DNA of 64,000 bases from NCBI RefSeq assembly GCF_947496195.1, contig NZ_CANMBY010000001.1, positions 806,001-870,000 on the forward strand. The letters are read 5' to 3'. Source of the DNA: an uncultured Polaribacter sp. GTDB taxonomy: Bacteria > Bacteroidota > Bacteroidia > Flavobacteriales > Flavobacteriaceae. The notes below the pieces were generated by a model. That model was not told the origin of the DNA. It did no database searches and saw only the letters and a program-made list of their open reading frames with translations. Made by a program: the position numbers and the translations under genes. This document shows positions 1 to 64,000 of the stretch, piece by piece (position 1 is the first letter of the stretch; each line of letters opens with the position of its first letter).

Positions 1-408
1 CATAGGCAAACCATACAAATAGGTGTAATAGTTTTTATATAAATTCGCTTTTTTACAGTCTTCTTCTATTTTCTTTTTCCATTCTTCTTCAGTCAACTCC
101 TTCTTAAATTGTAATCCTATTGTTGAAGTAGAACATTTGCTTTTATTTAATTCATAAATAGTCGAAATAGAATCTCTTTTAGCTCTTACTCTAAAATATT
201 CATTTGGTAAGTTGATAGTGATTTTGCTTTCTCTATCATTTTTATTTGGAGTTTTCATAGTAACATAAAAAGTACCAGAAAATGTTGACCAATTGTTATT
301 TGGGTCATGAAATTTTATAGCTCTATTTAATAATTCTTCACCAGTAATTTCTTGAGAAAAATTAGTTAGGCTACAAAGTATAAAGAGAAGTATGATTAGT
401 TTTTTCAT
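1..408 (-). CDS. Exported protein, DUF6503-like, C-terminus cut off by window edge
   Basis: The ATG is at 408 and the frame stays open to position 1, giving 136 residues of a longer protein. It starts MKKLIILLFILCSLTNFSQE, a clear signal peptide ending near residue 19, so the product is exported. The mature part begins with a segment (EELLNRAIKFHDPNNNW) that resembles the DUF6503 family of flavobacterial outer-membrane or periplasmic proteins, which have an LolA-like overall look. That assignment is from memory of the family, not a search. Its function is unknown. The gene lies downstream of aspS on the same strand, but a strong terminator separates them, so it should have its own promoter. 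Confidence 0.6.
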   Translation of the reverse strand, partial: MKKLIILLFILCSLTNFSQEITGEELLNRAIKFHDPNNNWSTFSGTFYVTMKTPNKNDRESKITINLPNEYFRVRAKRDSISTIYELNKSKCSTSTIGLQFKKELTEEEWKKKIEEDCKKANLYKNYYTYLYGLPM

Positions 409-423
409 AACTTAAATGTAATA

Positions 424-450
424 AAAAATCCCGCTTTTAGCGGGATTTTT
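424..450 (-). terminator. Rho-independent terminator of aspS
   Basis: An inverted repeat with arms containing ATCCCGC and GCGGGAT around a 5-nt loop is flanked by A and T runs. It starts a few bases after the aspS stop and reads as a terminator on the minus strand. The symmetrical A/T runs would also let it work in the other direction. Confidence 0.85.
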
Positions 451-453
451 TAG

Positions 454-2208
454 TTATTCTTCAATCTCAACTCTGAGATTTAATTCTTTTAATTGTTCAT
501 CATCTATAAATGCAGGAGCATCAATCATGACATCTCTTCCAGAATTGTTTTTTGGGAACGCAATAAAATCTCTGATGGTTTCTTGTCCTCCTAAAATGGC
601 AACCAATCTGTCTAAACCAAAAGCTAATCCTCCATGAGGTGGAGCACCATATTCAAAAGCATCCATTAAAAACCCAAATTGAGCCTTAGCTTCTTCTTCT
701 GAAAAACCTAAATGTTTTAACATGGTTGCTTGCGTAGCTTTGTCATGTATTCTTATAGAACCTCCACCAATTTCATTACCATTTAATACTAAATCGTAAG
801 CATTGGCTTTTACTTCACCTGGTTTTGTGTCTAATAATTCTATTTGACCTGGTTTTGGTGATGTAAATGGATGATGCATAGCATGATAATGACCAGTTTC
901 TTCATCTAATTCTAATAATGGGAAATCTACAACCCAAAGTGGAGCAAATTCATTGGGTTTACGTAAACCTAATTCTTCTGCCAAATGCATACGTAGTGCA
1001 GACAATTGAGCTCTTACTTTATTAGTTTCACCAGATAAAATACAAATTAAATCACCTGTTTTTGCACCTGTTACTTCAGCCCATTTTGCTAAATCTTCTT
1101 GGTCGTAAAATTTATCTACAGAACTTTTAAAAGTACCATCTTCATTTATTCTACAATATACCATTCCTAAAGCACCAACTTGAGGTCTTTTTACCCATTT
1201 AATTAAGTTATCTATTTGCTTTCTTGTGTAATTGTTTCCTCCAGGAACTGCAATACCAACTACTAATTCTGAGTTGTTAAAAACGCCAAAATCTTTATGT
1301 TGAGTAACTTCATTTAACTCACCAAATTGCATTCCAAATCTAATATCTGGTTTGTCATTTCCATACAAACGCATAGCATCATCATATTGCATTCTTGGAA
1401 ATTTATCTACTTCAACTCCGTTAATTTCTTTTAATAAATGACGTGTTAAGCCTTCAAAAATATTTAGGATATCTTCTTGCTCTACAAAGGCCATTTCACA
1501 GTCTATCTGTGTAAATTCTGGTTGTCTGTCTGCACGTAAATCTTCGTCTCTAAAACATTTTACAATCTGAAAATATTTATCCATTCCACCAACCATTAAG
1601 AGTTGTTTAAAGGTTTGAGGAGATTGAGGTAATGCATAAAACTGACCTTCATTCATTCTGCTTGGTACCACAAAATCACGAGCACCTTCTGGAGTAGATT
1701 TAATTAAATAAGGAGTTTCAACCTCAATAAATGCTTGGTCAGATAAGTATTTACGAACTTCCATAGTTACTTTATGACGAAAGATTAAGCTGTCTTTTAC
1801 AGGATTTCTTCTTATATCTAAGTATCTGTATTTCATTCTAATATCTTCTCCACCATCAGTTTTATCTTCGATTGTAAAAGGTGGCAACTTAGCTGCATTT
1901 AAAATTTCTAGTTCAGAAACTAAAACTTCTATTGCACCTGTTGGCATTTTATCGTTTTTAGACTCACGCTCAATAACACTACCTTTTACCTGAATTACAA
2001 ACTCTCTTCCTAAAGACTTTGCTTTTTCCATCATTTCTGCAGGAGTGCGTTCTTCATCAAAAATCAATTGCGTAATTCCATATCTATCACGTAAATCTAC
2101 CCAAATCATGAAACCCTTATCACGACTTTTTTGCACCCAACCTGCTAACGTTACTTCTGTATTGATATGTGATGCTCTTAACTCACCACAAGAATGACTT
2201 CTGTACAT
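454..2208 (-). CDS. aspS: Aspartate-tRNA ligase
   Basis: This class II aminoacyl-tRNA synthetase charges tRNA-Asp with aspartate in the cytoplasm. The N-terminal OB-fold anticodon-binding domain (about residues 1-110, [10 protein letters not shown] and LRDRYG) is followed by the catalytic core with motif 2 ([16 protein letters not shown]) and motif 3 (GLAFGLDRL). The insertion expected of bacterial-type AspRS lies between them. I chose the ATG at 2208, giving 584 residues, because [11 protein letters not shown] is the usual beginning of the family. An in-frame ATG 13 codons upstream would add a non-conserved extension. It stands alone, followed by a terminator. A -7-like box, TAATTTTG read on the minus strand, lies at 2272-2265. 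Confidence 0.96.
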
Positions 2209-2264
2209 ATAAATTTTAAATTTATTATGCTGAACATGTTTCAGCATCTACTTTTAAAGTGCTG

Positions 2265-2272
2265 CAAAATTA
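2265..2272 (-). promoter_or_regulatory. Candidate -7 box for aspS
   Basis: Read on the minus strand this is TAATTTTG, which fits the Bacteroidota -7 consensus TAnnTTTG. It lies 56 nt upstream of the chosen aspS start. I could not find a matching TTTG at the -33 position, so support is partial. Confidence 0.4.
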
Positions 2273-2343
2273 ATCAAATTAAAAGAATTATGAATAGTTT
2301 TATAAATTGAATTATAACTAGAATTTCTTTGTAAATTTGAGGT

Positions 2344-2703
2344 ATGAGCGTAGTTAATATTCAAGAAAAGTTTAATTTGTTCGAAGATCAATGGTCACCT
2401 AAAAAAATTGGTGAATTAAATGGGCAACAAATTTTATTGGCAAAAATAAAAGGAGAATTTGTTTTTCATAAACATGACAATGAAGACGAATTATTTTTAG
2501 TGAAAAAAGGAGTCTTAGAAATGCATTTGCGTGATGAAATAATCACTATAAATGAAGGAGAATTTTATATTGTACCTAAAGGTGTAGAGCATAAACCAGT
2601 TGCTAAAGAAGAGGTACATATATTATTATTTGAGCCATTATCTACTAAACACACAGGAGATATTGTTGCTGATATTACTGTGGAAACTTATGAATCCATA
2701 TAG
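2344..2703 (+). CDS. Small cupin-domain protein
   Basis: This is a 119-residue single-domain beta-barrel cupin. The metal-binding motif 1 is visible as H42, H44 and E49 within GEFVFHKHDNEDELF, followed by G56. Motif 2 is visible as PKGVEHKP. Such mononuclear cupins bind Fe, Mn or Zn and act as isomerases, dioxygenases or sensors; the substrate cannot be told from sequence. A TAAATTTG -7 box at 2332-2339 ends 4 nt before the ATG, so the transcript may be leaderless. The gene is divergent from aspS. It has no obvious functional link to rsmI downstream. Confidence 0.85.
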   Translation: MSVVNIQEKFNLFEDQWSPKKIGELNGQQILLAKIKGEFVFHKHDNEDELFLVKKGVLEMHLRDEIITINEGEFYIVPKGVEHKPVAKEEVHILLFEPLSTKHTGDIVADITVETYESI

Positions 2704-2788
2704 CAATTAGCCTTTGGCTTTTAGCTATTAGTTAAAATATAAATTTAGTTCAGGCTAAAAGCAAATAGCCAAGAGCAAAAAGCTAAAA
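2704..2788. repeat. Intergenic imperfect inverted repeat rich in TTAGC/GCTAA
   Basis: Two arms made of TTAGC, TTGGC and TTTTAGC words face each other: the left about 2704-2732, the right about 2752-2785 with GGCTAAAAGC and AGCTAAA. The repeat fills the whole gap between the cupin stop and the rsmI start. It could fold in RNA. It resembles low-complexity intergenic repeats of flavobacterial genomes rather than a terminator, because it has no clean GC stem followed by a T run. Confidence 0.5.
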
Positions 2789-2790
2789 AA

Positions 2791-3459
2791 ATGAAACTAT
2801 ACTTAGTACCCACTCCAATAGGTAATTTAGAAGATATGACTTTTAGAGCTATTAAAGTTTTAAAAGAAGTTGATTTTATTTTAGCTGAAGACACAAGAAC
2901 CAGTGGAAAACTTTTAAAACATTTTGATATAGCTACGCACATGCATAGTCATCATATGCATAATGAGCATAAATCTAAAGAGGGCATTTTACAACGTATA
3001 AAAAACGGAGAAACTTGTGCAGTTATTTCAGATGCTGGTACTCCTGCTATTTCAGATCCTGGTTTTTTATTAACGAGAGCTTGTGTAGAAAACGACATAG
3101 AAGTAGAATGCTTACCAGGTGCAACTGCTTTTGTACCTGCTTTAGTAAATTCGGGTTTACCCAATGATAAGTTTGTTTTTGAAGGCTTTTTACCTGTAAA
3201 AAAAGGAAGACAAACGCGTTTAAAAATACTTGCTGAGGAAACTAGAACTATGATTTTTTATGAATCTCCACATAAACTTTTAAAAACACTATCTAATTTT
3301 GTTGAATATTTTGGAGCAGATAGAAGAGTATCTGTTTCAAGAGAACTTACAAAACTATTTGAAGAAACCATTAGAGGAACAGCAACAGAAGTTTTAGCAT
3401 ATTACACTAAAAAACCAGCAAAAGGTGAAATTGTAATTGTTGTTGAAGGGAAAAAATAA
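2791..3459 (+). CDS. rsmI: 16S rRNA (cytidine1402-2'-O)-methyltransferase RsmI
   Basis: RsmI uses S-adenosylmethionine to 2'-O-methylate C1402 in the ribosomal P site. The sequence shows the tetrapyrrole-methylase fold from the start (LYLVPTPIGNLEDMT), then AEDTRTSGKLL, the SAM-loop segment ISDAGTPAISDPG, and LPGATAFVPAL. It has 222 residues, near the usual 220-290, slightly short at the C-terminus. The start directly follows the intergenic repeat. A bidirectional terminator follows the stop. Confidence 0.95.
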   Translation: MKLYLVPTPIGNLEDMTFRAIKVLKEVDFILAEDTRTSGKLLKHFDIATHMHSHHMHNEHKSKEGILQRIKNGETCAVISDAGTPAISDPGFLLTRACVENDIEVECLPGATAFVPALVNSGLPNDKFVFEGFLPVKKGRQTRLKILAEETRTMIFYESPHKLLKTLSNFVEYFGADRRVSVSRELTKLFEETIRGTATEVLAYYTKKPAKGEIVIVVEGKK

Positions 3460-3477
3460 ATAGAAATAACATAAATA

Positions 3478-3508
3478 AAAAAACCTCATGCTTGCATGAG
3501 GTTTTTTT
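3478..3508. terminator. Bidirectional terminator between rsmI and the M28 peptidase gene
   Basis: A perfect stem, AACCTCATG with CATGAGGTT around CTTG, is flanked by A and T runs. The genes on either side converge on it, so it serves both. Confidence 0.9.
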
Positions 3509-3514
3509 AAATTA

Positions 3515-5062
3515 TTAATCTAATCCACCTTTTCTTTGTGGAGATCTTGGTTTTGGCCAAGTTCTTTGTTTTCCTGTTCTTGGATTTATAGGTAAAACAA
3601 TTTTTTCTCTAGAAGTTTTTTCTGGATCTTCACTAGCCATGTACGCTAAAATTGCTGTAAGAATAACGTTATTTCTTACATCATCAAACACAATTTTATC
3701 ATAGGTATCTCTGTTGGTATGCCAAGTATAATTCCAATAAGACCAGCTTAAAGAACTTAAACTAAAACCTGGAGCACCAGCAGCTACAAAAGCTGCATAA
3801 TCAGATCCTCCTCCTCCTGGAGTTCCAGGAAAAGTCGTTTCTATATGTTTGCTAATATCTCTTGGCACTGCATTTAACCAACGACCTAAATAATCATAAG
3901 AATGTAAAAATCCTTGACCAGATAATCTTACTACCCTACCTGTTCCATTATCTTGATTAAATAAAGCTTGTACGTTTTTTACAATTTCTGGATGATCTTC
4001 TACAAAAGCTCTAGAACCATTTAAACCTTGTTCTTCACTTCCCCAATGACCAACTAAAATGGTTCTTTTTGGGTTTGGATACATTTTCTTTAAAATACGC
4101 ATTGCTTCCATCATAACTAAAGTACCTGTTCCATTATCTGTAGCTCCTGTTCCTCCATCCCAAGAATCGAAATGCGCAGATAAAATTACGTACTCATCTG
4201 GTTTTTCAGTTCCTTTAATTTCTGCAATCGTATTGAACGTTGGTACTTTACCTAGTTCTTTAGATTTAGCCACTATTTTAATTTGAGGCTTATCTCCATA
4301 CTCAACCATTCTATATAACATTCCATAATCTTCTAACTCTAAATCTACTGTTGGAATTGTTTTAGTTCTTGCACTAAAAATTTTATTGACTCCAAAACCA
4401 TTAGACCACCTAGAAGCTACAATACCAACTGCACCTGCTTTTTCTAATTCTGTAGTTAAGCTTCTACCAAAACCTATATTGCTTAAATTTTTTCTCCAAG
4501 CTTTGGTTTGCTCATCTCTTTCTTTTTTCATTTTTTCGAAAGATTCTTCTGTTGCAAACTCTTCCCAGTTGTAGTTAGGTCTTCCTGTTGGTTGATTCAT
4601 AGAAATCATGACTAATTTTCCTTTTACATTTGGCAACCATTTCTTAAACTCTTCTTGATTATTTACCATTGGTAAAGTAATCAATTCTGCAGTTACTCCT
4701 TGATCTGAAGTACTTGGGTTCCAAGCCAATTGTGTACCTCTTAAAGATTGCACTCTTGGGTAAACCATGTCTATATGAGTAATTCCACGTTCCCAACCAC
4801 GCCATTCACCCCATTTTTCATTTCTGGCAGAAATGTCCCAAGCTTTATATTTAGCAACTGCCCAATCATTGGCTTGTTTCATTTGTGGTGTACCTACTAA
4901 TCTAGGCCCAATAACATCCATTAGTTCGTGACCTAAATTTTTTAATTGTGAGTTTTCGTTAGCTTCTTTAATAATACTCTCTACAATTGCATCTTTTTTT
5001 TGAGCTTGCAATGCTATTGCTGAAAGAAATAGTATTACTGTAATTTTAAAAATTTTATTCAT
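3515..5062 (-). CDS. Exported M28-family zinc metallopeptidase
   Basis: This is a 515-residue exported aminopeptidase or carboxypeptidase-Q-like enzyme. A signal peptide (residues 1-20, ending LQA) precedes a PA-type insert (about 120-270) and the M28 catalytic domain. Co-catalytic zinc ligands and the general base are visible: H297 and D299 (SAHFDSWD), D309 (GATDNG), E343/E344 (GSEEQG), D371 (NQDNG) and H448 (WHTNRD). The family trims amino acids from peptides in the periplasm or outside the cell, and marine Bacteroidota use many such peptidases to feed on protein. The C-terminus ends in a basic, proline-rich tail, not a T9SS domain. The AhpD-like gene lies 18 bp upstream on the same strand, so co-transcription is likely. 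Confidence 0.92.
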   Translation of the reverse strand: MNKIFKITVILFLSAIALQAQKKDAIVESIIKEANENSQLKNLGHELMDVIGPRLVGTPQMKQANDWAVAKYKAWDISARNEKWGEWRGWERGITHIDMVYPRVQSLRGTQLAWNPSTSDQGVTAELITLPMVNNQEEFKKWLPNVKGKLVMISMNQPTGRPNYNWEEFATEESFEKMKKERDEQTKAWRKNLSNIGFGRSLTTELEKAGAVGIVASRWSNGFGVNKIFSARTKTIPTVDLELEDYGMLYRMVEYGDKPQIKIVAKSKELGKVPTFNTIAEIKGTEKPDEYVILSAHFDSWDGGTGATDNGTGTLVMMEAMRILKKMYPNPKRTILVGHWGSEEQGLNGSRAFVEDHPEIVKNVQALFNQDNGTGRVVRLSGQGFLHSYDYLGRWLNAVPRDISKHIETTFPGTPGGGGSDYAAFVAAGAPGFSLSSLSWSYWNYTWHTNRDTYDKIVFDDVRNNVILTAILAYMASEDPEKTSREKIVLPINPRTGKQRTWPKPRSPQRKGGLD

Positions 5063-5080
5063 TTTATTAAATTTAGTTGA

Positions 5081-5683
5081 TTAATATTTTGATCCATTGT
5101 GTTTACCTACCTCAAAACCATGCTTTCCTAAATATTGATTTCCACTATCTATTGCATCTTCTTCTAGAGTAGTTCCCATAGAATCATTCCATCTATTTAG
5201 ATAACCAAATAAAGAAATAACACCTAACATTTCTACAATTTCACCTTCATCCCAGTATTTATAAAGTTCATTTTTTATGTCTACATTTACGGCATTTGGC
5301 ACCATAGATGCAGCTAAAGAAAAGTCTAAGGCTGCACGTTCTGCATCAGAAAATGCAGGATGTGTTTTATATTCCCAAATATTGTCTAGTTGTTCTTGCT
5401 CTGCTCCATAACGTTCTGCTGCTCTAATAGCATGTGCTTGGCAATACCTACAGCCAGTTGCATTACTAGATACCCAAGCAATCATTCTTTTTAAAGCAGA
5501 AGTAACTCTACCTTCATTAGCCATTACAGCTTTGTTAAGGTTTATAAAGGCTTTAGAAATGGCTGGTCTTCTTTGCATGGTTAGCACAGAATTAGGACAA
5601 AACCCTAAAGTTTCATTAAAAAATTCTGCTAATTTTTTTGTTTCTAAATCGTGTTCTGCTCCTAAAGGTGTTACTAATGGCAT
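5081..5683 (-). CDS. AhpD-like / carboxymuconolactone decarboxylase family protein
   Basis: This 200-residue all-helical protein carries the redox motif C78-R-Y-C81-Q-A-H84 on the helix typical of the CMD/AhpD family. The family reduces peroxides or peroxiredoxin partners using the CxxC pair, or in other branches decarboxylates gamma-carboxymuconolactone. The CxxC favours the peroxidase-related group. It sits between an exported protein and an M28 peptidase on the same strand, with gaps of 11 and 18 bp. It has no signal peptide and should be cytoplasmic. Confidence 0.85.
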   Translation of the reverse strand: MPLVTPLGAEHDLETKKLAEFFNETLGFCPNSVLTMQRRPAISKAFINLNKAVMANEGRVTSALKRMIAWVSSNATGCRYCQAHAIRAAERYGAEQEQLDNIWEYKTHPAFSDAERAALDFSLAASMVPNAVNVDIKNELYKYWDEGEIVEMLGVISLFGYLNRWNDSMGTTLEEDAIDSGNQYLGKHGFEVGKHNGSKY

Positions 5684-5694
5684 GTGTTAAAGTA

Positions 5695-7860
5695 TTATCT
5701 AATTAAACTTATGTTTCCAAATTTTTCTAAAGAATATCCATTGATATCAGTTAAAACAACTCTAAACCAGTAGGTGTTAGAAGGCATTTTTTTACCTCCA
5801 AAATTACCATCCCAACCTTGACTGTTTTGTTCTATGGTATATAATAGATTTCCAAATCTGTTGTAAATATAAATATTTGATTTTGTGTAAAAACTTCTAT
5901 CAAATCCATTTATTTGCCAAAGATCATTTTCTCCATCTCCATTTGGCGTAAAGAATTTTGGATAGGCTAAAATAGAAAACTGATATTCTTGAATTCCACA
6001 ACCTCCTTTGTCTCTTATGTATAAAGTATGTATCCCTGGAGATAGATTATCAGAAAAACGATTATCTGAATATACTCCATTTATATCATCTAAAGAAAAC
6101 TCATAATCACCACTACCAATATTTAAATTTGCAATTTGAATGGAGTTATTAATGGAATCATCTGTAATAATTACATCTTCTTTAGTAAGGTTTGATTTTT
6201 CTGAATCTTTTACAATTATGGTTTGTTCAGGAGAAGTACAACCAGCAGAAGAAACTGCACTTACTGTATAAGTACCAGATTCTGTAACATTTACTGTTGA
6301 GCTATTTGTGTCTAATAGGCCACCGTTTTTTTTCCAAATATATCTATATATTCCTGCTGGATTTGTTGTTTTTAAATCAACATTTCCAATGTCTTTACAA
6401 AGAATATAGTTTTCTTTTTCTAAATAAAAAGTAGGAATTTCTGTATCTAAAAAAGCAGTAACTTCTTTTCTAGTTAGTGATGTACAGCCATTATAATTAG
6501 CTTCTACAAAATAGCTTTTCGTATTATTTAGTACTGGTGTTGTAAAGTTATCACCTATAAATATTGGTACATTACTTGTTGATGTTTCATACCAATAAAC
6601 ATCTCCTTCTGAAGATTCTGCACTTAAAATAGCACTTCCAGAACAAATTGTTGCATCTGTAGTACTTGTTATGGTTGGATTATCTTTTACAGTTACTTGA
6701 ACTGGCTTTCTAACGAAGTTTCTACATCCGTTAAATAAAATAGAAACATAGTAAATGGTAGAATTAGTTAAAAAAGGTGTATTAAAACTTTCTCCTGTGT
6801 AAATTGGGTTACCTCCAAATTGATTTTCAAACCACTCTACTTCACCATGACTAGCTTTTGCCTCTAAAGTTGTACTCCCTAAAACACAAATTTCTGAATC
6901 GTTTGTAGCAATAATTTGTGGTATAAATATACTTGTAGTTGCAACAATTGCTAATGGGGGGTCTCCAGGTTTACCATACTCAACAATATAACCTTTAGGA
7001 ATGTAAAGACCAGAACCACCAAAATCTGGTAAATCATTCCAAGATCCAATGATAGCATTAGGAACATTATTATCAGTAATGTGAGCATAATCTTCATTTC
7101 CTCCTTGGTCATTTGGTTCATTTCGATTCCAAAACGCAAAATTTGGTGTAGTACCACTTTCTCTTCCTCTCCAAAAAATAGTTCCTGCTTCAGGGCCTGT
7201 AACCCATTTCCAAATACCTTCTGTTTCTTCATCACTTGCACCAATCCAACCAGTACCAGAAGCTTGTTTACCAGCAAAGTCAGACTCTTCTTGACTTGTT
7301 AATGTAGCTAAGTAACCAGTTCTACCAAAATAAGTTCTATTTTCGGCATCAACTTTTGCTTGCGACCATCTAATTCTTTCTTCTTCAACAAATTCATAGA
7401 AGTGGTCAGTTGATGGGAGATAATTAACATCACCAATTGATAATGAAAAAAACTTCTCTGGAGTAGGATTTCCTAACCTTGAACTAAAAACAACATCTTT
7501 AACGGCTTTTTCAAGTTCAGAGATTAGCATTAATCCTCCAATTCTTGGAGTTAAACTTAACTTTCCTTCATCTAGATCCCAAGTGGTACTTATATTTTGA
7601 TGCGTTCCTGTTAATCTTAATTCATCTGCATTTTTTTGATATCCTTCAGAAATTTGAATATAAAATGCTGATATATAAATATCATCTGGATCTGTTATAG
7701 TAAAATCTGTTACAATATTAATCGAATTTCCAGGACAAAAAACTTGTCTTCCTGAAGCTGTGATTGAAGGCGCTTCATCTGTTTGAGAATAACAAATACA
7801 GCCGCTTAAAAAGAGAATGAAATAGGGGATAATATTTTTAAAATTTACAGATTTATTCAT
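5695..7860 (-). CDS. Secreted C-type-lectin/Ig-like protein with T9SS type B sorting domain
   Basis: This is a 721-residue surface or secreted protein. A signal peptide covers residues 1-25. A C-type lectin-like domain spans about 148-296 and contains both carbohydrate/calcium motifs, E248-P-N250 and W274-N-D276. Two related Ig-like repeats follow (about 318-391 and 397-470; each has an ICxGS start, an EVEW/DVYWYE strand and an NGC end), then a third beta domain and the gliding-motility-type C-terminal domain at about 632-721 (FFTPNGDGENDLW, IYNRFGNLLY, YWFRVVL). That terminal domain is the T9SS type B (CHU_C-like) sorting signal known in gliding Bacteroidota. The lectin domain has no cysteines, so it lacks the usual disulphides. 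Likely an adhesin or glycan-binding protein; the ligand is unknown. Confidence 0.9.
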   Translation of the reverse strand: MNKSVNFKNIIPYFILFLSGCICYSQTDEAPSITASGRQVFCPGNSINIVTDFTITDPDDIYISAFYIQISEGYQKNADELRLTGTHQNISTTWDLDEGKLSLTPRIGGLMLISELEKAVKDVVFSSRLGNPTPEKFFSLSIGDVNYLPSTDHFYEFVEEERIRWSQAKVDAENRTYFGRTGYLATLTSQEESDFAGKQASGTGWIGASDEETEGIWKWVTGPEAGTIFWRGRESGTTPNFAFWNRNEPNDQGGNEDYAHITDNNVPNAIIGSWNDLPDFGGSGLYIPKGYIVEYGKPGDPPLAIVATTSIFIPQIIATNDSEICVLGSTTLEAKASHGEVEWFENQFGGNPIYTGESFNTPFLTNSTIYYVSILFNGCRNFVRKPVQVTVKDNPTITSTTDATICSGSAILSAESSEGDVYWYETSTSNVPIFIGDNFTTPVLNNTKSYFVEANYNGCTSLTRKEVTAFLDTEIPTFYLEKENYILCKDIGNVDLKTTNPAGIYRYIWKKNGGLLDTNSSTVNVTESGTYTVSAVSSAGCTSPEQTIIVKDSEKSNLTKEDVIITDDSINNSIQIANLNIGSGDYEFSLDDINGVYSDNRFSDNLSPGIHTLYIRDKGGCGIQEYQFSILAYPKFFTPNGDGENDLWQINGFDRSFYTKSNIYIYNRFGNLLYTIEQNSQGWDGNFGGKKMPSNTYWFRVVLTDINGYSLEKFGNISLIR

Positions 7861-7942
7861 TTTAATGAAGAACTTCTATACGTTTTATTATTTTTGTTAT
7901 AAAGCACAAGTTAAGACTTGAAATTTTAATAAATAAAAAATT

Positions 7943-8374
7943 ATGGTTAAAAATTTAGTTACTACAAAATGGACTCAGAAATCTCAATTTGAAACAGATA
8001 ATCCTAGTGGTTATAAATTTACAATGTTCGATAAATCTCAAGATAATGGAGATGTTGTTGGTTTTGCGCCTAAAGCTTTAATGCTATCTTCTTTAGCAGG
8101 TTGTTCTGGTTTAGATGTGGTTTCTTTATTAGAAAAAATGAGAGCTGAAGTAGCAGATTTTTATATAGAAGTTTCAGGAGAATTAACAGACGAACATCCT
8201 AAATATTACCACAAAGTAAAAGTAGATTATCATTTTTCTGACGTTAATTTACAAGAAGATAAAATTCAAAAAGCAGTAAACTTATCTGTTACTAAATACT
8301 GTGGAGTAATGGAAATGTTTAGAAGATTTGCTACAGTAGAAACAGAAATTCATTTACATAAAAAAGAAGTATAA
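7943..8374 (+). CDS. OsmC family hydroperoxide-reductase-like protein
   Basis: OsmC/Ohr proteins reduce organic hydroperoxides with two cysteines. Here C54 (LAGCSGLD) and C120 (TKYCGV) occupy the expected positions, and the protein is 143 residues, the normal length. It belongs to the YhfA-like branch rather than the strongly inducible Ohr branch, judging by its overall appearance. recJ follows 17 bp downstream, so the two are probably co-transcribed. Confidence 0.9.
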   Translation: MVKNLVTTKWTQKSQFETDNPSGYKFTMFDKSQDNGDVVGFAPKALMLSSLAGCSGLDVVSLLEKMRAEVADFYIEVSGELTDEHPKYYHKVKVDYHFSDVNLQEDKIQKAVNLSVTKYCGVMEMFRRFATVETEIHLHKKEV

Positions 8375-8391
8375 AAATCCTATCTATTGCT

Positions 8392-10077
8392 ATGAGATGG
8401 ACCTTAAAAAAAGAACCAGAAAAAGAAAAAATAGACAAATTATCTAGAGAATTACAAGTAGATTCAGGTATTGCAAAAATACTTTGTCAACGACAAATCG
8501 AAACTTTTGAGGAAGCTAAAAAATTTTTTCGCCCTAATTTAAAAGATATTCATGATCCTTTTTTGTTGAAAGACATGGATTTGGCTGTTTCAAGAATAGA
8601 AACAGCAATTTTAAACAAAGAAAATATTTTAATTTATGGTGATTATGATGTTGATGGTACTACAGCTGTTTCTTTAGTTTCTTCTTATTTAAAAACCATA
8701 ACACCAAATATAGCCACCTATATTCCTGATAGATATGTAGAAGGTTATGGAATTTCTTATACAGGAATAGACTTTGCAGAAGACAATGATTTTTCTTTGA
8801 TTATTGCCTTAGACTGTGGTATAAAAGCTATAGAAAAAGTGGCTTATGCAACAGAAAAAAACATCGATTTTATTATTTGTGATCATCATAAACCAGGAGA
8901 TAAAATACCAGATGCTGTTGCTGTTTTAAATGCAAAAAGAACAGATTGTAATTATCCTTTTGATGAGCTTTGTGGTTGTGGAGTAGGCTTTAAATTAATA
9001 CAAGCTTTAGGCACAAATCGCAATCAAACGATTACAGATTTTTTACCTTATTTAGATTTGGTAGCAACAGCAATTGCTGCAGATATTGTGCCTATGGTTG
9101 GCGAAAACAGAGTGTTGGCTTATTATGGTTTACAAGTAATTAATGAACAACCAAGAAATGGAATTAAAGCAATCATTCATCAAATTAATAAAAAAGAATT
9201 GACCATTACTGATGTAGTTTTTATAATTGCTCCAAGAATTAATGCTGCAGGACGTATGAAACATGGTAATTATGCAGTAGAATTATTAACAGAAATGGAT
9301 TTTGATGCAGCTGTAAAATTTGCTGCTGATATAGAAATATTTAATGCAGATCGTAAAGATTTAGATAAACAAATTACAAACGAGGCTTTAATTCAAATTA
9401 TTGATAATGAAGAAGAAAATAAAAACACGACTGTGGTTTATCAAGAAGATTGGCATAAAGGTGTTATTGGAATTGTAGCTTCTAGATTAATAGAAACGTA
9501 TTATAGACCTACATTGGTTTTTACCAAAAGTGGAGAAAAGTTAGCTGCTTCTGCACGTTCTGTAAAAGGGTTTGATGTGTATAATGCATTGTTGCAATGT
9601 GAAGAATTTATAGAACAATTTGGAGGGCACAAATATGCAGCTGGTTTAACCTTATTACCTGAAAATTATATACATTTTAAAAATAAATTTGAAGAAGTAG
9701 TTTCTAAAACTATTGATAAAAAATTATTGACTCCAGAAATTACCATTGATGCAGAAATAGAACTATCTGAGATTACATCCAAATTTTTTAGAATACTTCA
9801 GCAAATGGCTCCTTTTGGACCCCAAAACATGAAACCTGTTTTTAAAAGCACTTGTGTTAGAGATAATGGTTATGGTAAAAAAGTAGGGGCAGACGAAACT
9901 CATTTAAAATTGAATGTTTTTCAAGGAGATAATAAACAAACATTTAACGCAATTGGTTTTAATCTTGGTAATAAAATGAATTATGTTCAAGATGAATTTG
10001 ATATTGTATACACCTTAGATGAAAACGAATGGAATGGTTATAAATCGATTCAATTAGTGTTAAAAGATTTGAAGTAA
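8392..10077 (+). CDS. recJ: Single-stranded-DNA-specific exonuclease RecJ
   Basis: RecJ degrades single-stranded DNA 5' to 3' in recombination and mismatch repair. The DHH-family motifs are present: YGDYDVDGT at about 82-90, ALDCG, and DHH at 164-166 (ICDHHKPGD). They are followed by the DHHA1 domain (GRMKHG region, SARSVKGFDVYNAL, FGGHKYAAG) and a C-terminal OB-fold (about 450-561). The length of 561 residues is normal. The stop is one base from the end of the convergent VOC gene, with no room for a terminator. Confidence 0.96.
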   Translation: MRWTLKKEPEKEKIDKLSRELQVDSGIAKILCQRQIETFEEAKKFFRPNLKDIHDPFLLKDMDLAVSRIETAILNKENILIYGDYDVDGTTAVSLVSSYLKTITPNIATYIPDRYVEGYGISYTGIDFAEDNDFSLIIALDCGIKAIEKVAYATEKNIDFIICDHHKPGDKIPDAVAVLNAKRTDCNYPFDELCGCGVGFKLIQALGTNRNQTITDFLPYLDLVATAIAADIVPMVGENRVLAYYGLQVINEQPRNGIKAIIHQINKKELTITDVVFIIAPRINAAGRMKHGNYAVELLTEMDFDAAVKFAADIEIFNADRKDLDKQITNEALIQIIDNEEENKNTTVVYQEDWHKGVIGIVASRLIETYYRPTLVFTKSGEKLAASARSVKGFDVYNALLQCEEFIEQFGGHKYAAGLTLLPENYIHFKNKFEEVVSKTIDKKLLTPEITIDAEIELSEITSKFFRILQQMAPFGPQNMKPVFKSTCVRDNGYGKKVGADETHLKLNVFQGDNKQTFNAIGFNLGNKMNYVQDEFDIVYTLDENEWNGYKSIQLVLKDLK

Positions 10078-10078
10078 C

Positions 10079-10450
10079 CTACACATGCTGATCAATCAAA
10101 ATCGTGTTTCCATCAGGGTCAAAAAAGACAATACTTGCAGGACCAGAACTTTTTTCATCTGCTTCTTGTTCTAATTTTATATGATTGGCTTTTAAATGTT
10201 TTTGAATATTTCTAACATCATCAAAGTCTTCTAAAGAATTTGCATTTTCATCCCAACCAGGATTAAAGGTTAAAATATTGTTTTCAAACATGCCTTGAAA
10301 CAAACCTACTAAAGCATTACCATTTTTCATGATGAGGTAATTGCGTTCAATATCTCCTGCAAAAACAGAAAAACCTAAAGTTTCATAAAATGCTTTTGAT
10401 TTGTGAATGTCTTTTACTGCCAAACTAATTGAAAATGCACCTAATTTCAT
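10079..10450 (-). CDS. VOC-superfamily (glyoxalase/bleomycin-resistance-fold) protein
   Basis: This is a 123-residue single VOC domain of two beta-alpha-beta3 modules. It begins MKLGAFSISLAVKDIHKSKA and ends FFDPDGNTILIDQHV, both typical of the family. I chose the ATG at 10450, since the 17 codons upstream are non-conserved and run into a dispersed repeat. VOC enzymes bind a divalent metal and act on many small molecules, so no substrate is assigned. The gene converges on recJ. Confidence 0.85.
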   Translation of the reverse strand: MKLGAFSISLAVKDIHKSKAFYETLGFSVFAGDIERNYLIMKNGNALVGLFQGMFENNILTFNPGWDENANSLEDFDDVRNIQKHLKANHIKLEQEADEKSSGPASIVFFDPDGNTILIDQHV

Positions 10451-10496
10451 AATTGTAGTTTTATGTGATTGATGTCTTAAAGTTATGAAAAAATAT

Positions 10497-10561
10497 GTCA
10501 TTGCGAATGAAATGAAGCAATCTTAATCTTATAGTTTACTTCAATCCTTTCTCTTTCTTAA
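10497..10561. repeat. Dispersed palindromic repeat, copy A
   Basis: The first 27 bases (TTGCGA, then AAATGAAGCAATCTT) and the second half (TTACTTCA) match the repeat at 61016-61090. The right terminus is eroded compared with that copy. The element lies in the gap between two minus-strand genes. Confidence 0.7.
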
Positions 10562-10570
10562 TAACTAATA

Positions 10571-13003
10571 TTAACTCTCCATAGACAGCAAAACCATACG
10601 TAACTCCATATACGTAAAAGATTTATCTACTTTTTCTTTAAGTTCTGTCAAGTTTTTAAACTCGATTTCTTCTATTTGAGAAATGATTTTTTTATATTTT
10701 TTAAGCGGAATTAATTCTAAAATATCCACTTCACCTAGTGGAATAAATGTCATTAAATGACTCTGAATAGTATTTAATGTTAGCTTACGTTCTTTAGCAA
10801 TTTCTTTGGGTGACAAACCTGCTTTAAACAATTCAAAAGTAATTTGTTTAGTATTTTTTTTATCTTCTTTTTTTTGTTCGTTGAATGAATTGATTCCGTT
10901 TTCTATGCAATATTGCTCAATAACTTCCAAAATTTCTTCCCCATATTTTTTTACACGAACTTTACCCATTCCATTTACTTTAAGTAATTCTGCTGCTGTT
11001 CTAGGCAAAGCATCACACATGTTGTATAAAGTTTCTTGTGTAAAAATTTGAAAATGAGGTATCATTTCTGCTTTAGCAATATCATCTCTTAACTCACGAA
11101 GTTTTAATGCTAATAAAGGATCTCTTTTAGAAGATAATTTCTTCTTCTTTTTTGGTGCTGTTTTTTGTAAAACAGCATTTGCTCTTACTTGCAAAAAGTT
11201 TTTTACATAAAAACCTTTTGTCATTTTTTCTAGGGCAAATAATTTCTCTTCTAATTTTTCTTGTAGACTATCAAACTGTTTAGAAAAATCTTTTTTTACT
11301 CCTTTGTTATCAGATGAAAATGAAATGGCATCTAATGGTTTTTGAATATTGTTTTTTGTTTGATTAATAAAATAATCTACTCCTTTTGTAAATCGTTCTT
11401 GAATTACTGAACTATTTTCTGGCAAGATATTGTCATCAGAAATTTTATTTAATTGATGTTTAAATCCATTAGAGACTTTCATTAAATTAACAACTCCATC
11501 ATCTTTTATAGTTTGCAAATGATCAATAACATCTCCTTTTATACTGGTTTGATTTTTATAAAAAATATCAATCATTCTTGTTGTTGGGTATAAAAATGAT
11601 TGAAAATCAAACAATTCTGAGATTAAATTCAGTTGAAATTGTTTTTCTGATTCTAACAACTCTTGCTCACTTGGATGATTTTCTTCTACACTTTCGTTAA
11701 AAGAGCTGACAGTTTGGTCGTTAATAATTGCGTTGCTAGAAATTGGTGTTTTTAAAACCAAACCTTCTAAAGAAGTACATCTACTTAAAGCTACATAAGT
11801 TTGACCATGGGCAAAAGAAGCCTCTGCATCTATAATGGCTTTATCAAATGTTAATCCTTGACTTTTATGAATGGTAATTGCCCAAGCCAATCGTAAAGGA
11901 ATCTGTTTAAAAGAGCCAATAATGTCTTCTTTAATTTCTTTAGTTTCTTCGTTAATTGAATAATTTACATTATCCCAAAGTTCAAATTCGGTAACAATTT
12001 CCTCAGTTTCATTTGGGCATTTTACTGTTACGTTTTCTCTTGATATATCTGTAATTACACCAATTTTTCCATTAAAATATCTTTTTTCAGGAGAAGAATC
12101 ATTTTTTATGAACATCACTTGTGCTCCAATTTTTAGCTCTAGTGTTGCATCATTTGGATACGAGCTTTCGTTAAATTTTCCAAAAACTTCTGCTTCAAAA
12201 AAGTAACTGCTATTTTTAAGTTTATTAAGTTCAGCTTCGTTAATAGCATTAGCTCTTCTGTTGTGTGTAGTTAAGGTAATATAACCTTCTTCTTTGGTAG
12301 GCGAAAAATCTGGATTGTATCTTCTATTTAGTATTTTTTCTGAAGCTTGCGTTAAATTATCGTTTCTTATTTCATTTAAAATGGTAATAAAATCTTCATT
12401 TTTTTGACGATAAATATGCTTTAATTCTATAGAAATTACATTGGCTTCTTTGTAAGCTTTACTACTAAAAAAATACATGGTTTCATAGTGGTTTCTTAGC
12501 AAACTCCATTCATTAGGTTTTACAACTGGTGCTAATTGCTGTAAATCTCCTATCATTAAAATTTGTGCACCACCAAAAACTTGATTTCTATTTTTATACC
12601 TACGTAAAACTTGATCTATACCATCTAACAGATCTGCACGAACCATAGAAATTTCATCAATAATAACTAAATCTAAAGATTTGATGATATCTATTTTTGT
12701 TTTCGAAAATTTTCTTTGCGCATTAGAAGTATTTGCAATTTGATTGGGTAAAATAGGGCCAAAAGGCATTTGAAAAAACGAGTGAATGGTAACTCCTTTT
12801 GCATTAATGGCAGCAACACCTGTAGGAGCTACAATAACCATTCTTTTTAAAGATTCGTTTTTTATTTTATGTAAAAAAGTGGTTTTACCTGTACCTGCTT
12901 TTCCTGTGATAAAAAGGTTTCTATCGGTTTTATTGATAAAGTCAAAAGCAAGTTCTAGTTCAGGATTTTTAGGCATTTGAGCTTTTTTGTGCAATTTAAA
13001 CAA
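10571..13003 (-). CDS. PIF1-like DNA helicase with HRDC and C-terminal helix-turn-helix domains
   Basis: This is an 810-residue superfamily 1 helicase. Walker A is GKAGTGKTT (34-42) and Walker B DE lies at 116-117 (LVIIDEISMV). The GDLQQLAPV segment, the HIYRQ motif and the C-terminal IHKSQGLT / YVALSRCT motifs of the PIF1/RecD type are all visible. A linker (about 430-620) leads to an HRDC domain (about 628-699), then a helix-turn-helix domain (about 715-760, GLSPKEIAKERKLTLNTIQSHL) like those at the end of some RecQ helicases. A second ATG at 12976 (MPKNPELELAF) could be the true start. The enzyme probably unwinds structured DNA during repair or replication. Confidence 0.9.
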   Translation of the reverse strand: MFKLHKKAQMPKNPELELAFDFINKTDRNLFITGKAGTGKTTFLHKIKNESLKRMVIVAPTGVAAINAKGVTIHSFFQMPFGPILPNQIANTSNAQRKFSKTKIDIIKSLDLVIIDEISMVRADLLDGIDQVLRRYKNRNQVFGGAQILMIGDLQQLAPVVKPNEWSLLRNHYETMYFFSSKAYKEANVISIELKHIYRQKNEDFITILNEIRNDNLTQASEKILNRRYNPDFSPTKEEGYITLTTHNRRANAINEAELNKLKNSSYFFEAEVFGKFNESSYPNDATLELKIGAQVMFIKNDSSPEKRYFNGKIGVITDISRENVTVKCPNETEEIVTEFELWDNVNYSINEETKEIKEDIIGSFKQIPLRLAWAITIHKSQGLTFDKAIIDAEASFAHGQTYVALSRCTSLEGLVLKTPISSNAIINDQTVSSFNESVEENHPSEQELLESEKQFQLNLISELFDFQSFLYPTTRMIDIFYKNQTSIKGDVIDHLQTIKDDGVVNLMKVSNGFKHQLNKISDDNILPENSSVIQERFTKGVDYFINQTKNNIQKPLDAISFSSDNKGVKKDFSKQFDSLQEKLEEKLFALEKMTKGFYVKNFLQVRANAVLQKTAPKKKKKLSSKRDPLLALKLRELRDDIAKAEMIPHFQIFTQETLYNMCDALPRTAAELLKVNGMGKVRVKKYGEEILEVIEQYCIENGINSFNEQKKEDKKNTKQITFELFKAGLSPKEIAKERKLTLNTIQSHLMTFIPLGEVDILELIPLKKYKKIISQIEEIEFKNLTELKEKVDKSFTYMELRMVLLSMES

Positions 13004-13074
13004 TATAAAAATTACATCTTTAGAATTCTTAAATTATGTATACAGATTTATAAATAATATGAAAAATAATTTTT

Positions 13075-13443
13075 TTAAGCTCTTAAAATTTTCTCCATTT
13101 TTCTTCCTTTTGCTAATTCATCAACTAACTTTTCCAATTGTCTACATTGTTTATATATTATAAATTCATCTTCTATTTCTTCAATTCTATAACCACAAAC
13201 AACTCCTTTAATTAAGTTTGAATTTGGATGCATTTTTGCCTTTTCAAAAAATGTTCTAAAAGTTACTTTTTCATCAATAAGTTTTTGTAAAATTTTATGG
13301 TTATAACCAGTAAGCCACTCAATAACTGTATCTAGCTCTTCTTTAGTTCTTCCATTTTTTACTATTCTATTTAGATAATGAGGATAAATAGACCCAAAAA
13401 TCATATTAGCAACTTGTTCGTTTTTTTTAGGGGTAACTTTCAT
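13075..13443 (-). CDS. DUF2200 family protein
   Basis: This 122-residue soluble protein matches the DUF2200 pattern: VANMIFGSIYPHYLNRIVKN, RTKEELDTVIEWLTGY, the VCGYRIEEIED segment and the ending LVDELAKGRKMEKILR. The length equals the family norm. Its function is unknown. The gene is on the same strand as the helicase, with about 70 bp between them. Confidence 0.9.
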   Translation of the reverse strand: MKVTPKKNEQVANMIFGSIYPHYLNRIVKNGRTKEELDTVIEWLTGYNHKILQKLIDEKVTFRTFFEKAKMHPNSNLIKGVVCGYRIEEIEDEFIIYKQCRQLEKLVDELAKGRKMEKILRA

Positions 13444-13491
13444 ACAAATTAAGTGTTAATGTAGCAATTTACTAAAAATCTATAAACGAAA

Positions 13492-13517
13492 AAATCCCAA
13501 GCAAAAGCTTAGGATTT
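13492..13517 (-). terminator. Rho-independent terminator of sucA-odhB
   Basis: On the minus strand the stem is AAATCCTAAGC with GCTTGGGATTT around TTTT, followed by a T run. It lies about 40 bp past the odhB stop. Confidence 0.75.
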
Positions 13518-13558
13518 AAATATTTATAACAAACTTTGATAGCTTAGTTTGACAAGGT

Positions 13559-14773
13559 TTACATTTCTAGTGCTTTTTCAGGATTATTATCCATTAACAA
13601 CTCAACTGGGTTTTCTAAAGCTTCTTTAACAGCTACTAAGAAACCAACAGATTCACGACCATCAATAATTCTATGATCGTAAGATAATGCCACATACATA
13701 ATAGGAGCAATTGTTACAGCACCATCAACAGCAATAGGTCTGTTTACAATGTTATGCATGCCTAAAATTCCACTTTGTGGAGGATTAATAATAGGCGTAG
13801 ATAACATAGAACCAAATACACCACCATTAGTAATGGTAAATGTACCTCCTGTCATTTCATCAATGGTAATTTGTCCATCTCTAGCTCTTAGTGCCAAACG
13901 TTTTACTTCAGATTCTACTCCTCTAAAAGATAAGTTTTCCGCATTTCTTATTACAGGGACCATTAATCCTTTAGGGCCAGAAACTGCAATAGAAATATCT
14001 TGGAAATCGTGTTTTATTTGGTAATCTCCATCAATCATAGAGTTTACATCTGGATACATTTTTAAAGCTCTAACTACTGCTAAAGTAAAGAAAGACATAA
14101 ATCCTAAACCAACTCCGTGTTTTGCTTTAAAATCTTCTTTGTATTGAGAACGTAAATCAAAAATAGGTTGCATATTAACTTCGTTAAACGTTGTTAACAT
14201 TGCAGTATCATTTTTAACAGATACTAAACGTTCAGAAACTTTTCTACGTAACATAGACATTTTCTTACGTTCTGTTCCTCTAAAACCATTAGCTGGTTGA
14301 GTTCCCATAGAAGGCACAGCTTTTATAGCATCTTCTTTAGTAATTCTGCCATCTTTACCTGTTCCTTTCACAGATGAAGCCTCAATACCTTTTTCTGCTA
14401 ATACTTTTTTAGCAGCTGGAGAAGCTGTTCCTGTAGCATAAGTTTCAGCTTTAGGTGCTTCTTTAGTTTCAGCTTTTTTCTCTTCTTTAGGAGCCTCTTC
14501 TTTTTTGTCAGATGAACCACCTTCTGGTTTTGATGCACTAGTATCTATTAAGCAAACTACTTCACCTACAGCAACAGCATCACCTTCTTCTGCTTTTAAA
14601 GTGATGATTCCACTTTCTTCTGCAGGTAACTCTAAAGTAGCTTTGTCAGAATCTACTTCTGCAATAGGTTGGTCTTTTTCTACATAATCTCCATCTTCAA
14701 CTAACCAAGTTGCAATTTCTACTTCTGTAATTGATTCTCCTGGAGAAGGAACTTTCATTTCTAAAACACTCAT
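13559..14773 (-). CDS. odhB: 2-oxoglutarate dehydrogenase E2, dihydrolipoyllysine succinyltransferase
   Basis: E2 transfers the succinyl group from E1 to CoA in the TCA cycle. An N-terminal lipoyl domain carries the lipoylated lysine K44 ([11 protein letters not shown]). An acidic Glu/Lys/Ala linker (about 83-110), a peripheral subunit-binding domain (about 114-150, [12 protein letters not shown] and [10 protein letters not shown]) and the catalytic domain with D366-H367 and D371 (YDHRIIDG) follow. Its 404 residues are normal. It is 34 bp downstream of sucA, so they form an operon. E3 is not in the window. Confidence 0.96.
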
Positions 14774-14807
14774 GGTTTCTTATTTATTATTTTCTGAAAT
14801 TTTATTT

Positions 14808-17534
14808 TTAATTATTAAATACACTATCGATTACAGCTCTATGTCGCTTTTTAAATCGTGTGCTAGAACCTGCTGCTGGAACAGCATAATAATTACGAGA
14901 ACGTACAGTTAGGTTTTTCAACTCAAAACGCTGAAGCATGTAACTCCAAGCTCCCATATTTCTAGGTTCTTCTTGTGCCCAAATATATTCTTCTACATTT
15001 GGATATCTATCGATAATTTTTTGAATTTTTTCTTTATGTAGAGGAAATAACTGCTCTATTCTAACTAAAGCAATATCTTCTCTTTCTAATTGTTCTCTTT
15101 CTTCTAATAAATCGTAATAGAATTTACCCATACAAAATACCAGTTTTTTGATACCATCTGGATTTAAAGTATCATCAATAACTTCTTGGAATTCTCCAGA
15201 TGCTAATTCTTCTATAGAATTTACTGCTTTTGGATGACGTAATAAGCTTTTAGGTGTAAATACAATTAAAGGTTTTCTATAATCACGTTTCATTTGACGA
15301 CGTAATAAATGATAGAAATTTGCAGGAGTTGTACAGTTAGCTACTGTCATATTATCTTCTGCACATAATTGTAAATATCTTTCTATTCTTGCTGATGAGT
15401 GTTCAGAACCTTGGCCTTCATAACCATGAGGTAATAAAACAACGATACCATTTTGAACTTTCCATTTATCTTCTGCAGCAGAAATATATTGATCAAACAT
15501 AATCTGTGCACCATTAGAAAAATCTCCAAATTGTGCTTCCCAAATGGTTAATGTATTTGGGTTACCCATAGCATAACCATAATCAAAACCTAACACACCA
15601 TATTCAGACAATAACGAATTATAAATCGTCATTTGTCCTTTATTGTTTGGATTGGTGTTTAATAAATTGATTCGTTCTTCGGTTTTTTCATCACGTAAAA
15701 TGGCATGTCTGTGAGAAAATGTACCTCTCTCTACATCTTGTCCAGAAATACGAACATTGTAGCCTTCTTCCATTAAAGAACCATAAGCTAAATTTTCAGC
15801 CATTCCCCAATCTAATTGATTGGTTTCAAAGACCATTTTTTCTCTTCCTTTTAAAATACGTTCTGCTTTTCGAACAAAGTTTACTCCTTCAGGAACTGTA
15901 GAAACAACTTTTGCAATGTCTTTTAATTTGTCTACTGAATAAGTCGTATCTAGAGCCTTTAACATGGCTTCTTGGTGCTGACGTTCAAAGCCTTCCCAAG
16001 TAGATTTCATAAACTCTTTTACTTTTGAGTTTTTATCTTCTTTAGATTTATCAAACTCTGTTTCTAACATCCCTTTATATTCAGCAGTAATTTCATCTAC
16101 ATAAGATGAACTAATAGATTTTTCTTCTATTAATTTAGCAGCATAAAGGTTTTTTGGATCTTTATGTTTTGAGATTGCTTTATATAAAGTAGGTTGCGTA
16201 AAACGAGGCTCATCACCTTCATTATGCCCATATTTACGATATCCTAATAAATCAATAAATATGTCTGTTTTAAATCGCATTCTAAATTCTAATGCCATTT
16301 GCATAGCATGACATACAGCTTCTGTATCATCTGCATTTACATGTAAAACAGGAGATAATGTAACTTTACCAACATCTGTACAATAGGTACTTGAACGACC
16401 ATCTAAATAGTTTGTTGTAAAACCAATTTGATTATTTACTACAATATGAATGGTTCCACCAGTTTTGTAGCCATTTAATTTAGCCATTTGTACCACTTCA
16501 TAAGCAATACCTTGACCAGCAATAGCTGCATCTCCATGAATTACTATTGGTAAAATTTTACTTGAGTCTCCATCATATTTTCTGTCAATTTTAGCTCTAG
16601 TAATACCTTCTGCAACAGCTGCAACAGTTTCTAAGTGAGAAGGGTTTGGCACTAAATTCATTTTAATTTCATGACCATCTCTATAGGTTTTACTTAATGT
16701 TAAACCTAAATGATATTTTACATCACCATCTATATCTTCATCTTCAAAATCTTTACCTTCAAATTCACTAAATAATTCTCTAACAGGTTTTTTAAATATG
16801 TTTACTAAGGTGTTTAAACGACCTCTGTGAGCCATTCCTAAAACACATTCTTTAACATCAAATTTTTCAGCAGCCTGTCTAAGCATCACACTCATTCCAG
16901 GAATTAAAGTTTCACCACCTTCTAATGAAAAACGTTTTTGGCCTACATATTTAGTTTGTAAAAAACTTTCAAAAGTAACTGCCTGATTTAATTTAGTAAG
17001 AATGTATTTTTTATCCTCAACATCATAATTAGGGTGATTGTCGTTTTGATTTAAACGATTTTGCCACCATTTTAATTTTTCAGGATTACGCATATACATG
17101 TATTCAACTCCAATAGAATCACAGTATATACGTTTTAGATTATCAATTATATTAGAAAGTGTAGTTTTACCTAAGCCTAAAATTTCTCCTGCAGAGAACT
17201 CTAAGTCTAAATCGTTTTCGGTTAAACCGAAATTTTCTATATCTAGAGTAGGTTTATATTGTCTTCTTTCTCTTACAGGGTTAGTTTTAGTAAATAAGTG
17301 ACCTCTAGTTCTATATCCATTAATTAGATCTATAACTAAAAACTCTTTTTTTACCTCTTGAGGTATTTCAAAGTTTTCTTCTTCTTTTATAGAATAGCTT
17401 TCATTTGCTAAATCATAACCTTGAAAAAAACTTCTCCAACTTGGTTCTACAGAATCTGGATTTATTAAATATTTGTCATATAAATCGGCTATAAAGCCAG
17501 TATGTGCTGCGTTTAAGAACGAATATTTGTCCAT
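14808..17534 (-). CDS. sucA: 2-oxoglutarate dehydrogenase E1 component
   Basis: This thiamine-diphosphate enzyme decarboxylates 2-oxoglutarate and passes the succinyl group to OdhB. The N-terminal E2-interaction peptide (FLNAAHTGFIADLYDKY), the TPP-binding core (VLGMAHRGRLNTLVN, IHGDAAIAGQG, GYRKYGHNEGDEP) and the transketolase-like domain (LLPHGYEGQGSEHSSAR) are clear. The ATG at 17534 gives 908 residues and starts MDKYSFLNA, as in relatives. An ATG 17 codons upstream would add a non-conserved extension. A TATTTTTG -7-like box lies at 17582-17575 on the minus strand. Confidence 0.96.
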   Translation of the reverse strand: MDKYSFLNAAHTGFIADLYDKYLINPDSVEPSWRSFFQGYDLANESYSIKEEENFEIPQEVKKEFLVIDLINGYRTRGHLFTKTNPVRERRQYKPTLDIENFGLTENDLDLEFSAGEILGLGKTTLSNIIDNLKRIYCDSIGVEYMYMRNPEKLKWWQNRLNQNDNHPNYDVEDKKYILTKLNQAVTFESFLQTKYVGQKRFSLEGGETLIPGMSVMLRQAAEKFDVKECVLGMAHRGRLNTLVNIFKKPVRELFSEFEGKDFEDEDIDGDVKYHLGLTLSKTYRDGHEIKMNLVPNPSHLETVAAVAEGITRAKIDRKYDGDSSKILPIVIHGDAAIAGQGIAYEVVQMAKLNGYKTGGTIHIVVNNQIGFTTNYLDGRSSTYCTDVGKVTLSPVLHVNADDTEAVCHAMQMALEFRMRFKTDIFIDLLGYRKYGHNEGDEPRFTQPTLYKAISKHKDPKNLYAAKLIEEKSISSSYVDEITAEYKGMLETEFDKSKEDKNSKVKEFMKSTWEGFERQHQEAMLKALDTTYSVDKLKDIAKVVSTVPEGVNFVRKAERILKGREKMVFETNQLDWGMAENLAYGSLMEEGYNVRISGQDVERGTFSHRHAILRDEKTEERINLLNTNPNNKGQMTIYNSLLSEYGVLGFDYGYAMGNPNTLTIWEAQFGDFSNGAQIMFDQYISAAEDKWKVQNGIVVLLPHGYEGQGSEHSSARIERYLQLCAEDNMTVANCTTPANFYHLLRRQMKRDYRKPLIVFTPKSLLRHPKAVNSIEELASGEFQEVIDDTLNPDGIKKLVFCMGKFYYDLLEEREQLEREDIALVRIEQLFPLHKEKIQKIIDRYPNVEEYIWAQEEPRNMGAWSYMLQRFELKNLTVRSRNYYAVPAAGSSTRFKKRHRAVIDSVFNN

Positions 17535-17658
17535 ATAATAGTTTGTGCTTTTTTTTGTAAGCAAATTGTAGGTACAAAAATACAATTTTTAAGAATAGTA
17601 GATATTTATTTTTAAATATTAATACTTAAAGATTTATTAAAAAATTTAAAAAAAGTGT

Positions 17659-17689
17659 TTGGCAGTTTTTTAAAAAGATATATATTTGC
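17659..17689 (+). promoter_or_regulatory. Promoter of the tRNA-Asn/Gly/Leu operon
   Basis: TTTG at 17659-17662 and TATATTTG at 17682-17689 are separated by exactly 19 nt, a perfect match to the Bacteroidota primary-sigma consensus. Transcription should start near 17693, ahead of the first tRNA. The 17535-18061 gap holds only this promoter, the three tRNAs and a terminator. Confidence 0.85.
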
Positions 17690-17718
17690 ACTCGCTATTC
17701 ACAAAATGTGATGCAAAC

Positions 17719-17792
17719 TCCTCCTTAGCTCAGTTGGTTAGAGCATCTGACTGTTAATCAGAGGGTCCTTGGTTCGAGCCCAAGAGGGGGAG
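17719..17792 (+). tRNA. tRNA-Asn (anticodon GTT)
   Basis: A full cloverleaf is present. The acceptor stem TCCTCCT pairs with AGGGGGA, the D arm has AGTTGGTTA, the anticodon loop has GTT at 17753-17755, and the T arm is CTTGG-TTCGAGC-CCAAG. The CCA end is not encoded. Confidence 0.96.
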
Positions 17793-17832
17793 CAAAATTA
17801 AGCTACGGCTTACGTTCTTTAAAAATAAGACT

Positions 17833-17904
17833 GCGAAAGTAGCTCAGGGGTAGAGCATCACCTTGCCAAGGTGAGGGTCGCGGGTTCAAATCCCGTCTTT
17901 CGCT
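17833..17904 (+). tRNA. tRNA-Gly (anticodon GCC)
   Basis: The acceptor GCGAAAG pairs with CTTTCGC, the anticodon GCC is at 17865-17867 in loop TTGCCAA, and the T loop is TTCAAAT. The discriminator base is T. It lies 40 bp after tRNA-Asn in the same transcript. Confidence 0.96.
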
Positions 17905-17925
17905 CTACAACATTAAAATACCAAT

Positions 17926-18011
17926 GCTGAAGTGGTGGAATTGGTAGACACGCTGGACTTAAAATCCAGTGAGCAGTAATGCTCGTATGGGTTCAAGTCC
18001 CATCTTCAGTA
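17926..18011 (+). tRNA. tRNA-Leu (anticodon TAA)
   Basis: This is an 86-nt class II tRNA with a long variable arm (GAGCAGTAATGCTC). The acceptor GCTGAAG pairs with CTTCAGT with one G-T pair at the end. The anticodon TAA is at 17960-17962 and the T loop is TTCAAGT. It is the last gene of the tRNA operon. Confidence 0.95.
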
Positions 18012-18012
18012 C

Positions 18013-18047
18013 AAAAAAGCTCAACTAGTAATAGTTGAGCTTTTTTT
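18013..18047. terminator. Bidirectional terminator after the tRNA operon
   Basis: The stem AGCTCAACTA pairs with TAGTTGAGCT around GTAA, with A and T runs on either side. It starts two bases after tRNA-Leu and also faces the 3' end of the minus-strand thioredoxin-like gene. Confidence 0.9.
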
Positions 18048-18061
18048 ATTTATTAAAATTT

Positions 18062-18355
18062 TTATAAATATTGTTGTACAAGACCTATTAAAGTATTTGC
18101 ATCTTGATATCCTGTTTGTCTCCACTTCATTTCTCCATTTTTATAAATCATAAAAGTAGGATTCCCTTTTACTCTTAAGGCATCAGCAAGAGTTTCGTTT
18201 TTTTTGATATCGATTTTAATGACTTTTGCTCTATCTCCTAAAGCAGCTGCAACATCTCTTAAAGTATCAACACTGTTTTCAACCTCATCCCAATCTGCAT
18301 AAAAATCAATTAAAACAGGCTTATCAACACTAATTAATTCTCCAAATTTTGTCAT
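18062..18355 (-). CDS. Thioredoxin-fold protein lacking the catalytic CxxC
   Basis: This 97-residue protein has the thioredoxin fold pattern: VLIDFYADW, VIKIDIKKNETLADALRV, and GNPTFMIYKNGE with the cis-proline P66. The redox motif WCGPC is replaced by W22-D-E-V-E, and the protein has no cysteine at all. It therefore cannot act as a dithiol oxidoreductase. It may be a chaperone-like or protein-protein interaction module. I recall such forms being common in Flavobacteriaceae. It is not clearly linked to its neighbours. Confidence 0.88.
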   Translation of the reverse strand: MTKFGELISVDKPVLIDFYADWDEVENSVDTLRDVAAALGDRAKVIKIDIKKNETLADALRVKGNPTFMIYKNGEMKWRQTGYQDANTLIGLVQQYL

Positions 18356-18442
18356 ATTTTATATTTTTTTTGGAAACAAAATAACACGTATAAATATATG
18401 TGTAATTACAAATATAGCAAATCTAATTAAATAACCTGATAA

Positions 18443-19666
18443 TCAGGCTTTTTTCAATTCTATAACAGTAATTTCTGGCCAAATACCAACTCTTCCTGGA
18501 AATGCATGATAACCAAAACCTCTATTTACATTGATGTATCTTCCAAACTCTTGATACAAACCAGCCCATTGTTTATAAACAAATTGAGAAGGACTAAATC
18601 TAAAAAAACCAGGAATTTCTATTCCCATCTGTAAACCATGTGTATGACCACTTAAAGTTAAATGATAATTAAAATCATCTTTTTTTATCATGACTTCCCA
18701 ATGACTAGGATCGTGACTCATTAGAATCTTAAAATCTTCTTTATTAATATTAGAAGAAGCTTTTTTAATATCACCAGCTTTATTAAATCCTTTACCCCAA
18801 TTTTCAACCCCAATTAAAGCAACTTTTTGTCCATTTTTTTCTAGGTATCTACTTTCATTTAAAAGTAAATCAAAGCCAATTTTTTTATGAATTCCTTTAA
18901 TTTTTTCAAAGTTTTTTATTTTATCTTCTGGATTTTTCCAATCCATGTAATCGCCATAATCATGATTACCTAAAATAGAATATTTACCTTCTTTAGCTTC
19001 TAATTTAGAAAAAACATCAATCCAATCATCCATTTCATCAGCAGTATTGTTAACAATATCCCCTGTAAATAGCATTAAATCTGATTTTTGTTCATTTATC
19101 AGATCAACTCCATATTGTATTTTTTCTTTGTTAGTAAAACTACCTGAATGAATATCGCTTATCTGTGTAATTGTATAACCGTCAAATGCTTCTGGTAAAT
19201 CATCAAAAGTTAATTGATATTTTAAAACTTTATAGTTGTATTTACCTTGTATTATCCCATAAATAAAAGACACAAAAGGTATAGCAGCAATACCTAAAGC
19301 AATTTGAGAAATAAATTTTCTTCTACCTGGTATAGTTTGCGTTTCTGAATTAGAAATCGAGGAGATTAGTTTTACTGTAAATCGATAAATATCTTCACCA
19401 AAAAGAATAATTAAAATTAATAATTTTGGTATTAAAAACGTTAAAACTAACCCCATAGACATTTGAAATTGAGGTGTTTGTCCGTTTTTTCTATCATAAG
19501 AAAGTACAGTAATAAAAAAGTTTATATAAACAAGAATACTTGCTGCTAAAAACCCAAATCTTATGAGCTTATTTTTACTAATTGTTTTAAAAGCTTGAAA
19601 AGAATATATTTCAAGTATAACAGCTAAAAAAACTAAAATTATTAGTGAAAAAATAAAGCGAGACAT
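18443..19666 (-). CDS. Membrane-anchored calcineurin-like metallophosphoesterase
   Basis: This is a 407-residue protein. Hydrophobic segments at about 4-22, 36-58, 70-95 and 120-140 anchor a C-terminal phosphoesterase domain (about 155-400). Dimetal ligands are visible in DIHSG, FTGDIVNN, LGNHDYGDY, MSHDP and SGHTHGLQ. The layout is that of the YkuE/YpbG-like group, which may act on phospholipid-type or UDP-lipid substrates; the substrate here is unknown. A TACCTTTG -7-like box lies at 19697-19690 on the minus strand. Confidence 0.9.
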   Translation of the reverse strand: MSRFIFSLIILVFLAVILEIYSFQAFKTISKNKLIRFGFLAASILVYINFFITVLSYDRKNGQTPQFQMSMGLVLTFLIPKLLILIILFGEDIYRFTVKLISSISNSETQTIPGRRKFISQIALGIAAIPFVSFIYGIIQGKYNYKVLKYQLTFDDLPEAFDGYTITQISDIHSGSFTNKEKIQYGVDLINEQKSDLMLFTGDIVNNTADEMDDWIDVFSKLEAKEGKYSILGNHDYGDYMDWKNPEDKIKNFEKIKGIHKKIGFDLLLNESRYLEKNGQKVALIGVENWGKGFNKAGDIKKASSNINKEDFKILMSHDPSHWEVMIKKDDFNYHLTLSGHTHGLQMGIEIPGFFRFSPSQFVYKQWAGLYQEFGRYINVNRGFGYHAFPGRVGIWPEITVIELKKA

Positions 19667-19770
19667 AAATAAAACTTATTAAAATGCAGCAAAGGTAGTT
19701 GTTAAAACACGAAAGAATTTTAACAACAAGTTAAAGTTTTTAGTAAATTTAGACACAAAAAAATATCGAA

Positions 19771-20601
19771 ATGATAGATTCTGTTGTAGCTTTTTTTGAA
19801 AACCTTACTAGCCTTCAAAAGTTTATTTGGATTGTAGGTTGTTTATCTGTGTTTTGGGTTTTAGAAGGTGTGTATCCTTTAAAGAAACACCAATATAACA
19901 AGTGGAAACATGCTAAAACAAATTTAGTTTTATTGCTTTCTACAATGATAATTAATGTTGTTTTTGGATTGCTTACAGTTGGTGTTTTTAATTGGATTGA
20001 AGCTTCGAACTTTGGTTTATTAAATATGGTTGATTGGCCTGTTTGGATTGAAATTATTCTAGCAATCATGATTTTAGATTTCACCTCTCAATATGTTGTG
20101 CATTATTTATTACATAAAGTGCCTTTTATGTGGCGTTTTCATACGGTTCATCATAGTGATACTCATGTAGATGTTACTTCTGGCACAAGACATCACCCTA
20201 TTGATTTTATTTTTAGAGAAACTTTTGCCTTAATTGGTGTTTTAATTGCTGGCTTACCAGTCGCATATTATTTAATGTATAGAATTCTTACAGTATTATT
20301 TACTTATTTTTCACATGCAGATATAAGTTTACCTGTAAAATTAGATAAAGCAATTAGTTATGTGTTTATTTCGCCAAATACCCACAAATTTCATCATCAT
20401 CATGTAATGCCATGGACAGATACTAATTTTGGTAATATTTTTTCTTTTTGGGATCGAATTTTTGGCACATTTGTTTATGAAGATACAAAGGATATTGTAT
20501 ATGGTGTAGATATTTTAGATGCAGAAAAATCTGATGATATTGTTTATCAGTTAAAAGCGCCTTTTCAAAAAGGTCTAAAATCTGTGCCTTACAATCCTTA
20601 A
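19771..20601 (+). CDS. Fatty acid hydroxylase / sterol desaturase family membrane enzyme
   Basis: This 276-residue integral membrane di-iron enzyme shows the histidine boxes HYLLH, FHTVHH, RHHP and HKFHHHH between hydrophobic helices (about 18-36, 48-70, 86-108, 165-185). Family members hydroxylate or desaturate fatty acids, carotenoids or sterols using O2. In marine flavobacteria a lipid or carotenoid substrate is plausible, but the sequence does not settle it. polA follows 47 bp downstream on the same strand. Confidence 0.9.
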   Translation: MIDSVVAFFENLTSLQKFIWIVGCLSVFWVLEGVYPLKKHQYNKWKHAKTNLVLLLSTMIINVVFGLLTVGVFNWIEASNFGLLNMVDWPVWIEIILAIMILDFTSQYVVHYLLHKVPFMWRFHTVHHSDTHVDVTSGTRHHPIDFIFRETFALIGVLIAGLPVAYYLMYRILTVLFTYFSHADISLPVKLDKAISYVFISPNTHKFHHHHVMPWTDTNFGNIFSFWDRIFGTFVYEDTKDIVYGVDILDAEKSDDIVYQLKAPFQKGLKSVPYNP

Positions 20602-20648
20602 TTTATAATCCTTTTTTGTAGCTTTATATCTTTATCAAAAAGATACAA

Positions 20649-23501
20649 ATGTCAGACAAAAAAAGACTTTTTTTAGTTGATGCTTATGCATTAATTTTTC
20701 GAGGATATTACGCATTTATAAAAAACCCAAGAATAAATTCTAAAGGGTTAGATACTTCTGCAATAATGGGTTTTATGAATTCTTTATTAGATGTCATAAA
20801 ACGTGAAAGACCAGATCATTTAGCTGTTTGTTTTGATAAAGGAGGAAGTGCAGATAGAGTAGAAATGTTTGAAGCTTATAAAGCCAATAGAGATGAAACT
20901 CCAGAAGCCATAAGACTTGCAATACCTTATATAGAAAGTATTTTAAGAGCAATGCATATTCCAATTATGGTAAAAGAAGGTTTTGAGGCAGATGATGTAA
21001 TTGGTACACTTTCTAAACAAGCAGAAAAAGAAGGATACCAAACCTTTATGGTAACACCTGATAAAGATTTTGCACAACTAGTTTCAGAAAATATCTTTAT
21101 GTACAAACCACTTTTTGGAGGTGGTTATGATGTTTGGGGAATAACAGAAGTACAGAAAAAATTTGAGGTAGAAAATCCACTACAAGTCATTGATTTTTTA
21201 GGAATGATGGGAGATTCTTCAGATAATATTCCTGGGTTACCTGGAGTTGGAGAAAAAACTGCAAAAAAGTTTTTAGCTCAGTTTGGATCAATGGAAGGTT
21301 TGTTAGCCAACACAGATCAACTTAAAGGTAAAATGAAAGAGAAAGTAGAGGCTAATAAAGAACTGGGTTTATTATCTAAAAAATTAGCAACAATTATGTT
21401 AGATGTTCCAGTAACTTTTGATGCTAATGACTTTACTTTAGATGAACCTGATATAGAAAAAGTAACAGAAATTTTTAACGAACTTGAGTTTAGACAATTA
21501 TTAACAAACTTCTTAAAAACATTTACAACAGAAACATCAACACAAGAAAATTCTACTACTAATTCTGGTGAAACAGAGAAACCTCAAAAACCAAAATCAC
21601 AAAAACCAACTACTAATACAGAAGGTCAGTTTGATTTATTTGCTGCTCCAGGTTCTGGAAGTGTTTCTGAAGAAGAAAGTTTGTCTGGGTTTAAAACCAT
21701 AGAAAATACAAATCATTTATATCAACATATAAATTCTCCTCTTTCTAGAAAATTATTACTTCAGAAATTAATGCAACAAACCTCTGTTTGTTTCGATACT
21801 GAAACTACTGGTTTAAAAGCCTTAGAAGTTGAGTTAATAGGCATTGCTTTCTCATGGGAAAAAGGCAAAGGATTTTACGTTTCTTTTCCAGAAAATCAAG
21901 AAGAAACTAAAGCTATTTTAGAAGAATTTAGACCATTTTTTGAGTCGGATATAGAAAAAGTAGGTCATAATTTAAAATACGACATAAAAGTATTGTCAAA
22001 TTATAATATGCCAGTAAAAGGCAATTTGTTTGATACCATGATTGCACATTATCTTATTAATCCAGATATGAGGCATAATATGGATGTTTTAGCAGAAACC
22101 TATCTAAATTATCAACCAGTTTCTATTACAGAATTGATTGGTAAAAAAGGGAAAAATCAACTTTCAATGCGAGTTGTACCTATTAAAGATCAAACAGAAT
22201 ATGCTGTTGAAGATGCAGATATTACCTATCAATTAAAAGAGCATTTTACCAAGGAATTAGAAAGTGGGAACGTAACCAAATTGTTTAACGAGGTTGAATT
22301 ACCATTAGTATCTGTTTTAACAGCTATGGAAATAGAAGGTATTAACGTTGATACAGATTTTTTAAAAGAACTTTCTGTTGCGTTATCTGATGATATCTTA
22401 AGATTAGAAAAAAGTATTTACGAGCAAGCAGGAGAAGAGTTTAATATTGCATCACCCAAACAATTAGGTGTTATTTTATTTGAAAAATTAGAGTTGGTTA
22501 AAAAACCAAAGAAAACTAAATCAGGTCAATATTCTACAGCAGAAGATGTATTGTCTTACTTGGCAAAAGACCATCAAATTATAAGAGATGTTTTAGAGTT
22601 TAGACAGTATAAAAAACTACAAAGTACTTATGTAGATGCATTGCCTAATGAAATTAATCCGAAAACGAATAGAATTCATACTGTTTATGCACAAGCAGTT
22701 GCTGCTACAGGACGTTTAAGTTCTAATAATCCTAATTTACAAAACATTCCTATTCGAACAGAAAGAGGTCGTGAAGTACGTAAAGCTTTTGTTCCAAGAG
22801 ATGAAAACTATGTTTTATTAGCTGCAGATTATAGCCAAATAGAATTAAGAATTATTGCTGCTTTAAGCGAAGAAGAAACTATGATGAACGCCTTTAAAAA
22901 TGGAGAAGATATTCATGCTTCTACAGCTGCAAGAGTGTTTAATGTTCCTTTAGAAGAGGTTACTCGTGAACAACGTAGTAATGCAAAAACTGTGAATTTT
23001 GGAATTATATATGGGGTTTCAGCTTTTGGATTAAGTAATCAAACCAATTTAACTAGAAGCGAAGCTAAAGAATTGATTGATACCTATTATGAAACCTATC
23101 CTAAATTAAAAGCATATATGGCTGCTCAAGTAGATTTTGCAAGAGAGCATGGTTATGTAGAAACTGTTTTACATAGACGTAGATATTTAAAAGATATAAA
23201 TTCTAGAAATGGAATGGTTAGAAGTGGTGCAGAACGAAATGCTGTAAACGCACCAATACAGGGGTCTGCTGCTGATATTATAAAGTTAGCAATGATTAAT
23301 ATTTACAAACGTTTTGAAGCAGAAGGTTTTAAATCTAAAATGTTACTGCAAGTGCATGATGAATTAGTTTTTGATGCACATAAAGATGAATTAGAAACCA
23401 TAAAACCAATTATAAAACATGAAATGGAAAATGCTTTTACAATGAGTGTTCCTTTAGATGTTGAGATTGGCTTGGGTGACAATTGGTTGGAGGCGCATTA
23501 A
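20649..23501 (+). CDS. polA: DNA polymerase I
   Basis: This is a 950-residue three-domain enzyme for Okazaki-fragment processing and repair. The N-terminal 5'-nuclease (about 1-290: LVDAYALIFRGYYA, GFEADDVIG, MMGDSSDNIPG) is followed by a Pro/Lys-rich linker (about 295-345). Next comes a 3'-5' proofreading domain with intact carboxylates (CFDTETTGL, GHNLKYD, EDADITYQL), then the family A polymerase domain (LAADYSQIELR, RSNAKTVNFGIIYG, QVHDELVF). All catalytic motifs are intact. Confidence 0.97.
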   Translation: MSDKKRLFLVDAYALIFRGYYAFIKNPRINSKGLDTSAIMGFMNSLLDVIKRERPDHLAVCFDKGGSADRVEMFEAYKANRDETPEAIRLAIPYIESILRAMHIPIMVKEGFEADDVIGTLSKQAEKEGYQTFMVTPDKDFAQLVSENIFMYKPLFGGGYDVWGITEVQKKFEVENPLQVIDFLGMMGDSSDNIPGLPGVGEKTAKKFLAQFGSMEGLLANTDQLKGKMKEKVEANKELGLLSKKLATIMLDVPVTFDANDFTLDEPDIEKVTEIFNELEFRQLLTNFLKTFTTETSTQENSTTNSGETEKPQKPKSQKPTTNTEGQFDLFAAPGSGSVSEEESLSGFKTIENTNHLYQHINSPLSRKLLLQKLMQQTSVCFDTETTGLKALEVELIGIAFSWEKGKGFYVSFPENQEETKAILEEFRPFFESDIEKVGHNLKYDIKVLSNYNMPVKGNLFDTMIAHYLINPDMRHNMDVLAETYLNYQPVSITELIGKKGKNQLSMRVVPIKDQTEYAVEDADITYQLKEHFTKELESGNVTKLFNEVELPLVSVLTAMEIEGINVDTDFLKELSVALSDDILRLEKSIYEQAGEEFNIASPKQLGVILFEKLELVKKPKKTKSGQYSTAEDVLSYLAKDHQIIRDVLEFRQYKKLQSTYVDALPNEINPKTNRIHTVYAQAVAATGRLSSNNPNLQNIPIRTERGREVRKAFVPRDENYVLLAADYSQIELRIIAALSEEETMMNAFKNGEDIHASTAARVFNVPLEEVTREQRSNAKTVNFGIIYGVSAFGLSNQTNLTRSEAKELIDTYYETYPKLKAYMAAQVDFAREHGYVETVLHRRRYLKDINSRNGMVRSGAERNAVNAPIQGSAADIIKLAMINIYKRFEAEGFKSKMLLQVHDELVFDAHKDELETIKPIIKHEMENAFTMSVPLDVEIGLGDNWLEAH

Positions 23502-23608
23502 GAAAAGGGTTAAAAATTTGTAGAATATATTAAGAAACTGTTTGTTCATCGCAATTCAAATAACTAAGAAAGTTGATTTTATATTTTTGGAATAAATTAA
23601 AATTTTAA

Positions 23609-24100
23609 ATGATGAAAAAATTAGCTTCTGTATTTATTTTAAGTGTTTTAATTATAGGTTGTAAAAACAAACCTATAGAAAATCCTAATATTGTAAAAAA
23701 TGCTTTTGAGATTTTTGATGCAAGCGTACCCGATGATGTAATTAAATACAAAAATTACAATTTAGATGATACTTGCCCAAATTTATTAGATCCAAGAATT
23801 TCTAAAGATGAAATAAATGAAGTAAATAATGCTTGGATAGATTTGAATAAAAACTTAGGAAATTATCTCATTAAACAAGATTTTACTTGGGGTATGAAAA
23901 TTAAAGTTTGGCATAAGTTTTATTTTGACAAAGATGGTAAGCTTAATAAATACTTTTTTAATCTGCTAGAAGATAACATAGAAAAAGAAAAAAGAGAACA
24001 GTATAAAACTTTAGTTAAAGAATTTGCAGCAAATTATAAATTACCATTAACTAAAGATAGCCCATTTGCACAATGTGGAAAAGGTGCATTTTATAATTAA
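23609..24100 (+). CDS. Putative lipoprotein of unknown function
   Basis: This is a 163-residue protein with a type II signal peptide whose lipobox ends LIIGC at residue 18, so it is probably anchored in a membrane. The mature part is polar, with C56 and a C-terminal C156 that could pair. I do not recognise the family. A TATTTTTG -7-like box precedes it by about 20 nt. The ATG ATG start leaves one codon of ambiguity. Confidence 0.7.
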   Translation: MMKKLASVFILSVLIIGCKNKPIENPNIVKNAFEIFDASVPDDVIKYKNYNLDDTCPNLLDPRISKDEINEVNNAWIDLNKNLGNYLIKQDFTWGMKIKVWHKFYFDKDGKLNKYFFNLLEDNIEKEKREQYKTLVKEFAANYKLPLTKDSPFAQCGKGAFYN

Positions 24101-24130
24101 AAACAAAGTGCTTTTAGCAATTATTATTTA

Positions 24131-24841
24131 ATGAATCTCTCATTTAGAAAAACACCTTTTTTGATATTTTTATTGATATTTTTTGATTGCAGTTCAAGTA
24201 GATTAATTTATATGTCAGAAAAACCATTTGTAGCAACTTTTGATAACCAAGAAGAATTTCAAATAAACTGGAAAAATAATTCTTGGAAAAGTCCTGCATC
24301 TTATCAACTAGAAAAAGGGTTTTTAAAAATATCTACTAGACCCAATTCTAATGATCGTGTAAAAATTAGGAGTAGAAACACTTTTACAACAGGCAAGTAT
24401 ACTTGGCGAATTTTTGTACCTAAACTCAAATTATACGAGCAGGTAAGTATAGGTGCTTTTTTGTATCATAATCAAGAAAAAGAATTTGAATTTGACTTCG
24501 AAATTGGTTCAGGCCAAGAAAAAGATAGAGAAAAATTGGGTTTAAAAAATGATGAAGCTATTGTATTTTGTGTTTCTCAATTTGAACCTTTTAATTCTAG
24601 TCAATATCCTGTACAAATGAATGACTGGTCTACATTTACTATTGAACTTTTAGATATAGACGGTTTCTATTTTGTAAAATGGTATATCAATAATCAATTG
24701 GTTAAAGAGTTACAAACACAAGTAGATGCATCAACATCATTTAGAGCACATTGTAGTTTAGAAAATCTTGGCTTTATTGGAGATAAAAAAACAACACAAG
24801 AAAATTTTGTGCTGTTTGATTATTTTGAATTTAAAAAATAA
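24131..24841 (+). CDS. Exported GH16/concanavalin-like beta-sandwich protein, probable lipoprotein
   Basis: This is a 236-residue protein. The N-terminus is hydrophobic (residues 8-18) and ends FFDC, a relaxed lipobox with cysteine at 20. The rest looks like a GH16-type jelly roll: TTGKYTWRIFVP, SIGAFLY, then E120-F-D-F-E124, which nearly matches the GH16 catalytic signature ExDxE, and an ending VLFDYFEFKK similar to GH16 C-termini. If active it would hydrolyse a beta-glucan or a red-algal galactan. Equally it may be a non-catalytic relative. It follows the lipoprotein gene by 30 bp, so the two may share a transcript. Confidence 0.6.
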   Translation: MNLSFRKTPFLIFLLIFFDCSSSRLIYMSEKPFVATFDNQEEFQINWKNNSWKSPASYQLEKGFLKISTRPNSNDRVKIRSRNTFTTGKYTWRIFVPKLKLYEQVSIGAFLYHNQEKEFEFDFEIGSGQEKDREKLGLKNDEAIVFCVSQFEPFNSSQYPVQMNDWSTFTIELLDIDGFYFVKWYINNQLVKELQTQVDASTSFRAHCSLENLGFIGDKKTTQENFVLFDYFEFKK

Positions 24842-24870
24842 AAAGGTAGATGTTTTCTACCTTTTTTTTA
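24841..24870. terminator. Bidirectional terminator
   Basis: The stem AAAAGGTAGA pairs with TCTACCTTTT around TGTT and is followed by more T residues. It lies between the convergent 24131-24841 and 24873-25610 genes, two bases from the second stop. Confidence 0.8.
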
Positions 24871-24872
24871 AT

Positions 24873-25610
24873 CTATTTTTTGGTGTTTTTCACTAAATTT
24901 TTGGTATACTTTTTCATTTCTTCATTATACTCTTCAATAGCTTCATTTAATTTTCCTTCATCCATTTTTTCATTGAATTCTTCAATAGCGTCTTTCTTTG
25001 TATCTAAATACATTTTTAATGTTTCGTCTAATTCTTCTTTTAAATCATCAAATTGCTCATTAAATTCTTCTAAATTTTCTTTTATCTCTTTTTCAGAAGC
25101 ATTTTTTTCAGAAATTAACTCTAAATATTCTTTTTGAATATCTGCAACATCTTCCATAACTTCTTCTGTTTTTAAATAAGCTGGAATAGAATTCCTTAGA
25201 TTTGCTACTTTATAGTTTAGTCTATTTAATTTTTCTGAAGTAGTAACAAAATTAGTATTGCTAACCTTTGCTAATTCTGTGTTTACAATGGTAAAATCTT
25301 TCCAATCTTCAAAACCTGCAATTCCTTTTGCATCTAAATAATATGAAATGGTTGAACCATCTTTCATTTTATAAGTTCTAGTTTTAATTTCCATTTCATT
25401 TTTAGAACTATTAACTTCTAAATTATCAATTTCCTTATTAATTAAACTATCTTTTACTATTGAATCTTTTACAATTTTAACTTCTGCTATTTCAATAATT
25501 TCTCTCTCACTTTTCTTTTTATCATTACATGAAACTATTACTAATGTTATTGCAAAAGCAGCAATTACAAAAAGGTTTATTAAACTATCTTTAATTTTTT
25601 TCGTACTCAT
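24873..25610 (-). CDS. Putative lipoprotein with C-terminal coiled coil
   Basis: This is a 245-residue protein. I used the ATG at 25610 (MSTKKIKDSLINL), since the codons upstream are non-conserved in appearance. A membrane helix ends in a lipobox (IVSC at about 28). A Ser/Asp/Ile-rich region follows. The C-terminal third (about 150-240) is a long Glu/Lys-rich helix with heptad character, likely a coiled coil. I do not recognise the family. Confidence 0.7.
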   Translation of the reverse strand: MSTKKIKDSLINLFVIAAFAITLVIVSCNDKKKSEREIIEIAEVKIVKDSIVKDSLINKEIDNLEVNSSKNEMEIKTRTYKMKDGSTISYYLDAKGIAGFEDWKDFTIVNTELAKVSNTNFVTTSEKLNRLNYKVANLRNSIPAYLKTEEVMEDVADIQKEYLELISEKNASEKEIKENLEEFNEQFDDLKEELDETLKMYLDTKKDAIEEFNEKMDEGKLNEAIEEYNEEMKKYTKNLVKNTKK

Positions 25611-25761
25611 AATTTCTTTTTTTACAAAGATAAAATCAAGGCAGAGTCTCACTTTGCTCATATCAATTAAATTTTTGTTCTTATAAGAAAACTGAAAATT
25701 ATCAAGTCATTATTTTTTATAAAGACTACTTTAAAAATGATTAATTTTGTTGCTGAAAATT

Positions 25762-26718
25762 ATGAGCATTATTTCTAAAGACATACAAAAGGCAATTAAC
25801 CTATTAACTAATGAAGAATTAGTTGCAATACCTACAGAAACTGTATATGGTTTAGCAGGTAATATTTTTAGCGAAAAAGCAATTAAAAAAATCTTTGAAA
25901 CAAAAAAAAGACCTTCATTTAATCCTTTAATTGTCCATATTTCTTCTATCAAAGATTTAACTAAAGTGGTTAGTTATTTGCCTGAAAAAGCAAAAATTTT
26001 AGCACAACATTTTTGGCCTGGTTCTATGACCTTAGTTTTACCTAAAAAGGAATCAATCCCAGATTTAATTACTGCTGGTAAAAGTACAGTGGGTGTTCGT
26101 GTACCAAATCATCCAGTTGCTTTAGAATTGTTACAAAAACTATCATTTCCATTAGCTGCACCAAGTGCAAATCCTTTTAATAGCATTAGTCCTACAAAAC
26201 CAGAACACGTAGAAAATTATTTTAAAAATGATATTAAAATGGTGCTTGATGGAGGTAATTGTTTAAAAGGAATAGAATCTACTATTATTGGTTTTGAAAA
26301 TGAAGAACCAGTGATTTACAGATTAGGATCACTTACTATTGAAGAGATACAAGATGTGGTTGGAGATGTCATTGTAAAGAATGAAAAAGAGGAAAATCCT
26401 GATGCTCCAGGAATGTTAAAAAAGCATTACTCACCTAAAACAAAAACTGTTTTTACTGATAATATTAGTAATGAAATTAAAAAGTATTTACCAAAAAAGA
26501 TAGGAATACTTTCTTTTTCAGATACTTTTAAAACTAATGATGTAGTGCATGAAATTATTCTAACAGATAATTTTGACATGAATATAGCTGCCTCAAAACT
26601 ATACAGTGCTTTACATGAGTTAGACCAATTAGAATTAGATGTAATTATAGCTGAAAAAGTACCTAATATTGGGTTAGGAAAATCTATAAATGATAGATTA
26701 AAAAGAGCTTCTTCTTAA
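25762..26718 (+). CDS. sua5: Threonylcarbamoyladenylate synthase, Sua5 type
   Basis: Sua5 makes threonylcarbamoyl-AMP from threonine, bicarbonate and ATP, the first step of the universal t6A37 tRNA modification. The YrdC domain (about 1-200) shows VAIPTETVYGLAGN, KKRPSFNPLIVHI, STVGVRVPNHP and SANPFNSISPT. A linker with PGMLKKHYSPKT leads to the C-terminal Sua5 domain, so it is the long Sua5 type and not short TsaC. The ATG at 25762 gives 318 residues; the TTG codons upstream are not needed. Confidence 0.94.
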   Translation: MSIISKDIQKAINLLTNEELVAIPTETVYGLAGNIFSEKAIKKIFETKKRPSFNPLIVHISSIKDLTKVVSYLPEKAKILAQHFWPGSMTLVLPKKESIPDLITAGKSTVGVRVPNHPVALELLQKLSFPLAAPSANPFNSISPTKPEHVENYFKNDIKMVLDGGNCLKGIESTIIGFENEEPVIYRLGSLTIEEIQDVVGDVIVKNEKEENPDAPGMLKKHYSPKTKTVFTDNISNEIKKYLPKKIGILSFSDTFKTNDVVHEIILTDNFDMNIAASKLYSALHELDQLELDVIIAEKVPNIGLGKSINDRLKRASS

Positions 26719-26719
26719 T

Positions 26720-27064
26720 TTATTCTTTTTCTTTAAGTAGAGAGAATAAAGCAGATCTAAAAATAGATAGTAAAATACTAAAAAACAGTGCTGTCCAAAA
26801 CCCATTTACAGTAAAGCCATCAACTAATTTATTTGCTAAAAGAATAATAATAGCATTAATTACAAAAAGAAACAATCCAAAAGTTACAATAGTTGCTGGT
26901 AGTGTAAAAAATATAAGTAAGGGTCTTACAAACATGTTTAATAAAGAAATCACTAACGCTACAATTATAGCAGATAAATAACCGTTTACACTTACCCCAG
27001 GTAAAATATTAGCCAAAACAATAACAGCTAAAGCCGTTAATAAAATTTTTAATAGTGTATTCAT
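26720..27064 (-). CDS. Small four-helix membrane protein, phage-holin-4 superfamily (PF04020-like)
   Basis: This 114-residue protein is almost entirely four hydrophobic helices, with VISLLNMFVRPLLIFFTLPATIVTFGLF as the family core. Despite the family name, homologues are widespread chromosomal genes with no phage context, and there is no phage gene here. Its function is unknown. It is 5 bp from the acyltransferase gene upstream, so it may be co-transcribed with olsF. Confidence 0.85.
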   Translation of the reverse strand: MNTLLKILLTALAVIVLANILPGVSVNGYLSAIIVALVISLLNMFVRPLLIFFTLPATIVTFGLFLFVINAIIILLANKLVDGFTVNGFWTALFFSILLSIFRSALFSLLKEKE

Positions 27065-27069
27065 AATAA

Positions 27070-28878
27070 TTATTTTTTCTGAGCGTCTTCAGCAGCTTTT
27101 CTTTCTAATTCTGCTTGAAATTCTTCCATTACAGGTTTTACTGTACTATCAGGAATATCAGCAACTTTTATATACATTAAACCATCTACTGCATTGTTAA
27201 ATTTAGGGTCTACATTAAAAGCTACTAATCTTGCATTCTGTTTTACATATTTTTTGATAAGTACAGGAATACGTAAGGCACCAGGTTCTATTTCATCTAT
27301 AACTTTATCAAATTTTTGCATGTCTGCTTTTGTAGAGTCAAAAACAAAATCTTTATCTGCATCTTTTAATTGAACCTTAAATTCTTTTTTAGGTTGTATG
27401 TATTGAGCAATGTAAGGATCGTAATAATGAGATTTCATAAACTCAATCATTAACGATTTAGAAAAATCTGAAAACTGATTACTAATAGAAACACCACCCA
27501 TTAAATATTTATGTTCTGGGTATCTTAAGGTTACATGTACAATTCCTTTCCATAACAAGAAAAGAGGCATAGGTTTTTGTTGATATTCGCCTATAATAAA
27601 AGCACGCCCCATTTCTATAGTGTTTTCCATCATTTGATGAAGCTCTGGTTCTATCCTAAAAAGCGTCTGTACATAAAAACCATTGATACCATATTTTTTA
27701 AAGATCTCTTTACCTAATCCCATTCTATACGCACCTGCTAAGCAGTTAGCATCTCTATCCCACAAAAACATATGATAGTAATATTTATCATATTTATCTA
27801 AGTCAATAGATTTGTTTGTACCTTCTCCAACATCTCTAAAGGTTATTTCTCTAAGTCTACCAATTTCATGCAATAAATTAGGAATCTGTTTTGCATTGGC
27901 AAAAAACACTTCATAATTTTTACTTTCTAAAAGCCTACCATTATTTTCTCTTAGGGCATCAACTTCTTTTATAAAAGACTCAACATTTCTTTGAGCAGTA
28001 ATTTTTTTAGCAGGTTTTTTTATTTTTATGTTTTCTGTAGATAGTAGTTTGCTTTTCTTTTCAAAAGGATTAGCTAACATGTAGGTTTTCTTTCTAATAA
28101 ACTCGTAGAAAGAATTCATGTCTTTATACTCTTGTTGGTCTTTTACATAAATGGGTTTACCAATTCTAACCTTAATAACTTTACCTTCTTGAGAAATTAC
28201 TTCAGAGGGTAATTTAGCTGTTCTAAGTGTATCACTAATTTTTGATAGAATATAAAATAGTCTACTATTTTTTGCATGAAAGTAAATGGGGATTACTGGT
28301 ACTTCTGCTTTTTTAATTAATCTTACAGCTCCTTGTTCCCAAGGTTTGTCTACTTTTAATTTACCATCTTTATAAGTAGATACTTCACCTGCAGGAAAAA
28401 TACCTAATGGCTTACCCTCTTTTAAATGAGATAATGCACTTTTAATACCAGCTACACTAGATTTTGCATCCTTTCTGTTTTCAAAAGGATTTACAGGCAT
28501 TACATAAGGTTTTAAAGGCTCTATTCTATGTAATAAAAAGTTAGCTATAATTTTGTAATCTGCTCTTTTTTCAAGTAATAATTTTAAGAGTAAAATACCA
28601 TCTACACCACCCAAAGGATGATTTGAGATAGTAATAAAAGCACCATCTTTTGGTATTCTTTTTAAATCTTCTTCTGGTACCTGAAACTCTATATTACAAT
28701 CGTCTAAAACACCATTCAAAAAATCTAAATCAGACTTATTTTTATTTCTGTTATAAATTCGATTGAGTGCAGATATACGAAGTACTTTAATAAGTAACCA
28801 CCCAATGAATGTTCCAATAAAACCGAGTTTCTGTAAACCAAGTACTTTTGAAATCTCTTTTGATGTTACTAATGCCAT
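27070..28878 (-). CDS. olsF: Bifunctional ornithine/glycine-lipid acyltransferase, OlsF type
   Basis: This 602-residue fusion has an N-terminal PlsC-like O-acyltransferase domain (about 60-270). It shows the HX4D motif (NHPLGGVD), the FPAGEVS motif and VPVIPIYF. The C-terminal GNAT-like OlsB domain (about 320-520) shows REITFRDVGEG, AGAYRMGLG, EMGRAFI and LMGGVSIS. OlsF, described in Serratia proteamaculans with Bacteroidota homologues, carries out both N- and O-acylation to make ornithine lipid. The product here could be an ornithine or a glycine lipid. A C-terminal tail (about 530-602) is charged. Confidence 0.85.
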   Translation of the reverse strand: MALVTSKEISKVLGLQKLGFIGTFIGWLLIKVLRISALNRIYNRNKNKSDLDFLNGVLDDCNIEFQVPEEDLKRIPKDGAFITISNHPLGGVDGILLLKLLLEKRADYKIIANFLLHRIEPLKPYVMPVNPFENRKDAKSSVAGIKSALSHLKEGKPLGIFPAGEVSTYKDGKLKVDKPWEQGAVRLIKKAEVPVIPIYFHAKNSRLFYILSKISDTLRTAKLPSEVISQEGKVIKVRIGKPIYVKDQQEYKDMNSFYEFIRKKTYMLANPFEKKSKLLSTENIKIKKPAKKITAQRNVESFIKEVDALRENNGRLLESKNYEVFFANAKQIPNLLHEIGRLREITFRDVGEGTNKSIDLDKYDKYYYHMFLWDRDANCLAGAYRMGLGKEIFKKYGINGFYVQTLFRIEPELHQMMENTIEMGRAFIIGEYQQKPMPLFLLWKGIVHVTLRYPEHKYLMGGVSISNQFSDFSKSLMIEFMKSHYYDPYIAQYIQPKKEFKVQLKDADKDFVFDSTKADMQKFDKVIDEIEPGALRIPVLIKKYVKQNARLVAFNVDPKFNNAVDGLMYIKVADIPDSTVKPVMEEFQAELERKAAEDAQKK

Positions 28879-28934
28879 AAATTATCGTAAGTGATAACTG
28901 CAAACTTAGTAAAAAATTTGAAACAAATATTTAG

Positions 28935-30188
28935 TTAGTTAGGTTTTACAACAATTTGTGAAGTCTCTTTATTAATCTGAGTCAATAAGGATTCACCTTT
29001 TTGTTCAATAACAGAGATTGCATCAGCATTAAAATGACGAACAGTATATAAGTCTACCTCTTTTTGAACATCTATTTTAAACTGACCATTTAACTCGTTA
29101 TAAAACTCATCAAACTTGCCAAATTTATTGTCTATGCAAACAGAAAAACTAATTGCAGAGTTTTGAATCAAATTAACTTTTAGTTGATAATCATGCAGTT
29201 TTTGAAATATAAAACTAATATTATTTTCTACCATAAAAGAGAAATCTAAAGCAGAAATAGATACTAAAATCTGATTTTTCTTAACAATAAAACAAGGTAT
29301 ATAAGGTACTAAAGTAGTACCCTTAGAAACTTTTGTGCCAGCTGCTTTTGGGTTTACAAAAGAACGAACTAGTAAAGGAATTTCTTTTCTTTCTAAAGGT
29401 TGTAATGTTTTTGGATGTATTACAGAAGCTCCATAAAAAGCCATTTCAATAGCTTCTTCATATGATATTTGTTGCAGCAAAGTGGTTTTTTCAAACACTC
29501 TAGGATCTGAATTTAAAACACCATCTACATCTTTCCAAATGGTAACACTTGCTGCGTTTAAACAATAGGCAAAAATACCTGCAGTGTAATCTGATCCTTC
29601 TCTTCCTAAAGTGGTTGTGTTTTCTGTATCATTGGCAGCAATAAAACCTTGAGTAATATTTATTTTTGTAGCATCTACTTTTTCTGTGATTAGTTCTTGA
29701 GTTAACTCCCAATCTACTTTCGCATCTCTGTAATTACTATCTGTTTTTATAAAGTTTCTAGCATCAAACCAAATGTTTTCTGTGCCTATTTTTTCTAAAT
29801 AAGCACTTACTATTTTTGTAGATAATAATTCTCCAAAGCAAATTATTTGATCGTATACATAATTATATCTCTTAGAAGTATTTCTAGCCAAAAACCAACC
29901 TAATTCACCAAACAAAACATCTACTTTTTCATAAATAGCATCAGTTTTATCAAATAAAGAACTCATTATTTTTTTGTGGTAATCTTCTATATAATTTAGT
30001 TTTTCTGGTAAATTATCTTTTTTGTTATAGTAAGCATCTACAACTTCTTCAAAAGCATTAGTCATTTTACCCATAGCTGAAACTACAACAAGAGTATCTT
30101 TAGCCCCTTCATTTTTAATAATAGAAGCTACATTTTTTACACTATCTGCATCTTTTACAGAGGCTCCTCCAAATTTAAAAATCTTCAT
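28935..30188 (-). CDS. lysC: Aspartate kinase, monofunctional
   Basis: This enzyme phosphorylates aspartate at the entry to lysine, diaminopimelate, threonine and methionine synthesis. The amino-acid kinase domain shows MKIFKFGGASVKDADSV, FGELLSTKI, TTLGREGSDYTA and IWKDVDGV. A C-terminal ACT region follows (about 300-417). The length of 417 residues is right for the monofunctional type without a homoserine dehydrogenase domain. A second aspartokinase, fused to homoserine dehydrogenase, is thrA at 62094. The GNAT gene lies 2 bp upstream. Confidence 0.93.
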   Translation of the reverse strand: MKIFKFGGASVKDADSVKNVASIIKNEGAKDTLVVVSAMGKMTNAFEEVVDAYYNKKDNLPEKLNYIEDYHKKIMSSLFDKTDAIYEKVDVLFGELGWFLARNTSKRYNYVYDQIICFGELLSTKIVSAYLEKIGTENIWFDARNFIKTDSNYRDAKVDWELTQELITEKVDATKINITQGFIAANDTENTTTLGREGSDYTAGIFAYCLNAASVTIWKDVDGVLNSDPRVFEKTTLLQQISYEEAIEMAFYGASVIHPKTLQPLERKEIPLLVRSFVNPKAAGTKVSKGTTLVPYIPCFIVKKNQILVSISALDFSFMVENNISFIFQKLHDYQLKVNLIQNSAISFSVCIDNKFGKFDEFYNELNGQFKIDVQKEVDLYTVRHFNADAISVIEQKGESLLTQINKETSQIVVKPN

Positions 30189-30190
30189 TT

Positions 30191-30670
30191 CTAATTGTTT
30201 TCTATAAATTTTGCTAAATTTTCTTTATTCATTTGTACAACAGACCAGTCATTTAAATAAGTGGCTCCTGTACTTTTATAAAAGTTAATTGCATTTGTAT
30301 TCCAATCGATTACCTCCCAAGCAACTCTATTAAAATTATGGTCATAAGCATATTTTAATACAGCTGTGTACAAAGCTTTACCTGCACCAATTTTTTGTCT
30401 GCTTTGGGTTACAATTAAATCTTCTAAATGAATGGTTTTGCCTTTCCAAGTAGAATATCTTTCATAAAATAAAGCAATCCCAATTATTGTATTATTCTCT
30501 TCAGCAATAAATAATTTAAATTTTGGATTTTCACAAAAACCATCATTTAATAAATCATCTACAGTAATTTCTACAGCATCTGGTTCTTTCTCAAAAATAG
30601 CTAGTTCTGTAATTAGATTTAATACAGATTGCACATCTTCTTTTTTAGCTTCTCTTATTATAAAACTCAT
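30191..30670 (-). CDS. GNAT N-acetyltransferase, SSAT-like
   Basis: This is a 159-residue GNAT enzyme. I chose the ATG at 30670 (MSFIIREAKKEDVQ). It resembles spermidine/spermine or thialysine N-acetyltransferases: FYERYSTWKGKTIHLEDLIV, then the acetyl-CoA loop (RQKIGAGKALYTA) and the C-terminal WNTNAINFYKSTGA. It sits immediately upstream of lysC with a 2-bp gap, so a role near lysine or polyamine metabolism is possible but unproven. Confidence 0.85.
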   Translation of the reverse strand: MSFIIREAKKEDVQSVLNLITELAIFEKEPDAVEITVDDLLNDGFCENPKFKLFIAEENNTIIGIALFYERYSTWKGKTIHLEDLIVTQSRQKIGAGKALYTAVLKYAYDHNFNRVAWEVIDWNTNAINFYKSTGATYLNDWSVVQMNKENLAKFIENN

Positions 30671-30853
30671 TGTTAGGTATTTCTTTGGCAAAGATATGTG
30701 ATTAGATTTTGCTTGAAAAAAAATGAATTTTTTGAACATTTATTTTTGATTTGTTAAAAATATGCATTAAAAATTGAAGAATCATTTTAACGAAAACTTT
30801 GTCGTAAACTATAAAAATTTGCATCTTTGTGAATATCTACTATTTCAAAGAAA

Positions 30854-31864
30854 ATGACTTTCAAAAAACAAACCTTAGGAGAATTTATTATTGAAAACCA
30901 ATCTTCATTTAAATATTCTTCAGGAGAACTTTCACGATTAATAAATTCGATAAGATTAGCAGCTAAAGTAGTTAACCATGAGGTAAATAAAGCTGGTTTA
31001 GTCGATATTATTGGTGCTGCTGGTGATACAAATGTTCAAGGCGAAGATCAACAAAAATTAGATGTTTATGCCAATGAAAAATTTATACAAACACTTACAA
31101 AAAGAAATATTGTTTGTGGTATTGCTAGTGAAGAAGAAGATAGTTTTATCTCTATAAACAGTCAAGACGAAAATCATCAAAATAAATATGTAGTTTTAAT
31201 AGATCCATTAGATGGTTCTTCTAATATAGATGTTAATGTTTCTGTTGGTACTATTTTTTCTATTTACAGAAGAGTAACTCCTGTTGGTACACCTGTTCAA
31301 TTAAAAGATTTTTTACAAAAAGGGAGTGAACAAGTTGCTGCTGGTTATGTAGTTTATGGTACTTCTACAATGTTAGTATACACTACAGGGCATGGAGTTA
31401 ATGGTTTTACATTAAATCCTGCAATTGGTTCTTTTTATTTATCACATCCAAATATGACTTTTCCAGTAGATGGAGGAATTTATTCTGTAAATGAGGGTAA
31501 TTATCAAGACTTTCCACTAGGAGTTAAAAAGTATATCAAATATTGCCAAGAAGAAGAAGGTGATAGACCTTATACTAGTAGATATATTGGTTCTTTAGTT
31601 TCAGATTTTCATAGAAATATGATTAAAGGAGGTATATATATGTACCCAAAAGGATCTAGAAATCCTAATGGAAAATTAAGACTTTTATATGAATGTAATC
31701 CTATGGCTTTTTTAGCAGAACAAGCAAATGGTAAATCTTCTGATGGTTATACAAGAACTTTAGATGTAGTGCCTACTGAACTTCATCAAAGAGTACCATT
31801 TATTTGTGGAAGTAAAAAAATGGTCGAAAAACTAGAAGAATTTATGCAAGAATTTGGTGAATAA
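30854..31864 (+). CDS. fbp: Class I fructose-1,6-bisphosphatase
   Basis: This gluconeogenic enzyme removes the 1-phosphate of fructose-1,6-bisphosphate. The metal and phosphate-binding motif [14 protein letters not shown] is intact, with the upstream ASEEEDS acidic loop and the sugar-phosphate-binding [12 protein letters not shown] and GIYMYP segments. It has 336 residues, normal length. Confidence 0.96.
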
Positions 31865-31904
31865 ATCATTTCTATGCAGCTATAAGTTAACAAAACGCTA
31901 ATAT

Positions 31905-31936
31905 CTTGTTATCTGATTAATTAATGTTTAAATTTG
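31905..31936 (+). promoter_or_regulatory. Candidate sodA promoter
   Basis: TAAATTTG at 31929-31936 matches the -7 consensus exactly. CTTG at 31905-31908 is a one-mismatch -33 element with a 20-nt spacer. The predicted leader is about 35 nt. Confidence 0.45.
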
Positions 31937-31975
31937 TTGAACAAAAATTAATATAAACTTTTTAAAAATAAAATT

Positions 31976-32584
31976 ATGGCTTTTGAATTACCAGAATTAG
32001 GATACGCACATGATGCACTAGAACCACATATTGATGCAAGAACTATGGAGATACACCATGGAAAACATCATAATGGATATACAATAAAATTAAACGCTGC
32101 AATTGAAGGCACAGAATTAGAAGGTAAATCTATAGAAGATATTTTAACAAATTTAGATATGAGTAATGGAGCTGTTAGAAATAATGGTGGAGGTTTTTAC
32201 AATCACTCATTATTCTGGACAGTAATGAATCCAAATGATAGAGGGTATTTATCTGGAGAATTAAAAGATGCTATTGAAGCAGAATTTGGTTCTAAAGAAG
32301 CCTTTATAGATGCTTTTTCTAAAGCAGCAGCAACTCAATTTGGTTCTGGATGGGCATGGTTATGTGTGCATAAAGGAGGTAAAGTAGAGGTTTGTTCTAC
32401 ACCAAATCAAGACAATCCATTAATGCCAGGTGTTTCTTGTGGAGGAACTCCTATTTTAGGATTAGATGTTTGGGAACATGCTTACTATTTAAATTACCAA
32501 AACAGAAGACCAGATTATATAGATGCTTTCTTTAAAGTAATTAACTGGAACGAAGTAGAACGCAGATATGCTGAAGCTAAGTAA
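31976..32584 (+). CDS. sodA: Superoxide dismutase, Mn-type signature
   Basis: This is a 202-residue cytoplasmic Fe/Mn superoxide dismutase. Metal ligands lie in [17 protein letters not shown] and DVWEHAYYL. The [13 protein letters not shown] pattern and NQDNPLM (the Mn-type glutamine) favour manganese or a cambialistic enzyme over the Fe type. It is followed by its own terminator. Confidence 0.95.
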
Positions 32585-32602
32585 TCAGATACAATACATT
32601 AC

Positions 32603-32639
32603 AAAAAGCGATAGAGTTTATTTTCTATCGCTTTTTTTA
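32603..32639 (+). terminator. Terminator of sodA
   Basis: The stem AGCGATAGA pairs with TCTATCGCT and is followed by a seven-base T run, 20 bp after the stop. Confidence 0.85.
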
Positions 32640-32704
32640 TGTCCTTATCTTAAAAAACATGTTTTCATATTATTCCCTACATTTGTTTAAAATCAATAGG
32701 TATT

Positions 32705-33274
32705 ATGGATTATTTTGCACATGAAACTGCTGTAATAGATGATGATTGTCAAATTGAAAAAGGCACAAAAATTTGGCATTTTAGTCATATTATGTCTAAT
32801 TGTAAAATTGGCAAGAATTGCAATTTGGGTCAGAATGTAGTGGTTTCTCCTGATGTTATTTTAGGCAATAATGTTAAAGTACAGAACAATGTGTCTATTT
32901 ATACAGGTGTAATTTGTGAAGATGATGTCTTTCTAGGTCCTTCAATGGTATTTACTAATGTGATAAACCCAAGAAGTGCTATAAATAGAAGAGGGCAGTA
33001 CCAAAAAACCTTAGTTAAAAAAGGAGCTAGTATTGGCGCAAATGCAACTATTGTTTGTGGTAATGATATAGGTGAATATGCTTTTATTGGAGCAGGAGCA
33101 GTAGTCACTAAAGAAATACCTGCGTATGCTTTGGTAGTGGGTAATCCTTCTAAACAAATTGGTTGGGTTTCAGAATATGGTCATAGATTAACATTTGATG
33201 AACAAGGATTTGCAATTTGTAAGGAAAGTGGAGAAAAATATCAATTGAAAAACAATCAAGTAGAAAAAATATAA
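32705..33274 (+). CDS. WbpD/WlbB-like hexapeptide N-acetyltransferase
   Basis: This is a 189-residue left-handed beta-helix acyltransferase. Hexapeptide repeats run from about 10 to 130 ([21 protein letters not shown]). It closely resembles WbpD/WlbB, which acetylates UDP-2-acetamido-3-amino-glucuronate on the way to di-N-acetylated O-antigen sugars: [19 protein letters not shown] and [18 protein letters not shown]. The rest of that pathway (WbpA/B/E/I) is not in the window, so it is an orphan. A TACATTTG -7 box lies at 32678-32685. Confidence 0.88.
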
Positions 33275-33279
33275 ACTAA

Positions 33280-33312
33280 AAAAAATCCAAAGAACATTCT
33301 TTGGATTTTTTT
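33280..33312. terminator. Bidirectional terminator
   Basis: The stem AAATCCAAAGAA pairs with TTCTTTGGATTT around CAT. It lies between the convergent 32705-33274 gene and the aldo/keto reductase gene. Confidence 0.9.
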
Positions 33313-33340
33313 AATTAATTCTAGCTGTAAATAATAGATT

Positions 33341-34381
33341 TTATGGTGCAGGATTTGGAATTTCTGCATGTACAGCGTTAATTTCTTTTATAATTTCATC
33401 AGATAAATCAACATGTATAGAATTGATATTTTCTTTTAACTGATCCATTCTTGTAGCTCCAATAATATTACTTGTTACAAAAGGTAATTGATTAACAAAT
33501 GCTAAAGACAATTCAGATAATGTTAAATCATGCTTTTTTGCAATTTCTAAATATTTTCTAACTGCATTCTCAGAATTTTCGTTTTTGTAACGAGCAATAA
33601 ATCTAGGAAATAACGTTCCTCTAGCACCATCAGGTAAGTTACCATCTAAATATTTACCAGATAAAACACCTTGTGCTAATGGAGAGTAAGCCAATAAACC
33701 AATATTTTCACGCATAGAAACTTCGCTCATACCTACTTCATATCCTCTATGAATTAAAGAATATGAATTTTGAACAGTTACTGGTCTTGGTAAATTATAT
33801 TCGTTTGAGGCTTGTAGATATTTCATAGTACCCCAAGGAGTTTCGTTAGACAAACCAACTTGTCTAATTTTACCCGCTTTTACAAGTTCTTGTAACCCTT
33901 CTAAAATTCCTAAATAATCTTCTGCTTCTTGTTCTGCAGTTTTATACGGATAATCTCTTACTCCAAATACATTAACACCTCTATTTGGCCAATGCAATTG
34001 GTATAAATCTATATAATCTGTTTGTAATCTTTGTAGACTTTTATCAATCGCATCAAAAATATTTTCTTTATTGATTCCACCTTTTCTAATATGGGCAGTA
34101 TAATCTCCACCACCTGCTATTTTAGAGGCTAAAACAACCTTATCTCTATTGCCAGTTTTTTTAAACCAAGTACCAATAATACGTTCTGTATCTCCATAAG
34201 TTTCTGCATTTGCAGGCACAGGATATAACTCTGCTACATCAAAAAAGTTCACACCTTGCTCTAAAGCAAAGTCCATTTGTTCATGACCTTCAGCTTCTGT
34301 GTTTTGGTTTCCCCAAGTCATGGTTCCTAAACAAATTTTAGAAACTTTAATATCTGTATTTGGTAGTGTTGTGTATTTCAT
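33341..34381 (-). CDS. Aldo/keto reductase, Tas-like
   Basis: This is a 346-residue TIM-barrel NADPH-dependent oxidoreductase. The catalytic tetrad is visible in FFDVAELYP (Asp and Tyr), VLASKIAG (Lys) and LYQLHWP (His). NADP-binding residues lie near IIGATRMDQLKEN. It resembles E. coli Tas, whose substrate is uncertain. It has its own promoter region, since a terminator separates it from pgk. Confidence 0.92.
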   Translation of the reverse strand: MKYTTLPNTDIKVSKICLGTMTWGNQNTEAEGHEQMDFALEQGVNFFDVAELYPVPANAETYGDTERIIGTWFKKTGNRDKVVLASKIAGGGDYTAHIRKGGINKENIFDAIDKSLQRLQTDYIDLYQLHWPNRGVNVFGVRDYPYKTAEQEAEDYLGILEGLQELVKAGKIRQVGLSNETPWGTMKYLQASNEYNLPRPVTVQNSYSLIHRGYEVGMSEVSMRENIGLLAYSPLAQGVLSGKYLDGNLPDGARGTLFPRFIARYKNENSENAVRKYLEIAKKHDLTLSELSLAFVNQLPFVTSNIIGATRMDQLKENINSIHVDLSDEIIKEINAVHAEIPNPAP

Positions 34382-34443
34382 TAAATCTTGTAATTTTAAT
34401 AGTTTACAAAAATAGGGCTTATTTAGCAGGATATTAAATCAAC

Positions 34444-34476
34444 AAAAAAAGTTCTCAAAATTTGAGAACTTTTTTA
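34444..34476 (-). terminator. Terminator of pgk
   Basis: The perfect stem AAAAAAGTTCTCAAA pairs with TTTGAGAACTTTTTT around a very short loop. It lies about 20 bp past the pgk stop and before the aldo/keto reductase start. Confidence 0.85.
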
Positions 34477-34495
34477 ACATATATTTTAAGAAATC

Positions 34496-35683
34496 TTACT
34501 TTAAAATGGCTTCAATACCAGGTAAAGATTTTCCTTCTAACATTTCTAGCATAGCCCCACCACCTGTAGACACATAGCTAACTTTATCTGCAAAGCCAAA
34601 CTGTTTTACTGCAGCAACAGAATCACCACCACCAACTAAAGAAAATGCACCATTTTTAGTGGCTTTATCAATTGAATGCCCTAAAGCAATTGTACCTCCA
34701 GCAAAAGATTCCATTTCAAAAACCCCTAAAGGACCATTCCATAAAATAGTTTTGGATTGATTAACAATACCATCAAAAATTTCTTGTGATTTTGGTCCAG
34801 CATCTACACCTTCCCAACCATCAGGTATTGCATTAATGTCACAAATTTGAGTATTGGCATCATTGCTAAAATTATCTGCAGCAATAACATCAACAGGTAT
34901 ATGAACTTGCACACCTTTAGCTTCTGCTTGTTTTAAGATTTCTAAAGCTAATTCTTGTTTGTCATCTTCACAAATAGAGTTTCCAATTTTACCTCCTTGC
35001 GCTTTTATAAAGGTAAAACTCATTCCTCCACCAATAATTAAATGATCTACTTTATCTAAAATGTTTTCGATCACCGTTATTTTTGAAGATACTTTTGCAC
35101 CTCCTAAAATTGCTAATACTGGTTTTTCAGAGTTGTTTAATACCTTATCTATACTTTCAATTTCTCTGGCTAATAAACTTCCAAAACATTTATTCTCTTC
35201 GAAAAATTGAGCAATAATTGTAGTTGATGCGTGTGCTCTATGTGCAGTACCAAAAGCATCGTTTACATAAATATCACCTAATTTAGAAAGTTTTTCTGCA
35301 AAAGTTACGTCACCTTTAGTTTCCTCTTCATAAAAACGAAGATTTTCTAAAAGTAAAATTTCACCAGACTCTAAATTAGCAGCAGCTTGTTCTACTTTTT
35401 CACCTACGCAATCATCAACAAATTTTACGTTACAACCAATAATTTCAGTAACTTCATCTACAATATGACGTAAAGAAAACTCATCTTGTTTCCCTTTTGG
35501 GCGACCTAAATGAGACATTAAAATACAACTACCACCATCTTCTAAAATCTTAATAATCGTTGGTTTTGCAGCTTGAATTCTAGTAGCATCTGTTACTTCA
35601 AATTTGTCATTTAAAGGCACATTAAAATCTACTCTTATAATTGCTTTTTTGTCTTTAAAGTTAAAATCGTTTAAGGTTTTCAT
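34496..35683 (-). CDS. pgk: Phosphoglycerate kinase
   Basis: This glycolytic enzyme converts 1,3-bisphosphoglycerate and ADP to 3-phosphoglycerate and ATP. The N-terminal substrate domain shows [18 protein letters not shown] and [14 protein letters not shown]. The C-terminal nucleotide domain shows [10 protein letters not shown] and [12 protein letters not shown]. It has 395 residues, the normal bacterial length. Confidence 0.97.
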
Positions 35684-35772
35684 TGTTGAATCATTTTTAA
35701 CAAAAATACTTTTTTATTTATGGTTGATAAAATGCAAACTATAAAAGTTAAGTTAACGTTTTCGCTTATTAA

Positions 35773-36543
35773 TTAGTTTAAATTAGTCTGTCTATTTTTT
35801 AATAATTTAATAGCAACTAAAATCAGTAAAAACCCAGCAGCTATAAATGCTGTAAAACCAACTGTATTTTGCTTTGTTTGGTTAGCAATACCTATAGCAA
35901 TTAAAGCCCAAGAACCAACTAAGGCAAAACCATTCATATTTCTTTTAAAAATGATTATTGCATTTATTATTACAGCAATAAGTATCATAATAATTGTCCA
36001 GATTTCATCAGAAATTCCAAAACCATTCCAATTTATTTTTACTAAGTAAGAAGATACATTTGCAACACTTGCCACAGTTACCCAACCACTATATATGGTA
36101 AAAGGTAAATACAAAAATAGTTGTTTAGATCTGCTAACTTTATCTATGTTAATACCTAAGTTTAAGACTATTTTAAGTAGAGAAATTAATAAAAGAAAAA
36201 TAAAAAAACAAGATAAACCTGTGTAACCATAAATCCAACTAAAAACCCAGCTACAATTTGCAATACAAGAAATTATAAACCAAAATCCAATTTTTTCTAC
36301 AAAGCTATCATCAGCATCTTTTTTAAATAAACTTCTTCCTTGATAAACAGCAAAACCCAATAAAAATAAATAGATAAGTCCCCAAATAGAAAATGCATAA
36401 CCAGCAGGAGTAAATAAAGATTTTATGTTATCTGAAATACCACCAATAGTTTTACCATCCATAATGCCAGTATTTGATAAATAATTTATAAAAACAGTTG
36501 AACCAAATGCGAGACCGTTTAAAATTTGTAGTGTTTTTTTCAT
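35773..36543 (-). CDS. TspO/MBR-like multi-helix membrane protein
   Basis: This is a 256-residue protein from the ATG at 36543 (MKKTLQILNG); an ATG 8 codons upstream is also possible. About seven or eight hydrophobic segments are visible, with conserved aromatic and proline residues (FTPAGYAFSIWGLIYLF, WVFSWIYGYTG). It is usually annotated as a tryptophan-rich sensory (TspO-like) protein, but is longer than classical five-helix TspO. Its ligand is unknown. Confidence 0.75.
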   Translation of the reverse strand: MKKTLQILNGLAFGSTVFINYLSNTGIMDGKTIGGISDNIKSLFTPAGYAFSIWGLIYLFLLGFAVYQGRSLFKKDADDSFVEKIGFWFIISCIANCSWVFSWIYGYTGLSCFFIFLLLISLLKIVLNLGINIDKVSRSKQLFLYLPFTIYSGWVTVASVANVSSYLVKINWNGFGISDEIWTIIMILIAVIINAIIIFKRNMNGFALVGSWALIAIGIANQTKQNTVGFTAFIAAGFLLILVAIKLLKNRQTNLN

Positions 36544-36606
36544 TTTTTCTGACTTTTTTAATTGCATTAAATTTACGAATATTAAACTTAAATTTTAGGA
36601 AAGCTC

Positions 36607-36614
36607 TATATTTG
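36607..36614 (+). promoter_or_regulatory. -7 box of holB, implying a leaderless mRNA
   Basis: TATATTTG matches the -7 consensus and ends 4 nt before the holB ATG at 36619, which puts the transcription start on or beside the start codon. Confidence 0.5.
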
Positions 36615-36618
36615 CTTT

Positions 36619-37761
36619 ATGCTTTTTAATCAAATTGTAGGTCAAGATCATATAAAAAAACACCTTATAAAGTCAGCAGAAAATGGCAGAATACCTCATG
36701 CTCAATTATTCGTTGGTAAAGAAGGTTGTGGCACTTTACCAATGGCAATTGCTTATGCTCAATTTTTATTGTGTAATTTTTCTAATGATGTAGATGCTTG
36801 TCAAATAAAATGCAATAAGCTTCAGCATCCAGATTTACATTTTGCTTTTCCTGTAACCACAAACGATTCTGTTAAAAAACATCCTGTTAGTAATTTGTTT
36901 TTAGAAGATTGGAGGTCATTTGTGGCAAACCAACCTTATGGAAGTTTATTTAATTGGTTACATCATATAGGTGTAGAAAATAAACAGGGTTTAATTGGTG
37001 TAGATGAAGCTGAAGATGTTGTAAAAAAACTAAAATTAAAAAGTTATGAAGGTGGTTTTAAAGTGATGATTATTTGGATGGCAGAAAAAATGAATATTGC
37101 TGCAGCCAATAAATTATTAAAACTAATAGAAGAGCCCCCAGAAAAAACAGTTTTTATATTGATAACAGAAAACGAAGAGCAGATTATAAACACCATTAAG
37201 TCACGTTGTCAAGCTTTACATTTTCCTGTTTTATCTGAACAAGATATTGCAAATGCTTTGGTTGTAAATCATCAAGTAGATGATAAAAAAGCTGCGCATA
37301 TTGCACATCAGTGTGAAGGTAATTTAAATAAAGCATTACATTTATTATATGAAGACTCTTCTGATTTGGTTTTCGAGGAATGGTTTGTTACTTGGATTAG
37401 AACTGCGTTTAAAGCTAAAGGAAATGCTACTGTTGTAAAACAATTAATTGCTTGGTCTGAGACTATTGCAAAGTCTGGCAGAGAAACACAAAAACGATTT
37501 TTAGAGTACTGTTTACAATTTTTTAGACAAGCGTTATTGTTGAACTATAAGTCTGATCAGCTGGTTTTTATGGAGACAAAAACAGGTTTTAATCTAACTA
37601 AATTTGCACCTTTTGTACATTCAGGAAACATCCTAGAAATTGAAAAAGAACTAAATGAAGCTATGTATCATATAGAAAGAAATGGTAATGCAAAAATTAT
37701 TTTGTTAGACCTTTCTATGAAACTAACTCGTTTTCTGCATAAAAAAGAAGAGAAGGTTTAA
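36619..37761 (+). CDS. holB: DNA polymerase III delta prime subunit (HolB-like)
   Basis: This is a 380-residue clamp-loader ATPase-like protein. It begins LFNQIVGQDHIKKHLIKSA and IPHAQLFVGKEGCGT, where the P-loop is degenerate as expected for delta prime. AAANKLLKLIEEPPEKTVFILIT is the hallmark helix, and SRCQALHFP is the SRC motif. The C-terminal collar domain spans about 250-380. It stands alone between divergent or convergent neighbours. Confidence 0.92.
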   Translation: MLFNQIVGQDHIKKHLIKSAENGRIPHAQLFVGKEGCGTLPMAIAYAQFLLCNFSNDVDACQIKCNKLQHPDLHFAFPVTTNDSVKKHPVSNLFLEDWRSFVANQPYGSLFNWLHHIGVENKQGLIGVDEAEDVVKKLKLKSYEGGFKVMIIWMAEKMNIAAANKLLKLIEEPPEKTVFILITENEEQIINTIKSRCQALHFPVLSEQDIANALVVNHQVDDKKAAHIAHQCEGNLNKALHLLYEDSSDLVFEEWFVTWIRTAFKAKGNATVVKQLIAWSETIAKSGRETQKRFLEYCLQFFRQALLLNYKSDQLVFMETKTGFNLTKFAPFVHSGNILEIEKELNEAMYHIERNGNAKIILLDLSMKLTRFLHKKEEKV

Positions 37762-37771
37762 AAAAATAGCT

Positions 37772-37945
37772 TTACTTTTTCCAAGTTCCTCCATATACAT
37801 AATTTGGATTCCCTTCTTTTACTTTTAAAAGGCACACTTTACATGTAAAAACCCAAGCTTTTGGCAATTTATATTGAATTCTATACATTGTAGAGAAATC
37901 TTTTTCACAAACAGCACAGTATTTTACTCTGGATTTTGTGGCCAT
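37772..37945 (-). CDS. 57-residue CxxC...CxxC zinc-ribbon-like protein
   Basis: This small gene is easily missed. It starts MATKSRVKYCAVCEKDFSTM and ends GGTWKK, with two CxxC pairs (C10/C13 and C35/C38) spaced like a zinc ribbon. The protein is basic and aromatic, which would suit nucleic-acid or ribosome binding. It fills the gap between holB (convergent, 10 bp away) and ribE (same strand, 11 bp upstream), so it is probably co-transcribed with ribE. I know no function for it. Confidence 0.75.
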   Translation of the reverse strand: MATKSRVKYCAVCEKDFSTMYRIQYKLPKAWVFTCKVCLLKVKEGNPNYVYGGTWKK

Positions 37946-37956
37946 TAAATAGATTT

Positions 37957-38541
37957 TTACAAATTTGTTAAACGAGCAACATACTTGCCAATCACATCAA
38001 ATTCTAAATTAATTTTATCTCCAACTTGTAATGTTTTAAAAGTGGTATTCTCCCAAGTGTAAGGAATTATGGCTACAGAAAAACCGTTTTTAGTAGAGTT
38101 TACAACAGTTAAGCTTACTCCATTAACAGTAATAGACCCTTTTTCTATAGTAACATTATTCTTATCAGAATTATATTCAAAAGTATAAACAGTACTTCCG
38201 TTTTCATCTTTAATGTTTGTGCATACTCCTGTTTCATCTACATGACCCTGTACAATATGTCCATCTAACCTATCACCTAATTTCATAGCACGTTCTAGAT
38301 TAACAATATCATTAGTCTTTAAAAGCCCAATATTGGTTTTAACTAAAGTTTCTTTAATGGCAGTTACAGTGTATTCATCATTATTAATAGACACAACAGT
38401 TAAGCAAACTCCATTATGAGCTACACTTTGGTCTATTTTTAATTCGTGAGTAATTGAACTCTTAATAGTTAAATGAAGATTTTCTTGCTCTTTTTCAACA
38501 TTTGTAATAGAGCCAAGTGTTTCTATAATTCCTGTAAACAT
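37957..38541 (-). CDS. ribE: Riboflavin synthase, alpha subunit
   Basis: This enzyme dismutates two 6,7-dimethyl-8-ribityllumazine molecules to riboflavin. Two lumazine-binding repeats are visible: MFTGIIETLG with HNGVCLTVV and LGDRLDGHIVQGHVD (about 1-100), then KGSITVNGVSLTVV with IPYTWENT (about 130-194). It has 194 residues, normal. It is divergent from pdxA, and two -7-like boxes face each other in the gap. Confidence 0.96.
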   Translation of the reverse strand: MFTGIIETLGSITNVEKEQENLHLTIKSSITHELKIDQSVAHNGVCLTVVSINNDEYTVTAIKETLVKTNIGLLKTNDIVNLERAMKLGDRLDGHIVQGHVDETGVCTNIKDENGSTVYTFEYNSDKNNVTIEKGSITVNGVSLTVVNSTKNGFSVAIIPYTWENTTFKTLQVGDKINLEFDVIGKYVARLTNL

Positions 38542-38557
38542 ATCATTAAAAATTAGT

Positions 38558-38579
38558 TACTTTTGTAAGTACAAAAATA
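38558..38579. promoter_or_regulatory. Two overlapping -7-like boxes on opposite strands between ribE and pdxA
   Basis: TACTTTTG at 38558-38565 reads toward pdxA, and TATTTTTG on the minus strand (38579-38572) reads toward ribE. Predicted start points lie within a few bases of each other, so polymerase could occupy only one at a time. No good -33 boxes are visible. Confidence 0.4.
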
Positions 38580-38599
38580 CGCATATTACAAGAGTTACT

Positions 38600-39634
38600 A
38601 TGGATAAAACTGATAAAATAGTTGTAGGGATTTCAATTGGAGATTTAAATGGTATTGGTATTGAAGTAATTTTAAAAGCCTTTCAAGATAAAAGGATGTT
38701 AGAATTCTGCACACCTGTTTTATTTGGGGCAACAAAAGTAGTTTCATATCATAAAAAAGCTTTAAATCTAGAAGTTCCTGTTCATGGAATTACGAATATC
38801 GATCAGATTAATCCAAATAAAATTAATGTTTTAAATATTTGGAAAGAAGAAGTAAAAATTGATTTAGGCAAAGCCACAAAAGAGTCTGGTACATATGCAG
38901 CAAAATCTTTAGAAGCAGCAACAAATCATTTAAAAGAAAACAAGGTTGATGTTTTAATTACTGCACCAATTAATAAAGAAAACATACAGTCTGATTCTTT
39001 TAATTATCCTGGTCACACAGAATATTTAGAAGCAAATTTAGAAGGTAAAAGTTTAATGATTTTGCTTACTGATGAGTTAAGAATAGGATTAATCACTGGT
39101 CATATTCCTATAGCAAAAGTAGCAGAAACCATTACATCAGAGTTGATAAAAGACAAGGTTGATACGATGCATGAATCTTTGAAAAGAGATTTTGGTATTG
39201 TAAAACCAAAAATAGCAGTTTTATCTTTAAATCCACATTGTGGAGATAATGGAGTTATAGGCAAAGAAGATGATGAAATTATTAAACCAACTGTTCAAGA
39301 AATTGCAGCATCAGGTAAATTGGTTTTTGGTCCTTATGCAGCAGATGGTTTTTTTGGTTCTAAAACCTACAAACAATTTGATGGAGTTTTAGCCACTTAT
39401 CATGATCAAGGATTAGCACCTTTTAAAGCGTTGTCTTTTGGTAAAGGAGTTAATTTTACAGCAGGGTTAAATCATGTTAGAACCTCTCCAGATCATGGAA
39501 CAGGGTATGATATTGCAGGAAAAAATTTAGCAAATTCATCATCATTTACAGAGGCTTTATTTACTGCTTTGCAAGTTTTTAATTGTAGAAACGAGTATAA
39601 AGAAATCACTAAAAACCCTCTCCCAATTTCTTAA
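38600..39634 (+). CDS. pdxA: 4-hydroxythreonine-4-phosphate dehydrogenase
   Basis: PdxA oxidises 4-phosphohydroxy-threonine with NAD in pyridoxal-phosphate synthesis. It begins VVGISIGDLNGIGIEVILKA. Zinc-binding histidines lie in NYPGHTEYL, ATYHDQGLAPFK and TSPDHGTGYD. It has 344 residues, normal. The presence of pdxA points to the DXP-dependent B6 route. Confidence 0.95.
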   Translation: MDKTDKIVVGISIGDLNGIGIEVILKAFQDKRMLEFCTPVLFGATKVVSYHKKALNLEVPVHGITNIDQINPNKINVLNIWKEEVKIDLGKATKESGTYAAKSLEAATNHLKENKVDVLITAPINKENIQSDSFNYPGHTEYLEANLEGKSLMILLTDELRIGLITGHIPIAKVAETITSELIKDKVDTMHESLKRDFGIVKPKIAVLSLNPHCGDNGVIGKEDDEIIKPTVQEIAASGKLVFGPYAADGFFGSKTYKQFDGVLATYHDQGLAPFKALSFGKGVNFTAGLNHVRTSPDHGTGYDIAGKNLANSSSFTEALFTALQVFNCRNEYKEITKNPLPIS

Positions 39635-39666
39635 AAAAGAAAGATTTCTATTTTTTAAAAGAAAAT

Positions 39667-39696
39667 ATTGTAGAAAAACATTTTTTTGTATCTTTG
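39667..39696 (+). promoter_or_regulatory. Promoter of the DUF177-rpmF operon
   Basis: TATCTTTG at 39689-39696 is a consensus -7 box. ATTG at 39667-39670, 18 nt upstream, is a near-consensus -33. The predicted leader is about 18 nt. Confidence 0.6.
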
Positions 39697-39718
39697 CACG
39701 CTCAATTCATGATTGATA

Positions 39719-40255
39719 ATGAAAGACTTGAAACAATACAACATACAGTTTGTAGGATTAAAAGAAGGTATTCATTTATTTAATTACAAAATTGAGAACA
39801 AGTTCTTTGACGCATTTAATTATAATGAGTTTGAATCATCAGATGTAAATATAGATTTACATTTTACAAAAAAAAGTACTTTAATAGAGTTAGTTTTTGA
39901 AGCTAATGGTACAGTAGAAGTGCCTTGTGATATTACAAACGAGTTATACCATCAAAAAATTGAAGCAACCTTACCAATTGTGGTTAAGTTTGGTCCAGAA
40001 TATAATGATGATAATGAAGAAATTTTAATTCTGCCTCATGAAGCGTATGAATTAAATGTTGCTCAATTTATTTATGAAATGATTGTTTTGGCAATTCCAA
40101 CAAAAAGAATTCATCCAGATGTAGAAAATGGAACAATGCAATCAGAAATTCTAAATAAATTAGAAGAATTAGAAGTTAAAGAGACAAAAGAAGTAGAAAA
40201 TATAGACCCTAGATGGGATAAATTAAAGAATTTAATAACAGAAAAAAAGACATAA
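39719..40255 (+). CDS. DUF177 (YceD-like) protein, large-subunit rRNA accumulation factor family
   Basis: This is a 178-residue protein from the ATG at 39719. It has the DUF177 layout of an N-terminal beta domain, a conserved VPCDIT segment (a cysteine of the family metal-site motif) and an acidic [17 protein letters not shown] helix. In many bacteria this gene sits directly before rpmF, as here with a 1-bp gap, and the family is linked to 23S rRNA accumulation. That context makes the assignment firm although the sequence is divergent. Confidence 0.88.
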
Positions 40256-40256
40256 A

Positions 40257-40451
40257 ATGGCACATCCTAAAAGAAAAATATCTAAAACAAGAAGAGATAA
40301 AAGGAGAACTCATTATAAAGCATCAGCTCAGCAAATTGCTACAGACCCAACAACTGGAGAAGCTCATTTATATCATAGAGCTCACTGGCACGAAGGTAAA
40401 TTATACTACAGAGGTCAAGTTGTTTTAGAATCTGCAGCTGCAGAAGCTTAA
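40257..40451 (+). CDS. rpmF: 50S ribosomal protein L32
   Basis: This 64-residue protein begins [19 protein letters not shown], the standard L32 start. It has no cysteines, so it is the zinc-independent form. The operon with DUF177 and its terminator is the usual arrangement. Confidence 0.97.
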
Positions 40452-40474
40452 AAAATACTAAATTTAGATTTTTG

Positions 40475-40502
40475 AAAAACCCTCAATTTTGAGGGTTTTT
40501 TT
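40475..40502 (+). terminator. Terminator of DUF177-rpmF
   Basis: The stem AAACCCTCAA pairs with TTGAGGGTTT around a short loop, followed by T residues. Confidence 0.9.
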
Positions 40503-40518
40503 ACGTTTTATGATAAAA

Positions 40519-40580
40519 TTTGACCGTTTATAGTTACATTTCATCAAAAATGTAAAATATTTCCATTATTTTTGACCGTT
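40519..40580 (+). promoter_or_regulatory. Nested repeats upstream of fabH
   Basis: The 10-mer TTTGACCGTT occurs at 40519-40528 and again at 40571-40580. Between them is a perfect 8-bp inverted repeat, TTACATTT / AAATGTAA, at 40534-40555. The second 10-mer overlaps a consensus -7 box, TATTTTTG (40567-40574). This arrangement suggests a promoter with an operator, or two tandem promoters, for the fabH-accB-accC genes. Confidence 0.5.
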
Positions 40581-40607
40581 CTAAACTTTAGAAATTAAAC
40601 CATTATT

Positions 40608-41603
40608 ATGACAAAAATCACTGCAGCAATCACAGCAGTTGGCAAATATGTTCCAGAATATGTTCTAACAAATAAAGAGTTAGAAACCTTTGTAGACACC
40701 AATGATGAGTGGATAACCACAAGAACAGGTATAAAGGAAAGAAGAATATTAAAAGGCGAAGGTTTAGGTACTTCTTATATGGCCATAAAAGCCGCAGAAG
40801 ATTTATTAAAAAAGTCAAATACTAATCCAGAAGAAATAGATATGGTAATTGTTGCAACTGCAACACCAGATTTACCAGTAGCTGCAACAGCAGCTTATAC
40901 AGCTTCTAAAATAGGAGCTATAAATGCTTTTTCTTATGATTTACAAGCAGCTTGTTCTAGTTTTTTATATGGTATGTCTACAGCTTCTAGTTATATAGAA
41001 TCTGGTAGATATAAAAAAGTGTTACTTATAGGTGCAGATAAGATGTCTTCAATAATTGATTATAAAGACAGAGCAACTTGTATTATTTTTGGAGATGGAG
41101 CTGGAGCTGCCTTATTTGAGCCAAATAATGACGGTTTAGGTTTGCAAGATGAGTTTTTAAGAAGTGATGGGATAGGAAGAGACTTCTTAAGAATAGAAGC
41201 TGGTGGTTCTATTTTGCCTCCAACTTTAGATACAGTTAAAGAGGGTAAACATTTTGTTCATCAAGAAGGTAAAACAGTATTTAAGTATGCTGTTTCTAAT
41301 ATGGCAGATGTATCTGAAAAAATGTTAACAAGAAATAACTTAACAGAAGAAGATATTCAATGGTTAGTGCCACACCAAGCAAATAAAAGAATTATTGAAG
41401 CAACAGCGAAAAGAGTAGGTGTTGGGCCAAATAAAGTAATGATGAATATTCATAAATATGGTAATACAACATCAGCAACTTTACCTCTTTTATTAGCAGA
41501 CTATGAAAAAGAATTGAAAAAAGGAGATAATTTAATTTTTGCCGCTTTTGGTGGTGGTTTCACTTGGGGAGCTATCTATTTAAAATGGGCATACAATTCA
41601 TAA
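40608..41603 (+). CDS. fabH: Beta-ketoacyl-ACP synthase III
   Basis: FabH condenses a primer acyl-CoA with malonyl-ACP to start fatty-acid synthesis. The catalytic triad is visible: C116 (QAACSSFLYG), H256 (VPHQANKR) and N286 (HKYGNTTSA). It has 331 residues, normal. With accB and accC following, the three genes supply malonyl-CoA and use it. Confidence 0.95.
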   Translation: MTKITAAITAVGKYVPEYVLTNKELETFVDTNDEWITTRTGIKERRILKGEGLGTSYMAIKAAEDLLKKSNTNPEEIDMVIVATATPDLPVAATAAYTASKIGAINAFSYDLQAACSSFLYGMSTASSYIESGRYKKVLLIGADKMSSIIDYKDRATCIIFGDGAGAALFEPNNDGLGLQDEFLRSDGIGRDFLRIEAGGSILPPTLDTVKEGKHFVHQEGKTVFKYAVSNMADVSEKMLTRNNLTEEDIQWLVPHQANKRIIEATAKRVGVGPNKVMMNIHKYGNTTSATLPLLLADYEKELKKGDNLIFAAFGGGFTWGAIYLKWAYNS

Positions 41604-41627
41604 ATAAACAACTAAACAATAAGAAAA

Positions 41628-42116
41628 ATGGATATTAAAGAAATTCAAAATCTTATAAAATTTGTAGCAAAATCTGGCGCAAGCGAGGTAAAGTTAGAAA
41701 TGGAAGATGTGAAATTAACAATTAGAACAGGCTCAGGTAAAACAGAAACAACTATTCTACAAGCTTCTCCTGTAGCAAGTATGCCTCAAGTACAGGCAGC
41801 ACCAGCTCCTGTTGCTCAACAGCCAGCAGCTGAGCCAGCAGCTCCTGTAAAAAATGATGCTAATGACGATGCTAATTACGTTACTGTAAAATCGCCAATT
41901 ATTGGAACATTTTATAGAAAACCTGCTCCAGATAAACCAAATTTTGTTGAAGTTGGTTCAGACATTTCTGCTGGAGATACAGTTTGTGTTATTGAAGCTA
42001 TGAAATTATTTAATGAGATAGAATCTGAAGTTTCTGGTAAAATTGTAAAAGTTTTAGTTGATGATTCTTCACCAGTTGAGTTTGATCAACCTCTATTTTT
42101 AGTAGATCCATCTTAA
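41628..42116 (+). CDS. accB: Biotin carboxyl carrier protein of acetyl-CoA carboxylase
   Basis: This is a 162-residue protein. An N-terminal assembly segment (about 1-40), an Ala/Pro/Gln-rich linker (about 45-80) and the biotinyl domain with K126 in EAMKLFNE are visible. The motif is AMKL where many have AMKM, a common variant. It is 24 bp after fabH. Confidence 0.95.
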   Translation: MDIKEIQNLIKFVAKSGASEVKLEMEDVKLTIRTGSGKTETTILQASPVASMPQVQAAPAPVAQQPAAEPAAPVKNDANDDANYVTVKSPIIGTFYRKPAPDKPNFVEVGSDISAGDTVCVIEAMKLFNEIESEVSGKIVKVLVDDSSPVEFDQPLFLVDPS

Positions 42117-42188
42117 TTTTAGATTATTAGATTTTTAGTAATAAAATATCTAGCAATTAAGTAGTTAAAATAATCAAAATTCTAAAAG

Positions 42189-43529
42189 ATGTTTAAAAAA
42201 ATATTAATTGCCAACAGAGGAGAAATAGCTCTACGTGTTATTAGAACCTGTAAAGAAATGGGTATAAAAACTGTTGCTGTTTACTCTAAGGCAGATGCTG
42301 AAAGTTTGCATGTTAGGTTTGCTGATGAAGCAGTTTGTATTGGACCTGCACCAAGTAGTGAATCTTACTTAAAAATGGCAAATATTATTGCAGCAGCAGA
42401 AATTACAAATGCAGATGCAATTCATCCTGGATATGGTTTTTTATCTGAAAATGCTAAATTTTCTACTCTGTGTGAAGAACACGATATTAAATTCATAGGT
42501 GCTACAGGTAAAATGATAGATCAGATGGGAGATAAGGCTAATGCTAAAGCTACAATGAAAGCTGCAGGCGTGCCATGTGTTCCTGGTTCAGATGGTGTAA
42601 TCACTGACTTTGAAGAATGTAAAAAAGTTGCATTAGAGACTGGTTATCCAGTAATGTTAAAAGCTTCTGCAGGTGGTGGAGGTAAAGGAATGCGTGCTGT
42701 TTGGAAAGAAGAAGATTTAAAAGATGCATGGGATTCTGCAAGACAAGAGAGTAAAGCTGCTTTTGGAAATAACGATATGTATATGGAAAAGCTTATTGAA
42801 GAGCCAAGACATATAGAAATACAAATCGTTGGAGATGCATATGGTAAAGCATGTCATTTGTCTGAAAGAGATTGTTCTGTACAAAGACGTCATCAAAAAC
42901 TAACAGAAGAAACTCCATCTCCATTTATGACAGATGAGTTAAGAGAAGCTATGGGTAATGCAGCTGTTAAAGCAGCAGAATTCATAAAATATGAAGGAGC
43001 AGGGACTGTTGAGTTTTTAGTAGATAAGCATAGAAATTTCTACTTTATGGAGATGAATACTCGTATTCAAGTAGAGCATCCAATAACAGAAGAAGTTGTA
43101 AACTACGACTTAATTCGTGAACAAATATTAGTTGCTGCTGGAGTGCCAATTTCAGGTAAAAACTATTATCCACAATTACATTCAATTGAGTGTAGAATTA
43201 ATGCAGAAGATCCTCATAATAACTTTAGACCTGCACCAGGTAAAGTAACATCATTTCATGCACCTGGAGGTCATGGAGTAAGAATGGATACTCATGTGTA
43301 TGCAGGTTATATGATTCCACCAAATTACGATTCTATGATCGCTAAATTAATTGTAACAGCTCAAACTAGAGAAGAAGCAATTAATAAAATGAAGAGAGCT
43401 TTAGATGAGTTTATTATTGAAGGAATTAAGACAACAATACCATTTCATAGACAATTAATGGATCATCCAGATTATGTTTCTGGTAATTATACCACAAAAT
43501 TTATGGAAGATTTTAAAATGGAGTCTTAA
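42189..43529 (+). CDS. accC: Acetyl-CoA carboxylase, biotin carboxylase subunit
   Basis: This is a 446-residue ATP-grasp enzyme that carboxylates the biotin on AccB. It shows [30 protein letters not shown], the glycine-rich ATP loop ([11 protein letters not shown]), [25 protein letters not shown] and RINAEDP. It is 72 bp after accB, with AT-rich sequence between, and ends at a terminator. Confidence 0.97.
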
Positions 43530-43553
43530 AGAGATACCACATATAATTTTATT

Positions 43554-43592
43554 AAAAAATAGAGAATACATGTATTATTCTCTATTTTTTTT
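43554..43592 (+). terminator. Terminator of fabH-accB-accC
   Basis: The stem AAATAGAGAATA pairs with TATTCTCTATTT around CATGTAT, followed by a T run. Confidence 0.8.
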
Positions 43593-43617
43593 ATATTTAT
43601 AATTAAATTATCATTTA

Positions 43618-44067
43618 ATGAAAATTGATGGAATAGATAAAATAATCATAAGAAGATTAGTTAAAGATGCCAGAACTCCTGTTTTAAGTATTGCTAGAGA
43701 AGTAGGTATATCTGGTGCAGCTATTCATCAAAGATTAAGAAAATTAGAAAAATCAAAACTAATAGACGGCTATAAAATGGTCATTAATCCTAAGGCTTTA
43801 GGATATACAACTGCAGCTTTTATTGGTATTTTTTTAGATTCTTCAAGTTTGTATTCTTCAGCTATAAAAAGATTAAAAGAAATTCCCGAAGTTGTAGAAA
43901 GTTATTATACAACAGGTAATTATGCAATTTTTGTAAAAATTCTATGTAAAAATAACGAAGATTTAATGCATCTTTTAAATAGAGATATACAAGGTATTAA
44001 AGGTGTTTCTAGAACAGAAACATTTATATCTTTAGATCAGCAAATTGATAGACAAATTAGCATATAG
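43618..44067 (+). CDS. Lrp/AsnC family transcriptional regulator
   Basis: This is a 149-residue protein. An N-terminal winged helix-turn-helix (about 4-55, ARTPVLSIAREVGISGAAIHQRLRKLEK) is followed by the RAM/ActD effector domain (about 65-145, TTAAFIGIFLD, ESYYTTGNYAIFVKI). The family binds amino acids and regulates metabolic genes. There is no adjacent obvious target; fabH-accB-accC lies just upstream, but a terminator intervenes. Confidence 0.93.
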   Translation: MKIDGIDKIIIRRLVKDARTPVLSIAREVGISGAAIHQRLRKLEKSKLIDGYKMVINPKALGYTTAAFIGIFLDSSSLYSSAIKRLKEIPEVVESYYTTGNYAIFVKILCKNNEDLMHLLNRDIQGIKGVSRTETFISLDQQIDRQISI

Positions 44068-44182
44068 TTAATTATCTATTAATTTAAACGACTTAAAGCT
44101 CTAATGTTACCATTTATCAAATAAAAATTAGATTTTTAATTTAAAATTCTCATATTTGAAGTTAAATTTCCCCAACATAAAA

Positions 44183-44587
44183 ATGAAAGCACTTTCAATT
44201 CTTTTAGTTGAAGACGATGAAATAATAAGATTAAAGTTTAAAAAGGTTTGTAAAAACCTTAAAGCTAATCATAGTGTTGTTGAAGCAGAAAATGGAGAAA
44301 AAGGTTTAGCTGTTTTAGCAAATCATCATTTTGATTTAATTATTTCTGATTTAAAAATGCCTGTCATGAATGGTATTACATTTATTAAAAATGTAAAAAA
44401 AGATGACAGATTTAAAAAAATCCCTTTGGTAGTAATGACAACTTCTGAAGAAGAAGAAGATATGCAACAGTGTAATAATTTATGTGTTGATGGGTATTTT
44501 CTAAAATCTTTAAACTTTAAAAAATACGAACAAGAGGTCATTTCTATTTTAGACTATTGGAGCACGAAAGAAAAAGTAATTTCTTAA
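44183..44587 (+). CDS. Stand-alone CheY-like response regulator
   Basis: This is a 134-residue receiver domain from the ATG at 44183. The phosphorylation site D56 (IISDLKMP), the acidic pair D11/D12 (VEDDE), the Thr switch (MTTS, 86-87) and K108 (YFLKSL) are all in place. It has no output domain. It is followed by an Hpt protein 12 bp downstream and a LytTR regulator, so it is probably the first receiver of a phosphorelay. No histidine kinase is nearby. Confidence 0.92.
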   Translation: MKALSILLVEDDEIIRLKFKKVCKNLKANHSVVEAENGEKGLAVLANHHFDLIISDLKMPVMNGITFIKNVKKDDRFKKIPLVVMTTSEEEEDMQQCNNLCVDGYFLKSLNFKKYEQEVISILDYWSTKEKVIS

Positions 44588-44599
44588 ATTTATTTTTTT

Positions 44600-44914
44600 A
44601 TGGAGAAACCTAATATGCAAGTTATTGAGGAGATTTCTGGTAATGATGAAGATTTTAAAAAAAACTTATTAGAAATAATTAAAAAAGAATTTTCTAAAGA
44701 GTTTGAAAACTATAATCATAGCTATCTTAAGAAAGATTTTGAAGAAGCATCTGAGTGTGTGCACAAGTTAAAACATAAAATTTCTCTTTTAGGTTTTAAA
44801 GAAGAATTACAAAAAGCAGCTTTATTTGAGAAAGAAGTAAAGAAAGGTAATTTAGAATTACATGAAAATTTTATTGATACTTTAAACAAAATTAATGTAT
44901 ATTTATACGATTAG
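44600..44914 (+). CDS. Histidine phosphotransfer (Hpt) domain protein
   Basis: This 104-residue helical protein has the Hpt signature H55-x-x-K58 in VHKLKHKISLLG, so H55 is the likely phosphate carrier. It would shuttle phosphate between the receiver upstream and the LytTR regulator downstream. Spacing is 12 bp and 24 bp, consistent with one operon. Confidence 0.88.
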   Translation: MEKPNMQVIEEISGNDEDFKKNLLEIIKKEFSKEFENYNHSYLKKDFEEASECVHKLKHKISLLGFKEELQKAALFEKEVKKGNLELHENFIDTLNKINVYLYD

Positions 44915-44938
44915 TAACCTAAAGAGTATATTTAAGTA

Positions 44939-45646
44939 ATGAAATGTATTATTGTAGATGATGATGAAACTGCAAGACTAATTCTAAAACAACACTGTTT
45001 AAACACCTCTAACTTACAGGTTTTATCAGAATTCAGCTCAGCAATTGATGCCATAAAATACTTGAATTCTAATGATGTGGATTTAATCTTTTTAGATATC
45101 CATATGCCTTCATTTTCTGGGTTCGATTTTATAAAAACACTTAGTAAATCACCAAAAATAGTATTAACTACTTCAGATAAAAACTTAGCTCTTGAAGCTT
45201 TTGAGTTTAAAAATGTAATAGATTACTTAGTTAAACCAATAACAAAAGAAAGATTTGAAAAATCTTTCGAAAAAGTAGTTTCTTTATCAAAAACAGAAGA
45301 TTCAACAAATACAAAAGAGAATTTAAATAAAAAATCTGATTATTTATATGTAAGTGTAGATAGAAGGTTAGTTAATGTACATATTCCTAGTATATATTTA
45401 ATAGAAGCAAAAGGAGATTATATAAATATTAAAACTGATGGGAAAAACTACATAGTTCATTCAACATTAAAAAAGATTGAAGATAAATTACCTGAAGAGT
45501 TGTTTTTTAAAGTTCACAGGTCTTTTATTATTAATACTTCTGAAATTGTAGATATAGAAGATAATAGTGTAGTTGTAAGAAAAGAAGTAGTGCCAGTTAG
45601 TAGATCTAATAAAGGAATTTTAATGGATAAGTTAAACTTATTGTAA
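44939..45646 (+). CDS. LytTR-type DNA-binding response regulator
   Basis: This is a 235-residue protein. The receiver domain (about 1-115) has D7-D9, D53 (LDIHMP) and K99 (YLVKP). The LytTR domain (about 132-235) shows YLYVSVDRRLVNVHI, IEAKGDYINI, KVHRSFIIN and VPVSRSNK. LytTR proteins bind direct repeats phased with the DNA helix. Just downstream lie four GTT words spaced 11-12 bp apart, a candidate site. Confidence 0.94.
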   Translation: MKCIIVDDDETARLILKQHCLNTSNLQVLSEFSSAIDAIKYLNSNDVDLIFLDIHMPSFSGFDFIKTLSKSPKIVLTTSDKNLALEAFEFKNVIDYLVKPITKERFEKSFEKVVSLSKTEDSTNTKENLNKKSDYLYVSVDRRLVNVHIPSIYLIEAKGDYINIKTDGKNYIVHSTLKKIEDKLPEELFFKVHRSFIINTSEIVDIEDNSVVVRKEVVPVSRSNKGILMDKLNLL

Positions 45647-45689
45647 TAATCAAAGTCGTAAGTTATTTTGTTTTAATCTACACTTTAGC

Positions 45690-45730
45690 GTCGTTCGTCG
45701 ACAGTTAGTTGAATAGTTTAATAAAAAGTT
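45690..45730 (+). promoter_or_regulatory. Helically phased GTT repeats, candidate LytTR binding region
   Basis: GTT occurs at 45693, 45704, 45716 and 45728, i.e. every 11-12 bp. ACAGTTAGT (45701-45709) fits the LytTR half-site pattern (A/T)(A/C)(A/C)GTTN(A/G)(T/G) exactly. The first unit, with CGTCG on both sides of TT, is unusually GC-rich for this genome. The region lies between the LytTR gene and the terminator at 45790. Confidence 0.5.
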
Positions 45731-45789
45731 GTTTCTTTATAGCATATTAAAACAATTATAAATTGGGGGATTTATAAATTGATAATAGG

Positions 45790-45821
45790 AATAGGATTGA
45801 GAAATCAGTCCTATTTTTTTT
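45790..45821 (+). terminator. Strong terminator with GAAA tetraloop
   Basis: An 11-bp stem, AATAGGATTGA with TCAGTCCTATT (one G-T pair), is closed by GAAA and followed by a T run. It lies 143 bp beyond the LytTR stop, so it ends either a long 3' tail or a separate small RNA. Confidence 0.9.
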
Positions 45822-45824
45822 GTG

Positions 45825-45859
45825 ACCTACATAAATATATACTGGTAGGTACTAGTAGG
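45825..45859 (+). promoter_or_regulatory. Operator-like repeats upstream of the GntR-type regulator
   Basis: Tandem 10-mers TACTGGTAGG (45840-45849) and TACTAGTAGG (45850-45859) are preceded by ACCTAC (45825-45830), which is inverted with respect to GTAGGT. They lie just ahead of a -7 box, TATATTTG (45876-45883). This is a natural place for autoregulation by the downstream regulator. Confidence 0.55.
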
Positions 45860-45875
45860 TTATATTCTTTTTCTA

Positions 45876-45883
45876 TATATTTG
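45876..45883 (+). promoter_or_regulatory. -7 box of the galactose operon, implying a leaderless mRNA
   Basis: TATATTTG fits the consensus and ends 4 nt before the ATG at 45888. No TTTG is present at -33; the region there is taken up by the tandem repeats, which suggests activation or repression by a bound protein. Confidence 0.5.
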
Positions 45884-45887
45884 TAAA

Positions 45888-46886
45888 ATGAATATAGTTT
45901 CTTTTAAAGAAAAATCTGGGCAGCCTAAATACAAACAGATTGTTAACTCCATAGAAAAGGCAATAGCAAATAATGTTCTTAAAAAAGGAGATAAATTACC
46001 TTCTTTAAATATTATTAGAGACACCCACAAGGTTTCTAGAGATACTGTATTGAATGCTTTTAATGAATTAAAAAATAGAGGTATAATTCATTCAATTGTA
46101 GGCAAAGGATATTATGTGTTAAATGAAAATGTAGAGGTATCAAAAAAAATATTTTTACTTTTTGATGAATTAAATTCATTTAAAGAAGACTTATATGCTG
46201 CTTTCTTAGAAAACTTAACTAAAGAAGTTGAAGTAGACATTTATTTTCATCATTTTAATTCTTCAATATTTAATAAACTTATTGATGATAATTTAGGCAA
46301 ATACACACATTATATTATTATGCCTGTTAACATTAATAACGCCTCTTTTAGTATTAATAAGTTACCAGAAGAAAAAGTGTTTATTTTAGATCAAACTAGT
46401 AACGAATTAAAAAAATACGCTTCCATTTATCAAAATTTTGAAAACGATATTCATAAAGGTTTATTTACAGCACTGCATAAAATTAGAAAGTATCATAAAT
46501 TGATACTGGTGTTTTCTAGTATTAAACAACCATTAGGAATTAAACAAGGATTTATAAATTTCTGTTCACAATATAATATTGAATCAGAAATATTAAATTC
46601 TTTAAAAGATAATACTCCTGAAAAAGGGGATATATACATCACTTTAGAAGACAAAGATTTAATAAAAGTAATTAAACAAATAAAAGAGAATAAACTCATT
46701 ATTTCTAAAGATGTAGGCATTATATCCTATAATGATACCTTGTTAAAAGAGGTTGTAGAAAACGGAATTACAACAATTTCAACAGATTTTAATTATATGG
46801 GCAAACGTTTAGCTCAAATGATTTTAGATGATGAAAGAATAGTAATTGAAAACCCTAGTAAACTCATTTTTAGAAAATCTATTTAA
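45888..46886 (+). CDS. GntR-type regulator with LacI-like sugar-binding domain
   Basis: This is a 332-residue protein. An N-terminal GntR winged helix (about 10-78: KYKQIVNSIEKAI, KGDKLPSLNII, VSRDTVLNAFNEL) is joined to a periplasmic-binding-protein-like domain (about 85-332), which ends with DVGIISYNDT and NYMGKRLAQMIL as in LacI-family regulators. It heads a galactose operon and overlaps nothing; galM starts one base after its stop. It probably senses galactose or a derivative and controls this operon. Confidence 0.9.
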   Translation: MNIVSFKEKSGQPKYKQIVNSIEKAIANNVLKKGDKLPSLNIIRDTHKVSRDTVLNAFNELKNRGIIHSIVGKGYYVLNENVEVSKKIFLLFDELNSFKEDLYAAFLENLTKEVEVDIYFHHFNSSIFNKLIDDNLGKYTHYIIMPVNINNASFSINKLPEEKVFILDQTSNELKKYASIYQNFENDIHKGLFTALHKIRKYHKLILVFSSIKQPLGIKQGFINFCSQYNIESEILNSLKDNTPEKGDIYITLEDKDLIKVIKQIKENKLIISKDVGIISYNDTLLKEVVENGITTISTDFNYMGKRLAQMILDDERIVIENPSKLIFRKSI

Positions 46887-46887
46887 T

Positions 46888-47778
46888 ATGTTTAAAATCT
46901 ATCAACATACAGAAAACAATAAAGAATACATAGTTTTAGAAAGTAAGAATAAACAAGCTTATGCTTCAATTTGTTTAGATGAAGGAGCAAGAGTTAAAGA
47001 TTTAGTACTTAATGGAAAATCAATTATAAAAGAACAACCAAATTTTGATTATAGAGACTCTTATGCTTCTTCTATACTATTTCCATTTGCAAGTAGATTA
47101 AAAGAAGGAAGTTATTCTTTTAATTATGATTCATATGAATTACATAAAAACGATAAAGGAATTAATGCACTTCATGGATTAGTTTATAATAAAAAGTTTA
47201 ATTTATTTGAACCTGAAGAGCATCAACACAAATGCTCTGCAACATTTAATTATTACGAACAAAAACCTCCTAATGGTTATCCATTTAAATATTTTTTATC
47301 TATAACCTACACACTTTTTAAAGATGATTTTCAAATAGCTATTACTGTAAAAAATATTGATTCAAAATCTTTTCCTTTTACTTTAGGTTGGCATCCATAT
47401 TTTAATTGTAATGATTTCTCTAAAGCTTATTTACATTTTAAGAGTAGCAAAAAGATAGTTTTTGACAATAATTTAATTACAGAAGCAATTGAAGATTTTA
47501 TTATAGACAAAAATTTTTCTTTAGAAAATAAACAACTAGACGATTGTTTTATTTTAAAGGAACAAGGAGTAGATTTTATAACCTCTGAATATCATTTAAA
47601 ATTAACTTCAGATGCTTTAGAAAACTATTTACAATTATATACACCAAAGAACAAACCCATAATTGCTATAGAACCTATGACTGGAATTTCTGATAGTTTT
47701 AACAATAAAATTGGATTACAGGTTTTAGAACCAAATAAAACCTATGCTGTTAATTTTAGAATAGAAATGATACAATAA
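46888..47778 (+). CDS. galM: Aldose 1-epimerase family protein (galactose mutarotase)
   Basis: This is a 296-residue beta-sandwich enzyme from the ATG at 46888. Catalytic residues of the family are visible: His in NALHGLVYN, His in TLGWHPYF and Glu in IAIEPMTG. It interconverts alpha and beta galactose ahead of GalK. An upstream ATG inside the regulator gene gives a non-conserved extension and is rejected. Confidence 0.9.
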   Translation: MFKIYQHTENNKEYIVLESKNKQAYASICLDEGARVKDLVLNGKSIIKEQPNFDYRDSYASSILFPFASRLKEGSYSFNYDSYELHKNDKGINALHGLVYNKKFNLFEPEEHQHKCSATFNYYEQKPPNGYPFKYFLSITYTLFKDDFQIAITVKNIDSKSFPFTLGWHPYFNCNDFSKAYLHFKSSKKIVFDNNLITEAIEDFIIDKNFSLENKQLDDCFILKEQGVDFITSEYHLKLTSDALENYLQLYTPKNKPIIAIEPMTGISDSFNNKIGLQVLEPNKTYAVNFRIEMIQ

Positions 47779-47784
47779 CTTAAC

Positions 47785-48930
47785 ATGAAAAACGAATTAA
47801 TAAAAGAAGTAAAATCTAAATTTATAAAGATTTTTAAAAATAATCCCTTATTGATATTTTCTCCAGGTAGAATTAACATTATTGGAGAACATACAGATTA
47901 TAATGGTGGATATGTTTTTCCTGCTGCAGTAGATAAGGGTATAGCTGCAGCTATTCAAAAAAGCGATACAGGTAAAAGTACTGCAGTTGCATTAGATTTA
48001 AATAGCAAAGTAGAATTTGATTTAAATAATTTAAAACCATCTAAACAAGGTAGTTGGGAGAATTATGTTTTTGGTGTAGTTGCTGAAATTCAAAATAGAA
48101 ATAAAGTTGTTGGCGATTTCAATATCGTTTTTAAAGGAAATATACCTGGTGGTGCAGGTATGTCATCATCTGCTGCATTAGAAAACAGTGTTGTATTTGG
48201 TTTAAATAAATTGTTCGATTTAGGATTGACTAAAACCGAAATGATTTTAATTTCACAACAAGCAGAACATAATTATGTGGGTGTTAAATGCGGAATTATG
48301 GATCAATATGCCAGTATGTTTGGTGTCAAAGATCACGCAATATTGTTAGATTGTAGAAGTTTAAAATCAAAGCCATATAAAATTGATTTTAAAAATCATC
48401 AATTCATACTTATCAATACAAATGTAAAACATAGCTTATCTGATAGTGCATATAATGATAGAAGATCTGCCTGTGAGAATATTGCTAAACTATTAGAGGT
48501 AGAAACATTAAGAGATGCAACTGAAGAAGATTTAGAGAAAATAATAAATAAAGTTACTCCAGAAAATTATCAAAAAGCATTGTATGTAATTCAAGAAATT
48601 ATAAGGACAAAGAAAGCAGCGAAAGCTATAGAAAATAACGATTTAGAAAAATTAGGTGCTTTAATTTATGCATCTCATAATGGATTACAACACCAATATA
48701 AAGTAAGCTGTGATGAACTTGATTTTTTAGTAGACCAAGCCAAAAAAAACAAATACGTTTTAGGAGCTAGAATGATGGGTGGTGGTTTTGGTGGCTGTAC
48801 TATTAATTTGATTGCTAGAAATAAAGTAAAAGATTTTGCAGCATCAGCTTCTAAAGCTTATAAAAATAAATTTAATAAAGAGTGTTCTGTTTATTTTATA
48901 GAACTCTCTCAAGGAACTCATACAGTATAA
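47785..48930 (+). CDS. galK: Galactokinase
   Basis: This is a 381-residue GHMP kinase that makes galactose-1-phosphate. It shows the galactokinase signature FSPGRINIIGEHTDYNGGYV, the ATP loop GGAGMSSSAALENS and the C-terminal GARMMGGGFGGCTI. It starts 6 bp after galM. Confidence 0.97.
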   Translation: MKNELIKEVKSKFIKIFKNNPLLIFSPGRINIIGEHTDYNGGYVFPAAVDKGIAAAIQKSDTGKSTAVALDLNSKVEFDLNNLKPSKQGSWENYVFGVVAEIQNRNKVVGDFNIVFKGNIPGGAGMSSSAALENSVVFGLNKLFDLGLTKTEMILISQQAEHNYVGVKCGIMDQYASMFGVKDHAILLDCRSLKSKPYKIDFKNHQFILINTNVKHSLSDSAYNDRRSACENIAKLLEVETLRDATEEDLEKIINKVTPENYQKALYVIQEIIRTKKAAKAIENNDLEKLGALIYASHNGLQHQYKVSCDELDFLVDQAKKNKYVLGARMMGGGFGGCTINLIARNKVKDFAASASKAYKNKFNKECSVYFIELSQGTHTV

Positions 48931-48944
48931 CAATTAGCTTAAAA

Positions 48945-49967
48945 ATGAAAAATACTAACTTACAAGATTATTCACATAAACGATTTAATATTCTTACAGG
49001 AGAATGGGTTTTGGTTTCTCCTCACAGAGCAAAACGTCCTTGGCAAGGTCAAAATGAAGAAATTTCTAAAGAAAAAAGACCTACATATGATAGTACATGT
49101 TATTTATGTGCCACAAATACTAGAATAAATGGAGAGGTAAATCCAGATTATAAAGATGTCTTTATTTTTACGAATGATTTTGCTGCTCTTCAAAATAATT
49201 CACCCTCTTTTCAGGTAAATGACGGATTGTTTAAAGCACAAAGTGAAACAGGTATTTGTAAGGTAATTTGTTTTAGTCCAGATCATTCAAAAAGTTTGGC
49301 AGATATGGAAGTTGATGAAATTACGAAAGTTGTACATGCTTGGAAAAAAGAATACATTTCTTTGGGAGAAAATGAATTTATAAACTACGTACAAATCTTT
49401 GAAAATAAAGGTGCTGTAATGGGTTGTAGTAATCCACATCCTCATGGTCAAATTTGGAGTCAATCTACTTTACCAAACGAAGTTGATAAGAAAGATAAGC
49501 AACAAGCTAATTATTTTAAAGAAAAGAATTCTAGTTTATTAGGAGATTATTTACAACAAGAATTAGTAGCTAATGAGCGAATTATTTTTGAAAATGATGA
49601 TTTTGTTGTGTTAATTCCTTTTTGGGCAATTTGGCCTTTTGAGGTTATGATTGCTCCTAAAAAACAGCAAAGAAATATTGCTGAACTTTCAGATAGCGAG
49701 TCTAGAAATTTTGCTGAAGCTATTTCTGTAATTACAAAAGCATATGATAAGTTGTTTAATACTTCTTTTCCTTATTCGAGTGGAATTCACCAAGCTCCAA
49801 CAAATGGTAAGAAAAATAATCATTGGCATTGGCACATGAGTTTTTATCCGCCTTTATTAAGAAGTGCAACTGTAAAAAAGTTTATGGTAGGTTATGAAAT
49901 GTTTGGCTCTCCTCAAAGAGACATTACTGCAGAAATAGCAGCTCAAAGAATTAAAGAATTAGTGTAA
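48945..49967 (+). CDS. galT: Galactose-1-phosphate uridylyltransferase
   Basis: This is a 340-residue HIT-superfamily enzyme from the ATG at 48945. It exchanges UMP between UDP-glucose and galactose-1-phosphate. The nucleophile motif NPHPHGQIW and the zinc-site CYLC are visible, as are FNILTGEWVLVSPHRAKRPW and HWHWHMSFYPP. It is the last gene of the operon and is followed by a terminator. galE is not present here. Confidence 0.96.
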   Translation: MKNTNLQDYSHKRFNILTGEWVLVSPHRAKRPWQGQNEEISKEKRPTYDSTCYLCATNTRINGEVNPDYKDVFIFTNDFAALQNNSPSFQVNDGLFKAQSETGICKVICFSPDHSKSLADMEVDEITKVVHAWKKEYISLGENEFINYVQIFENKGAVMGCSNPHPHGQIWSQSTLPNEVDKKDKQQANYFKEKNSSLLGDYLQQELVANERIIFENDDFVVLIPFWAIWPFEVMIAPKKQQRNIAELSDSESRNFAEAISVITKAYDKLFNTSFPYSSGIHQAPTNGKKNNHWHWHMSFYPPLLRSATVKKFMVGYEMFGSPQRDITAEIAAQRIKELV

Positions 49968-49970
49968 ATA

Positions 49971-50006
49971 AAAAAATCCGTAATAAATCTATTACGGATT
50001 TTTTTT
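49971..50006. terminator. Bidirectional terminator
   Basis: The stem AAATCCGTAATA pairs with TATTACGGATTT around AATC, with A and T runs. It separates the convergent galT and DUF2723 genes. Confidence 0.9.
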
Positions 50007-50026
50007 AAAATATCTTGAAATACTAT

Positions 50027-53000
50027 TTATTCTGATGGAATAATATGTTTAAATAAATCTAAGGTTTCATTAAAATCTTTCTGCAGTTCTTTAACATACT
50101 CTTGATCTGTATCGAACTTTTCAACTTGATCTATAACACCTCTGTAAAGATATCTAAACGTTAAATCAAACTCTTCAAAAACCATATCAAAACTTTCAGA
50201 ATCGAAAGTGCTAAACCATATTAATTTGTCTTTAAATAACTTAATAAGTGTTTTTGCTGCAGCTCTTGCTTTTTCTTGCTCACCCAATTTATAATAAAAC
50301 TCTGGATATTCTAAAGATAAACTAAAGTGGTCAAAGTCTTTAATTGGTAATTTTTCTAAAGATAAATCTAAGACTTCTATAGCTTTTAAAGTATCTCCTT
50401 CTTTAGCAAAAGCAGTAGAAAGTCTCATTAAACTATTACGCATAGAAATGGCATTTCTTTTAGTTTGTTCATCTAAATAAATTTTACCATCATTTATATT
50501 TCTCCATTCCCATTTTTTAATGTTGTTATACATTTTTTCTGGATCAATTCTACCAATATCAAAAAGACTTAATTCTCTTGTAAGTTGTCCTTCTTGGTTA
50601 TATATTTTTGTTGGAGTTTGTATGGGCACTAATTTAAAAGCAACACCATCTAACTGTAAATAATCTTTTAACCAAATATATTCACTATCAGAATTAGAAC
50701 CACCTGTAAAATAAATAGGTCTTTTCCAATCAAAATTATTTAAAATGTCTAACATTAAGATAGTATTCTTACCTATAGCTCTGTCAATTGTAATATCTAT
50801 ATATGGTACAATTTTATCTGCATCTTTTTGAGCTACAATACCATATTTTAAAACGTTTTCTTTATTAACAGGAATTCTAATTTTATTGGTTGGTAATATT
50901 TTTTCAGGATTACCATCATCATCTAAATCATAGAAAGTACGTTTGCTATCACTCCTAATCCACTTCATGTAGCTATCTATATCTAAAACAGAATCTTTTA
51001 ACTGAGGAAATAATTCTTGAAAATAATAAGCAACATCTAATGTTCCATATTTATACTCATCATGAGTTAACTCAGAAGGTATTGGAGCAGCTTTGTAGGT
51101 TGCTCTTTTCATTTGATCTATATACCAATCTGTTTGAAAAAGACTTGTGTTTACTAGTTTTATATCAGTTCTAATACCTTCAACTTCTTGCATATACCAA
51201 AGAGGAAAAGTGTCATTATCTCCAATTGTAAACATAATGGCATTTGGGTCACAACTTTCTAAATAAGCTTGTGCATTTAAAAAGGTTGTATATCTATTAG
51301 ATCTATCATGATCGTCCCAATTTTCTGATGCCATAAGAGTTGGCACAGCTAAAAGAGAAACTACAGAAACTGCAATTGCTAAAGCCCTTTTATTTACGAA
51401 AGATTTTAAATAATCAAATAAAGCAAAAACACCAAAGCCAATCCAAATTGCAAAAATGTAAAAACTTCCTACAACTGCATAATCACGTTCTCTAGGTTCA
51501 AAAGGTTTTGGATTTGTGTAAAATATAATAGCAGCACCTGTAAATAAAAAGAATAAAAATAGCGTATAGAAGTTTTCTTTATCCCATTTAATTTGAAATA
51601 ATAAACCTATGATTCCTAAAATTAGAGGTAAAAAATAATAGGTATTTCGTCCTTTATTTTCTAAAACTTGTGGTGGTAATTTTTGTTGAGAACCTAATCT
51701 AGCTTCGTCTATAAAATCGATACCACTTAACCAATTGCCGTTAAAAATATCTAAGTTTCCTTGAATATCATTTTGACGTCCAACGAAATTCCACATAAAA
51801 TAACGTCCATACATATAGCCAAATTGATAGCTAATCATAAACTTTATATTTTCTGCAAAAGTGGGTCTACGTTTACTATTTTCAGGAATACCAGCAATAG
51901 CTTTGTACATTTTTTCTTTTGATGGATCTACCATTCTTGGGATAAAGCCTTTGTGTTTATCAGACCAATTAGGTAAAACGTCTTTGTAATTATTTACAAT
52001 TACATATTTGTCTTTTCCGTTAACAACTTTCTTCTCGTATTTTGGTTTATCATCTCTTGTAGGATTGTTTCTATCTTGTTCTCTACTATAAGTGTTAGAG
52101 TAATAAGTATCGTAAAAAACGTTAGCATCTCCATACTGTTCACGTTCATAGTAAGCTAGTAATTCACGAGCACTAGAAGGATTATTTTCGTTAATAGTTG
52201 TATTTGCATTTGCTCTAATAGGCAACATCATCCAAGATGAAAAACCTATCATCATAAATAGTAAAGACAAGACTAAATTATTTGCAGTAATTTTATTTTT
52301 CTTTCTAGTATAAGAAAGTCCAAAGTAGAATAAAGCAACTAAAATAATGCCAGCAATAATACTTCCAGAATTAAATGGTAAGCCAATTGAATTCACAAAA
52401 AACAACTCTGATGCACTAAAGAATTTAAGTGTAAATGGAAATATAAATTTAAACACCAACACTAAAATTAATACAGAAATAACAGAAGCTACTGCAGTAG
52501 TTTTTAGATTGATATTCTTATAAGTTTTAAAGAAATATAACATTACAATAGCAGGGATCACTAATAAAGAAAGGATGTGAACTCCAAAAGATAAACCTAC
52601 CACAAAACTGATTAATATTAACCATTTGTTACCTCTTGGTAAGTGTATTTCACTTTCCCATTTTAGACCTAACCAAAATAGAATAGCCATTAAAAATGAA
52701 GACATTGCATACACTTCACCTTCTACAGCACTAAACCAAAAACTATCAGAAAAAGTGTAAGCTAAAGAACCTACAACACTACTTCCTAATATTGCTATAT
52801 AAGACCCTTCAACAATTCCTCCAGATTTTATTGCTAATTTTTGACCTAAATTAGAAATCGTCCAAAACATAAATAAAATAGTAAATGCACTTGCTAAGGC
52901 AGACATAAAGTTTACCATTTTTGCAATTTCAGAAACATCTGATGTAAACATTGCAAAAAATGCACCTAACATTTGAAAAAGCGGTGCTCCTGGTGGATGA

Positions 53001-53152
53001 CCAACTTCAAGTTTTACAGCAGTTGATATATATTCTCCTACATCCCAAGCACTAACTGTAGGCTCTATTGTCAATGAGTAAGTTATTAAAGCTATGGCAA
53101 AGGTTAACCATCCTAAGATGATGTCCCATTTTTTAAAATTTTTAGCAGTCAT
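50027..53152 (-). CDS. DUF2723 multi-helix membrane protein, GT-C-like
   Basis: This is a 1041-residue protein. The N-terminal half (about 10-330 and 500-600) has about 12 membrane helices. The first loop carries the acidic AWDVGEY and GHPPGAPL motifs, typical of lipid-linked-sugar (GT-C) glycosyltransferases. The C-terminal part (about 600-1041) is soluble, with IGDNDTFPLWYMQE and TPR-like helices (about 920-1000). The family includes human TMEM260, which I recall as a protein O-mannosyltransferase. Bacteroidota carry several copies and perform O-glycosylation of exported proteins, so such a role is plausible but inferred. Confidence 0.85.
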   Translation of the reverse strand: MTAKNFKKWDIILGWLTFAIALITYSLTIEPTVSAWDVGEYISTAVKLEVGHPPGAPLFQMLGAFFAMFTSDVSEIAKMVNFMSALASAFTILFMFWTISNLGQKLAIKSGGIVEGSYIAILGSSVVGSLAYTFSDSFWFSAVEGEVYAMSSFLMAILFWLGLKWESEIHLPRGNKWLILISFVVGLSFGVHILSLLVIPAIVMLYFFKTYKNINLKTTAVASVISVLILVLVFKFIFPFTLKFFSASELFFVNSIGLPFNSGSIIAGIILVALFYFGLSYTRKKNKITANNLVLSLLFMMIGFSSWMMLPIRANANTTINENNPSSARELLAYYEREQYGDANVFYDTYYSNTYSREQDRNNPTRDDKPKYEKKVVNGKDKYVIVNNYKDVLPNWSDKHKGFIPRMVDPSKEKMYKAIAGIPENSKRRPTFAENIKFMISYQFGYMYGRYFMWNFVGRQNDIQGNLDIFNGNWLSGIDFIDEARLGSQQKLPPQVLENKGRNTYYFLPLILGIIGLLFQIKWDKENFYTLFLFFLFTGAAIIFYTNPKPFEPRERDYAVVGSFYIFAIWIGFGVFALFDYLKSFVNKRALAIAVSVVSLLAVPTLMASENWDDHDRSNRYTTFLNAQAYLESCDPNAIMFTIGDNDTFPLWYMQEVEGIRTDIKLVNTSLFQTDWYIDQMKRATYKAAPIPSELTHDEYKYGTLDVAYYFQELFPQLKDSVLDIDSYMKWIRSDSKRTFYDLDDDGNPEKILPTNKIRIPVNKENVLKYGIVAQKDADKIVPYIDITIDRAIGKNTILMLDILNNFDWKRPIYFTGGSNSDSEYIWLKDYLQLDGVAFKLVPIQTPTKIYNQEGQLTRELSLFDIGRIDPEKMYNNIKKWEWRNINDGKIYLDEQTKRNAISMRNSLMRLSTAFAKEGDTLKAIEVLDLSLEKLPIKDFDHFSLSLEYPEFYYKLGEQEKARAAAKTLIKLFKDKLIWFSTFDSESFDMVFEEFDLTFRYLYRGVIDQVEKFDTDQEYVKELQKDFNETLDLFKHIIPSE

Positions 53153-53274
53153 AAATACATTATAATGTGTGGGCGAATTTACTAATAAATATGAATAAAT
53201 CTAATTACTCTAAACTTTTATAAATGAGTTACTTCTCATAAATCTTTGTTAATTTTAAAAATTGATTAAAAATG

Positions 53275-53305
53275 TTTGTAAAATAAAAAGATTGGCTTAA
53301 ATTTG
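53275..53305 (+). promoter_or_regulatory. Promoter of tRNA-Gln
   Basis: TTTG at 53275-53278, exactly 19 nt, then TAAATTTG at 53298-53305: a perfect consensus promoter. Apart from this promoter, the tRNA and its terminator I see nothing in 53153-53525. Confidence 0.85.
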
Positions 53306-53322
53306 CATCCGCTAATAAGCAT

Positions 53323-53393
53323 TGGCCTATGGTGTAATGGTAACACACCGGTTTTTGGTACCGATATTCAAGGTTCGAGTCCTTGTAGGCCAA
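53323..53393 (+). tRNA. tRNA-Gln (anticodon TTG)
   Basis: The acceptor TGGCCTA pairs with TAGGCCA, discriminator A. The anticodon TTG is at 53355-53357 and the T arm is CAAGG-TTCGAGT-CCTTG. The anticodon stem has one C-A mismatch at its outer end. It is a single-gene transcript with its own terminator. Confidence 0.95.
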
Positions 53394-53397
53394 CTTC

Positions 53398-53434
53398 AAA
53401 AGTCTTTACAATTTTTATTGTAAAGACTTTTTTC
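53398..53434 (+). terminator. Terminator of tRNA-Gln
   Basis: The stem AAAAGTCTTTACAAT pairs with ATTGTAAAGACTTTT around a T-rich loop, starting 5 nt after the tRNA. Confidence 0.9.
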
Positions 53435-53525
53435 ATTTACGATACTATTAAAATCATTTCCGTTAAATAAAGGGCGCTTTCAATATTAATTTTGATAAAA
53501 AATTATTAATTAAAAACAATATAGA

Positions 53526-53924
53526 ATGAAAGTACAAGCATATTTAGCCTTTAATGGTAACTGTCAACAAGCGTTAAATTTTTATGGTGAACTATTTAAT
53601 GCAGATTTAAAAAACAAAATCACTTACGAAGATAAAAAAGTAGATGTACCTCAAGATTACAGAAAAAAGTTGCAACATGCAGAACTAAAAGGGAAAAAAG
53701 TACATATTATGGGATATGATGCAACACCAGATACACCTTTACATCATGGAAGTAATATTCATATGAGTGTTGATTTAAATGATGTAGATGATGCAGAAAA
53801 TGTGTTTAAGAATTTAGCTAAACAAGGTACAACTCACCATGATTTTAGAGAAAGAGAATGGGGTTATTTTGGAAGATGTACAGATAAATTTGGCATAAAT
53901 TGGATGGTAAATTGTAATTGTTAA
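53526..53924 (+). CDS. VOC family protein, PhnB-like
   Basis: This is a 132-residue protein of the PhnB/3-demethylubiquinone-methyltransferase-like VOC group: LAFNGNCQQALNFYGELFNA, HMSVDLNDVDDAENVF, and the C-terminal REREWGYFGRCTDKFGINW. Metal-binding histidines are not clear. Function unknown. It is flanked by terminators and stands alone. Confidence 0.88.
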   Translation: MKVQAYLAFNGNCQQALNFYGELFNADLKNKITYEDKKVDVPQDYRKKLQHAELKGKKVHIMGYDATPDTPLHHGSNIHMSVDLNDVDDAENVFKNLAKQGTTHHDFREREWGYFGRCTDKFGINWMVNCNC

Positions 53925-53943
53925 AATACTAATAAATCAAAAC

Positions 53944-53975
53944 AATGGATTGTAGGGAACTACAATCCATTTTTT
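53944..53975 (+). terminator. Terminator of the PhnB-like gene
   Basis: A 12-bp stem, AATGGATTGTAG with CTACAATCCATT, is closed by GGAA and followed by a T run. It lies just upstream of the repair operon. Confidence 0.88.
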
Positions 53976-53996
53976 ATCTTTACTAAAATCTAAAAT

Positions 53997-55016
53997 TTGA
54001 GGCTTGTAAAATTTACAAAAAAAGGTATTTACTGTATTCCAGGAAAATTCTATTTAGACCCATGGTATCCTGTAGAATATGCAATTATTTCTCATGGTCA
54101 TGCAGACCATGCAAGATGGGGTAATAAGCATTATTTATGCTATAACCAATCTAAAGCCATTTTACAGCATAGAATTGGCGCTGATATTTCTATAGAAAGT
54201 TTACTTTATAATGAATATAAAGTAATTAATGGAGTCAAAGTAAGTTTTCATCCTGCAGGGCATATCATAGGTTCTGCACAAATTAGACTAGAATACAAAG
54301 GATATATTGTTGTTTTTTCTGGGGATTATAAAACACAACCTGACTTTATAACCACTCCTTTTGAGCCTGTTAGATGCCATGAATTTATTACAGAAAGTAC
54401 CTTTGGTTTACCCATTTATAAATGGAAAAGTGAAGAAGAGTTACAACAAGAGTTACAAGATTGGATAGTCCAAAATCAACAAAATAATAGAACAAGCGTT
54501 TTTTTAGGGTATAGTTTAGGAAAAGCACAAAGAATAATGAAGTTAGTAGAAAATGTAGAAGAAATTTATGTGCATTCTGCAATTCACAACTTAAATAAAG
54601 CCATTGAAAATTCAGGCAAAAGTTTACCAACCACAAAACTTTTAACTGCTGATCTTAAAAAGATAGAGATTCAAAACAAAATTGTCATTTTGCCACCAGC
54701 ATTATTAGGTTCTAAAATGATAAAAAAAATACCTAATGCTGCAACAGCCATTTGTTCTGGATGGATGCAAATTAGAGGAAATAGAAGATGGAAAGGTGTT
54801 GATGCTGGTTTTGCTGTAAGTGATCATGCAGATTGGGATGGACTCTTATCTGCTGTGAAAGCTACAGAAGCAGAAAAAGTTTATGTTACTCATGGCTCAC
54901 AAGCAGTATTTTCTAAATATTTAAATGAGATAGGTATTGAAGCACACGAATTAAAAACTGAATTTGGTGAAGATGAATTAGAAACATCAGAGCAGCTAAA
55001 AACTGATATTGTTTAA
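53997..55016 (+). CDS. Ligase-associated DNA exonuclease (metallo-beta-lactamase fold)
   Basis: This 339-residue protein shows the metal motif H33-x-H35-x-D37-H38 (ISHGHADHAR), HPAGHIIGSAQIRL and FSGDYKTQPD, as in CPSF73/Artemis-type nucleases. The start is TTG at 53997, since the protein reads MRLVKFTKKGIYC from there and no ATG is near. It is the first gene of the four-gene ligase-associated repair operon. In Pseudomonas putida the homologous enzyme was characterised with its partners as DNA repair nucleases. The stop is one base before the ligase ATG. Confidence 0.93.
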   Translation: MRLVKFTKKGIYCIPGKFYLDPWYPVEYAIISHGHADHARWGNKHYLCYNQSKAILQHRIGADISIESLLYNEYKVINGVKVSFHPAGHIIGSAQIRLEYKGYIVVFSGDYKTQPDFITTPFEPVRCHEFITESTFGLPIYKWKSEEELQQELQDWIVQNQQNNRTSVFLGYSLGKAQRIMKLVENVEEIYVHSAIHNLNKAIENSGKSLPTTKLLTADLKKIEIQNKIVILPPALLGSKMIKKIPNAATAICSGWMQIRGNRRWKGVDAGFAVSDHADWDGLLSAVKATEAEKVYVTHGSQAVFSKYLNEIGIEAHELKTEFGEDELETSEQLKTDIV

Positions 55017-55017
55017 T

Positions 55018-56604
55018 ATGAAAGACTTTTCTAATCTTATCAGCGCTATTGAAATCACCAATAAAACAAATGCAAAAATAGAAGCATTAGTTAATTATTT
55101 TTCATCTGCTCCAGATAAAGACAAATTATGGCTCATAGCTTTATTTACAGGTAAAAGACCAAGTAGACCAGTAAAATCTAACTTAATGAAAGATTGGTGT
55201 ATGGAAATCACTAAACTTCCAGAATGGTTGTTTTTAGAAAGCTATTCATCAGTAGGCGATTTAGGAGAAACTTTAGCGTTGTTATTACCAAACCCAAAGC
55301 AACACATAGAAAAACCATTACATGTCTGGGTTGATGAACTTATAGACCTTAAACAAAAAACAGATCAAGAAAAAAAGAAATATGTTTTAGCTGCTTGGAA
55401 TGGTTTACAGTCTCAAGAACGATTAATTTTTAATAAACTAATTGGAGGTAGTTTTAGAATTGGAGTATCAAAAAAGACATTGGTAAATGCGTTAGCAAAA
55501 CTATCAGGTATAGATGCAAATCAATTAATGCATAGCATTATTGGTAATTGGACACCAGACACTATTACTTTTGATGATTTATTAAATGGTGAACATATTA
55601 ATTATGATAATTCTAAACCTTACCCTTTTTGTTTGGCTTATGCTTTAGAAAATAGTTTGATAAATCTAGGAGAAGAAAAAAATTGGCAAGTAGAGTATAA
55701 ATGGGATGGAATTCGTGGTCAAATCATTAAAAGAAAAGAAGAAGTATTTATTTGGTCTAGAGGAGAAGAGTTGGTTACACAACAATTTCCAGAAATTGTA
55801 GAAGCAATCTCAAAACTTGAAGGAAGTTTTGTAATTGATGGTGAAATACTGGCCATAAAAGACAATTCAGTTCTACTGTTTAATGACTTACAAAAACGAT
55901 TAAATCGTAAAAACGTAACTAAAAAGTTACTAGAAGAAGTGCCTGTTGGTTTATATGTTTATGATATTTTAGAATTAAACGAAGTTGATTTAAGGCAAGA
56001 ATCAATGCAAGAAAGAAGAATAAAATTAGAACAATTATTTACACATAATACAAGTGATATTTTAAAACTTTCAGAAATCATTGATTTCAAAAATTGGTCT
56101 GAATTAGATGAATTAAGAAATGCAGCAAGAGGTTTTAATTCAGAGGGTTTAATGTTAAAAAAGAAGTCTTCCATTTATCATGTTGGTCGTAAAAAAGGCG
56201 ATTGGTGGAAATGGAAAGTAGACCCTTTAACTATTGATGCTGTTATGATTTATGCTCAAAAAGGAAGTGGAAGAAGAAGTTCTAAATTCACAGATTATAC
56301 CTTTGCTGTGCAAAAAGATGATAAATTAGTAACTGTAGCTAAAGCCTATTCAGGTCTTACAGATAAAGAAATTACCGAAATTTCTAGATGGGTAAATAAA
56401 AATGCCATCGAAAAATTTGGCCCTGTAAGAACAGTAAAACCAGAATTAGTTTTCGAAATTGCCTTTGAGGGGATTGCTTATAGTAAACGTCATAAAAGTG
56501 GAGTAGCATTGCGTTTTCCCAGAATAAAACGTTGGCGAAAAGACAAAACTGTAAAAGATATAGATACAATAGAGAGTGTTAAATCATTAATAGAAACCAA
56601 CTAA
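55018..56604 (+). CDS. ATP-dependent DNA ligase, cluster-associated
   Basis: This is a 528-residue ligase from the ATG at 55018. The N-terminal domain (about 1-200) precedes the nucleotidyltransferase core, with nucleophile K228 in EYKWDGIRGQ, GEILAIKDN, GLMLKKKSS and WWKWKVDPL. The C-terminal OB fold ends about residue 510. It is not the essential NAD-dependent LigA but the repair-type ligase. One base separates its ATG from the exonuclease stop. Confidence 0.95.
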   Translation: MKDFSNLISAIEITNKTNAKIEALVNYFSSAPDKDKLWLIALFTGKRPSRPVKSNLMKDWCMEITKLPEWLFLESYSSVGDLGETLALLLPNPKQHIEKPLHVWVDELIDLKQKTDQEKKKYVLAAWNGLQSQERLIFNKLIGGSFRIGVSKKTLVNALAKLSGIDANQLMHSIIGNWTPDTITFDDLLNGEHINYDNSKPYPFCLAYALENSLINLGEEKNWQVEYKWDGIRGQIIKRKEEVFIWSRGEELVTQQFPEIVEAISKLEGSFVIDGEILAIKDNSVLLFNDLQKRLNRKNVTKKLLEEVPVGLYVYDILELNEVDLRQESMQERRIKLEQLFTHNTSDILKLSEIIDFKNWSELDELRNAARGFNSEGLMLKKKSSIYHVGRKKGDWWKWKVDPLTIDAVMIYAQKGSGRRSSKFTDYTFAVQKDDKLVTVAKAYSGLTDKEITEISRWVNKNAIEKFGPVRTVKPELVFEIAFEGIAYSKRHKSGVALRFPRIKRWRKDKTVKDIDTIESVKSLIETN

Positions 56605-56607
56605 AAT

Positions 56608-59055
56608 TTGAGCAACTTTAAACAAACTCAAGGTTTTCAAATCATTCAAAATTGGATGAAAGAAAAAGGTCATGAACCTTTTAGTTTTCAATCTCAAACT
56701 TGGGAACGTTACCATAATAATTTTAGTGGAATGGTGGTAGCACCAACAGGTTTTGGAAAAACTTTTTCTGTTTTTTTAGCAGTAGTTATCGATTATTTAA
56801 ATCATCCAAATAGCTATAAAAAAGGATTAAAACTCATTTGGATTAGTCCATTACGTTCTCTTGCAAAAGATTTAGCTAAAGCAATGAGTGCTGTTGTAGA
56901 AGAAATTGGTTTAGATTGGGAAGTAGCTGTAAGAAATGGAGATACACCTACTAATGTTAGACGAAAACAAGAACGTTTAATGCCAGATGTTTTACTAACG
57001 ACTCCAGAAACTTTACATCTTTTATTCTCTCAAAAGAAAAATTCAAGATGGTTTAAAAATGTAGCTTGTATAGCTGTTGATGAATGGCACGAATTATTAG
57101 GTTCTAAAAGAGGGGTTTTAACTGAATTAGCGATTGCTCGTATTAAAAAATTATCTTCTAAAACAAGAATTTGGGGAATTTCTGCAACCATTGGTAATTT
57201 AGAAGAAGCAAAAAATGTTTTAATTCCTTATGCAGGAAAAACAACCATGATTCGTGCAAAAGAGAAAAAGAAAATTGAAATTGTTTCTGTGCTACCAGAT
57301 GAAGTAGAAGAATTGTCTTGGGCTGGTCATTTAGGAAAAAAGATGAGTTCTAAAATTATCCCAATTATATATGAGAATAATACTACATTAATTTTTACAA
57401 ACACAAGAAACCAAAGTGAATTATGGTATCAAATTATTATAGAAGAAGCTCCAGATTTAATAGGGCAAATTGCTATTCATCATGGTTCAATAGATAAGGT
57501 TCAAAGAAACTGGATAGAAGAAGCTATTTCAGAAGGATTGTTAAAAGCTGTTGTATGTACTTCTTCTCTAGATTTAGGAGTCGATTTTAAACCTGTAGAT
57601 TGTGTCATACAAATTGGTTCTGCAAAAGGTATTGCACGTTTTATGCAAAGAGCAGGTAGAAGTGGTCATTCTCCTTTTGAGGTTTCTAAAATGTATGCTG
57701 TGCCTACTCATTCTTTACAATTAATTGAAGTTGCAGCAGTTAAAGAAGCTATTAAGCAAAATGAAATTGAAGCAAGACATCCTTATGTATTAACTTATGA
57801 TATTTTGGTTCAATTTTTAGTAACTCTTGCAGTAGGTGAAGGTTTTAAAGCTGTTGACACCTTTGAGTTAGTTAAAGAAGTTCATGCTTTTCAATACCTA
57901 ACTAAAGAAGAATTTGATTGGTGTATTCACTTTATTACAAATGGAGGAAATACTCTTAATTCTTATGAAGAATTTCATAAAGTAGTTTTAGATGATGATG
58001 GTGTTTATAGAGTAAGAAGTAGACGAATTGCTATGATGCATAGAATGAATATTGGAGTTATTGTTGGTGAAGTTATGATGTATGTAAAATTCTTTTCTGG
58101 GGGTTATATAGGCATGATTGAAGAGTTTTTTATTTCGAAATTAAAAAAAGGAGATGCCTTTGTTTTAGGAGGTAAAGTTGTAGAGATGCAACAAATAAAA
58201 GACATGACAGTTCTGGTAAAAAGAAGCAAAAAGAAAAAAGCAATAACACCAAGTTGGTTAGGAGGTAGATTGCCTTTAACTTCTTACTTAACTCATTTTT
58301 TGCGTTTAAAATTAAATGATGCTCTTACCCCTAATAATCGAGAAAAAGAACTAAAATTTTTACATCCGCTTTTAAAAAGACAAGAGAATAATTCTCATAT
58401 TCCTAAAAGCGATGAGTTTTTAGTAGAAAAAATAGAAACTAAAGAAGGTCATCATTTATTTGTTTACCCTTTTAAAGGAAGATTGGTGCATGAAATTATG
58501 GCTTCTTTAATTGCATATAGAATTAGTCAAATTAAAAAGCTAACATTTACAATTGCACAGAACGATTATGGTTTTGAGCTGTTAAGTGATCAAGAAATAC
58601 CTTTACATGAAGACAATATTAATTCAATATTCTCTAAAGAAAATTTAATACAAGATGTTACAGCTAGTATAAATGCGAGTGAAATGGCTTCAAGAAAATT
58701 TAGAGATATTGCTGTAGTTGCAGGTTTGGTTGTACAAAGTCAACCAGGTAATAAAAAGTCTAATAAAAGCTTACAATCTTCTTCTGGTTTAATATTTAGA
58801 GTATTAAATGATTACGAACCTAATAATCTTTTACTAAAACAAGCCTATAATGAAGTCTTTGATTATGAGTTAGAAAAAGTTCGGTTACAAGGTGCTTTTC
58901 AAAGAATTTCTGAGAGTAAAATCATTTTGAAAAAAGCCAATAATTTTACACCTTTGAGCTTCCCTTTAAAAGTTGATAGTTTACGTGGCACTATGAGTAA
59001 TGAGGAGCTAAGTAAACGTATAGAACGCATACAAAAGCAAGCTTTAAAATCTTAA
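56608..59055 (+). CDS. Ligase-associated DEXH helicase (Lhr-Core type)
   Basis: This is an 815-residue superfamily 2 helicase. Motif I (VVAPTGFGKT), the DExH box as VDEWHEL, WGISATIG, TLIFTNTRNQSELW and QRAGRSGH are clear. The winged-helix and Lhr-Core beta-barrel domains follow (about 380-800). The start is TTG at 56608 (reads MSNFKQTQGF), three bases after the ligase stop. The family unwinds DNA 3' to 5' alongside the ligase and nucleases. Confidence 0.95.
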   Translation: MSNFKQTQGFQIIQNWMKEKGHEPFSFQSQTWERYHNNFSGMVVAPTGFGKTFSVFLAVVIDYLNHPNSYKKGLKLIWISPLRSLAKDLAKAMSAVVEEIGLDWEVAVRNGDTPTNVRRKQERLMPDVLLTTPETLHLLFSQKKNSRWFKNVACIAVDEWHELLGSKRGVLTELAIARIKKLSSKTRIWGISATIGNLEEAKNVLIPYAGKTTMIRAKEKKKIEIVSVLPDEVEELSWAGHLGKKMSSKIIPIIYENNTTLIFTNTRNQSELWYQIIIEEAPDLIGQIAIHHGSIDKVQRNWIEEAISEGLLKAVVCTSSLDLGVDFKPVDCVIQIGSAKGIARFMQRAGRSGHSPFEVSKMYAVPTHSLQLIEVAAVKEAIKQNEIEARHPYVLTYDILVQFLVTLAVGEGFKAVDTFELVKEVHAFQYLTKEEFDWCIHFITNGGNTLNSYEEFHKVVLDDDGVYRVRSRRIAMMHRMNIGVIVGEVMMYVKFFSGGYIGMIEEFFISKLKKGDAFVLGGKVVEMQQIKDMTVLVKRSKKKKAITPSWLGGRLPLTSYLTHFLRLKLNDALTPNNREKELKFLHPLLKRQENNSHIPKSDEFLVEKIETKEGHHLFVYPFKGRLVHEIMASLIAYRISQIKKLTFTIAQNDYGFELLSDQEIPLHEDNINSIFSKENLIQDVTASINASEMASRKFRDIAVVAGLVVQSQPGNKKSNKSLQSSSGLIFRVLNDYEPNNLLLKQAYNEVFDYELEKVRLQGAFQRISESKIILKKANNFTPLSFPLKVDSLRGTMSNEELSKRIERIQKQALKS

Positions 59056-59056
59056 A

Positions 59057-59719
59057 ATGACAGAAAATTTTTTAATTGTAACTCAAAAAATTAATTGTAA
59101 AAATGAAATTTTAAAGCTTACAAATCAACGTGTTATTTTTTGGGAATCACAGAATAGTTTAATTTTAAGTGATTTACATATAGGTAAATCTGCTCATTTT
59201 CAAAAAAGTGGAATACCTATTCCTTCAAATATTTTAACTACAGATTTAAAAAGATTAGCACAATTAATTCATCATTTTAAAGCAAATCAATTGATTATTG
59301 TGGGTGATTTATTCCATGCAGAATATAATAAAGATCTAGATGAATTTAAGTCTTGGTTAACGCAGTTTAATACTCTAAATATTAAATTAATAAAAGGCAA
59401 TCATGATCGACTTTCAGATAAAGTTTATCAACAATTTAACATTGAGGTTTTCAACAAAAATTACACAGAAAATCTATTAAAATTTGTTCATGATTTTGAT
59501 AAGATTGAAGAGGAGTACTTCGTAATTTCTGGGCATACACATCCTGGAGTTTTTTTAAAAGGTAAGGGGAAACAACGTATAAAATTACCATGTTACCAAG
59601 TAACAAAACAAAAATTAATATTACCAGCTTTTAGTTTATTTACTGGCCTAAACACAAAAAATGCACCAGAAAATTGTAAAAATTATTGTTTTACAAATGA
59701 TGGTATTTTTGAAGTTTAA
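59057..59719 (+). CDS. pdeM: Ligase-associated DNA damage response endonuclease PdeM
   Basis: This 220-residue calcineurin-like nuclease shows the dimetal motifs SDLHIG, VGDLFHAE, GNHDRLS and SGHTHPG. It is the last gene of the repair operon, one base after the helicase stop. Its 3' end overlaps that of the convergent thrC gene by 4 bp, so no terminator fits between them. Confidence 0.93.
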   Translation: MTENFLIVTQKINCKNEILKLTNQRVIFWESQNSLILSDLHIGKSAHFQKSGIPIPSNILTTDLKRLAQLIHHFKANQLIIVGDLFHAEYNKDLDEFKSWLTQFNTLNIKLIKGNHDRLSDKVYQQFNIEVFNKNYTENLLKFVHDFDKIEEEYFVISGHTHPGVFLKGKGKQRIKLPCYQVTKQKLILPAFSLFTGLNTKNAPENCKNYCFTNDGIFEV

Positions 59720-61002
59720 TTTTTCATTAAAAATGCTTTTAAATCTTCATAAGTAGAAGCCTTAATTGCTACTTTTTCTTTGTGTATTATTTTTTGAATT
59801 TGTGGTGGTATTTCTACTTTTACTGCTAAAGTTTCTTCTACTACATCTAAAAATTTAACAGGATGTGCAGTTTCTAAAAACACACCATATTCATTTTCTT
59901 TTAAACCATATTTTTCAAGACCTAAATATCCAACAGCTCCATGAGGATCTGAAATGTATTCAGATTTTTTATAAATATTTTGCATGGTTTCTTTAGTTTT
60001 TTCATCTGTAAAACTAAAAGAAGAAAACTTGTTTTTTAATGAATTTAAATCGTTATTAAATAGCTCTTGAATTCTTATAAAATTACTAGGGTTACCAACA
60101 TCCATAGCATTAGAAATTGTTGCTTTAGATGGTTTTGGATTATAGTTACCATCTTTCATGAAATTTGGTACTGTATCATTTACATTAGTGGCAGCAATAA
60201 AATGTTTTATGGGTAAGCCTAACTTTTGAGCCATAATACCTGCACATATGTTTCCAAAATTTCCACTAGGTACAGAAAAAACAATCTCTTTTTGATGTTT
60301 TTTTAATTGTTTGTAAGCAAAGAAAAAGTAAAACATTTGAGGTAACCAACGTGCTACATTTATAGAATTTGCAGAAGTAAGCGTTTTGGTAATTTCTTTA
60401 TCTAAAAAAGCAGTTTTTACCATTTCTTGGCAATCATCAAAAACACCATCAACTTCTAGGGCTGTAATGTTTTGTCCTAAAGTAGTAAGTTGTTTTTCTT
60501 GAATATCACTTACTTTTCCTGAAGGATATAAAATTACTACTTTTACTCCTTTTGCACCTAAAAAGCCATTAGCTACTGCACCACCAGTATCACCAGATGT
60601 GGCTACTAAAACAGTGACTTCATCATCATTATCTTTATTAAAAAACTCTAAACATTTAGCCATAAATTTTGCACCTACATCTTTAAAAGCCATGGTTGGT
60701 CCATGAAATAACTCTAATGTGCCAATATTTTTATTTATTGGAACAACAGGGAAGTCAAAAGAAACAGTTTCTGCAATGATTTCTTTTAATTTATTTTCAG
60801 GAATTTCAGCACCTACAAATTGCTTAATCGCTTCAAATGCAATCTCATGATTAGAATAGTTTTCTATATTTTTTATAAAATCTTTAGAAAGTGGAGTTAT
60901 GTTTTCTGGAAAATACAAGCCTCTATCTTGCGCAATTCCGTTTACAACTGCATTTTTAAATGTTGTTTTTGGTGATTTATGATGTAAACTATAATAGTTC
61001 AT
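59716..61002 (-). CDS. thrC: Threonine synthase
   Basis: This PLP enzyme converts O-phosphohomoserine to threonine. It shows the N-terminal domain MNYYSLHHKSPKTTFKNAV, the PLP lysine in GPTMAFKDVGA, LVATSGDTGGAVANGF, and VPSGNFGNICAG. It has 428 residues, normal. It is the last gene of the thrA-thrB-thrC operon; a palindromic repeat sits in the gap after thrB. Confidence 0.96.
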   Translation of the reverse strand: MNYYSLHHKSPKTTFKNAVVNGIAQDRGLYFPENITPLSKDFIKNIENYSNHEIAFEAIKQFVGAEIPENKLKEIIAETVSFDFPVVPINKNIGTLELFHGPTMAFKDVGAKFMAKCLEFFNKDNDDEVTVLVATSGDTGGAVANGFLGAKGVKVVILYPSGKVSDIQEKQLTTLGQNITALEVDGVFDDCQEMVKTAFLDKEITKTLTSANSINVARWLPQMFYFFFAYKQLKKHQKEIVFSVPSGNFGNICAGIMAQKLGLPIKHFIAATNVNDTVPNFMKDGNYNPKPSKATISNAMDVGNPSNFIRIQELFNNDLNSLKNKFSSFSFTDEKTKETMQNIYKKSEYISDPHGAVGYLGLEKYGLKENEYGVFLETAHPVKFLDVVEETLAVKVEIPPQIQKIIHKEKVAIKASTYEDLKAFLMKN

Positions 61003-61015
61003 TTTTTATTGATTT

Positions 61016-61090
61016 GTCTTTGCGAGTAAAATGAAGCAATCTTTTTATTTAATTAGAGGTTACTTCAGTCATTCTTCCTTCGTAAAGACG
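61016..61090. repeat. Dispersed palindromic repeat, copy B
   Basis: The 75-bp element has terminal inverted repeats GTCTTTGCGA and TCGTAAAGAC (9 of 10 match). Its left half matches the copy at 10497-10561 at about 24 of 27 positions (TTGCGA, AAATGAAGCAATCTT), and TTACTTCA is also shared. It fills the thrB-thrC gap. It is REP- or MITE-like. Confidence 0.75.
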
Positions 61091-61091
61091 G

Positions 61092-62015
61092 TTAACTAAT
61101 TATTTTAATTCCTTCTTTATTTACTTTAGAAGTATACATTTCGAAATCTATATTTTTATTTCTATAACTTTTTTCAATTGCATTGTATACTTGTTCAGTG
61201 ATTTCATCTCCTTTACAAAGTGCAAAAATTGTTGGCCCAGAACCAGAAATTCCAGCACCTAAAGCACCTGCTTTTATAGCAGCACTTTTTACTTCATCAA
61301 AAAAAGGAATTAATTTTTTACGATGAGGTTCTACAATTACGTCTTTTAAAGAGTTACTAATAAGTTCGTAATTATTAGAGTATAATCCACTAATTAAACC
61401 ACCAACATTTGCCCATTGTGTAACAGCATCTTTTAATGCAATTTCTTTAGGTAAAACGTTTCTTGCATCTTCAGTTCTAACTTCAATTTGTGGATGAATA
61501 GCAACCAATCTTAACTCACTAGGTACAGGTAATTTTACAACTTCTAAGGGTTGGTAACTTCTAATTAATACAAAACCACCATAAATAGCTGCTGCAACAT
61601 TATCTGCAATTTGAGAACGACACGCAACTTCTTCACCAAACATGGCAAATTTTGTTAGTTCTAAATTTGAATAAGGTTTACCTAATAGTTGATTAGCTCC
61701 AAAAGCGGCACCAGCAGAACTTGCAGCAGAACTCCCCAATCCACTTCCAGGAAAATAGCCTTTATGCATAGTAAGTTGTATGCCAAAATCTGCTTTTGCA
61801 TCTAATAACATTTTTTTTACAACTGCACTTGCTGCATTTTTATCTACATCATAAGTTAGTTCTGCACCTGTAATATTTGTTATTTCAACTCCTTTTTGTG
61901 GTGTTTTTACAAAGGTCATTTCATCACCAATTTCGTCTACAGCTAATCCTAAAGAATCAAAACCACAAGAAACATTGGCAATTGTAGCTGGTGAAAATAT
62001 TTTTAAATAGTCCAT
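61092..62015 (-). CDS. thrB: Homoserine kinase
   Basis: This is a 307-residue GHMP kinase, the step between homoserine and phosphohomoserine. It shows FSPATIANVSCGFDSLG, the ATP loop PGSGLGSSAASSAGAAFGAN, and the C-terminal GAGISGSGPTIFAL. It is part of the thr operon, 78 bp after thrA and 89 bp before thrC. Confidence 0.96.
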   Translation of the reverse strand: MDYLKIFSPATIANVSCGFDSLGLAVDEIGDEMTFVKTPQKGVEITNITGAELTYDVDKNAASAVVKKMLLDAKADFGIQLTMHKGYFPGSGLGSSAASSAGAAFGANQLLGKPYSNLELTKFAMFGEEVACRSQIADNVAAAIYGGFVLIRSYQPLEVVKLPVPSELRLVAIHPQIEVRTEDARNVLPKEIALKDAVTQWANVGGLISGLYSNNYELISNSLKDVIVEPHRKKLIPFFDEVKSAAIKAGALGAGISGSGPTIFALCKGDEITEQVYNAIEKSYRNKNIDFEMYTSKVNKEGIKIIS

Positions 62016-62039
62016 ATTTTTGGTTTATTGTTGTTAGTT

Positions 62040-62087
62040 TATGGTTTTTGGTGATTTGTAACTGGCAGCCAATAACCACCAAACCTT
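62040..62087. repeat. Imperfect inverted repeat in the thrA-thrB gap
   Basis: GGTTTTTGGTGATT near the left and AATAACCACCAAACC near the right form an imperfect stem with mismatches. It resembles in style the low-complexity repeat at 2704-2788, but the sequence differs. Confidence 0.35.
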
Positions 62088-62093
62088 AACTAA

Positions 62094-64000
62094 TTATTGA
62101 TTTGCTATTCTAATTACATCTGCAAAAATACCTGAAGCTGTAACTTCTGCACCTGCACCTGCACCTTTTATAATTAAAGGATTTTCTGGATATCTATCAG
62201 TATAAAATAATACAATATTATCACTACCTTCTAGATTGTAAAAAGGATGCTCTGCTTCAATTTGTTGTAAACCTACACTTGCAATACCATCTGTAAATTC
62301 AGCAACATATTTTAAACGACAATCTTTGTCATCTGCTTGTTGATATATTTTTTGAAAATGATTTTCGTATTTAATTAATGATTCGTAAAAATCTTTATTA
62401 TTCTTTGTTTGTAAAGCTTCATCAGGTAAAAATGCATTGTTTTCGATATCTGATAATTCTAATTGATAACCACTTTCTCTAGCTAAAATTAAGATTTTTC
62501 TAGCAACATCTATCCCACTTAAATCAATTTTTGGATCTGGTTCTGTATAACCTTCTTCTTGAGCTTGTTTTACCACGTCATGAAAAGTTGAGTCTTCATC
62601 ATAATTATTAAATACAAAATTTAAACTACCAGATAAAACAGCTTGAATTTTATGAATTCTATCTCCAGAATTTATTAAATTTTTTAAGGTATCTATAATT
62701 GGTAAACCTGCACCAACATTAGTTTCAAATAAAAACGAGGCATTATATTTTTTAGATAAGTTTTTTAAATTTTTATAATTATCAAACTCAGAAGCACATG
62801 CAATTTTATTACAAGTAACAACAGAAATACTTTCTCTTAAGTATTTACTGTATACTTTAGAAACATTTTCGTTTGCTGTGTTATCTATAAAAACACTATT
62901 TCTTTGATTACATTTTTTTACTTTAGTATAAAATTTTTCAAGACTAGTAGGTTCTCCATTCTCTAATAATTCTTTCCAGTTTTTTAGGTTGATTCCAGAA
63001 TTTTCAAAAACCATTTTTCTAGAGTTCGAAATACCAATGACTCTAATATTTAATTTTAAATTTTCTTTTAAATATTTTTTTTGTTGTTGAAGTTGAGCTA
63101 AAAATCTTTCGCCAACATTACCAACTCCTGTTACAAATAAATTAAGTTGTTTTACTTTTTCTTCAAAAAACTGTTCATGTAAAGTGTTTAAAGCTTTTTT
63201 GGCATCAATTTTATTAATAACAGCAGAGATGTTTTTTTCTGAAGAACCTTGAGCAATAGCTCTTACATTAACATTATTTCTACCTAAAGCACTAAACATT
63301 TGTCCACTTAAACCTTGGTAGTTTTTCATACTTTCACCAACTACTGCAATAATGGCTAAATCATTTTCTAGAATAACAGGTTTTATTTTTTTTCTTTCTA
63401 TTTCTCTTTGAAATGTTTCGTCTAAAAGATGTTTTGCTTTTGTTGCATCTGCATCATAAATACCAACACAAATAGAGTGTTCAGATGAAGCTTGAGTTAT
63501 AAATACTACATTAATTTTAGCTAAAGAAAGTGTTTCAAATAATCGTTTAGAAAAACCAGGAATTCCAATCATTCCTCCACCTTCTAAAGTAATTAAACTA
63601 ATGTCTTCTATATGAGAAATTCCTTTTACTTCATGTCCATTTTTAGGGTTTTTAGAAATTAAAGTACCCTCAATTTCAGGTTCAAAAGTATTTTTAATTC
63701 GAATAGGAATATTTTTTCTTAAAGCAGGCTGTATGGTTGGAGGATACAAAACTTTTGCACCAAAATGAGATAGCTCCATAGCTTCTTCATATGAAATTTC
63801 TGGTATAGCAAAAGCTTGCTTTACAACTCTTGGATTTGCAGTAAACATACCACTAACATCAGTCCAAATCTGTAATTCATCAGCATCTAAAGCAGCAGCA
63901 TAAATAGCTGCAGAAAAGTCTGATCCTCCTCTGCCTAAGGTTGTTGTTTCACCCTCTATATTCGATGAAATAAAGCCACCTAAAAGAGTAATTTGATGTT
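62094..64000 (-). CDS. thrA: Bifunctional aspartate kinase / homoserine dehydrogenase, 5' part beyond the window
   Basis: The frame is open from 62094 to the right edge, giving 634 visible residues; a full protein would be about 810-820. The aspartokinase portion (TTLGRGGSDFSA, LQIWTDVSGM, EAMELSHFGAKVLYPP) and ACT domains are followed by the homoserine dehydrogenase domain (LFVTGVGNVGERFLAQL, ETNVGAGLPIIDTLKN, GSLNFVFN, DPKIDLSGIDVARK). It performs the first and third steps of the threonine branch and heads thrA-thrB-thrC. Any leader or attenuator lies outside the window. Confidence 0.95.
   Translation of the reverse strand, partial: HQITLLGGFISSNIEGETTTLGRGGSDFSAAIYAAALDADELQIWTDVSGMFTANPRVVKQAFAIPEISYEEAMELSHFGAKVLYPPTIQPALRKNIPIRIKNTFEPEIEGTLISKNPKNGHEVKGISHIEDISLITLEGGGMIGIPGFSKRLFETLSLAKINVVFITQASSEHSICVGIYDADATKAKHLLDETFQREIERKKIKPVILENDLAIIAVVGESMKNYQGLSGQMFSALGRNNVNVRAIAQGSSEKNISAVINKIDAKKALNTLHEQFFEEKVKQLNLFVTGVGNVGERFLAQLQQQKKYLKENLKLNIRVIGISNSRKMVFENSGINLKNWKELLENGEPTSLEKFYTKVKKCNQRNSVFIDNTANENVSKVYSKYLRESISVVTCNKIACASEFDNYKNLKNLSKKYNASFLFETNVGAGLPIIDTLKNLINSGDRIHKIQAVLSGSLNFVFNNYDEDSTFHDVVKQAQEEGYTEPDPKIDLSGIDVARKILILARESGYQLELSDIENNAFLPDEALQTKNNKDFYESLIKYENHFQKIYQQADDKDCRLKYVAEFTDGIASVGLQQIEAEHPFYNLEGSDNIVLFYTDRYPENPLIIKGAGAGAEVTASGIFADVIRIANQ

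Follow-up and report, generated by a model that had tools for sequence, protein, structure and literature searches.

In the Spo0F-Spo0B-Spo0A phosphorelay, a separate phosphotransfer protein stands between receivers and is served by one or more kinases in trans. Small GTPases are encoded together with histidine kinases in other described systems. Rup Group 1 was described in 2014 from sequence and comprises a coiled coil, a protein with an unknown domain, a Ras-family GTPase whose G3 motif is without the catalytic Gln, and a protein for signalling output; in some cases the latter is a histidine kinase, and its N-terminal region then contains an invariant Gln (Wuichet and Sogaard-Andersen, PMC4316618). 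According to the part of that description considered here, the unknown-domain protein is "often" followed by a TM helix and an OmpA domain, an optional feature, and no Rup interaction had been characterised (PMC4316618). The actinobacterial conservons encode MglA, the roadblock protein MglB and a kinase that ends in LPxR and, as far as the sections considered describe them, no response regulator (PMC13343842, PMC4316618). Among the open-licence papers listed in our searches, none dealt with an Hpt-LytTR relay in Polaribacter or with a link between Rup and Hpt. Here we analysed a Polaribacter locus encoding a stand-alone receiver (REC), an Hpt protein and a LytTR response regulator, and judging from sequence comparisons this trio probably forms the output side of a phosphorelay that is fed by a kinase encoded in trans, a Rup-type GTPase-linked hybrid kinase.

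The kinase-less trio and its relatives

The window, the whole stretch of 64,000 nucleotides that was analysed (contig C1:806001-870000), contains the gene order accB-accC-Lrp-REC-Hpt-LytTR on the + strand (Table 1), in which the three trio ORFs are tightly packed, at spacings of 12 and 24 bases. REC starts with ATG at 44183, and a TTG start at 44156 is likewise open. Upstream of the trio, no clear promoter or LytTR site was seen by eye. The window had been predicted to be without a histidine kinase, and none of the 24 HATPase_c matches of the genome falls there; two of the 26 receiver matches of the genome do, and both are trio genes. The Pfam score of the Hpt protein is weak by sequence (E 5.6e-4, under the 24.6 cut-off). 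Its AlphaFold model, built from three sequences, is helical with a pLDDT of 92.6, and the top solved-structure matches by Foldseek are Hpt domains (Shewanella 3myf, BarA 3iqt and P. aeruginosa HptB 7c1i, the last at TM 0.81), with modest E-values of which the best is 1.3e-2. A profile of 22 relatives searched against the PDB gave the Hpt domains 1sr2, 3myf and 3iqt together with one other chain, 8qah, at E 0.018-0.26. The phosphotransfer residues, all said to be in place in the original prediction, were confirmed at their positions and are invariant: H55 in 26/26 trio-locus Hpt, D56 in 16/16 REC and D53 in 22/22 full-length LytTR sequences, counts from which an Hpt and a REC of the L272 stretch, both unrelated to the trio, are excluded. 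The Hpt histidine, whose loss of function had been named as evidence against the prediction, is thus kept at all 26 loci.

Table 1. Location and properties of the trio genes, their neighbours and related genes elsewhere in the genome (C1, C2 and C3, contigs; L, fetched stretches)
Feature	Location	Strand	Properties
Stand-alone receiver REC	window 44183-44587	+	134 aa; phospho-acceptor D56; Pfam Response_reg 79.1 bits
Hpt phosphotransfer protein	window 44600-44914	+	104 aa; H55; Pfam Hpt 20.5 bits
Receiver + LytTR DNA-binding response regulator	window 44939-45646	+	235 aa; D53; Pfam LytTR 71.3, Response_reg 63.6 bits
Lrp/AsnC-family regulator	window 43618-44067	+	directly 5' of REC; Pfam AsnC_trans_reg 60.4 bits
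accB + accC (acetyl-CoA carboxylase)	window 41628-43529	+	housekeeping anchor marking the locus in relatives
Soluble hybrid kinase	G000 C2:398550-400073		507 aa; HisKA, HATPase, receiver; H148, D439
REC-HNOX-PAS kinase-FIST-kinase-Hpt-LytTR cluster	C2, about 99.7-105 kb (L056:4679-10072)		two likely gas sensors in one operon
REC-PAS/GAF kinase-Hpt cluster	C3 (L057:1-6754)		after cbb3 oxidase assembly-like genes (ccoG-like; by eye)
Four tandem hybrid kinases	C2:418745-425567 (L097:6746-13568)		53-58% identity to first copy; hydrophobic N-terminal regions; no Hpt or regulator seen beside them in L097

The accC-linked locus was found in 25 other Polaribacter-type genomes, and at 24 of these 25 no kinase was found beside it in the 8-18 kb stretches scanned. 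Among 36 same-genus genomes, our own included, 16 carry accC-linked Hpt loci, eleven of them as REC-Hpt-LytTR, three as Hpt-LytTR (G013, G016, G021) and two as Hpt alone (G019, G023). The two lone Hpt genes follow Lrp (L085:8070-8396 in G019, L079:7353-7694 in G023) and keep their His. Ten further named genomes among the matches listed have accC-linked Hpt-LytTR, five of the ten without REC. Altogether, REC was not found in 8/24 accC-linked loci having LytTR; at the G470 locus a 0.5-kb gap between accC and Hpt could hide unrecognised remnants. The sole kinase found beside any of the 26 loci is that of G458, a hybrid sensor of more than 1300 aa that begins 0.7 kb downstream of a trio whose LytTR is divided between two ORFs (L275:5639-11001); in G454 a receiver-like ORF lies downstream of the locus on the opposite strand. 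Lrp is present at 24/26 loci, and both loci at which it was not found retain Hpt-LytTR; it is probably a conserved neighbour outside the relay. No H-NOX or FIST gene was found at the trio locus, either in our genome or at the 25 other loci. The original prediction had set against itself the case of a kinase conserved beside the trio in relatives and rearranged here. Such a local rearrangement was rejected as the origin of the missing kinase, because within the 8-18 kb stretches a kinase adjoins just one of the 26 loci (G458) and is not conserved at the others; the locus recurs without a kinase across the relatives, and the kinase-less state is therefore old and stable.

The genome also has two paralogous clusters that do contain kinases (Table 1), and by sequence the trio is a paralogue of these REC/H-NOX/FIST/kinase/Hpt/LytTR clusters. 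The cluster kinases have no receiver of their own in Pfam. In FastTree trees, the 22 trio LytTR sequences all form a group of their own apart from the cluster paralogues (support 0.99). The 16 REC sequences do likewise (0.82), as do the 26 Hpt sequences (0.81), apart from a very distant outlier Hpt (L310); these Hpt and REC groups hold in unrooted trees, and the midpoint-rooted Hpt and REC trees do not separate the trio. Variants of the two-sensor cluster (H-NOX and the NosP-like FIST) are present in many of the relatives from which stretches were fetched, and in G024 (L086) a cluster copy with H-NOX sits after genes of a size similar to those preceding the C3 cluster. A second, tandem Hpt-LytTR pair in which the Hpt has Phe replacing the phospho-His was seen at L080:9144-10242, and another divergent Hpt/REC gene pair at L058:4934-5799 lies beside a HEAT-like protein and a glycosyltransferase-like gene (by eye).

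A hybrid kinase operon that accompanies the trio

Five candidate kinase or sensor families of our genome were compared over the same 59 relatives. The original prediction had called for a search for an orphan hybrid kinase whose distribution over species follows that of the trio, and a candidate was found on contig C2: it is present at E < 1e-150 in 14 of the 36 same-genus genomes, which are exactly the 14 having accC-linked Hpt-LytTR, and the other 22 gave no match at E <= 1e-60. The association has a Fisher value of 2.6e-10 on the assumption of independent genomes, which they are not, and because the kinase-positive genomes may be one clade, the 14/14 match may reflect few events. The profiles of the GAF kinase, H-NOX, FIST and the tandem hybrid kinases over the same genomes do not match that of linked Hpt-LytTR, and for this mismatch the H-NOX/FIST kinases, the GAF kinase (C2:77742) and the tandem hybrid kinases were rejected as universal donors.

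Joint decay was also seen, in that the three genomes without an intact kinase among the 16 with accC-linked Hpt are the three without an intact LytTR (G016, G019, G023), which has a probability of 1 in 560 by chance and corresponds to two events on the tree. Stop codons lie in both the kinase and LytTR genes of G016 and its REC is gone; this case is weaker than it looks because other G016 genes, e.g. its GAF-kinase copy, decay too. In G019 and G023, which are nested as sisters of G026 (support 0.90, accB+accC tree), kinase, REC and LytTR are jointly absent. G458 keeps the hybrid kinase although its LytTR is split. Each of the eight Hpt-LytTR loci without REC belongs to a genome that has the kinase gene, albeit a broken one in G016, as would be expected if the kinase brings its own receiver. 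On the accB+accC tree (FastTree), the absence of REC maps to about six branches that retain the kinase gene (broken in G016), a number that is approximate because several supports of this tree are below 0.5.

In a scan of named species at least 19 genomes carry the hybrid kinase, four of which are apparently the G004, G006, G026 and G060 assemblies; this set was selected for the kinase and so tests the kinase-to-trio direction only. Thirteen of the 19 kinase-positive genomes listed have accC-linked Hpt-LytTR. Four show no trio: in Flavicella sediminum the sole Hpt match lies in an H-NOX cluster that includes LytTR, and the other three are MAGs, of which one has Hpt-LytTR at a contig edge. In two uncultured Flavobacteriaceae (L173, L176) the complete kinase operon lies directly upstream of a REC-PAS kinase-Hpt-LytTR module, which begins 138 bases after the hybrid kinase on the same strand; the PAS kinase belongs to the module itself, whose REC, Hpt and LytTR lie outside the trio groups. 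From 17 kinase-negative controls, 14 Hpt loci were fetched, weak matches in G061, G064, G065 and G075 and second matches of others being left out; none of the 14 is accC-linked and 10 are in kinase-containing clusters. The negative status of these controls rests on a family-wide search in which three candidates per genome were scored, so that some kinases may be missed among the 397 genomes, two of which (one of them ours) gave the kinase. Hpt-LytTR pairs unlinked to accC and with no kinase seen beside them are present in G002, G003 and G011, which are without this hybrid kinase.

The kinase has no membrane-helix-like stretch (top 19-residue hydropathy 1.28) and so can meet a soluble Hpt. Its D439 is kept in 32/34 aligned rows, the exceptions being the broken G016 copy and L178, which has an aberrant tail. 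It is the last gene of an operon of a coiled coil (113 aa), a protein of about 269 aa (P269), a Ras-family GTPase (161 aa) and the hybrid kinase, an order that is kept in our genome, 13 relatives (kinase broken in G016) and G060, apparently a Flavicella. The coiled coil was judged from weak, below-cut-off Pfam matches to coiled-coil families. The GTPase matches PF00071 with 113.4 bits, and all 33 sequences have the P-loop and NKxD and, in G3, D[VI]AG[TV] without the catalytic Gln. Q106 is present in the N-terminal region of the kinase in 33/34 rows, the remaining row being a fragment without this region. By the published description, this operon, including the GTPase, fits Rup Group 1 at the level of sequence, with Q106 as a candidate counterpart of the invariant Gln. 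The upstream regions of the kinase operons have a TATATTTG-type element in common, which we take to be a Bacteroidota promoter.

In the model of P269 (L161:4670-5479 and orthologues), residues 144-269 take up a longin fold, and eukaryotic longin domains often act together with Rab/Arf GTPases. The best of the listed matches of this C-terminal half in VIA-align is Sec22b (Z 12.5, rmsd 2.9, 119 aligned residues), and the Foldseek matches also include roadblock proteins (Ragulator subunits, MglC); as the model has a mean pLDDT of 54, the longin fold serves as a lead. The P269 profile found no convincing relative among PDB sequences (best E 0.18). No OmpA domain was matched in P269, nor was there a membrane-helix-like stretch (top 19-residue hydropathy 1.24).

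Evolutionary rates were compared in partial Mantel tests with accB + accC removed, and then also fabH and one or two neighbours. The sample was 21 genomes, or 20 without G006, with 13-14 for REC and 18-19 for Lrp; it excluded G016 with its broken LytTR and kinase, G458 with its split LytTR, G467, whose kinase ORF is short, and the two genomes without the kinase, G019 and G023. The kinase, GTPase and P269 correlated with REC at r 0.55-0.74, with Hpt at 0.29-0.47 and with LytTR at 0.22-0.50, so that REC, where present, has the strongest rate link to the kinase among the trio genes; Lrp, the direct neighbour of the trio, showed no shared signal with them (r -0.47 to -0.04). The coiled-coil gene of the operon gave 0.43-0.49 with REC and weak values of 0.05-0.26 with Hpt and LytTR. 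For a control sigma-factor gene near the kinase, the values were 0.36-0.40 (REC), 0.21-0.35 (Hpt) and 0.24-0.47 (LytTR), and for the controls MBL, NonA and another neighbour 0.26-0.41 with LytTR. Since control genes correlate with LytTR, the LytTR signal is not specific; the signals that stand out are those of REC and, to a lesser degree, Hpt. The kinase receiver, the predicted contact of Hpt, correlated weakly with it (r 0.13, p 0.15), below the kinase core (r 0.42).

A possible relay and the rival readings

The observations are the genes themselves, the conserved phospho-residues, the co-occurrence, the joint loss and breakage, and, in two genomes, a kinase operon that lies next to a paralogous module; from these we infer each phosphotransfer step, the control by the GTPase and the role of REC. 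In the proposed scheme, the GTPase module would control autophosphorylation of the soluble hybrid kinase, and phosphate would pass from kinase H148 to its own receiver D439, then to Hpt H55 and on to LytTR D53, after which the phosphorylated regulator would change transcription. The stand-alone REC may exchange phosphate with the kinase, the Hpt or both, as a dispensable side branch or sink. As some six branches have no REC but still have the kinase gene, REC is probably a side branch, and the receiver of the hybrid kinase would make REC optional here; in the paralogous clusters REC would be essential. The original prediction had offered a distant hybrid kinase, or a stand-alone receiver charged by several kinases, as the entry point of phosphate. 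The former is favoured by the co-occurrence, and we hold it with moderate confidence; a relay obligatorily starting at REC fares badly, REC being missing in eight loci, and REC as the only route is unlikely.

Other donors have to be weighed against this hybrid kinase. Because trio and clusters are clear paralogues with the same REC-Hpt-LytTR chain, which in the clusters lies beside non-hybrid kinases, and both occur in our genome, where cross-talk would be possible, the trio might be a second output of the gas-sensing clusters, with the non-hybrid kinases of C2 and C3 phosphorylating REC and, through it, Hpt and LytTR. We regard this as unlikely: G005, G013, G021 and G026, four of the 14 genomes with linked Hpt-LytTR, encode neither H-NOX nor FIST and have no GAF-kinase-like kinase at E <= 1e-30, and REC, the sole acceptor in such a scheme, is the gene missing from a third of the linked loci with LytTR. 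Slightly less likely again is a LuxU-like hub, as in Vibrio, in which REC and Hpt would gather phosphate from several kinases, among them the Rup-type kinase and the tandem membrane hybrid kinases. Few Hpt genes were found besides the trio (two cluster paralogues and one other) against six hybrid kinases read, which would suit a shared acceptor, but the tandem kinases (best E < 1e-180) are present in 5/14 genomes with linked Hpt-LytTR and also in three without it (G011, G020, G032).

It is also conceivable that the trio is what decay has left of a kinase-containing cluster, with no present function. REC has disappeared from about six branches, the LytTR gene is broken in G016 and divided in G458, and G019 and G023 retain Hpt only. 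Against this, none of the compared copies deviates at the phospho-residues, LytTR is full-length in 22/26 loci (Hpt being present in 26/26 by definition of the set), and identities to the Hpt and LytTR of the window, 32-54% and 61-75% respectively, show that both were kept over long divergence; decay therefore seems very improbable to us. Returning to the hybrid kinase in trans, a bolder version can be put forward tentatively, and we would give it somewhat less than an even chance: a Rab-like GTPase, controlled by a longin-fold partner as in eukaryotic membrane traffic, may gate the soluble hybrid kinase and through it the orphan Hpt-LytTR pair. This would be a pathway from a G protein to gene expression and the first candidate for a Rup Group 1 output; REC would be a tunable sink, taken over from a relay that senses nitric oxide.

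Comparison with described systems

The proposed relay differs from Spo0F-Spo0B-Spo0A by its LytTR output and by the extra stand-alone receiver, which is often lost. With LuxU-LuxO, as treated in the part of the source considered, it has in common a separate phosphotransfer protein between receivers and one or more kinases in trans, and the same LytTR output and dispensable extra receiver set it apart (PMC6769237). To the H-NOX/NosP (FIST) relays, of which the Vibrio LuxU case is one, the likeness lies in the paralogous REC, Hpt and LytTR genes beside H-NOX, FIST and kinase genes in our own genome, whereas the trio of the window has no adjoining H-NOX, FIST or kinase gene and 4/14 linked genomes are without either sensor (PMC6769237, as far as its account was available). 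The trio also appears to illustrate how an operon-encoded relay may lose its kinase and be rewired to one encoded elsewhere.

In the actinobacterial conservons (AGPS), as in the candidate kinase operon, the gene of a small GTPase accompanies those of a histidine kinase and of a protein resembling a GTPase regulator; here, in contrast, the GTPase is Rup-like, the partner has a predicted longin-like fold and the hybrid kinase has its own receiver (PMC13343842, PMC4316618, in the sections considered). No LPxR motif was found at the C-terminus of the kinase, whose sequence ends in the receiver domain. The likeness to Rup Group 1 extends to all four genes, counterparts of which are present in the candidate kinase operon (PMC4316618). 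P269 differs from the unknown-domain protein of that description in being without OmpA and without a membrane-helix-like stretch, and in the longin-like C-terminal half of its model (PMC4316618). The description, in the part considered, proposes no Hpt/LytTR output, whereas in our genome the Hpt-LytTR pair of another locus is a candidate for it (PMC4316618). Tying Rup Group 1 to a defined and purifiable relay would make Rup function directly testable. The relay type is already known, and no account of its proposed link to a Rup-type GTPase operon was found among the open-licence papers searched.
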